From: Terriglobales bacterium
GTDB lineage: Bacteria > Acidobacteriota > Terriglobia > Terriglobales > Acidobacteriaceae
DNA length: 35,968 nucleotides
NCBI GenBank assembly: GCA_035937135.1
Contig: DASYVL010000074.1
Coordinates: forward strand, 1-35,968
Direction: 5' to 3'
Under the pieces are notes generated by a model that was not told where the DNA came from, searched no databases, and worked only from the letters and a program-made list of their open reading frames with translations. Below are positions 1 through 35,968 of the stretch, one piece after another. The position numbers and the translations under genes are program-made. Positions within the stretch are counted from its first letter, which is position 1, and each line of letters starts with the position of its first letter.

Positions 1-286
1 TGATGGGCTCAGGTTCGCCTTCAGACGAGAACCGGGAGCTCCACACCACTACATAGTCCGGCCTTTCGCTATCCAGGCAGACGGCCAGATAGTTTTTCTT
101 GTTCTTCTCGTACCATTTTCCCTGCTCCTTGCTCATTCCTGGTGTCAATCCCCCTGGAACATGCGGGTTCGACTGATAAGCCGCAAAACGAATCTTGCAG
201 CTAGGCTGCTCGCGCTGGCCTTCATTCTGCGCATAGGCATTGACCAATAGGCTCGCTGCGACGGTGACCAGAAGTAAGGGTCTCAT
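1..286 (-). CDS. Secreted hypothetical protein, C-terminus cut by window edge
   Basis: The ATG at 286-284 opens a frame that stays open to base 1, giving 95 residues and no stop, so the C-terminus lies outside the window. A good ribosome binding site (GGAGG, about 7 bases upstream) supports the start. The first 20 residues (MRPLLLVTVAASLLVNAYAQ) are a clear Sec signal peptide with an AYA-Q cleavage site, so the product should be periplasmic or secreted. The mature part has two cysteines (PSCKIRF and AVCLD), which could form a disulfide. I do not recognise a family. It lies 69 bases downstream of the peroxiredoxin gene on the same strand and could be co-transcribed with it. Confidence 0.72.
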   Translation of the reverse strand, partial: MRPLLLVTVAASLLVNAYAQNEGQREQPSCKIRFAAYQSNPHVPGGLTPGMSKEQGKWYEKNKKNYLAVCLDSERPDYVVVWSSRFSSEGEPEPI

Positions 287-355
287 GACTCAACCTCCGT
301 TCCGGGGGACTGGCCCACTCCTTCCTCGCCTAGCGGGCGAACTTCCCCGGAAACG

Positions 356-820
356 TCAACGACCGCCGGAGGCAAGCACGGCCAGCACTTCCTCGGCGTG
401 GCCCTCGGCTTTCACCTTGGGAAAGATGTGTGCCAACTTCCCGTCCGGGCCGATGAGAAAAGTCGTGCGCTCGATGCCCATCACCTTTTTGCCGTACATG
501 TTCTTCTCTTTGATCACGTCGAAGAGCTTGGCGACTTTCTTGTCCGTGTCGCACAGCAGTGTGAAGGGCAGGTCGAACTTCTGCTTGAACTTCTTCTGCG
601 CCTGGGGGGTGTCCGGGGAGATGCCCAGCACCACGGCGCCGGCCTTCTGTATCTTCTTGTATGCGTCGCGGAACCCGCACGCTTCGATGGTTCAGCCCGG
701 GGTGTCGGCGCGGGGGTAGAAATAGACCACCACGTTCTGCCCACGAAAATCCTTCAAAGCCACCGCATTGCCGTCCTCATCTGGCAGAATGAAGTCAGGA
801 GCTTTGTCCCGGAGGTCCAT
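356..820 (-). CDS. bcp: Selenocysteine-containing peroxiredoxin of the Bcp/PrxQ type (in-frame UGA at residue 43)
   Basis: Thiol- or selenol-dependent peroxidase reducing H2O2 and organic hydroperoxides in the cytoplasm. Read as one gene it is 154 residues, the normal Bcp length. Residues 1-42 (ending FYPRADTPG) and 44-154 (starting TIEACGFRD) are in one frame, interrupted only by UGA at 694-692. Bcp proteins read TPGCTxEAC here, so the UGA takes the exact place of the peroxidatic Cys (Cys45 in E. coli), and the resolving Cys is kept five residues on (Cys48). A hairpin of bacterial SECIS type follows at once. The start ATG at 820 has GAGGTG 7 bases upstream. Ordinary gene calling would split or truncate this gene. 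The alternative is a Cys-to-UGA nonsense mutation or a sequencing error. No selABCD genes or tRNA-Sec are in the window, so decoding is inferred. Confidence 0.83.
663..682 (-). promoter_or_regulatory. Putative bacterial SECIS hairpin of the peroxiredoxin mRNA
   Basis: Directly after the UGA (694-692) and a 9-base spacer, the minus-strand RNA folds as GCGU-GCGG, loop GUU, CCGC-(bulged G)-ACGC: eight Watson-Crick pairs with a single bulge. The loop starts with G, 18 bases after the UGA. Bacterial SECIS elements lie inside the coding sequence just 3' of the UGA, with a short apical loop that begins with G about 16-37 bases away, so position and shape both fit. Binding by SelB is inferred from this geometry. 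Confidence 0.7.
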
Positions 821-848
821 GGCAGTCACCTCGAAGCCGAGCGCGGCG

Positions 849-2066
849 GTGAGTATATACCGCAAGCTGCTGTGCGGAGTGGCGCTACTTTTCCTGCTGG
901 GCCTGGTGGCCGGAACGGCGGCGCAGACGGGCCCGCTCAAGAAGAAGCAGCGCTCGGCGCGCGCCGTGGCGCTGCTGGAGTGGAAGAAGGACTCGAAGGG
1001 CGTGCTGGCGCTGCGCCTGGTGCCCATCTCGCTGTTCTGGGAGGGCAAGTACTACGACGCCGGACTGTATGAGGCTTCGCCGCGTCCCATGGCGCTCGAG
1101 CCGGGGACGGTCTATGAAGCCACGCGCGGCGGCGCTCCTGCGGGACTGTTTACGGTGCGCGGCGGCGTTTCCGTGAAAGGAGTGTGGTACGGCGACGGCA
1201 TATGGAGCCCGGGCGTGACCGGGTCTCCCAAGAGCGCTTCCCTCAACGCTTCCGATGACGACGAGCGGCCGCGGCTGAGTCGTGCTGCCGCAGATTCCAC
1301 TTCCGCGCCGCCGCCGGCGAAATCTTCGTCCGGCGAGGCTAAATCAGAGCCCGAGCCCAACGATCCCAACCGTCCGATGCTGCATCGCGGCCCGGGGCGC
1401 GCTACGACCGCGCCTGCCGCTCCCCCTTCTCCCGCAACGCCCAAGGCCGCGCCGGCGGCGGCGCCTAAGACTGCGGCCGCGCCCGCGCCGGCTCCGTCAA
1501 AGCCCAGCGAGAAGCCGGCGCCGCTGGTGGCGGTTTCCGACGCTGGTTCGCAGGAGACCCGGCCGTATCTCTTCCCGTGGAACCGCGACGAGGAGGAGCG
1601 GCTGACGGGCGAGATGAAAACTCTGGCCGAGGCCGAGGTGGCGCGTCAGACAGGCGGCGGCATGCCGTCGCTCGACCAGGTGCAGGTCCGCGCCTTCGAC
1701 CTGAACACCGACAACCTGGCGGAGATCGTGCTGAGCGCGCGCGCCACCGTCGCCAGCGTCGCCACCGTCGCCAAAGCAGCGCCCAAGGGGAAGAAGCAAC
1801 TCACCACGACCTACTACGTCACCGTAGTGGCGCGCACGACGGTGAGCGGCGAGCTGCGCAAGCTGTTCGCTTCCGCAACCTCAAGCGCCTGGCTGGGCTC
1901 GGTGCCGCGGATGGAGGTGGTGGACGCGGTGGATGCCGACGGCGACGGCCCGGCCGAGCTGCTGTTTGCACTCGTCACCGAGAGCGGCCGCAGCTACGCC
2001 ATCTACCGCGTGGGCCGCGACGAGTTGTTCAAGCTGGTTGAGACCGGGCCCATGCCCAACGACTGA
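849..2066 (+). CDS. Secreted hypothetical protein with Ala/Pro-rich linker
   Basis: From the GTG at 849 the product is 405 residues. Residues 1-26 form a Sec signal peptide ending GTAAQ, followed by a basic stretch. An N-terminal domain of about 120 residues contains conserved-looking aromatics (GKYYDAGLY, KGVWYGDGIW). A low-complexity Ala/Pro/Lys linker spans about 150-230. A C-terminal domain (about 240-405) includes a VDADGDGPAELLF segment resembling FG-GAP/VCBS-type calcium loops. An ATG at 819 is in frame, but it would overlap the peroxiredoxin start head to head, with GGAGG only 3 bases away, so 849 is preferred with moderate certainty. No known family is recognised. The gene is divergent from the peroxiredoxin gene and 80 bases upstream of the MBL-fold hydrolase gene. 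Confidence 0.75.
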   Translation: MSIYRKLLCGVALLFLLGLVAGTAAQTGPLKKKQRSARAVALLEWKKDSKGVLALRLVPISLFWEGKYYDAGLYEASPRPMALEPGTVYEATRGGAPAGLFTVRGGVSVKGVWYGDGIWSPGVTGSPKSASLNASDDDERPRLSRAAADSTSAPPPAKSSSGEAKSEPEPNDPNRPMLHRGPGRATTAPAAPPSPATPKAAPAAAPKTAAAPAPAPSKPSEKPAPLVAVSDAGSQETRPYLFPWNRDEEERLTGEMKTLAEAEVARQTGGGMPSLDQVQVRAFDLNTDNLAEIVLSARATVASVATVAKAAPKGKKQLTTTYYVTVVARTTVSGELRKLFASATSSAWLGSVPRMEVVDAVDADGDGPAELLFALVTESGRSYAIYRVGRDELFKLVETGPMPND

Positions 2067-2111
2067 ACTGCGTCGGTGCGGGCGACCCTCGCAAATTTCT
2101 GCGCCACGCTT

Positions 2112-2117
2112 TAGAAT
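2112..2117 (+). promoter_or_regulatory. Candidate -10 element of the MBL hydrolase gene
   Basis: TAGAAT preceded by CTT, ending 29 bases before the ATG at 2147. No convincing -35 box is visible. The same TAGAAT hexamer occurs upstream of rpe (30887-30892) and of the gene at 35700. Confidence 0.4.
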
Positions 2118-2146
2118 CCGCACTCAACTTTTCTTCGAGGTGAACC

Positions 2147-3097
2147 ATGCGCAAACTTGTGGGTTTCGCCGCCGGTCTGCTACTGCTCTCCGGTCTCGCG
2201 ACCGCGCAGGACCGCGACTACAGCAAGGTGGAGATCAAGGTCACCAAGGTCGCCGGCTCGGTGTACATGCTGGAAGGCGCCGGGGGGAACATCGGAATCT
2301 CGGTGGGCGAGGACGGCATCGTGGTGGTGGACGACCAGTTCGCGCCGCTGGCTCTCAAGATCCAGGCGGCGCTCAAGGGCATCGCCGACAAGCCGGTGCG
2401 CTTCATCCTCAACACGCACTACCACTTCGACCACACCGGAGGGAACGCCGAGTTCGGGAAGCTCGGCACCATCGTCGCGCAGGAGAACGTGCGCAAGCGG
2501 CTGGCCGAGGGCTCGGAGATCAAGCGCTTTGGCAAGCAGGCGCCCGCACCCAAGGAGGCGCTGCCCATCATTACCTTCAGCGAGCGCGCCACCATCCACC
2601 TGAACGGCGAGGACATCCGCGCCATCCACTTCCCACACGGGCACACCGACGGCGACAGCGTGATCTTCTTTCCGCAGGCGAACGTGGTGCACATGGGCGA
2701 CGATTTCGTCACCTACGGCTTTCCCTTCGTGGACATCGAGAACGGCGGCTCGGTCAGCGGCATGGTGGCGGGCGTGGAGAAGGTGCTCTCCATGACCAAG
2801 CCGGACACCAAGTTCATCCCCGGCCACGGGCCGCTTTCCACCGCGAACGACGTGCGCAAGTTCGTGGCCATGATCCAGGAGACGCGCGCCGTCATCGCCG
2901 CGGCGGTGAAGAAGCACAAGACGGTCGAGCAGATGAAGAAAGAGAAGCTGCTGGCCAAGTGGGACACCGACTACGGCAAGGGCTTCATCAAGGCCGACGA
3001 CTGGATCGACGCGCTCTACGACGACGTCACCAAGGCGCGCACCGGCCAGGAGCATTACATCAACCACGGGCACGCGGGAGAGAAGAAGAGCAACTAG
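2147..3097 (+). CDS. Secreted metallo-beta-lactamase-fold hydrolase
   Basis: A 316-residue protein with a Sec signal peptide (residues 1-20, GLATA-Q). The MBL-fold metal site is complete: H91-x-H93-x-D95-H96 in THYHFDHTGG, H166 in PHGHTDGD, D185 in HMGDD and H227 in FIPGHG. This gives a dinuclear zinc site in the periplasm. The pattern matches the broad MBL-fold group that includes subclass B3 lactamases, quinoprotein-relay/SoxH-like proteins and other hydrolases; the substrate cannot be told from sequence. The C-terminal 80 residues are helical and charged. The start is well supported by GAGGTG six bases upstream. The gene converges with the membrane-protein gene at 3141. A true beta-lactamase is possible but not shown. 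Confidence 0.88.
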   Translation: MRKLVGFAAGLLLLSGLATAQDRDYSKVEIKVTKVAGSVYMLEGAGGNIGISVGEDGIVVVDDQFAPLALKIQAALKGIADKPVRFILNTHYHFDHTGGNAEFGKLGTIVAQENVRKRLAEGSEIKRFGKQAPAPKEALPIITFSERATIHLNGEDIRAIHFPHGHTDGDSVIFFPQANVVHMGDDFVTYGFPFVDIENGGSVSGMVAGVEKVLSMTKPDTKFIPGHGPLSTANDVRKFVAMIQETRAVIAAAVKKHKTVEQMKKEKLLAKWDTDYGKGFIKADDWIDALYDDVTKARTGQEHYINHGHAGEKKSN

Positions 3098-3145
3098 CCA
3101 CCGCACACCGGCCGTGTCGCGGGCCTTCCACCCGCCGCGGCTAGT
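3093..3145. terminator. Inverted repeat between convergent genes
   Basis: ACTAGCC (3093-3099) and GGCTAGT (3139-3145) are perfect inverted arms enclosing 39 GC-rich bases. Each arm carries the stop codon of one of the two convergent genes. It could act as a shared terminator, but there is no T-run, so the call is weak. Confidence 0.3.
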
Positions 3146-3491
3146 CCGATTCGCGCTTGCGCAGGACGCTATGGATGATCATCCCCAGGATGGCCAGCAG
3201 CAGCGCCGCCCAGAATGCAGGCCAGAAGCCGCGCACCTCGAAGCCTGGCACCACCGCCGCCGCAAGCTTCAGCATCAGAGCGTTGATGACCAGCAGGAAG
3301 AGGCCGAGGGTCACAACGGACAGGGGGAAGGTGAGGACCTTCAGGATCGCCCCCAGCGTCGCGTTGATCAGCCCGATCACCACGGCCGCTAACAGCGCGT
3401 ACAGGAAGTTTTTCACGTAGAAGCCGGGAACGAAGTGCGCCACCAGCAACAGGGCCAGCGCGCTCAAGATCCAGTGCACGAGAAGACGCAT
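3141..3491 (-). CDS. Four-helix membrane protein of the phage-holin IV / YvlD family
   Basis: A 116-residue inner-membrane protein with four hydrophobic segments (about 4-20, 28-50, 56-80, 88-108) and short loops. Glycine/asparagine-containing helices such as VIGLINATLG and the VPGF motifs after helices 1 and 3 match the Phage_holin_4_2 (DUF360, YvlD-like) family. Despite the name, these are chromosomal membrane proteins of uncertain role rather than lysis genes. A strong GGAGG lies 6 bases upstream of the ATG at 3491. The gene starts 12 bases after the gatB stop on the same strand and is probably co-transcribed with it. No phage genes are nearby. Confidence 0.85.
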   Translation of the reverse strand: MRLLVHWILSALALLLVAHFVPGFYVKNFLYALLAAVVIGLINATLGAILKVLTFPLSVVTLGLFLLVINALMLKLAAAVVPGFEVRGFWPAFWAALLLAILGMIIHSVLRKRESD

Positions 3492-3503
3492 GGGAATCCT
3501 CCA

Positions 3504-4979
<1,476 letters not shown>

Positions 4980-4987
4980 GAAAGCCG

Positions 4988-4993
4988 ATTATA
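4988..4993 (-). promoter_or_regulatory. Perfect -10 box (TATAAT) of gatB, near-leaderless
   Basis: TATAAT on the minus strand, with only 8 bases between it and the ATG at 4979. Transcription from it would begin about 1-3 bases before the start codon. It sits inside a small hairpin (AGCCG..CGGCT). There is no consensus -35 box. Confidence 0.55.
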
Positions 4994-5029
4994 GCGGCTG
5001 CGAAGCCAGGAAACGGGCGGGCGCGGCGC

Positions 5030-8305
<3,276 letters not shown>

Positions 8306-8363
8306 TATTGGGAAAGCAGGGTCAACCGCAAACCATATCGGGCGCCCGCAACGCCAGCCTTGT

Positions 8364-9053
8364 TTAAGGATGGCCCGGGCGGTAGGTGAGGTATTTCTCC
8401 AGCGGGATCTCGAAGTAGAACAGCTCCTTGCCGTTCTGGTCGCGCAGGCCGTGGACGTAGAGGCGCGCTCCCGCCAGCGGGTTGAGGATGCCCTGGACGT
8501 CGAAGATCAGGAAGCCGGACTGCAGCGAGCGCGCCTCCACCGCCCGGGCGCGGAACTGCATGGCCTCGATCTCCGCCTGCGCCTCCCTGCTGACCGTGGG
8601 CTTCATCTTCTTCTTGGGCAGGGGAACGGGCAGCGGGTTGCGCGCGGGCTCGTCGCCGCGGCGCGTCTGCCGGCCCAGGCGGCGGTAGAGGTCGTCCACG
8701 GTCGCCGGCGGGATCTTGCTGCGGTCGGCGGTGATCAGCTCCACTTGCATGTCCACCAGCGAGACCGGCTGGTCGCCGTCGTTGGAGATGACGAACTGCA
8801 TGGGCAGCAAATCCGAGTCTTTGTAGTTCACCACGAAGATGGCGGCCTTGTCGGGCATGTCGTAGGGATCGGCGGCGATGGAGACCTTCTCATCGTCGTG
8901 CGCTTCGTGCGCGGGATAGGTGTTGGCGTGGAAGGCCTTGGGCAACGGCTGCGGCTGCTTCTCCGCGAAAATCCACGCTGCGCTGGTGAACAGCAGCACA
9001 GCGGCCAGAAGCCAGGCTCTTGGGTTCCCGTGTTCTCTCTTCGGCTCGCGCAT
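8364..9053 (-). CDS. Secreted/anchored hypothetical protein
   Basis: A 229-residue protein starting at ATG 9053, chosen because AAGGA lies upstream and a signal peptide or anchor (residues about 13-31, WLLAAVLLFTSAAWIFA) follows a basic start. A longer in-frame start at 9131 would overlap waaA and is rejected. The mature part has an immunoglobulin-like beta pattern (FVVNYKDSDLLPMQFVISNDGDQPVSL...), a Lys/Pro/Arg-rich middle (about 135-160) and a C-terminal beta domain ending FEIPLEKYL. No named family is recognised. It is divergent from waaA and 58 bases upstream of the hybrid kinase on the same strand. Confidence 0.75.
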   Translation of the reverse strand: MREPKREHGNPRAWLLAAVLLFTSAAWIFAEKQPQPLPKAFHANTYPAHEAHDDEKVSIAADPYDMPDKAAIFVVNYKDSDLLPMQFVISNDGDQPVSLVDMQVELITADRSKIPPATVDDLYRRLGRQTRRGDEPARNPLPVPLPKKKMKPTVSREAQAEIEAMQFRARAVEARSLQSGFLIFDVQGILNPLAGARLYVHGLRDQNGKELFYFEIPLEKYLTYRPGHP

Positions 9054-9115
9054 GGAACGATTATCCTTCGGCGCTCGATTCGCCACAACCTCGCCGTCCC
9101 GGGGCGCACTCGTCT

Positions 9116-9121
9116 TACAAT
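9116..9121 (+). promoter_or_regulatory. Candidate -10 box (TACAAT) of the LPS operon, near-leaderless
   Basis: TACAAT ends 8 bases before the waaA ATG at 9130, the same spacing as the gatB TATAAT. Transcription would start at or next to the start codon. No good -35 box is visible. Confidence 0.42.
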
Positions 9122-9129
9122 GGCGACAC

Positions 9130-10491
9130 ATGTATCTGCTCTACAGCCTCGTCCTGGCGGCCGCGCTCCTTGTGGGCGCGCCGTATTGGCTGATCCAGAT
9201 GCTGCGCCAGGGCAAGTATCGCGCCGGCTTCGCCGAGCGCCTGGGACGCGTCCCTGCGCGATTGCTGCGTCCCCAGGCGCCCGCCGCCGTCTGGGTGCAC
9301 GCCGTCTCGGTGGGCGAGGTGCTGGCCGCGAGCGGCCTCATCGCCGAACTGAAGGCGCTCTTCCCCGGCCAGCGCGTCGTCGTCTCCACCACCACCACCA
9401 CGGGACAGAAGCTGGCGCGCGAGCGCTTCGGCGAGGAGAACGTCTTCTACTTCCCTCTCGACTTCGCCTTCGCCATCCGGCCCTACCTGCGCGCCTTGAA
9501 GCCGCCATTGGTGGTGCTGGCCGAAACCGAGTTTTGGCCCAACTTCCTGCGCCTGGCGAAGCAGAGCGGCGCGCGCGTGGCCGTGGTCAACGCCCGCATC
9601 TCCGACCGCTCCCTTCCCGGTTATCGTCGCTGGCGCGGGCTGCTCTTGGGCATCCTGCGCAACGTGAAGCTGTTCCTGGCGCAGAGCGAGGAGGACAAGC
9701 GCCGCCTCATCGCCATCGGCGCCGCGCCCGAGCGGGTGCAAGTGGCCGGCAATCTGAAGTTCGACACGCACGCTGCTTTTCCGCCCCCGGCGCTCGACCC
9801 GCTGCGAGTGGCGCTCGCCGCCGCCGGGCCTGCGCAGACGGTGGTCTGCGGCAGCACCGTCGAGGGCGAGGAAGACCTGCTGCTGCGCGCCTTCGAGATC
9901 GTGCGGACCCGCCATCCGCAGGCGGTGATGGTGGTGGCACCACGGCATCCTGAACGCTTTGATGCGGTGGCCGGGCTTCTAGCAGCCTCGGGGATCCCGT
10001 GGCGGCGGCGCTCGGCGCTTGACTCAGGCGACCGCGGCACGATTGCGGGCGGAGTGCTGCTGCTCGACACCATCGGCGAGCTGAGCGCGGTGTACGCGCT
10101 GGGCTCGATGGCCTTCGTCGGCGGAAGCCTGGTGCCGCGCGGCGGCCACAACATCCTGGAGCCGGCGGAGTACGGCGCGGCCATCCTGGTGGGGCCGCAC
10201 ACCGAGAACTTCCGCCAGATCGTCAGCCTCTTCGACCGCGCCGGCGCCCTGCGCGTGGTACGTCCTGATCCCCAGGCGCTGGCCGACGCGCTGCTGCAAC
10301 TGCTGGGCGACCGCGGCGCCCGCGAACACCTTGGGGGACTCGCCCGCAAGACCTGGCAGGCGCACTCCGGCGCGACGCAGCGCACGCTCGACGCGCTGGC
10401 CGTGCTGATGGGGCTCCGCCCCAGCGACCCGGTGGGACAGCCCGCCCCGACGCTGGCGCCACAGGCGCCAGGCTCGGGGGAACGACGATGA
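9130..10491 (+). CDS. waaA: 3-deoxy-D-manno-octulosonic acid (Kdo) transferase
   Basis: WaaA/KdtA (453 residues, GT30 family) moves Kdo from CMP-Kdo to the lipid A precursor at the inner face of the inner membrane. The N-terminal hydrophobic anchor (about 3-25) and the basic AGFAERLGRVP segment are typical. HAVSVGEV at 57-64 holds the conserved Glu (E63) proposed as catalytic base in the family. The C-terminal half has the GT-B signatures, including FVGGSLVPRGGHNILEPA. The ATG at 9130 is chosen because the anchor begins there; longer in-frame starts overlap the divergent gene. The stop overlaps the lpxK start (ATGA). Whether it adds one or more Kdo residues cannot be told. Confidence 0.96.
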   Translation: MYLLYSLVLAAALLVGAPYWLIQMLRQGKYRAGFAERLGRVPARLLRPQAPAAVWVHAVSVGEVLAASGLIAELKALFPGQRVVVSTTTTTGQKLARERFGEENVFYFPLDFAFAIRPYLRALKPPLVVLAETEFWPNFLRLAKQSGARVAVVNARISDRSLPGYRRWRGLLLGILRNVKLFLAQSEEDKRRLIAIGAAPERVQVAGNLKFDTHAAFPPPALDPLRVALAAAGPAQTVVCGSTVEGEEDLLLRAFEIVRTRHPQAVMVVAPRHPERFDAVAGLLAASGIPWRRRSALDSGDRGTIAGGVLLLDTIGELSAVYALGSMAFVGGSLVPRGGHNILEPAEYGAAILVGPHTENFRQIVSLFDRAGALRVVRPDPQALADALLQLLGDRGAREHLGGLARKTWQAHSGATQRTLDALAVLMGLRPSDPVGQPAPTLAPQAPGSGERR

Positions 10492-11435
10492 GCCTGCTTG
10501 CCGTCATCTTTGGCGTGGGCGTGGAGGTGCGCAACGCCCTCTACGAACGCCAGATGCTGAAGTCCCGGAGGCTCACGGGCCCGGTGGTCAGCATCGGGAA
10601 CCTCTCCACCGGCGGAGCGGGCAAGACTCCCTTCGTGATCCTTCTCGGCGAGTTGCTGAAGGCGCGCGGCGTCGCCTTCGACGTCCTCTCTCGCGGCTAC
10701 GGGCGCAAGACCAAAGGCGTGCGGATGGTCGACCCGGGCGGCTCGGCACGCGATTTCGGTGACGAGCCTCTGCTCATCGCCCGGCGCCTGCAAGTCCCTG
10801 TGGTGGTCGGCGAAGACCGCTACGCCGCCGGACGCGCCGCGGAGGAAAAGTTCGGCGTGCAGTTGCATCTGCTCGACGACGGCTTCCAGCACCGCGCCCT
10901 GGCCCGTGACTTCGACATCGTACTGGTGACGCCGGAGGACGCCCGCGATCGGCTGCTGCCCGCCGGGCGGCTGCGCGAGCCAGTGGCCGCGCTAGCCCGC
11001 GCCCACGCCGTAGTCCTGACCTCGGGCGCCGATCCGGCGGGCTTCCCGGTCGATGGCAAGCTGGTGTGGCGGGCGCGCCGTGGCATCATTCCCGGGAGCG
11101 TCCCCTCGCAGCCCGTGGCCTTCTGTGGCATCGCGCGGCCGCAGAGCTTTTTCCTGCAACTGCGCGCGGCAGGCATCGTGCCCGCTTCCGAGGCCGTCTA
11201 TCGCGACCACCACGCCTATACCGACGCCGATATCCGCGAGCTCCAGGCGCTGCGCCAGCACAGCGGCGCCGGGGGGTTCGTCACCACGGAAAAAGATGCG
11301 GTGAACCTGGGAGGGCTGCTCTCGGCGCTCGAGCCGCTGGCGGTGGTCCCGGTGCGAATGGAGTTGGAAGAGGCGCAAGCGGCGGTGGACGCGGTGATGG
11401 CTGCTTTACCACGGCGGGTGACACGGGAGCCATAG
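10488..11435 (+). CDS. lpxK: Tetraacyldisaccharide 4'-kinase
   Basis: LpxK (315 residues) phosphorylates the 4' position of the lipid A disaccharide at the inner membrane using ATP. The Walker A motif GNLSTGGAGKTP is at 37-48. The family signature LLDDGFQHR is at about 128-136, and LSRGYGRKTKG and FGDEPLLIARR are also present. The N-terminal hydrophobic helix helps membrane association. Length is normal for the family. Its ATG overlaps the waaA stop by four bases (ATGA), implying translational coupling. In most Gram-negatives lpxK acts just before or just after waaA in the same pathway, so the pairing is sensible. Confidence 0.96.
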   Translation: MSLLAVIFGVGVEVRNALYERQMLKSRRLTGPVVSIGNLSTGGAGKTPFVILLGELLKARGVAFDVLSRGYGRKTKGVRMVDPGGSARDFGDEPLLIARRLQVPVVVGEDRYAAGRAAEEKFGVQLHLLDDGFQHRALARDFDIVLVTPEDARDRLLPAGRLREPVAALARAHAVVLTSGADPAGFPVDGKLVWRARRGIIPGSVPSQPVAFCGIARPQSFFLQLRAAGIVPASEAVYRDHHAYTDADIRELQALRQHSGAGGFVTTEKDAVNLGGLLSALEPLAVVPVRMELEEAQAAVDAVMAALPRRVTREP

Positions 11436-11478
11436 GGCATGAGAGAATCTTGCGCCAGCGGCTTACCAGAAAGCTGAC

Positions 11479-12483
<1,005 letters not shown>

Positions 12484-12495
12484 TGCCGGCTACCT

Positions 12496-12551
12496 CAGGG
12501 GCTAAAGCCCTGGTCCTTATTGGTGCCAGGAATGCAGGGCTGAAGCCCTGC
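12496..12551. repeat. Pair of GGGCT..AGCCC palindromes
   Basis: Two related palindromes lie in the gap between the kinase and adenylyltransferase genes. One is GGGCT-AA-AGCCC (12499-12510). The other is GCAGGGCT-GA-AGCCCTGC (12534-12551), with perfect 8-base arms. The shared core suggests two copies of one REP-like element. They could also fold in RNA and moderate read-through within the operon. Confidence 0.6.
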
Positions 12552-12582
12552 GCCACCCAAAACCATTTATGCGCCCGATGCG

Positions 12583-13077
12583 ATGCCGACTCGGCCGTCC
12601 ATGAGCATCAATAAAATCCTGACCCGCGCCGCGCTCCGCCGCCGCGTGGCCCGCTGGCGGCGCGCCGGCGAGCGCATCATCCTGACCAACGGCTGCTTCG
12701 ACGTGCTGCACGCCGGACACGTCCGCTACCTCACGGCCGCCAAGGTCTTGGGCGGGCGGCTCGTCGTCGCCGTCAACGCCGATGCCACCGTACGCAAACT
12801 CAAAGGGAAAGGACGCCCCCACATGCCCGCCGCCGAGCGCGCCGAGATTCTTTCGGCCCTGGCCGCGGTGGATGCGGTCGTCATCTTTCCCGAGCCCGAC
12901 GTGCGCGCGCTGGTCCGCGAGATCCGCCCCGACATCCACGCCAAGGGCACCGACTACACCGCCGGCACCGTCCCGGAGCGCGACGTGGTGCGCGAGTGCG
13001 GCGGGCGGGTGCGCATCGTGGGCGACCGCAAACGCCACTCCTCCAGCGGGATGCTGCGCCAATGGAAGCGATCCTAG
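12583..13077 (+). CDS. hldC: D-beta-D-heptose-1-phosphate adenylyltransferase (HldE domain II type)
   Basis: A 164-residue nucleotidyltransferase of the cytidylyltransferase-like fold that makes ADP-heptose from heptose 1-phosphate and ATP. The signature [16 protein letters not shown] (35-50) contains the catalytic HxGH (43-46). [18 protein letters not shown] and the C-terminal RKRHSSS (ISSS-like) nucleotide loop complete the site. An ATG at 12601 (MSINKIL...) is an equally plausible start, since neither has a strong ribosome binding site. The gene overlaps the heptosyltransferase by 16 bases. It works directly after the kinase upstream. Confidence 0.92.
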
Positions 13078-14156
13078 CCGTCCGCTTGGGCGCGATGGGC
13101 GACGTGATCCACGCGCTGCCCGCCGTGGCCGCGCTGCGCGACGCCTTCCCCGAAGCCCGCATCGGCTGGGCGATCGAGGAGCGCTGGGCAGAATTGCTCT
13201 GCTCGCCCCAAGCCTTGCTCTGCGCTTCCAGCGCCTTGCTTTCGACTTCTGACGCCGCTCCCGATTCGCCGCGCTCCGCCGCCAAGCCGCTGGTGGACGT
13301 GATCCATCCTCTGGACGCCGCCGCTTGGCGCTCCGCCCCGTTTTCGGATGAGACGTGGGGTGAAACCGTGGGCGCGCTGTGCGACCTGCGCGGCGCCCGC
13401 TATGAAGTGGCCATCGACTTCCAGGGACTGATGAAGTCGGCGCTGGTGGCGCAGGCGAGCAGGGCGCCGCTGCGCTTGGGCTTCGCGGATCCGAAGGAAT
13501 CCGCGGCAAAGCTGTTCTACACGCGCGCGGTCGCACGCACGGGTACGCACGTGGTCGAGATGAATCTTGCGTTGGCGCATGCGCTCACCGGCCGGGAGAC
13601 TCCACCGGCTCGCTTCGAGCTGCCGCGCGATCCGGAAGCCGAGGCCTGGTGCGATGCCGAGCTGCGCCGGCGCGGAGCGCAGCGCTTCCTGCTGCTCGCG
13701 CCCGGCGGCGGCTGGGGCGCCAAGCTCTGGCCGGCCCAGCGCTACGGCGAAGCCGCGCGCGCGCTGGCGGAAGATGGCCTGCGCACGCTGGTGAACTACG
13801 GCCCCAGTGAAGAAACGCTGGCGCAGGAAGTGGCAGCGGCGAGCGGCGGCGCGGCGCAACCGCTTTCCTGCTCCATCTCCGAGCTTATTGCGCTGACGCG
13901 CCGCGCGCAGATTTTCCTGGGCGGCGACACCGGGCCCATGCACTTGGCGGCGGCGTTGGGGGTGCCGGTCGTGGCAATCTTTGGGCCCACTGACCCGGCG
14001 CGCAACGGGCCGTTTGGCAAGCGCAACGTCGTGCTGCGCTCGCCGGCCAGCCAGACCTCGTATGCGCATCGCGCAGAGGTGGATCCCGGGATGCTCGCAA
14101 TCACAACGGAGGAAGTCGTGGCCGCGGCGCGGCGGCTCGTGAGGGAGCATGTCTAG
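13062..14156 (+). CDS. waaC: LPS heptosyltransferase (GT9, WaaC-like)
   Basis: A 364-residue GT-B glycosyltransferase that adds L-glycero-D-manno-heptose from ADP-heptose to the Kdo of the inner core, on the cytoplasmic side of the inner membrane. The N-terminal [15 protein letters not shown] carries the catalytic Asp (D14). The C-terminal [23 protein letters not shown] at about 287-309 is the family's ADP-heptose site. The start at ATG 13062 puts this motif at the usual place and overlaps the upstream gene by 16 bases. Residues about 47-72 are an Ala/Ser-rich insertion absent from E. coli WaaC, which partly explains the extra length. WaaC (first heptose) is favoured by its position next to waaA; WaaF or WaaQ cannot be fully excluded. 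Confidence 0.88.
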
Positions 14157-14691
14157 CTGGAGCCAGATCGCGCGCCGCATCCGCGTCCCGCTGGGATTCG
14201 TCTTGGCCGCGGTGTATCTGTGGCGGGCGCACCCGGATTGGCGGTCGCTGGCCGCGGGCAGCATCTTCATTGTTTGGGGACTCGTGCTGCGCGCCGTGGC
14301 CTCGGGGCACTTGCGCAAGAACACCGAGGTCACGGCGAGCGGGCCGTACGCTCACGTCCGCAATCCGCTCTACCTGGGATCGCTGATCATGGCGGCGGGA
14401 TTCGTGGCGGCGGCGCGCGACTGGTGGCTGGCGGCTGGAATGCTCGTCTTCTTTCTCGCCGTCTATCTTCCGGTGATCCTCTCGGAGGAGGCGTGGATGC
14501 GCGCCAACTTTCCCCAGTTCGAGGACTACGCGCGGCGCGTGCCCCGGCTGTGGCCGCGATTCGGCGGGGCGGGCGCGGCCCAAGGGCGCTTTTCCCGAGA
14601 ACTCTATCTGCAGCACCGCGAGTACAATGCTCTTCTGGGCGCGGTGGCGATGCTGGCGGCGCTGGTGGTGAAGCTCCTCCGGTTTTCGTGA
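14149..14691 (+). CDS. Membrane methyltransferase of the ICMT/PEMT family
   Basis: A 180-residue inner-membrane protein with about four hydrophobic segments. The signature GPYAHVRNPLYLGSL (about 64-78) and the downstream E..W....FPQFEDYARRVPRLWP segment are the SAM-binding features of the isoprenylcysteine carboxyl methyltransferase / phospholipid N-methyltransferase superfamily. Bacterial members methylate lipids or unknown small molecules; the substrate here is unknown, though its place in the LPS run makes an envelope lipid likely. The last 35 residues form an extra hydrophobic helix. It overlaps the heptosyltransferase by 8 bases and the next gene by 4 (GTGA). Confidence 0.85.
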   Translation: MSSWSQIARRIRVPLGFVLAAVYLWRAHPDWRSLAAGSIFIVWGLVLRAVASGHLRKNTEVTASGPYAHVRNPLYLGSLIMAAGFVAAARDWWLAAGMLVFFLAVYLPVILSEEAWMRANFPQFEDYARRVPRLWPRFGGAGAAQGRFSRELYLQHREYNALLGAVAMLAALVVKLLRFS

Positions 14692-15557
14692 GCCCGATAC
14701 CCCTCTCATTCCTCGTGAGTCCGGCCTTGCCAAAACCCGCGCTGCTGGTGCTCGCCGCACTGTTGCTCGCAGCACTGTTGCTCTCGCCGGGTGCTGGCGT
14801 CGCACAGAAACCGCCGGCACCCTCTGCTCCGGCTCCCGCGCCGAGCGCCGCGGTTTCCTCTTCCGGCATCCGGCCTCCGGCGGAGCGTCACTTCACCAGC
14901 GGCGAGACCTACGTGTACGAAGCGGAGTGGCGGCTGTGGAAGGCGGGCACGGCCACGCTGCGCATCGAGGACGCAGGCAGCAGCGAGCAGCGGGTGCTGG
15001 CCACCGCCAACGCCACCGGCGCCGCGGCGCTGCTCTATACCGTCCGCGACCGCTTTGAGGCCTTCTTCGACCGCAAGACCTTCTGCTCACGCAACCTCAC
15101 CAAACACACCGAGGAAGGTTTCCGCAAACTGCAGACCAGCATCCGCTTCGACTATGCGCGCCACAAGAGCGTGCTGGAGGAGACCAACCTGCGCTGGGGA
15201 AAGTCGAAGAAGGTGGAGAACGACATCCCGGACTGCGTGACCGACGTGATCTCCGGCATCTACTACCTGGGCTCGCAGGCGCTCGCGCCCGACGCCACCT
15301 ACAGCTTCCCGCTGAATGATGGCGGGCGCACCACGCAGGTGGAGGCGCACGTGGAGGCGCGGGAGGAAGTCCGCACTCCCGCCGGGACCTTTCAGACAGT
15401 GCGGGTGCAGCCGCGCGCTACCTCGGGCGTGCTCAAAGATCGCGGGCAGGTGTGGATCTGGTATTCGGACGACGTGGCCCGCATCCCGGTGCAGATGCGC
15501 GCCCGCATGTTCTGGGGAACGCTGACGATCCGCCTGGTGCGCATCGACCGCCACTGA
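14688..15557 (+). CDS. DUF3108 envelope protein
   Basis: From the GTG at 14688, which overlaps the upstream TGA (GTGA), the product is 289 residues. A GTG at 14715 is an alternative start. A hydrophobic signal or anchor (about 14-38) ends near GAGVAQ, followed by a short Pro/Ala linker. The rest is an all-beta DUF3108 domain: GETYVYEAEWRLWKAGTATL, YTVRDRFEAFFDRKTF, DVISGIYYLG and the ending RIPVQMRARMFWGTLTIRL. DUF3108 proteins are periplasmic and often lie by LPS or outer-membrane genes; the function is unknown. It is the last gene of the LPS run, and GC falls sharply just after it. Confidence 0.85.
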   Translation: MSPIPLSFLVSPALPKPALLVLAALLLAALLLSPGAGVAQKPPAPSAPAPAPSAAVSSSGIRPPAERHFTSGETYVYEAEWRLWKAGTATLRIEDAGSSEQRVLATANATGAAALLYTVRDRFEAFFDRKTFCSRNLTKHTEEGFRKLQTSIRFDYARHKSVLEETNLRWGKSKKVENDIPDCVTDVISGIYYLGSQALAPDATYSFPLNDGGRTTQVEAHVEAREEVRTPAGTFQTVRVQPRATSGVLKDRGQVWIWYSDDVARIPVQMRARMFWGTLTIRLVRIDRH

Positions 15558-15565
15558 TTCGACGG

Positions 15566-15579
15566 GCTTATCGCTTACA
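15566..15579 (+). repeat. Heptamer repeat remnant, left edge of the island
   Basis: GCTTATC-GCTTACA, two heptamers with one exact match to the array at 18110-18132. They lie 8 bases after the DUF3108 stop and mark the left edge of the low-GC island. Confidence 0.5.
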
Positions 15580-15609
15580 GGATTGTTCACTTTACGAAGG
15601 AGGCTGCTT

Positions 15610-16584
15610 GTGAGTAGCCTTCTCGTTAAGCCGCTCCATGAACCCCATTCTATAGCGCAGCGGCTTCCAGAAAGGCGAGCCGTGAGTATTGTGGCCGGAT
15701 TCAAGTCCCACGAAGGAATCGTACTCTGCGCCGACACGCAAGAGACCGTAGGAACAAGTAAGCGCCATGTCCCGAAGCTGCGCTTTGAGCCAAAAGAGAA
15801 AGCCGGTGATGGAGTTCCCCCTGACGAGTTGGCCGTTGGGTTCTGTGGCGCTACCAATGATGGGGTCTTCCTAGACGAGATGGTTGACCGCGCTTGGGAA
15901 AATGTGCAAACCGCTACGTCTCTTGACGAAGCCTGCGACAACATAAAGGGCAGCATCAAGACTTACCACCGAGAGGCTGTGAAGCTGTACCAAGCGGGGT
16001 CGGTTCCCCAAACCGAGCTAATCTACGGCGTCAAAATGCACCGTTCCTCTCGACTCTTCTATGCACTAGGGCCAGCAATCAGTGAACGGGATAAATATGC
16101 GACTGGCGGAGTCGGGGCATACATGGCCGATTTTCTCGCCAGCCGAATGTACAGGGACTATCTAGGCCTTACGCAATGTTTGATTCTTGCAACGTACACT
16201 CTCTTTCAAGCGAAAGAGAATGTGGACGGATGCGGCGGAGACAGTCACATTGCTATCCTCCGCGAAGATGGGGCGAGCGGGAAGGTGGACTGGCATCGTG
16301 TAGAGGCATTGACGGATTTATTGAAAGCGGCGGATCGTCATGCTGGTGAGCTTCTGCTTCATGTAGCAGACCTGAAATCAAGCAACGAGAAGTTTCGGGA
16401 ATCTGTGGGCTTGCTAGTTGATGCGCTCGAAGTGCTGCGCGACATGAAGCGGCGCGACATTGAGCAGCACGCGGGTATGCTGAGGGCACTTTTTGTTGGT
16501 CTTGGAGGGAAAGAAAAGCCGACCGAGGATGAATATGGCTTTTCTGTGGCATCAGACGCTGACAAGGCAGAGCAGCGACCATGA
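15610..16584 (+). CDS. Proteasome/HslV-fold Ntn-hydrolase-like protein
   Basis: The GTG at 15610 has a perfect AAGGAGG six bases upstream, giving 324 residues with a 25-residue leader before SIVAGFKSHEGIVLCADTQE. That segment matches the start of mature proteasome beta subunits and HslV (T-T-x-V-G-x-K-x-x-x-G-V-V-x-A-x-D). Counting its Ser as 1, the key Asp falls exactly at 17 and Lys at 31 (Thr1/Asp17/Lys33 in proteasomes). The later YATGGVGAYMADFLA and NVDGCGGDSHIAILREDG match the core, though the usual SG motif serine is replaced. The last 90 residues are a charged helical extension. A second in-frame GTG at 15682 would expose the Ser after fMet removal. No ATPase partner is nearby. Peptidase activity is inferred. 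The stop overlaps the next gene (ATGA). Confidence 0.72.
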   Translation: MSSLLVKPLHEPHSIAQRLPERRAVSIVAGFKSHEGIVLCADTQETVGTSKRHVPKLRFEPKEKAGDGVPPDELAVGFCGATNDGVFLDEMVDRAWENVQTATSLDEACDNIKGSIKTYHREAVKLYQAGSVPQTELIYGVKMHRSSRLFYALGPAISERDKYATGGVGAYMADFLASRMYRDYLGLTQCLILATYTLFQAKENVDGCGGDSHIAILREDGASGKVDWHRVEALTDLLKAADRHAGELLLHVADLKSSNEKFRESVGLLVDALEVLRDMKRRDIEQHAGMLRALFVGLGGKEKPTEDEYGFSVASDADKAEQRP

Positions 16585-16760
16585 ATCCACATCGCCAGAC
16601 TGCTATCGCTATCGGGGCAGTATTGTTTCTCATCCTCTTTGCCTTTGGCGTGCTTGCGGAAATAGGCGCATTACGGACATGGGAAGTCATAGTTGTAATT
16701 GTTGTGGCTCTCATTGCTTTTACAGCCGCAGGGCTGCTCTGGGAAGGCGAGAACAAATGA
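16581..16760 (+). CDS. Small two-helix membrane protein
   Basis: A 59-residue protein starting at ATG 16581, which overlaps the upstream TGA by four bases. After a polar start (MNPHRQT) come two hydrophobic segments (about 8-27 and 35-54) separated by EIGALRTWE, ending in a short charged tail. It should be an inner-membrane hairpin with both ends in the cytoplasm or both outside. There is no homology I recognise. Its overlaps at both ends with the proteasome-like gene and the zinc-ribbon gene argue that it is real and translated with them. Confidence 0.68.
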   Translation: MNPHRQTAIAIGAVLFLILFAFGVLAEIGALRTWEVIVVIVVALIAFTAAGLLWEGENK

Positions 16761-17056
16761 CTATAGAAACAAGAATCATCGTTGGGCTGAATGACATCCT
16801 CAGCGTTCAATTGGAGTGCGCGAAATGCCGCGCTAAGGTGGTGCGCTCTCCTGACGTTACGCTCACGCTCCCCCATGCCTGCGGTCAATGTGGCGCTACG
16901 TGGCGGCCGGGTCCTGAGGAGTTTGGAGAAGACCCGATGGCGGTAAGACTGGTGAGATTGATAAGTGCGCTACGGCAGTCCAACGACCGCGCCTTCGCAA
17001 TCAAGTTTGAATTCTTCATGCCGTCAGCTTCTCAAACGTCAGCGGGTCAGCAGTAA
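16757..17056 (+). CDS. Zinc-ribbon protein, C-terminus running into the IS element
   Basis: A 99-residue protein whose ATG overlaps the previous stop (ATGA). Two cysteine pairs, ECAKC (about 25-28) and ACGQCGATW (about 46-49), form a rubredoxin-like zinc ribbon. The second half is helical (VRLVRLISALRQ). The last 13 codons overlap the 3' end of the transposase gene on the other strand, so the true C-terminus was probably replaced by IS-derived sequence (ending SASQTSAGQQ). No family is recognised. It probably acts with the two genes before it. Confidence 0.65.
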   Translation: MTIETRIIVGLNDILSVQLECAKCRAKVVRSPDVTLTLPHACGQCGATWRPGPEEFGEDPMAVRLVRLISALRQSNDRAFAIKFEFFMPSASQTSAGQQ

Positions 17057-17906
17057 CCATATGGCGCAGGGTATCTACAAACAAGTCTGCACGCTTGCGG
17101 CGGTTGAACCGAAACTCCATTTCCGCCAAGTATGCCGGGAGGTGCTTCGCACTCACCTTGTGCCACGTCCCGATGATTCCCCGCTTGAGCAGCGAGAAGG
17201 CCGATTCAACGGTGTTCGTGTGAATGTCCCCTCGCGCGTAAACTCCCTTGCTGTGCGCGATGGTCTTATGCCGCTTGGGTGCAACCGCCTTGCGGTAGGC
17301 GTAGAAATCATCCGTCACAACCACGTCAACATCTGTACTCACGTTGTCATGGATATACTGCGCCAGCGTGCCGCTCTTTACGTCTGTGGTGTGAAAAAAC
17401 CGGAGATCGCCACCGCGCTGCCGGATGCCAACCACAATGTCCTTCTTCGTTCCGCGTCCCTTGCGGGAACCTGGGCGGCGGCTTCCCCCGACATAGGTTT
17501 CGTCAACCTCTACGGTTCCATCCATCATCGAGCGTTCTGTCTCTCGCATCGCGGCGCGAATGCGGTGGAACAGATACCACGCGGTCTTGTAGGAGCCTTT
17601 GTGCTGGCCCCAAAGCGTCCGCCGAAGCTGATTCGCACTCATGCCCTTGCGCGCTTCCACCAGAAGCAGGACGGCGAGAAACCAGTAAGTGAGCGGCAGG
17701 TGGGAATCGTGGAAGATGGTTCCTGCGGTCGCCGTGAACTGGTACTCACACGCGGCGCACTCGAAGCGGTCATATTCCTTCAGCCGCGAGATGCGGGTGT
17801 CATGGCAGCGCGGACACTCAACACCATTCGGCCAACGGAGCCGTTCCAGCAACTGACGGCAACGGGCATCGGTCGGGTACAGTCTTTGAACGTCAGGGAG
17901 AGTCAT
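17016..17906 (-). CDS. IS1595-family (ISXO2-like) transposase
   Basis: A 296-residue DDE-type transposase that cuts and pastes its own element. The start at ATG 17906 is supported by GAGGTG six bases upstream; an in-frame extension to 18029 lacks support. An N-terminal zinc ribbon (C31, C34, C50, C53: ECPRC ... ECAAC) is typical of the family. The catalytic core includes D135 (VEVDETYVGG), D199 (VVVTDDFYAY) and the NTVESAFSLLKRG block (N231/E234/K241). The frame is intact and all key residues are present, so it may still be active. It ends overlapping the zinc-ribbon gene by 41 bases. Confidence 0.93.
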   Translation of the reverse strand: MTLPDVQRLYPTDARCRQLLERLRWPNGVECPRCHDTRISRLKEYDRFECAACEYQFTATAGTIFHDSHLPLTYWFLAVLLLVEARKGMSANQLRRTLWGQHKGSYKTAWYLFHRIRAAMRETERSMMDGTVEVDETYVGGSRRPGSRKGRGTKKDIVVGIRQRGGDLRFFHTTDVKSGTLAQYIHDNVSTDVDVVVTDDFYAYRKAVAPKRHKTIAHSKGVYARGDIHTNTVESAFSLLKRGIIGTWHKVSAKHLPAYLAEMEFRFNRRKRADLFVDTLRHMVTADPLTFEKLTA

Positions 17907-18051
17907 GGCAACACCTCGAAAGCATAGAGCGAAGTCGTATCTAGAACGGACGCCGACCCGGAAGCTGGTAGCGGGGCTAAAACGTGATTTGCGGCAGATG
18001 CTACGGGCGTCTGCTGCCGCCCAGCGCAAGCCAAAGAAAGGTAACGGGTAG
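17905..18051 (+). CDS. Small basic divergent ORF in the IS upstream region
   Basis: A 48-residue frame starting at ATG 17905, the same CATG that starts the transposase on the other strand. GGGAG lies 4 bases upstream. The product is strongly basic (MATPRKHRAKSYLERTPTRK..., ending QRKPKKGNG). It covers most of the transposase leader. It could be a small passenger or regulatory protein, or a chance frame; there is no homology evidence. Confidence 0.3.
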   Translation: MATPRKHRAKSYLERTPTRKLVAGLKRDLRQMLRASAAAQRKPKKGNG

Positions 18052-18064
18052 CCTCCATGATGGA

Positions 18065-18093
18065 AGCATACAGAATCAGCTACCCTTTGTCAA
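18065..18093 (-). promoter_or_regulatory. Strong sigma-70-type promoter of the IS transposase
   Basis: On the minus strand, a perfect -35 TTGACA (18093-18088), a 17-base spacer and -10 TATGCT (18070-18065). The predicted RNA start near 18058 leaves a leader of about 150 bases before the transposase ATG. An inverted repeat GGGTAGC/GCTACCC (18046-18052 and 18079-18085) overlaps the promoter and could be an operator or part of the IS end. Confidence 0.65.
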
Positions 18094-18109
18094 GTGAATA
18101 ATCGTGATC

Positions 18110-18132
18110 GCTTATTGCTTATCGCTTATTGC
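18110..18132 (+). repeat. Heptamer array GCTTATT/GCTTATC
   Basis: Three tandem 7-base units (GCTTATT, GCTTATC, GCTTATT) plus GC, running into the stop codon of the minus-strand gene at 18126. The middle unit with its 5-base extension is identical to the repeat at 15566-15577. Confidence 0.65.
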
Positions 18133-18413
18133 AGGTTGAATCTTTCGCGCATCAGGCGCTCGAGGCGCGGCTTGTAGATGAGGTCGAAGGCCAGATCCTT
18201 GCCGGGAAACATGGCGAGCGCGGCGCGGCGGGTGTTGGCCGCCATCTCGGCGGCCTCTTCGATGGTCAGCTCCGCGTCCTGGCTGATGACCGACATTACC
18301 ATGCTCATCAGTATCTGCAGGCGGCGCAGCCGGCGGCGTTCGTCTTCCGCTTCGTTGGCGGCTTCAGCGGCAGCGGAGGTTTGGGCCGTCTCTTCTGGGC
18401 GGGAAAGTCCCAT
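18126..18413 (-). CDS. Conserved-looking small helical protein
   Basis: A 95-residue protein from ATG 18413 (MGLSRPEE...). A longer frame upstream to 18794 is antisense to the DUF2007 gene and is rejected. An Ala/Glu-rich start (about 10-30) is followed by helical segments RRRLRRLQILMSMVMSVISQ and LTIEEAAEMAANTRRAALAMFPGK, ending KPRLERLMRERFNLQ. No family is recognised; it looks like a small cytoplasmic helical protein. It is divergent from the DUF2007 gene, with 27 bases between the start codons. Its stop codon lies inside the heptamer array. Confidence 0.6.
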   Translation of the reverse strand: MGLSRPEETAQTSAAAEAANEAEDERRRLRRLQILMSMVMSVISQDAELTIEEAAEMAANTRRAALAMFPGKDLAFDLIYKPRLERLMRERFNLQ

Positions 18414-18440
18414 TCCCGCAATCTTACATCCGGCGGTGAT

Positions 18441-18734
18441 ATGCTCGCATTCCACATGAGTCCGGAAAAGAAACCGTCGCCGGAACTGGTCACGGTCTTC
18501 GAGACACCCGAGGAGGCCGAAGCGCTGGTGGTCCACGGCCTGCTCGAATCTGCCGGTATCGAAGCGCTGCTCACTTCGCTTTTCGCCCAGCAGGAGATCC
18601 TCCCCGGAGTGGGCGGGGCGGTGCTTCGCGTGGCGCCGGAGCACGCCGAGGAAGCCCGGCGCGTCATCGAGGAATACCGCGCCAGCCCCGGCGCGGAGAT
18701 GGAAGCTAACGGCGAGCCGGAAGCCGGGCAGTGA
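18441..18734 (+). CDS. DUF2007 domain protein
   Basis: A 97-residue cytoplasmic protein starting at ATG 18441; an in-frame ATG at 18456 is an alternative. The body VTVFETPEEAEALVVHGLLESAGIEALL...GGAVLRVAPEHAEEARRVIEEY matches DUF2007 ('putative signal transducing protein', a PII/ACT-like alpha-beta fold): a beta strand, a helix after E-A-x-x-V-x-x-L-L-E-x-A-G-I, and a closing strand with a V/L-x-V-x-x-x-x-x-x-x-A motif. Function is unknown. Its 3' end overlaps the tail of the comEC remnant on the opposite strand. Confidence 0.85.
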   Translation: MLAFHMSPEKKPSPELVTVFETPEEAEALVVHGLLESAGIEALLTSLFAQQEILPGVGGAVLRVAPEHAEEARRVIEEYRASPGAEMEANGEPEAGQ

Positions 18735-19162
18735 CCGCGTGTCCGTCGAGGAAGAAGCTGACCGCGCCCTGCGTGTCAGTGCGGTAAGTAACAACCCCCG
18801 CCGACTGCAGCCGCGCCAGAACCCCGGGCCGCGGATGTCCGAACGAGCTGCGGAAGCCCACCGAGATCACCCCGAAGCGCGGATGCACCGCTTCCAACAG
18901 CTCCGGCGTGGTGGAGGTGACGCTGCCGTGGTGCGCGACCTTGAGCAGGTCGGCCTAGGGATGCTCCTGGGCGATGAAGCGCTCGGAAAAGCGCGGCCGC
19001 GGCTGCGCAAACGAGGGCCGCGATCAGCCACCACGCCGGCGGCCGCCACGCGTGACTTCCCCACAGGATGCCCGCCGCATAGGCGGCAGCGGCGAGGAAG
19101 AGCGGCTGGCGGCTCCACGGGAACCGCGGAGCCGGCGCGGCGGGGTTCGGACTCGGAATCAC
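18706..19162 (-). pseudogene. comEC: comEC remnant: N- and C-terminal ends only
   Basis: ComEC/Rec2 is the inner-membrane channel that takes up transforming DNA. Here the first about 50 residues (GTG 19162; PLFLAAAAYAAGILWGSHAW, then a second hydrophobic helix) are joined directly, in another frame, to the last about 85 residues of the C-terminal MBL-like domain. That domain is recognised by ADLLKVAHHGSVTSTTPELL, RFGVISVGFRSSFGHPRPGVL and TDTQGAVSF. A TAG stop also lies just before ADLLK (at about 18956). Some 600 residues, including the competence membrane domain, are missing. Internal deletion is the simple reading; assembly collapse is possible. It lies 20 bases after the rlmD-like gene. 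Confidence 0.8.
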
Positions 19163-19182
19163 GATCGGCAGCCTGGGAGAGC

Positions 19183-20505
19183 TTACGACTGACGGGCCAG
19201 GTGAAACACGCTTTCGATGTGGAACGTCTGCGGGAAGAGGTCCACGAGGTGGACCTCCTCCACGCGATAGCCGGATTCTAGCAGCAGGCGCAGGTCGCGG
19301 GAGAGCGTGGCCGGATCGCAGGAGACGTAAGTCAGGTGCGGCGCGCCCAGCGCCGCCACCATGCGCGCCGTCTTCTCGCTCAGCCCGGCGCGCGGCGGAT
19401 CCACAACAACGAAATCGTATTTCATCTGGGGCGGCAGCGAGGTGAGGAATTCTTCCACCGGGGCGTGGCTGGCGGCGACGTTCGAGGGCGAGTTGTGGCG
19501 CAGGTCGTGGAAGGCGAAGAGCGCGGCCTCGACCGCCGTCACCTCGCGGAAACTCTGCGACAGCACGCGCGAGAACAGGCCGACGCCGGCGTAGAGGTCG
19601 AGCGCCAGGCCACCGGCGCGGCCGGCGGTCACCAGCTCCACCAGCCGGTCAATGAGGAAGCGATTGGTCTGGAAGAACGATCCGGCCTGCACGCGGTAGT
19701 GCGCGTTACGGGTGTTGTAGGTGAGCGTGTGCTCGCCGAAGAGCGGCTTCATCTCTTTGGGAATGTCCACGCTGACCAAAACTTCTCCCGGGGCCAGCGA
19801 GAACAGCGCGATGCCCGTAACCTCGGGCAGCGCGGCGCGCAGCGACTCCGCGAAGTTTGCCACCGGGGACCCCGCCTGCAAGGGGCTGGACGCGGCGTCC
19901 AGCGTCCACTCGATCACCAGCGACGTGTCCTCGGCGTTGGCAAAGAATTCCATCTCGCTGAGCTCGGCCGCGACCTTGCCCTCGCGGCCCAAGCGCCACA
20001 CCGTCTCAATGGCGCGATTGATGAGCGGCGAGCTGATGGGGCACTCCTCCGCCTCGAGCAGCGTGTTCGAGCCGAAGCGGTGGTAGCCCAGCGCGAAGGG
20101 TTCGGCGCGCAGGCGCATGCGGGAGCGGTTGCGGTAGCCCCAGGGCGGCGAGGGATGCACCTGAATCTCGCCCGGCCAGTCGAGCTTCGCCGTCCGCCGC
20201 AGGGTTTCGCGCAGGATGCCGGACTTGATGGCCAACTGGTGGTCGTAGCCGGCGTGCTGGTAGTGGCATCCGCCGCAGGACTCGAAGTAGCGACACTGGG
20301 GCGGGATGCGCTCGGCACCCGGCTCGAGGATCCTTTCCACGCGGCCGCGGGCGAAGCCGCGTTTCTGCTTGAGGATCCGGGCCTCGACGCGCTCGCCGGC
20401 GAGCACGAACGGGACGAAGACGGCCTTGCCCTGGCCGTGTTCATCGGCCGCCTGTCTCGCCAGACCGTCGCCGCCGTACACGAGTTTTTCAATGGTGAGT
20501 TCCAT
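19183..20505 (-). CDS. rlmD: 23S rRNA / tRNA (uracil-5-)-methyltransferase, RlmD/TrmA family
   Basis: A 440-residue SAM-dependent RNA m5U methyltransferase. Start ATG 20505 (MELTIEKLVYGGDGLAR) begins the TRAM domain (1-60); a longer frame to 20649 runs through the upstream repeat and is rejected. The 4Fe-4S cysteines C71, C77, C80 and C155 are all present (QCRYFESCGGC ... EECPI), typical of RlmD/RlmC. The SAM site LDLYAGVGLFSRVL, the VVVDPPRAGL motif and the catalytic Cys in YVSCDPATLSRDL follow. RlmD methylates U1939 and RlmC U747 of 23S rRNA in E. coli; which base is targeted here is not certain. Confidence 0.9.
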   Translation of the reverse strand: MELTIEKLVYGGDGLARQAADEHGQGKAVFVPFVLAGERVEARILKQKRGFARGRVERILEPGAERIPPQCRYFESCGGCHYQHAGYDHQLAIKSGILRETLRRTAKLDWPGEIQVHPSPPWGYRNRSRMRLRAEPFALGYHRFGSNTLLEAEECPISSPLINRAIETVWRLGREGKVAAELSEMEFFANAEDTSLVIEWTLDAASSPLQAGSPVANFAESLRAALPEVTGIALFSLAPGEVLVSVDIPKEMKPLFGEHTLTYNTRNAHYRVQAGSFFQTNRFLIDRLVELVTAGRAGGLALDLYAGVGLFSRVLSQSFREVTAVEAALFAFHDLRHNSPSNVAASHAPVEEFLTSLPPQMKYDFVVVDPPRAGLSEKTARMVAALGAPHLTYVSCDPATLSRDLRLLLESGYRVEEVHLVDLFPQTFHIESVFHLARQS

Positions 20506-20519
20506 AGTGTGCGAAAAAA

Positions 20520-20612
20520 CATCCCGACGGGTCACGGAGTGAGCCGGAGGGAACCCTACTTTACCTGCAAGCATCCGGAAGCGGGTAGGGCTCCCTCGCT
20601 TCGCTCGGGATG
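20520..20612. repeat. Long imperfect inverted repeat upstream of the rlmD-like gene
   Basis: CATCCCGA (20520-20527) pairs with TCGGGATG (20605-20612). Inside these, GAGGGAACCCTAC (20548-20560) pairs with GTAGGGCTCCCTC (20584-20596) with one mismatch. The layout resembles a miniature inverted-repeat or REP-type element filling the 140-base gap between the genes at 20505 and 20646. Confidence 0.6.
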
Positions 20613-20645
20613 TAAGAACAGTCAGCGAGAAGGGCCAGCAGAAAC

Positions 20646-21335
20646 TCACATGTAGAACAAGCTCAACCGCGGCAGAGCGTGGCGCTCCATTAAGCGCTTG
20701 TGGACGTACTGGCGGTGCAGTTGGCCGATGTGCGCGGCGGAGAGTTTCCGGCGATAGGGCGCGATGTCATGGTCAGCCTCGGCGCGCACGCGCACCAGCT
20801 CTTCGTCGGGCGACGCGGCCACCAGCGCCGCGAGCAGCTTCTCTTCCATGGCGGTCAGGCGACGCTCCAGGTCTTCGAGCGGCGGGCGGGCGGCGGACTC
20901 CTCTAGCGCGGACGCTAGATCGAGCAGGGTTCGCGCGGCGTCGCGGCCGATGCCCTGCGCCGCATCCGGCAGCTTCGCTTCGTCGAGCTGGGCGGCGTTG
21001 CGAAGCAAGTACGCGGCAATCTCCGCCGGCTCGGGGCCGGATTCCTTCGTCGGGCCGGCCGGCGCGACTCCGACCGCCGCCTCTTTCATCTCCTCCGCCG
21101 CGGTCATCACCGCTTGGGCACAGTAGGCAAGGCTGTTGACCTTGCGGGGTGAAGGCCGCTGGGCGCGGCGCTCGAAGGCGTCGTCGATGCCGTGCAGCAC
21201 CGCCGCCAGCGGGATGCCGGCGTCTTTCCAGGTCTCGATCAGCGCCCAGTCGAGCGTGGAGAGCAGGAGCGCGGTGCCGCGGCGGCGCTGGAAGTGCTCC
21301 TCGATCTCGGTGAAGTAGTTGAAATAGTTTTCCAC
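20646..21335 (-). CDS. Hypothetical protein (helical, cytoplasmic)
   Basis: A 229-residue protein from GTG 21335 (MENYFNYFTEIEEHFQRRRGT...), 14 bases after the coaX stop. The frame extends further upstream, but only antisense to coaX coding, and is rejected. There is no signal peptide or membrane helix. Recognisable stretches are LSTLDWALIETWKDAGIPLAA and VLHGIDDAFERR near the start, then Ala/Glu-rich helices with coiled-coil character. The end KRLMERHALPRLSLFYM is basic. I recognise no family. Its gene order after birA-coaX suggests a co-transcribed housekeeping role. Confidence 0.7.
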   Translation of the reverse strand: MENYFNYFTEIEEHFQRRRGTALLLSTLDWALIETWKDAGIPLAAVLHGIDDAFERRAQRPSPRKVNSLAYCAQAVMTAAEEMKEAAVGVAPAGPTKESGPEPAEIAAYLLRNAAQLDEAKLPDAAQGIGRDAARTLLDLASALEESAARPPLEDLERRLTAMEEKLLAALVAASPDEELVRVRAEADHDIAPYRRKLSAAHIGQLHRQYVHKRLMERHALPRLSLFYM

Positions 21336-21349
21336 GGCGGAGGCGAGGC

Positions 21350-22225
21350 CTACTTCCGGGAGCTGCGCTTGTGAGCGGCGGGCGCGATGGACTTCTCTTC
21401 CGGCGGCGCCGCAGCGGGACGCGCGCGTCCCGGGGCCGCATTGCGCTCCCACAGGATGCGCAGCCCTTCGAGCGTAAGCAGCTCGTCCACGGCGCTGATG
21501 TAGCGCGAGCCGCCGGCCATCAGCGAGGCCAGTCCGCCGGTGGCGACCACTTTCGTTTCGGATCCGAGTTCGGCCAGCAGGCGCTCCAGGATGCCGTCCA
21601 CCAGGCCGAGGTATCCGTAGTAGAGCCCGGACTGCAGGCTGCCCACGGTGTTCGAGCCGATGACGCGCGCGGGCTTGCGGATATCCACGCGCGGCAGGCG
21701 CGCGGTGCGATCGAAGAGCGCTTCGGCGGAGATGCCGATGCCCGGCGCGATCACGCCGCCCATGTACTCACCTTTTTTCGAGACCGCGTCGAAGGTGGTG
21801 GCGGTGCCGAAATCCACCACGATGCAGGGGCCGCCGAATTTCTCGAAGGCGGCGACGCCGTTGACGATGCGGTCGGCACCCACCTCGGCCGGATTGTCGT
21901 ACTGCACCGGCATACCCGTCTTCACGCCCGGCTCGACGAACAGCGGGGTCACGCTGAAGTATTTCTCGCAGGCCTCGCGCAGGGTGGAATCGATGGGCGG
22001 CACCACGGACGAGATGATGATGCCCGCGACCTGGCGCGCTTCCATTCCCTTCATGGAGAATAGGTTGCGGAAGAGGACGCCGTACTCGTCCGCGGTCTGG
22101 CTGCGGACGGTGGCCACGCGCCAGTTCGCCACCAGGCGGCCGTAGCGAGGCTCGCCGCCCGATTCCTCGGAGGCGTAGAGGCCGAGCACCGTGTTGGTGT
22201 TGCCAACATCCAAGACAAGCAGCAT
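21350..22225 (-). CDS. coaX: Type III pantothenate kinase
   Basis: CoaX (291 residues) phosphorylates pantothenate in the first step of coenzyme A synthesis, in the cytoplasm. The ASKHA-fold motifs are present: DVGNTNTVLGLY at 6-17 (phosphate 1), GADRIVNGVAAF (about 105-116), VVDFGTATTFDAVS (phosphate 2 and catalytic Asp region) and GGVIAPGIGISAEAL. The last about 35 residues are a Pro/Ala/Lys-rich tail beyond the usual length of about 255. Its ATG shares a base with the birA stop (TAATG). Type III enzymes are not feedback-inhibited by CoA, a known family trait. Confidence 0.96.
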   Translation of the reverse strand: MLLVLDVGNTNTVLGLYASEESGGEPRYGRLVANWRVATVRSQTADEYGVLFRNLFSMKGMEARQVAGIIISSVVPPIDSTLREACEKYFSVTPLFVEPGVKTGMPVQYDNPAEVGADRIVNGVAAFEKFGGPCIVVDFGTATTFDAVSKKGEYMGGVIAPGIGISAEALFDRTARLPRVDIRKPARVIGSNTVGSLQSGLYYGYLGLVDGILERLLAELGSETKVVATGGLASLMAGGSRYISAVDELLTLEGLRILWERNAAPGRARPAAAPPEEKSIAPAAHKRSSRK

Positions 22226-23307
22226 TACGTTTCCTGTGTGACCAGCGCGCGCACGCTGCCGGAGAGCACGGTTCGCAAGCCCTCGGCGGTGCGGACGCGC
22301 AGAAAGCCGCGCGCGTCCAAACCTTCGGTGACGCCCTCGAACCCGCCGTTCTCCTCCACCCGCACCATTTTGCCGCGGGCGTAGGAGGAGCGCTCCTCGA
22401 AGCGGCGAAGCAACTCGTCGCGAGCGGCGGGATCGGTGGAATTCAGGCTGCGATACTCGCGGTCGAGCGATTTTAGCAGAGCGGCGGCAAGCTCCACGCG
22501 GCTCCAGGCGCGTCCGGTCTCCAGGCGCAACGACGTGGCAGCGCCGCGCAGCTCTCCCGGCAGGTCGGCGTGGTTCACGTTCAAGCCGATGCCCACCACC
22601 GCGTAGCGCACGCGCGTGGCCTCGGCATTCATTTCCGCCAGGATGCCGCAGACCTTCTTCTCTTTGAGCAGGACGTCGTTGGGCCAGCGCAGGTCAGGCT
22701 CGAGACCGGTGACCTGCTTCACCGCCGCCTGCACCGCCAGCCCCGCGGCGAGCGGGAGCGTGACCGCATCCGCTGGCGCCAGGTGCGGGCGCAGCACCAC
22801 GGAGCAGTAGATACCGGAAGACTTCTCGGAGTGCCAGGCATTGCCGCCGCGTCCGCGGCCCGCCGTCTGCTCCTCGGAGAAGAAGACGCTGCCTTCCGGC
22901 TCGCCCTCGGCCGCCGCCGCCATGGCCGCGGCGTTGGTCGAGTCCACGCGGAAGTAGTGGTGGATGCGGCTGCCGAAGAGCGAGCCCTTCAGCAGCGGCG
23001 CGAGAATCGCCGGCAGCAGCAGGTCGGGGACGCTTTCGAGCTGATAGCCGGTGGTAGAGTGTCCCTTGATCTCGACGCCGAGCGAGCGCAACTGCTCGAC
23101 AAAGCGCCAGACGGCGGAGCGGCTGGTGCCGATCTCCTGCGCCAGCTTGGTGCCGGAGACCACGAAGGTAGCGTGGTCGCTGAGCAGGCGCACGATGCGG
23201 CCCACGCGACTGTCAGTGCGGGCCGAGAGGTTGGCCGCGGGCGTCCGGCGGCTGCGCTTGCGGGTTGGAGCTGTGCGGGGAATCCGGAGATTATGCGCGA
23301 CACCCAC
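22225..23307 (-). CDS. birA: Biotin--[acetyl-CoA-carboxylase] ligase with N-terminal HTH
   Basis: BirA (360 residues) activates biotin as biotinyl-AMP and attaches it to the biotin carboxyl carrier protein. An N-terminal winged helix-turn-helix (about 33-90, SGTKLAQEIGTSRSAVWRFVEQL) suggests a Group II enzyme that also represses biotin genes. The catalytic domain has DSTNAAAM, GRGRGGNAWHS (biotinyl-AMP loop), RWPNDVLL, KVCGILAEM and GIGLNVN. The C-terminal SH3-like domain is present. The GTG start at 23307 gives about 30 extra basic residues before the HTH and is not certain. It overlaps coaX by one base and follows nadC by 43 bases. Confidence 0.94.
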   Translation of the reverse strand: MGVAHNLRIPRTAPTRKRSRRTPAANLSARTDSRVGRIVRLLSDHATFVVSGTKLAQEIGTSRSAVWRFVEQLRSLGVEIKGHSTTGYQLESVPDLLLPAILAPLLKGSLFGSRIHHYFRVDSTNAAAMAAAAEGEPEGSVFFSEEQTAGRGRGGNAWHSEKSSGIYCSVVLRPHLAPADAVTLPLAAGLAVQAAVKQVTGLEPDLRWPNDVLLKEKKVCGILAEMNAEATRVRYAVVGIGLNVNHADLPGELRGAATSLRLETGRAWSRVELAAALLKSLDREYRSLNSTDPAARDELLRRFEERSSYARGKMVRVEENGGFEGVTEGLDARGFLRVRTAEGLRTVLSGSVRALVTQET

Positions 23308-23313
23308 GCAAAA

Positions 23314-23348
23314 GACTAGCCACTACCCACTAGACACAATCCACTGCT
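23314..23348 (+). repeat. Heptamer array CACTA(C/G)(C/A)
   Basis: Five tandem 7-base units between nadC and birA: GACTAGC, CACTACC, CACTAGA, CACAATC, CACTGCT. The strict 7-base period is the same as in the arrays at 18110 and 24238, but with a different unit. Confidence 0.55.
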
Positions 23349-23350
23349 TA

Positions 23351-24229
23351 TCACGCAGGGGTGATGCGCATGCTCATATCCACGGCGGCGGGGGAGTGGG
23401 TGAGGGCGCCGACGGAGATGAAGTCCACGCCGGTCTCGGCGTACTTGCGGACATTCTCCAGGTTGATGCCGCCGGAGCACTCGAGCGGCACGCGGCGGGT
23501 GTGGCTGCGGATGCGCTCGACCGCCTGGGCCACGTCCTCGACCGTCATGTTGTCCAGCAGGATGGCCTCGGCGCCGCAGCGCAGCGCCTCCTCCATCTGC
23601 GCCAGCGAACGCACCTCGACCTCCAGCGGCTGTTCGCCCCGGCGGTTCTGGTGGGCGCGCTCCAGCACCTGAGCGATGCCGCCGGCCAGCGCGATGTGGT
23701 TGTTCTTGATGAGCACGCCGTCGGAGAGGTCCAGCCGGTGGTTGAAGCCGCCGCCGCAGACCACCGCGTACTTATCCAGCAGGCGCAGTCCGGGAGCGGT
23801 CTTGCGGGTATCAAGGATGCGGGCGTGGGTGCCGGCGATGGCGTCCACGAAGCGCCGGGTGAGGGTGGCGATGCCGCTCAGCCGCTGCAGCACGTTGAGG
23901 GTCACGCGCTCGCAGGAGAGGAGGACCCGCGCGTTGTGGCGGATGACCGCCACCGTCTGCCCGCGATGCAGGCGCACGCCGTCGAAGATCTCCGGGTGGC
24001 TGGTGACCTCGGGATGGGAGACCACGCTGCCGTCCAGCGTGGCATATACCTGAAAGATGCGCGCGATGGCGCCCAGGCCGGCCAGCACGCACTCCTGCTT
24101 GGCGTTGACCGTGGCCGTGGCCCGCTGCTGGGCATCGATGCAGGCATAGGTGGTGGCGTCGCGGTTGGCGCTGTCTTCGCGCAACGCGTTTTCCAGGATC
24201 GTGGTGATGCGGCGGCTGTGCCAGTCCAT
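23351..24229 (-). CDS. nadC: Nicotinate-nucleotide pyrophosphorylase (quinolinate phosphoribosyltransferase)
   Basis: NadC (292 residues) converts quinolinate and PRPP to nicotinate mononucleotide in de novo NAD synthesis. Family motifs are visible: ALREDSANRDATTYACI at the start, the VLLSCERVTLNVLQRLSGIATLTR helix, DTRKTAPGLRLLDKYAVVCGGGFNHR (substrate and PRPP contacts), DGVLIKNNHIA, and VEVRSLAQMEEAL with ILLDNM and ECSGGINLENV for the phosphate-binding strands. Length is normal. nadA and nadB are not nearby. The gene is 51 bases downstream of valS and 43 bases upstream of birA, each gap holding a heptamer array. Confidence 0.96.
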   Translation of the reverse strand: MDWHSRRITTILENALREDSANRDATTYACIDAQQRATATVNAKQECVLAGLGAIARIFQVYATLDGSVVSHPEVTSHPEIFDGVRLHRGQTVAVIRHNARVLLSCERVTLNVLQRLSGIATLTRRFVDAIAGTHARILDTRKTAPGLRLLDKYAVVCGGGFNHRLDLSDGVLIKNNHIALAGGIAQVLERAHQNRRGEQPLEVEVRSLAQMEEALRCGAEAILLDNMTVEDVAQAVERIRSHTRRVPLECSGGINLENVRKYAETGVDFISVGALTHSPAAVDMSMRITPA

Positions 24230-24237
24230 AAGAGCAA

Positions 24238-24265
24238 TACTCAGTACCTAGTACTCAGTTCTCAG
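24238..24265 (+). repeat. Heptamer array TACTCAG
   Basis: Four tandem 7-base units between valS and nadC: TACTCAG, TACCTAG, TACTCAG, TTCTCAG. It fills about half of the 51-base gap. Confidence 0.65.
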
Positions 24266-24280
24266 TCAAATCAAACCCTT

Positions 24281-27112
24281 CTACTGCAATTCGTCGAGCG
24301 CGGAGCGGGTTTTCTTGAGCAACACCTCCAGCTCGCCCGCGCGCTTGCGGATGCCCTCCACCACCTGGCCCGGCGCCTTGGCCAGGAACTGCTCGTTCGT
24401 GAGCTGGCGCTGGGCATTGGCGATCTCGGCTTCCATGCGCTTCAGTTCTTTTTGCAGGCGCAGGCGCTCGGCGGCCGGGTCCACCTTCTGTTCGAACATC
24501 ACCACCACCTCGAAATGCGCCGAGGTGCGCGCGCCGGCGGTCCTGGCCAGCGACGCGGTTGCGAACTCGATGCCATCGACGTGGGCCAGCCGCTCCACCG
24601 TGGCGCGATTCTCCTGGATGAGCCTGGGCACTCCGGCCTCGGCGAAGACGCGGATGGGGACGCGGGTTTTGGGTTCGATCTTCATTTCCGCGCGGATGTT
24701 CCGCACAATTTGGATGAGCTCCTGCAGGATGGACATCTCCTCTTCCACCTGGGCATCGATGAGCGCTGGCTTGGCCTCGGGGAAGGGCGCGAGCGCGATG
24801 GATTTGCGCGCGGGCTTGCCGTCGTGCAGCGCATACCACAGCTCCTCGGTGAGGAAGGGCATGAAGGGCGCAAGCAGCAACAGTCCCTGCTGGAAGACGA
24901 CCAGCATATGCATGAGGGCGGAGTAGTGGCTGAACTTCTCCTCCTCGCTCTGGCTGGGAGCGAGCCGCGGCTTGACCATCTCGATGTACCAGTCGCAGAA
25001 CTCGCGCCAGAAGAAGTCGTAGACCGCCTTGGCGGCCTCGTCGAAGCGGTAGGCGCGCAGCGACGCGTTCACCTCCTGGATGACGCGCTGCAGGCGCGAC
25101 TGGATCCAGCGGTCCTCGAGCCGCGTCTCCAGGTCGCGGCCGCCTTCGCCGCGGGACTGGAACCAGCCGGTGATGGCCTCGTGCCCGCCGACGAGCTCCA
25201 GATTCATCAGCAGGAAGCGGGCCGCATTCCAGATCTTGTTAGCGAAGGCGCGATAGCCCTCGGTGCGGCTCTCGCTGAAGGCGATGTCGGTGCCGGGCGA
25301 GGCCATGGCGGCCAGGGTGAAGCGCACCGCGTCGGTGCCGTACTTCTCGATGACCTCGATGGGATCGAGCACGTTGCCCTTGGTCTTGGACATCTTCTGG
25401 CGGTCGGCGTCGCGCACCAGGGCGTGGATGTAGACCTCGCGGAAGGGCACGCTGTCGTCGGCGCGCTCAGCCCAGCCGCTGGCCTGCCGCACTTCCGGGT
25501 CCTGCCGGTGGGCGTGCATGAAGTGGCAGCCGAACATGATCATGCGCGCCACCCAGAAGAACAGGATGTCGGAGCCGGTGATGAGCAGCGATGTGGGATA
25601 AAAGACAGCCTGATCGCGCATCTTCTCCGGCCAGCCCAAAGTGGTGAAGGGCAGCAAACCGGAGGAGAACCAGGTGTCGAGGACGTCGGGATCCTGCTCG
25701 AAATCCTTTCCTGGGCAAATCCCGCAGCTAGGGCACCTGTCTGGCGGCTCCAATCCAACAAACGGCTCTGCCTTCCCTGAGAAGTCCAACTTAGGTTTCG
25801 AAAGCTCGCAATTGAGATTGCCGCAGTACCACGCCGGGATGCGGTGTCCCCACCAGACCTGGCGCGAGATGCACCAGTCGTGGATGTTGTACATCCAGTT
25901 GAGATAGATGGTCTTGTAGTTCTCGGGGGTGAAGCGGATCTCGCCCTTCTCCACCACTTCAATGGCGCGCTTGGCCAAGCTCGGGACACCACTCTTTCCT
26001 GTCTTGGTTACAGCCAGGAACCACTGGGTGGAGAGCCGCGGCTCCACCACCGTCTTGCAGCGGTCGCAGTGGCCGAGGGCGTAGGTGTGGTCCTTGACGC
26101 CCACCAGCAGACCCTGCGCTCTCAGATCTTCCAGAACTTTTTCCCGCGCCTTGTACCGGTCCAAGCCGTCGTAGCCGGGGTTGGTGTTGATGATGTGGGC
26201 GCGCTCGTCCATCACCACGATGGGCTCGATCTGGTGACGGAGGCCAGCCTGGAAGTCGTTGGCGTCGTGCGCTGGCGTGACCTTGACGGCGCCGGTGCCG
26301 AACTCGGGATTGGCCAGCTCGTCGAGGATCACGGGGATCTCGCGGTTCATCAGCGGCAGCAGCACCTTCTTGCCGTGCAGGCGCCGGTAGCGCGCGTCCT
26401 CGGGATTCACGGCCACGGCGACGTCGCCCAGCATGGTCTCCGGGCGGGTGGTGGCGACCACGACGAAGTCATCCTTGCTGCCTACGACGGGATACTTGAT
26501 CTCGTACAGCTTCCCGGCGTGCTCCTCGTGCACCACCTCAAGGTCGCTGATGGCGGTCATGCAGCGCGGGCACCAGTTGACGATGTACTTGCCGCGGTAG
26601 ATGAGTCCTTCTTCGTGCAAACGGACAAAGGCTTCGCGCACGGCGCGGGAGAGGTGCTCGTCCATGGTGAAGTATTCGCGCTCCCAGTCCACGGAGGCGC
26701 CCAGGCGCTTCATCTGGTCGAGGATGGCGCCGCCGTAGTTGCGCTTCCACTCCCACACGAGCTCCACGAAGGCCTCGCGCCCCAGGCTGCGGCGGTCTTT
26801 GCCCTCGGACGCGAGCTGGCGCTCCACCATCATCTGGGTGGCGATGCCGGCGTGGTCGGTGCCCGGCAGCCACAGCGTCTGGAAGCTGCGCATGCGGTGC
26901 CAGCGCACAATGATGTCCATCTGCGTCTGGTTGAGCATGTGTCCCATGTGCAGGCGGCCGGTGACGTTGGGCGGGGGCAGCAGCAGGGTGAAGACGGGCT
27001 GCGAGCCCGACTCCGGCGTCTCCAGGACGAAGAGCCTTTCCTTCAGCCAGAACTCGGCCCAGCGCGCTTCGATGGCGCGCGGGTCGTAGGCTTTGGGGAT
27101 GTCGTGTGGCAT
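24281..27112 (-). CDS. valS: Valyl-tRNA synthetase
   Basis: ValS (943 residues), a class Ia aminoacyl-tRNA synthetase charging tRNA-Val in the cytoplasm. HIGH motif HMGH at 55-58 within [20 protein letters not shown] as KMSKT near residue 573 ([14 protein letters not shown]). The editing domain carries [15 protein letters not shown], and [16 protein letters not shown] follows. Zinc-type cysteines occur in WYCGNLNCE and CPSCGICPG before [14 protein letters not shown]-terminal coiled coil (about 870-943) matches the tRNA-binding arm of ValRS. Full length and start ATG 27112 agree with the family. It has a well-formed promoter upstream. Confidence 0.98.
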
Positions 27113-27146
27113 GGCGCTTCAATGAAGGGATGATGGACGCAAAACG

Positions 27147-27176
27147 ATAGTACAGGCGCGGTGAAAACGCGGTCAA
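27147..27176 (-). promoter_or_regulatory. Sigma-70-type promoter of valS
   Basis: On the minus strand, -35 TTGACC (27176-27171), an 18-base spacer and -10 TACTAT (27152-27147). The predicted RNA start near 27140 leaves a leader of about 28 bases before the ATG at 27112. Confidence 0.65.
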
Positions 27177-27196
27177 ACCGCGGAAGGCAGGAGGGG

Positions 27197-28600
27197 TTAC
27201 GGCTTGCGGGTGCGCTCGGCTTCCGAGGCCAGTTCGCGCGCGATCTCGTTGATGAGTTCCGGCTTCATGCGTTCGGTGACGCGGTGGACGATGTTGGCGA
27301 TGGTGTTGGCGTCGAGAGTGATGGTGGGCGAGGCGCCCCCGGCCACCGCGGCCTGCATGGCGGCTGCGAGCAGCGGGTCGGGAACATTCGCGGCCGGAGC
27401 GGGAGCGGGCCGGGCGGCCTCGACCGGAGGAGGAGGCGGCTCCTCGACCGGGGGCTGGGTGTCCACCGGGACGTTGGCGAAGGCCTGCTGCATTTCCTGC
27501 TCGATCGAATGCGCGGTGGCCTCGGCGGCGGCGGTCTCCGCCGGAGCCGACCAGCCGGAGTCGGCTTCCACCGGGGCCGGCGCCGTGATCTCTTCCGTGA
27601 CGCGGCGGGTTTCCGGGGCCGAAAACTCGGTGGTGGGGGCGACCTCGGCTTCCACCGGAGTTTCCGGCGGCGCTTCCTCGGGCGCTTGCGAATCGGTGTA
27701 GAGCTCGGGCATGTCCGCGGCCACACCCACGGGGACGACTTCGGCGCCCTCGATCCCGAACTTGGTGGGGAAGGCGCTGGCCATCTCGGTAGCGTCGGTG
27801 ATCAGGCCCGGGTCCTTGCCGTCGGACGGGACCTCGTGCGCTTTGGGCGCGGAGGTGAACTCGATCTCATGTGCGGGCGCCGGGGCGACGTAGGTCTCCG
27901 GTTCGGGCTCGGCTGCGGCCGCCATCTCTGCAGCCGGTTCCAGCGAGACTGTGCTCTGCGCCTCCGCCAGCGGCTCTTCCATCACCTGGGTCGGCGGGGT
28001 CATTACTTCGGTGGTGCGGACGGGTGCGGGCACCGGGGTCTCCTCGCCCAGCATGTCGCCGAAGGCCGACGAGGATGCCATATGGTCCGGCACCTCCAGC
28101 CTGGCCTGCGCCGGCTCGGCCTCGCCGTCGTCGTGCCCCTCGGCAGTGACCTTCCACTCTTCGTAGGAAGCGTCTCGGAACTCATGCGCCTCCATCTTCT
28201 GGGTGGGCGGGTAGGGTTCGGCGGCGGGCGGAGCCTTCAGCTTCTGTTCGATCTTGGCCACCAGGTCTTCCAGGTCCTTGGCGACGAAGGGCTTGACGAT
28301 GACGCCGTCCGCCTTCACCCGCTCGGCATCCGCGGGGTTGAAGTGCTCCATCTGACCGACAGTGAGCAGCACTGGAGTGGTGGACCCTCCGGCGCGGATC
28401 TTCTCGCACACTTCCGGTCCGCTATAGCCGGGCATGAAGACGTCCAGCAGCAGCAGGTCGGGCTTATGTTCGCCGATCCGCTTGAAGGCGGCGGCGCCGT
28501 TGCTGACGACAATCACCTCATGCCCGGCCTCGGTCAGGATCTTCACACCCAGCTTCTGGGCGGTCATGCTGTCGTCGGCAAGCAGAATCTTCAGCGCCAC
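27197..28600 (-). CDS. Response regulator with long acidic/proline-rich linker and C-terminal helical domain
   Basis: A 467-residue protein from GTG 28600, supported by GAGGA six bases upstream and by the receiver domain starting there (MALKILLADDSMTAQKL). The receiver (1-120) has D9/D10, phosphoacceptor D53 (LLLLDVFMPG) and the Lys in VIVKPF. A linker of about 290 residues (about 125-415) is rich in Glu, Pro and Ala. A C-terminal segment (about 425-460, ITLDANTIANIVHRVTERMKPELINEIARELA) is a short helical domain. There is no DNA-binding domain, so the output is probably protein contact, as in FrzZ/PilG-like or motility regulators; this is inference. The partner kinase is unknown. Confidence 0.86.
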   Translation of the reverse strand: MALKILLADDSMTAQKLGVKILTEAGHEVIVVSNGAAAFKRIGEHKPDLLLLDVFMPGYSGPEVCEKIRAGGSTTPVLLTVGQMEHFNPADAERVKADGVIVKPFVAKDLEDLVAKIEQKLKAPPAAEPYPPTQKMEAHEFRDASYEEWKVTAEGHDDGEAEPAQARLEVPDHMASSSAFGDMLGEETPVPAPVRTTEVMTPPTQVMEEPLAEAQSTVSLEPAAEMAAAAEPEPETYVAPAPAHEIEFTSAPKAHEVPSDGKDPGLITDATEMASAFPTKFGIEGAEVVPVGVAADMPELYTDSQAPEEAPPETPVEAEVAPTTEFSAPETRRVTEEITAPAPVEADSGWSAPAETAAAEATAHSIEQEMQQAFANVPVDTQPPVEEPPPPPVEAARPAPAPAANVPDPLLAAAMQAAVAGGASPTITLDANTIANIVHRVTERMKPELINEIARELASEAERTRKP

Positions 28601-28637
28601 GGAGCGTCCTCGAAAAACGCAGGCATTTGCGAATCCA

Positions 28638-28666
28638 ACGGTAGCTTGTATTACCCCGCAAGTCAA
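28638..28666 (-). promoter_or_regulatory. Candidate promoter of the response regulator
   Basis: On the minus strand, -35 TTGACT (28666-28661), a 17-base spacer and a weak -10 TACCGT (28643-28638). It lies 37 bases upstream of the GTG start. Confidence 0.4.
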
Positions 28667-28769
28667 CGCTGGGAGCGAGGAGAAAGGCCGACGCTGTAAA
28701 CTGAAAAGCGCCGCCGGCAACATGCCGGAGGGGAGGGTTAAGGGAAAGGGTGGGTCAGTCCCCAGGACT

Positions 28770-30104
28770 CTAGAAGGGAATCACTTTGCGCAGGCCTTTC
28801 TTCTTTTTCTTGCGGGAAGTGGAGGTCTGGTCCTTGGAGTCCTTGTTGTCCTTGGAGTCCTTGTCGGCGGAAGCGGCCTGGCCGCCCTCGCTCCCTTCCG
28901 CCGCGGCCTCGTTGATCTGAGAGGGCGGCGGCCCCTGCTGGTCTCCGGCAGCGGCGGGCTGCGCGGAGTGCGGAGTGGGATCGCTCTTGGGAGGCTCGCC
29001 CGTGCCCACCGTTTCCACCGCCACCGCTTGGCTTCCACCCTGGCCGCCGTAGCCTTCCTGGATGGTCCGGCCGGTGTCGCGCACGATGTCGGGGGCGCCC
29101 GTCTGCTTGGGTTCGGTCATGGTGGGCTCGCCCACCTTGGCCGCCCGGGCCACGTCGGGCCCGCGGCGCAGGTTCATGAAGATCCGCCGGCGCATCCCGG
29201 CCTCACCCCGGCTGGCTTCCTCCGCCTTGTTCTGGGCGATGGCCGCCTCGGTGGGCGTGGGCACCGGACGTTGCAGCGCTTGCAGGCGCTTGCGGGCGTC
29301 CTCCGCCCGGGCCATGGCGGGATAGCGGGTGATGATGCGGGAATAGGCTTCTGCGGCCGCGTCGCTGAACTTCTTCAGCAGGTCTCCCTTGACCGTCTCG
29401 CTCAACTTGGTTCCGCGCGCGGCGTCAATCTGCCGTTCGTAGGCCTGCCCCATCATGTAGAGGGCCTCATCCACCTCGCTGTACAGGGGATAGGTGTCCG
29501 CCAGGGTCTTCAGCCGGGCGATGGACGCCGCCCAGGAGTCGCGCGTGTAGTAGAAGTGCCCGATGCGGAACTCGCGCTCGGCCAGAACTTCCTGCACCTG
29601 CATCAAGCGTTCCCTGGCCTCCGGCACCAGCTTGCTGTCCGGGAACTGCAGCAGGAGCTGCTTGTACTCGTCCTCGGCTCGCTTGGCGTGGGTGAAGTCG
29701 CGGTCGGGCTTCTCCATCTGCTTGTAGTGGATGTTGGCGACCTTGAGCTGCGCCTCCGCCGCTTCCGGCAGGTTGGGGAAGAAGGTGATGAAATCCTTGT
29801 ACTCGATCTCGGCCTGCGCCAGTCCGCTGGAGCCGCCCTCGGCGTACCAGGCGTCGCCCACCGCCAGCTTGGCGCGCGCGATGTACTCCGAATCCGGGTA
29901 GGTGTTGATCAGGGTCTGCAGGGTGATGCGCGCCACGTCGAAGCGGTTCTTCTTCAGCGCCGCCATAGCCCGGTCGTACAGCACCTTGTCGGGCTGTTTG
30001 GAATCGATGTTGGCCAGCGGGTTCTGAGTCTTATTGTGGTGGCACCCCGCGGTGGCCAGCACCGCCAGGGCCAGCAGGAGGACGGGAAAGACTCGACGCA
30101 GCAT
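28770..30104 (-). CDS. bamD: Outer-membrane assembly lipoprotein BamD with C-terminal extension
   Basis: BamD is the TPR-containing lipoprotein of the BAM complex that folds beta-barrel proteins into the outer membrane. The signal peptide ends in a lipobox with the lipidated Cys at 21 (LATAGC). TPR-like repeats fill about 35-265, with DSEYIARAKLAVGDAWYAEG, EAQLKVANIHYKQ, DSKLVPEARERLMQVQEVLAEREFRIGHFYY and YPLYSEVDEALYMMGQAYE. The product is 444 residues against about 245 in E. coli. The excess is a low-complexity tail from about 270 with a Lys-rich end (SRKKKKKGLRK). GAGGTAGG upstream supports the ATG at 30104; a TACAAT -10-like box lies at 30149-30154. A YfgL/BamB-type partner is not in the window. 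Confidence 0.92.
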   Translation of the reverse strand: MLRRVFPVLLLALAVLATAGCHHNKTQNPLANIDSKQPDKVLYDRAMAALKKNRFDVARITLQTLINTYPDSEYIARAKLAVGDAWYAEGGSSGLAQAEIEYKDFITFFPNLPEAAEAQLKVANIHYKQMEKPDRDFTHAKRAEDEYKQLLLQFPDSKLVPEARERLMQVQEVLAEREFRIGHFYYTRDSWAASIARLKTLADTYPLYSEVDEALYMMGQAYERQIDAARGTKLSETVKGDLLKKFSDAAAEAYSRIITRYPAMARAEDARKRLQALQRPVPTPTEAAIAQNKAEEASRGEAGMRRRIFMNLRRGPDVARAAKVGEPTMTEPKQTGAPDIVRDTGRTIQEGYGGQGGSQAVAVETVGTGEPPKSDPTPHSAQPAAAGDQQGPPPSQINEAAAEGSEGGQAASADKDSKDNKDSKDQTSTSRKKKKKGLRKVIPF

Positions 30105-30181
30105 TCGACCTACCTCAATCGCCTAAGGGTCTTGGGAGCAAGGAAGCCATTGTAGAAGCTTGGCGGCGCAACCGCCACTCC

Positions 30182-30856
30182 CTAGACTTTCTGCAGCGTG
30201 GCCTCGCGCGCCGTCTTGAGCAGTTCCTGCACGTTGCGCTTGGCGTCGCCCTTGCCGAAGACAGCGTTGCCCGCCACCAGCACATCGGCGCCGGCGCGCA
30301 CCACGTCGCCGATGGTGTCAAGCGCGATGCCGCCATCCACTTCGATGCGAAAATTCGCTCCCTTGGCCGTACGCATGGTCACGAGCTTCTTGATCTTTTC
30401 CAGCGATCCAGGGATGAACTTCTGCCCGCCGAATCCCGGATTCACCGACATCACCAGCACGAAATCCACCTGGTCGAGCACTTCACCGATGGTCTGCACC
30501 GGGGTGGCGGGGTTGATGACCACGCCCGCCTGCGCGCCCTTGCTGCGGATCATCTGCAGGGTGCGGTGCAGGTGGCGGCAGGTCTCCTGATGCACCGAGA
30601 TCCAGTCCGCGCCCGCCTCGAGAAACGCCGGGATGAACTGGTCCGGATTCTCGATCATCAGGTGGACGTCCAGCGGCGCCTTGGTGGCCTTGCGCAGGCT
30701 GGCTACCACCGGCGGTCCGATGGTGAGGTTGGGGACGAAGTGGCCGTCCATCACGTCCACGTGCAGCAGGGTGGCGCCGCCGTCGAGCGCGGCGCGGACT
30801 TCCTCGCCCAGCCGGGCAAAGTCAGCGGAAAGGATGGATGGGGCCAGTTCGATCAC
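30182..30856 (-). CDS. rpe: Ribulose-phosphate 3-epimerase
   Basis: Rpe (224 residues) interconverts ribulose 5-phosphate and xylulose 5-phosphate in the pentose phosphate pathway. It is a TIM barrel with the full signature set: APSILSADFARL, LLHVDVMDGHFVPNLTIGP (metal-binding His and catalytic Asp), LDVHLMIENP, VMSVNPGFGGQKFIP (phosphate gripper) and FRIEVDGGI (second catalytic Asp). The GTG start at 30856 fits the family N-terminus. It lies 77 bases upstream of bamD on the same strand. An extended -10 box (TGCTAGAAT) lies upstream. Confidence 0.97.
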   Translation of the reverse strand: MIELAPSILSADFARLGEEVRAALDGGATLLHVDVMDGHFVPNLTIGPPVVASLRKATKAPLDVHLMIENPDQFIPAFLEAGADWISVHQETCRHLHRTLQMIRSKGAQAGVVINPATPVQTIGEVLDQVDFVLVMSVNPGFGGQKFIPGSLEKIKKLVTMRTAKGANFRIEVDGGIALDTIGDVVRAGADVLVAGNAVFGKGDAKRNVQELLKTAREATLQKV

Positions 30857-31134
30857 GGCAGGCGTCTCGGCTCCAAGGCCGCTTGAATTCTAGCATTCCC
30901 TGGCAACACCCCCACCTCTTCGGCTTCGCTCAGGACAGGCTCTGCCGTTCCAAACCCGCGAGCGACAAGGCTGGGGCAACCCCCTACCCGTGGAATTCCC
31001 CTGCCCGATGGAGGTATGATTCCCCGCCAGAGTCCCTCGACAGGTCTGTCCCGCAACCTCCCCCAGGCCCAGGCTAAGGAACCGGCTGGCAGGGCGCTGT
31101 GGAAGTTTGCGTCCGTCGGGGGCGAGGCACGGGT
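30857..31134. other. Divergent intergenic region (rpe / Ser-Thr kinase) with repeat-like sequence
   Basis: About 280 bases without a convincing gene. It holds the rpe extended -10 (TGCTAGAAT, minus, core 30887-30892) and a possible -10 TATGAT for the kinase (31015-31020). Between them, at about 30918-30948, CTTCGGCTTCGCTCAGGAC resembles the GCTTCGCTCGGGA stretch in the repeat at 20520-20612, suggesting a shared interspersed sequence. Confidence 0.5.
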
Positions 31135-32949
31135 TTGAAATACTGCGACGTCTGTCATTTCACTTATCCGAACGAGTTCACCACCTGTCCCAAGGACCAG
31201 GCGCTGCTGCGCGTGACCGCGGACCTGGCGCCGGGCACGATCATCCGCGACAAGTACCTCATCCTGGAAAAGATTGGCGCGGGCGGGATGGCGTCGGTGT
31301 ATCGCGCCAAGCATCTGGCCTTCGGCGAGATTCGCGCCCTGAAAGTCGTCAGCACCAAGCTGATGGACGATGACGCCTTCATCCGGCGCTTTCGCACGGA
31401 GGCGGTGGTCACGCGCAAGCTGCAGCATCCCAACGCGGTTCGGGTGGACGACCTGGACACCACCGAGGACGGCCGTCCCTTCATCATCATGGAATGCGTG
31501 GAGGGGCGCGACCTGCGCGCGGTCATCCAGCGCGAAGGGCCGCTGCAGGTGGATCGGGCGCTGAACATCGCGCGCCAGGTGGCCGCGGCCTTGACCGCCG
31601 CGCATCACCTGGGCATCACCCACCGCGACATCAAGCCTGACAACATCCTGATGGTGACCGAGGAGGACGGCTCCGAGCTGGTGAAGGTGCTGGACTTCGG
31701 CATCGCCAAGGTGCGCGAAGGCGCCATGGACCTGGGCGGCGGCTACACCCCCACCAAGACCGGCATGGTGGTGGGCACGCCGCAGTACATCTCTCCCGAG
31801 CAGGCCATGGGCAAGCAGGGCGACGCCATCGATGGCCGCGCCGACCTCTACTCCCTGGGCGTGGTGCTCTACGAGATGCTCACCGGCCACCTGCCCTTCG
31901 ACTCCGACACTCCCGTGGGCCTGCTGCTGCACCACATCCAGACCATCCCCACGCCGCCGCATGAGCTCTGTCCGGAGTTGGACATCCCTGAAGCGCTCTC
32001 CCTGCTGCTGATGAAGGCGCTGGAGAAGGACCGCACGCGCCGCTTCCAGACCGCCGACGAGATGTCGGCGGCGCTCGACCAGCCGCAGCAATGGGCCACC
32101 ACCGCCTTTTACACGCCGGAGGCGCTGAGCGCAGCGCCGGCCCCGGCCGCTCCTTCGCGCGCGCGCCGCATGACCCCGGTGCGCCCCATGACCCCTCCGC
32201 GGGCGATGACGCCCCCGCGGGCGATGACGCCGCCACGGGCGATGCCGCCGCCGCGGGTCCCGGCCGCCGCTCCCCCCGCTTACCCCAGGTTTGCTGAGCC
32301 ACCCTCCAGTAGCAGCAGCGGAGTGTGGATCACGGTGCTCATTCTGCTGGTGGCGGTGGTCATCGCGGGAGGGGCTTACCTCTACTATCACGGCCCGGGC
32401 ACGGCGGAGGCGCAGCCCTCCAGCGTTGCCGCGGTTCCTGCCCAGCCCGATGACGCGGCCATCCTGGCGGAGGTCAAGCGCACGCTGGCGTCTTCGGATT
32501 CGACCCGCAACGCTTCCTTTGATACCAGGGTGGAAAACGGAGTGGCGACTCTCACCGGTAAAACCAACCGACAGAACGAAGCGGACATGGCCGGCGCTCT
32601 GGCCGCGGGCGTCGCCGGGGTGAAGCATGTGAGGAATGACATCCAAGTGGAGAAGCCGCTGCAAGCCGTCAAGGAAAGCGAGCCGGCGGCCGTGACCCGG
32701 CCCAAGGAGACTCCGGCGCGCAAGGCTCCGGCAGAAGAAGCGGACTCGGGCGGCAATAAGAAACGCAAGGCCCGCGACCTGGCCAGGCTGGGCCAGTCCC
32801 AGGTGGATGGCGGCGATTACGGAGCTGCCGTGGGCACCTTCCAGCAGGCGCTCGCCTTGGATCCCTCCAACTCCGTCGCCCAGAAAGGTCTGAGCAAGGC
32901 ACAGAAGGCCAAGCAGACCGAAGAAGACATCATGAAGAGGCGCCGATGA
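31135..32949 (+). CDS. Membrane Ser/Thr protein kinase with zinc ribbon, BON and TPR domains
   Basis: A 604-residue kinase from TTG 31135, preferred because kinases of this type begin with a KYCDVC..TYPN...CPKD zinc ribbon; GTG 31099 is an alternative. Kinase domain about 35-315: GAGGMASVYRA loop, ALKVV Lys, THRDIKPDNIL and VLDFGIAKV with the catalytic Asp residues. A Pro-rich linker with four PPRAMT repeats precedes one transmembrane helix (about 397-420, WITVLILLVAVVIAGGAYLYY). Outside follow a BON domain (about 440-510, VENGVATLTGKT) and a TPR-like stretch (about 545-600, GDYGAAVGTFQQALALDPSN). It likely senses an envelope signal and phosphorylates cytoplasmic proteins. Its stop overlaps the next start (ATGA). 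Confidence 0.92.
   Translation: MKYCDVCHFTYPNEFTTCPKDQALLRVTADLAPGTIIRDKYLILEKIGAGGMASVYRAKHLAFGEIRALKVVSTKLMDDDAFIRRFRTEAVVTRKLQHPNAVRVDDLDTTEDGRPFIIMECVEGRDLRAVIQREGPLQVDRALNIARQVAAALTAAHHLGITHRDIKPDNILMVTEEDGSELVKVLDFGIAKVREGAMDLGGGYTPTKTGMVVGTPQYISPEQAMGKQGDAIDGRADLYSLGVVLYEMLTGHLPFDSDTPVGLLLHHIQTIPTPPHELCPELDIPEALSLLLMKALEKDRTRRFQTADEMSAALDQPQQWATTAFYTPEALSAAPAPAAPSRARRMTPVRPMTPPRAMTPPRAMTPPRAMPPPRVPAAAPPAYPRFAEPPSSSSSGVWITVLILLVAVVIAGGAYLYYHGPGTAEAQPSSVAAVPAQPDDAAILAEVKRTLASSDSTRNASFDTRVENGVATLTGKTNRQNEADMAGALAAGVAGVKHVRNDIQVEKPLQAVKESEPAAVTRPKETPARKAPAEEADSGGNKKRKARDLARLGQSQVDGGDYGAAVGTFQQALALDPSNSVAQKGLSKAQKAKQTEEDIMKRRR
32190..32259 (+). repeat. 18-base tandem repeat encoding PPRAMT
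   Basis: About four units of an 18-base repeat (core CCGCGGGCGATGACG) in the kinase gene, encoding (PPRAMT)n in the linker before the transmembrane helix. The last unit has diverged (PPRAMP). Copy number could vary between strains. Confidence 0.65.
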
Positions 32950-35636
32950 AATCCCGGCTGCGGCTGTGGTCCCGGGCCGCAGGGGTAGCACTGCTCGCCG
33001 CTTGTGCCCTCGCTCTGCAGGCCCAGTCTGTCGCGTCGCAAGCCGCCGCAGATGAGAAACGCGCGGCCCGCGGCGAAGTCCTCCTCAATCAGAACAGCGG
33101 CGGACCGGATTTGATCTTCGGCCCGAACGGCGAAGCCATCCTGCGCTACCCCGTGGCGCACTGGCACGCCATGAGCGCCTGCCTGGGCTGGCTCTACATC
33201 AGCCACGACACCATGCGCTATGAGGTCCTCGCCCCAGAGCAGGACAAGGGGCACGCTTTCGAACTCCGGCGCTCCGACCTGGCCGCGGCCCAACAGTGGC
33301 GCGTTTGGGGAACCAGCACTGGGGCGGCGGAGTTCAAGTTCCGGACCGGCGGGACCTATCACTTCTCCCACGTCCGGAAGGGAATCCTGCAGTCGGGCAA
33401 CTACAAGCTGGTGATGAGCAACAGTTTCTCGTACCAGGACCTGGTTGACGGCACGCAGAACTTTGACGACATCGTCGCCATGCTTAAGGCGAAGGAGGCG
33501 CCGCCGGCGCCCACCGCTCCACCGCCCACCATCAGCATGCTGGAGCCCACCGGGGCCGAGGAGGGCCGCACCGTCCCCGCCTACGACCCCACCCTGCACG
33601 TGCGCGGCATCGCCAGCCACGCCTCAGGCATTGCCTCGGTCTCGGTCAACGGCCAGAGCGCGTTCTTCAAGCCGCTGGCGCCGCAGACGGTGGAGTTCGA
33701 CCTGCGCGACCTGCCACTGAGCGCAGGGATGAGCGCGGTGGTGGTGGTGGCTACGGCCACCGACAAGTCGGTCAGTCAGATGACCTTCAAGGTCACCCGG
33801 CCGGAGGTGCGGGTGCTCGAACCGGGCAGGGGCGCCGAGGTGGCTGAATCAGGGGTCCGGGTGCGCGGCCTGGCGGTGGGCTTCCGCGACGTGGACCGGG
33901 TGGAGGTAGCGGGGCAGTTGGCAACGCTGCGCCGCCGTGAGGACGGTTCGGTAGAATTCGAGGCCGCGAGCGTCCCGCTGACCGTCGGCTCCAACAATCT
34001 GCAGGGTTCCGTAGTTGCCAGCACCGGCCAACGCCAGAACTTCAGCCTGGACGTGACGCGGAAGCCTCCCCCCGGTCCGCCGGCGCTAACCCTGGAAGAG
34101 GTGGAAACGGCCCTGCGCAACGACCTGCCCAAGACGCGCGTCGCCTCCCTGGCCAATCAGTACGGCGTGGACTTCGAGGTCACCGACGACGTGGACAAAC
34201 GCCTGCGCGCCGTGGGCGCAGACTCAACTCTGCTTCTGAATCTGGTGAAGGCCTACAAAGGACCGGTCAAGCCCAAGACGGTCGCCTCGGCCTCGCCTCC
34301 TCCGGCGCAGTCCGCTCCACCGCGCGCGTCTTCTCCGGCCGTATCCCAGCCGGTGGCGCAATCTGCTCCTCCGCCCACTTCTTCGCCGGCGCCGGCTGTA
34401 TCCCAGCCCGCGGCTCAGACGGGGCCTCCGCCGGCGCCCCAGCCTATGCCTCCTCCCACGCTGCAGGTCGGGGATCCCGCGGGCGTGGAGGAGGGCAAGT
34501 CGGTGGAGACGGCGGGCGCCGTTCTGCGCGGCACTGCCATTCACGGCAGCGGCATCAGCGCCGTCCTGGTCAACGACAAACTCGCCTCCTTGAAGGCGAT
34601 CACCGCGCAGAGCGTGCAGTTCGAGGCGGCGGACCTTTCCTTGACGGAGGCCTGGACCCCGGTCACGGTGGTCGCCCGCTCCACCGACAACTCCCAATCG
34701 CGGCTCAGCTTCAAGCTCAGCCGGCCGGCCGTGCACTGGATGAATCCTCCGGGCGGGGCCGTCGAAACCGCCGCCACCGCCCTCCTGGCGCAAGGGACCG
34801 CTGTCGGGTTCAACGGCGTGGAGAAGGTGGAGCTGGCGGGCATCTCTCTGACTCTGGAAAAGCTGGCCGATGGCAAAGTGGAGTTCCACACCATCCTGCC
34901 GCTGGCCCTGGGGCAGAACACGTTTCAGGGAGTAGCGGTCGGGAGCAGCGGATTCCGCGTGGCCTTCAAGCTGGAAGTGAATCGCGTGGCCGCCGGCAGC
35001 ACCAGCACGACGGCTTCGGCCGCGAGGCCGTCGCCCGCGCCCGCTGCTTCGAGTTCGCCATCCCGGGCGGGCGCCCCCACGCTGCAGATCGTGGAGCCGG
35101 CGGGGGTGGAGGACGGCGCGCAAGTGGAGACCGTTTCCTCCACCGTGCGCGGTACCGCGGTCCAGGGCAGCGGCATCAGCGCCGTGCTGGTGAACGACAA
35201 GCCCGCTTCGCTCAAGACGCTTTCCCCGCAGAGCGTGGAGTTTGAATTCATCGACCTCTCTTTAAGCTCTTCCTGGACCAAGGTGACAGTGGTCGCTCGC
35301 GCCACCGACAACGCGCAAACCAAGATGAGCTTCAAGCTCAGCCGCCCGCAGGTTCGCTGGCTCGATCCTCCGAGCGGGGTGCTCGAGACTTCGAGCGCCG
35401 CCATCCTGGCCCGGGGCCAGGCGCTAGGCTTCCGGGGCGTCCGCAAGGTCGAGCTGGCGGGCACCGAGCTCACCACCGAAAACTCCTCCGACGGTGTGCG
35501 CTTCCAGACTGTCCTCCCCCTGGCCCTCGGCCCCAACACCTTCGAGGGCGTGGTGACCTCGACCAGCGGCTTCCGTTTGCCCTTCAAGCTGGAAGTGAAT
35601 CGCAGCGCCAAGGCGGCGGACTCCGGCCAGAAGTAA
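32946..35636 (+). CDS. Large secreted protein with three Ig-like repeat units
   Basis: An 896-residue protein with a Sec signal peptide (about 1-27, ALALQAQS). An N-terminal domain (about 55-185) has RYPVAHWHAM...GWLYISHDTMRYEV, shared with the gene at 35700. Three related beta-rich units follow at about 194-372, 505-680 and 711-886. Each opens with a PAG/PTG.EEG motif, has a GTA.HGSGISAVLVND-type core and ends in FKLEVNR or equivalent. Between units 1 and 2 lie a helical LTLEEVETALRNDLPKTRV...GADSTLLLNLV module (about 378-435) and a Pro/Ala/Ser linker. The unit pattern suggests bacterial Ig-like (cadherin/Big-type) folds. It is translationally coupled to the kinase and probably functions with it. 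Its ligand is unknown. Confidence 0.85.
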   Translation: MKSRLRLWSRAAGVALLAACALALQAQSVASQAAADEKRAARGEVLLNQNSGGPDLIFGPNGEAILRYPVAHWHAMSACLGWLYISHDTMRYEVLAPEQDKGHAFELRRSDLAAAQQWRVWGTSTGAAEFKFRTGGTYHFSHVRKGILQSGNYKLVMSNSFSYQDLVDGTQNFDDIVAMLKAKEAPPAPTAPPPTISMLEPTGAEEGRTVPAYDPTLHVRGIASHASGIASVSVNGQSAFFKPLAPQTVEFDLRDLPLSAGMSAVVVVATATDKSVSQMTFKVTRPEVRVLEPGRGAEVAESGVRVRGLAVGFRDVDRVEVAGQLATLRRREDGSVEFEAASVPLTVGSNNLQGSVVASTGQRQNFSLDVTRKPPPGPPALTLEEVETALRNDLPKTRVASLANQYGVDFEVTDDVDKRLRAVGADSTLLLNLVKAYKGPVKPKTVASASPPPAQSAPPRASSPAVSQPVAQSAPPPTSSPAPAVSQPAAQTGPPPAPQPMPPPTLQVGDPAGVEEGKSVETAGAVLRGTAIHGSGISAVLVNDKLASLKAITAQSVQFEAADLSLTEAWTPVTVVARSTDNSQSRLSFKLSRPAVHWMNPPGGAVETAATALLAQGTAVGFNGVEKVELAGISLTLEKLADGKVEFHTILPLALGQNTFQGVAVGSSGFRVAFKLEVNRVAAGSTSTTASAARPSPAPAASSSPSRAGAPTLQIVEPAGVEDGAQVETVSSTVRGTAVQGSGISAVLVNDKPASLKTLSPQSVEFEFIDLSLSSSWTKVTVVARATDNAQTKMSFKLSRPQVRWLDPPSGVLETSSAAILARGQALGFRGVRKVELAGTELTTENSSDGVRFQTVLPLALGPNTFEGVVTSTSGFRLPFKLEVNRSAKAADSGQK

Positions 35637-35657
35637 CCGCGCCACCCTCAAAGACGC

Positions 35658-35663
35658 TAGAAT
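35658..35663 (+). promoter_or_regulatory. Candidate -10 element of the gene at 35700
   Basis: TAGAAT in the 63-base gap, 36 bases before the ATG, with the same hexamer as upstream of the MBL hydrolase and rpe genes. No -35 box is apparent. Confidence 0.4.
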
Positions 35664-35699
35664 AGAGACCTTCCCCTGTCGCTGGGGAAATCCAGGACT

Positions 35700-35968
35700 A
35701 TGAATCCCTTCCTTCGCCGGTTTGCTTTCTACGGATGTGTGGTGGCGTTCTGTCTCTCCGCGCTGCCGCTCTGGGGACAGATCAAAGCCTCCTCGCGGAG
35801 CGGCACCAGTTCCGAGGGCGAACTGGTCAACCCCGGCGACAACCCCGCCGTCCGCTACCCGGTGGCGCACTTTAGCGGTAGCGGCCTGTTCGCCTCCTTT
35901 GATTACGGCTGGCTCTCCTTCTCCCGCGACACCATCCGCTATGAGGTGGTGCGGGGCGACAAGGGTCA
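35700..35968 (+). CDS. Secreted protein related to the 896-residue repeat protein, C-terminus cut by window edge
   Basis: ATG 35700 opens a frame to the window end, 89 codons with no stop. The signal peptide (about 1-27) ends LPLWGQ. Residues about 51-82 (RYPVAHFSG...DYGWLSFSRDTIRYEV) repeat the pattern in the upstream protein (RYPVAHWHA...LGWLYISHDTMRYEV), so the two are paralogues sharing this N-terminal domain. The rest of the protein is outside the window. It follows the upstream gene by 63 bases on the same strand. Confidence 0.75.
   Translation, partial: MNPFLRRFAFYGCVVAFCLSALPLWGQIKASSRSGTSSEGELVNPGDNPAVRYPVAHFSGSGLFASFDYGWLSFSRDTIRYEVVRGDKG

What the first reader, a model, noticed from the sequence alone, without database searches (positions are those of the whole stretch)
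15610..16584. Proteasome-fold protein with a serine in place of Thr1 and a helical tail
Seen: SIVAGF..HEGIVLCAD aligns with mature proteasome/HslV starts, with Asp at 17 relative to the Ser and Lys at 31. It has a 25-residue leader with an ideal ribosome binding site, or alternatively an internal GTG that exposes the Ser directly. It is not HslV (no HslU), not Anbu by its motifs, and carries about 90 extra C-terminal residues. It may be an undescribed Ntn-hydrolase subfamily.
Basis: partly seen in the sequence, partly recalled or inferred. Interest (0 to 1): 0.62.

Follow-up and report, generated by a model that had tools for sequence, protein, structure and literature searches.

The report
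Transposon-borne proteasome-fold enzyme cassette
This gene encodes an apparently active proteasome-fold enzyme that sits inside a small complete jumping element, and in related soil bacteria the same slot of two unrelated jumping-element families is filled by highly divergent versions of it, so mobile DNA is trafficking proteasome-like enzymes for a purpose nobody has tested.

Summary
In detail: 15610-16584 encodes a proteasome-fold N-terminal-nucleophile hydrolase with Ser1, Asp17, Lys31 and a two-helix C-terminal tail (AF2 pLDDT 93; VIA-align Z 23.8 to proteasome beta). In 55 full-length relatives residue 1 is Thr (53) or Ser (2), Asp is 55/55, Lys 54/55. In all 59 genes with a readable N-terminus the nucleophile codon directly follows ATG/GTG/TTG, usually behind a ribosome-binding site, so the internal GTG (15682) is the likely catalytic start; an in-frame Pro/Lys/Arg-rich leader is probably translated too.

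The main new fact is the setting. The gene is the passenger of a complete IS1595-family transposon (15578-18106; 23-bp inverted repeats, perfect 8-bp target duplication ATCGCTTA). Of 61 loci in the phylum, 28 lie in complete elements of two transposase families (17 IS1595, 11 IS1). Transposases share about 64-72% identity, passengers only 20%. Between sister elements the ends and transposase align in DNA while the passenger does not: an exchangeable cassette. In one IS1595 clade 18 of 20 readable slots hold a proteasome-like gene. Cargo role is unknown; I favour a peptidase aimed at variable host or rival targets, not a transposase partner.

The parts
15570..15577 (.). left copy of the 8-bp target-site duplication ATCGCTTA
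   Evidence: identical 8-mer flanks both ends of the element
15578..15600 (+). left terminal inverted repeat CAGGATTGTTCACTTTACGAAGG
   Evidence: 83% complementary to 18084-18106; matches the IS1595-element end consensus CAnGATTATTnACTTGACnAA
15610..15681 (+). Pro/Lys/Arg-rich in-frame leader of the long form (GTG start at 15610)
   Evidence: strong SD GAAGGAGGC, -11.0 kcal/mol; frame open in 28 of 30 transposase-linked homologues and P+K-rich in that frame only
15682..16584 (+). proteasome-like Ntn hydrolase (called pxl here), short form: GTG start, Ser1 at 15685-15687, Asp17 at 15733-15735, Lys31 at 15775-15777; 300 aa
16291..16581 (+). C-terminal two-helix tail (residues 204-300 of the short form)
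   Evidence: AF2 model helices 204-228 and 235-273
16581..16760 (+). 59-aa protein with two hydrophobic stretches (probable membrane protein), overlapping the end of pxl by ATGA
   Evidence: sequence; no relative in other elements
16757..17056 (+). 99-aa protein with two CxxC pairs (zinc-ribbon-like), overlapping the previous gene by ATGA
   Evidence: sequence; no Pfam match
17016..17906 (-). IS1595-family transposase, convergent with the passenger operon
   Evidence: PF12762 2.8e-34 and PF12760 2.4e-13
17905..18051 (+). 48-aa basic protein divergent from the transposase, conserved in most of the IS1595 elements
   Evidence: tblastn and ORF survey of right ends
18084..18106 (-). right terminal inverted repeat
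18107..18114 (.). right copy of the target-site duplication ATCGCTTA
15578..18106 (.). complete IS1595-family transposon, 2529 bp; about 52-60% GC against about 65-73% in flanking DNA

Best explanation
The gene is the passenger of a complete IS1595-family transposon and encodes a catalytically competent proteasome-like Ntn hydrolase. Shown: fold, conserved Ser/Thr1-Asp17-Lys, intact element with inverted repeats and target duplication, a near-constant Ntn slot in one IS1595 clade, the same passenger lineage in IS1-family elements, and cassette-like exchange of very divergent alleles. Inferred: translation from GTG 15682 followed by methionine aminopeptidase removal of Met frees Ser1, which works as nucleophile and base as in HslV and Anbu; the long helical tail pairs subunits into an Anbu-like or other small assembly; the enzyme cleaves peptides or proteins. 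Inferred with least support: its target is a host or competing-element protein that varies between strains, so the element gains (establishment, or escape from or provision of defence) from carrying a fresh allele. It is probably not a dedicated partner of its own transposase, because transposases 92% identical carry passengers 21% identical.
For: Fold: AF2 pLDDT 93.2 / pTM 0.90; Foldseek best Anbu E 1.2e-11 and proteasome beta; VIA-align Z 23.8, 2.1 A over 182 residues to proteasome beta and Z 22.8, 3.2 A over 217 to Anbu. Triad: T53/S2, D 55/55, K 54/55. Start: ATG/GTG/TTG directly before the nucleophile in every gene with a readable N-terminus, anti-SD pairing mean -6.45 against -1.43 kcal/mol in control stretches, p=2e-21. 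Transposon: IR plus 8-bp TSD; 25 of 61 loci meet IR >=17/22 with TSD 8/8 against 0 of 488 shuffles and 0 of 168 other positions; 28 complete elements, 17 IS1595 and 11 IS1. Exchange: median identity 64% transposase / 20% passenger in IS1595 and 72% / 21% in IS1; only the first 29-76 bp and the transposase plus right end align between sister elements; the window protein groups with passengers of an IS1 element, an IS1595 element and an unlinked gene at 97 SH-aLRT. Slot: 18 of 20 readable slots beside transposases at least 60% identical hold an Ntn gene.
Against: No enzymatic activity, substrate or assembly was tested. No adjacent AAA+ unfoldase or recognisable substrate gene was found inside the element. 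About half of the loci in the set are not in a recognisable complete element (some at contig ends or decayed). Other IS1595 slots hold unrelated proteins, so some passengers could be neutral hitchhikers. Low identity could reflect relaxed constraint on the surface rather than an arms race, though the triad stays intact.
Confidence: 0.62

Rival explanations
1. Pxl is an accessory factor of transposition: it limits or activates the transposase by proteolysis, so the element controls its own copy number.
For: Near-constant presence in one IS1595 clade, always at the left end and convergent with the transposase; many elements hold only pxl, the transposase and the small right-end protein.
Against: Transposase and passenger do not co-vary (Spearman -0.08 in IS1595; 92% identical transposases carry 21% identical passengers); closely related passengers sit with unrelated IS1595 and IS1 transposases.
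Confidence: 0.15
2. Pxl is a host-benefit or defence cassette: a protease-type effector that protects the host, carried like resistance genes on transposons.
For: Alternative slot genes include a DUF5343 / PDC-M34A candidate defence protein, and one IS1 element also carries a ThsB-like TIR protein; alleles are very diverse.
Against: PADLOC gives no match for Pxl itself; no linked sensor or toxin is constant; most IS1595 elements carry nothing else.
Confidence: 0.3
3. Pxl is a plain quality-control peptidase, functionally like BPH or the uncapped 20S core, picked up by chance by transposons.
For: Housekeeping-type triad, no partner ATPase in the element; Fuchs et al. suggest ATP-independent roles for such homologues. 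The host has another proteasome-family (PF00227) gene elsewhere.
Against: Chance capture does not explain 18 of 20 slots in one IS1595 clade, a second transposon family with the same cassette, or 20% identity.
Confidence: 0.15
4. The long form, with the Pro/Lys/Arg leader, is the real product and the leader is a propeptide removed by autocatalysis between residue -1 and Ser/Thr1.
For: Leader frame open in 28 of 30 transposase-linked genes, P+K 31-32% in that frame only, shared by both transposon families; strong SD at 15610.
Against: Residue -1 is always encoded by a start codon, mostly with its own SD, which a propeptide would not need; several relatives have an in-frame stop just upstream and cannot have a leader.
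Confidence: 0.2

Closest known systems
Anbu (ancestral beta subunit)
   Same: Ntn fold, no propeptide, C-terminal helical extension; best Foldseek match (E 1.2e-11, TM 0.58/0.74)
   Different: 15-17% identity, longer tail with two long helices (204-228, 235-273), sits in transposons
20S proteasome beta subunit
   Same: triad Thr/Ser1-Asp17-Lys33 and core fold (Z 23.8, 2.1 A over 182)
   Different: no alpha subunit or ATPase beside it, a start codon rather than Gly at -1; extra C-terminal helices; about 16% identity
HslV
   Same: bacterial proteasome homologue starting Met-Thr
   Different: no HslU next to it; the host carries a separate PF00227 gene; helical tail absent in HslV
Connectase and the 22 proteasome-like families of Fuchs et al. 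2021 (PMC8665760)
   Same: divergent proteasome-like proteins with variable C-termini; PPH and AAH are carried by phages, a precedent for mobile-element carriage
   Different: that paper's text does not mention transposons or acidobacteria; unlike connectase, the H1/H2 helices are present in our model (61-75, 81-102); their alignments could not be compared
IS1595-family and IS1-family elements with passenger genes ('transporter ISs', Siguier et al. 2009, cited in PMC3129680)
   Same: DDE transposase with 8-bp target duplications and passenger genes unrelated to transposition
   Different: here the passenger is a proteasome-like enzyme that is near-constant in one clade yet highly divergent, and shared by both transposon families

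Membership tests
Proteasome-like (Ntn hydrolase) superfamily | alpha-beta-beta-alpha Ntn fold | tested here: met
   AF2 pTM 0.90; Foldseek and VIA-align
Proteasome-like (Ntn hydrolase) superfamily | N-terminal Thr/Ser nucleophile with Asp17 and Lys33 equivalents | tested here: met
   T53/S2, D 55/55, K 54/55 in alignment A4
Proteasome-like (Ntn hydrolase) superfamily | Ser1/Thr1-dependent hydrolase activity | not testable with these tools
   needs purified protein
Anbu | sequence and fold match with C-terminal H5 helix | tested here: inconclusive
   best Foldseek match and Z 22.8, but 15-17% identity and a longer tail
Anbu | split-ring helical assembly | not testable with these tools
   only the monomer was predicted
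HslV | partner HslU encoded next to it | tested here: not met
   the element holds pxl, two small ORFs, a transposase and a 48-aa basic protein
20S proteasome | alpha subunit partner | tested here: inconclusive
   the only other PF00227 hit in the genome is one gene on contig C4, not linked; the genome is a draft in 192 contigs
Connectase | lacks H1/H2 and has a two-helix S3/S4 insertion | tested here: not met
   helices 61-75 and 81-102 are present and no helices occur before residue 61 in the model
22 families of Fuchs et al. 2021 (WPH, PMI, PHI and others) | clusters with one of their alignments at CLANS P 1e-10 | not tested
IS1595-family transposon | DDE_Tnp_IS1595 transposase | tested here: met
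   PF12762 2.8e-34
IS1595-family transposon | terminal inverted repeats and 8-bp target duplication | tested here: met
   IR 18/22, TSD 8/8 ATCGCTTA
IS1595-family transposon | demonstrated transposition | not testable with these tools
   no second copy of the transposase in its own draft genome

The most novel reading that the evidence does not exclude
Proteasome-like Ntn hydrolases form a polymorphic cassette system of transposons: each element carries one of many divergent alleles, shuffled between IS1595 and IS1 elements, that acts on strain-specific host or rival-element proteins to favour establishment or to exclude competitors. That would be a proteolytic analogue of the accessory genes by which other mobile elements manipulate defence.
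Probability: 0.3. Interest if true: 0.85.

Novelty: new variant of a known kind. Interest (0 to 1): 0.68.

Why it matters
Most proteasome homologues beyond the proteasome, HslV and connectase lack a known function because genomic context gave no clue (Fuchs et al.). Here the context is sharp: a compact two-gene transposon, a near-constant slot, an intact catalytic triad and extreme allelic divergence. That makes the function testable with 2-kb constructs. It also shows that small IS-type transposons traffic proteasome-fold enzymes, and it offers a natural library of divergent, small, apparently ATPase-free Ntn peptidases or ligases.

Tried and rejected
Single-protein searches found nothing in plasmids, phages, viral contigs or genome contigs; only whole-genome and profile searches gave relatives. 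I first read the repeated upstream motif ACTTGACnAAGT as an operator; it is the terminal inverted repeat of the IS1595 elements. The IS1-type end GGTAGTGGGTCAGTTT was first suspected to be IS21; the neighbouring transposase matches PF03400, IS1. I considered that the leader is only an SD artefact: the 'ER' of RLPERK is the SD GARAGG read in frame, but the wider P/K-rich bias in that frame alone, in both transposon families, argues for translation. The small membrane and CxxC genes of the window have no counterpart in other elements, so they are not needed for the system. PADLOC gave no match for pxl. The first shuffled control (4 of 183) used loose thresholds; the strict one gave 0 of 488.

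Full report
Observation. The ORF at 15610-16584 is real and reads as described. A GTG at 15610 has a strong ribosome-binding site; an internal GTG at 15682 puts Ser directly after the initiator. Numbered from that Ser, Asp17 and Lys31 are in place. The single sequence gives only a weak Pfam proteasome hit (E 0.014; 0.01 for the short form). A profile of 55 relatives hits proteasome beta chains at 8e-16 and Anbu at 2e-13. The AlphaFold2 model (55-sequence alignment) has pLDDT 93.2 and pTM 0.90, with the Ntn core to about residue 208 and two long helices from 204 on. Foldseek ranks Anbu first (E 1.2e-11). VIA-align gives Z 23.8, 2.1 A over 182 residues for a proteasome beta subunit and Z 22.8, 3.2 A over 217 residues for Anbu; I treat these as effectively tied.

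Family. Whole-genome searches in the same phylum found scattered relatives; the named records are Acidobacteriaceae, Terriglobia and other acidobacterial metagenome-assembled genomes. I collected 61 loci and 55 full-length proteins. Residue 1 is Thr in 53 and Ser in 2, including the window; Asp17 is invariant; Lys is 54/55; a Gly-x-Gly and a CGG-type motif near the end of the core are also well kept. The window's Ser is therefore a rare but allowed variant. No NCBIfam equivalog names the family: the matches are distant proteasome models.

Start site. In all 59 genes with a readable N-terminus the codon before Thr/Ser1 is ATG, GTG or TTG (the two other loci lack that end). A Shine-Dalgarno match precedes it in most (mean duplex energy -6.45 against -1.43 kcal/mol for control stretches). 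Translation from this codon followed by Met removal (established for Met-Thr and Met-Ser ends) would expose the nucleophile, as in HslV and Anbu. In the window the internal site is weaker (-3.5) than the upstream one (-11.0). The in-frame upstream leader is open in 28 of 30 transposase-linked genes and 18 of 29 others (Fisher p 0.005). It is P+K-rich (31-32%) in that frame only, in both transposon families. So a long form is probably made too; its role is open.

Transposon. A 23-bp inverted repeat at 15578-15600 / 18084-18106 is flanked by ATCGCTTA on both sides. Inside lie pxl, a 59-aa probable membrane protein and a 99-aa CxxC protein in ATGA-overlapping series, an IS1595-family transposase on the other strand (PF12762 2.8e-34) and a 48-aa basic protein. 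The GC content (about 52-60%) departs from the flanks. It is the only copy in its draft genome. The same layout recurs: inverted repeats plus 8-bp duplication and an adjacent transposase in 28 elements, 17 IS1595-type and 11 IS1-type (IS1 assignment PF03400). With strict thresholds 25 of 61 loci qualify, against 0 of 488 shuffles and 0 of 168 other positions in the same contigs. Many IS1595 elements of about 2 kb hold no long gene besides pxl and the transposase.

Cassette exchange. In IS1595 elements the transposases have median identity 64% and the passengers 20%; in IS1 elements 72% and 21%. Passenger and transposase identities are uncorrelated in IS1595 (rho -0.08) and only modestly correlated in IS1 (0.36). 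L085 and L115 share 92% of the transposase and 21% of the passenger. DNA alignment of sister elements finds only the first 29-76 bp and the transposase plus right end; two IS1 pairs also keep about 110 bp around the pxl start. The window passenger is closest to one in an IS1 element (L037, about 50%), one in an IS1595 element (L085, about 50%) and one with no element found (L087), a set with 97 SH-aLRT support. Deep branches of that tree are weak and were not relied upon.

Slot. Starting from the transposase instead of the passenger, the slot beside transposases at least 60% identical to the window's could be read in 20 cases; 18 hold a proteasome-like gene, counting a divergent group (L156-L159) whose profile matches the main one at 96.9% probability, E 1.4e-10. 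Beyond that clade the slot mostly holds unrelated proteins, many with hydrophobic N-termini, one of them DUF5343 / PDC-M34A. So pxl is near-constant in one clade and absent from most others examined.

Mechanism. Shown: fold, triad, start-codon placement, transposon anatomy, exchange. Inferred: hydrolase activity, Met removal, assembly through the tail. Weakest: the target. The lack of co-variation with the transposase argues against a transposase-specific partner. Constant presence with intact catalytic residues but extreme sequence variety is what one expects if the target varies between hosts or rival elements. Fuchs et al. note phage-borne proteasome homologues (PPH, AAH), so carriage by mobile DNA has a precedent. 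Literature searches found no report of proteasome-like passengers in transposons, within the open-access library searched; passenger-carrying ISs as such are known.

Limits.

Noticed in passing
window 17905-18051 (+): 48-aa basic protein (consensus ...LxRVPTRKLxAxIKRDLR...KPKKG) divergent from the transposase, its start overlapping the transposase start; conserved at the right end of most of the IS1595 elements. Possible small accessory factor of the element; no Pfam match.
   Followed up: partly
window 16581-17056 (+): pxl is followed by ATGA-overlapping genes for a 59-aa probable membrane protein and a 99-aa CxxC protein, not found in the other elements.
   Followed up: partly
L037 9588-10064: TIR-domain protein (PF13676 1.1e-11, ThsB-like in PADLOC) between the inverted repeats assigned to the same 4.9-kb IS1-type element as a pxl gene.
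   Followed up: partly
L032 6830-9368: Element with perfect target duplication carrying pxl and a DUF3800-like gene but only a 66-aa transposase remnant: apparently a non-autonomous transposon.
   Followed up: no
L160, L163, L165, L166, L169, L170, L172, L174: Other IS1595 elements with inverted repeats and target duplication carry unrelated cargo genes in the same place, many with N-terminal hydrophobic segments and no Pfam family; L172 has a DUF5343 / PDC-M34A candidate defence protein.
   Followed up: partly
L038 2997-9059: A pxl gene outside any recognised element sits between a Y-family polymerase-like gene (IMS) and SRAP and KAP-NTPase genes.
   Followed up: no
L121 912-1427: A RES-domain gene (PF08808 3e-31) lies convergent with a pxl gene.
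   Followed up: no
window 15610-15681 and 17905-18051: Leader motif R-L-P-x-R-K and the small right-end protein's R-V-P-T-R-K look alike across elements; may be coincidence between two K/P/R-rich peptides.
   Followed up: no
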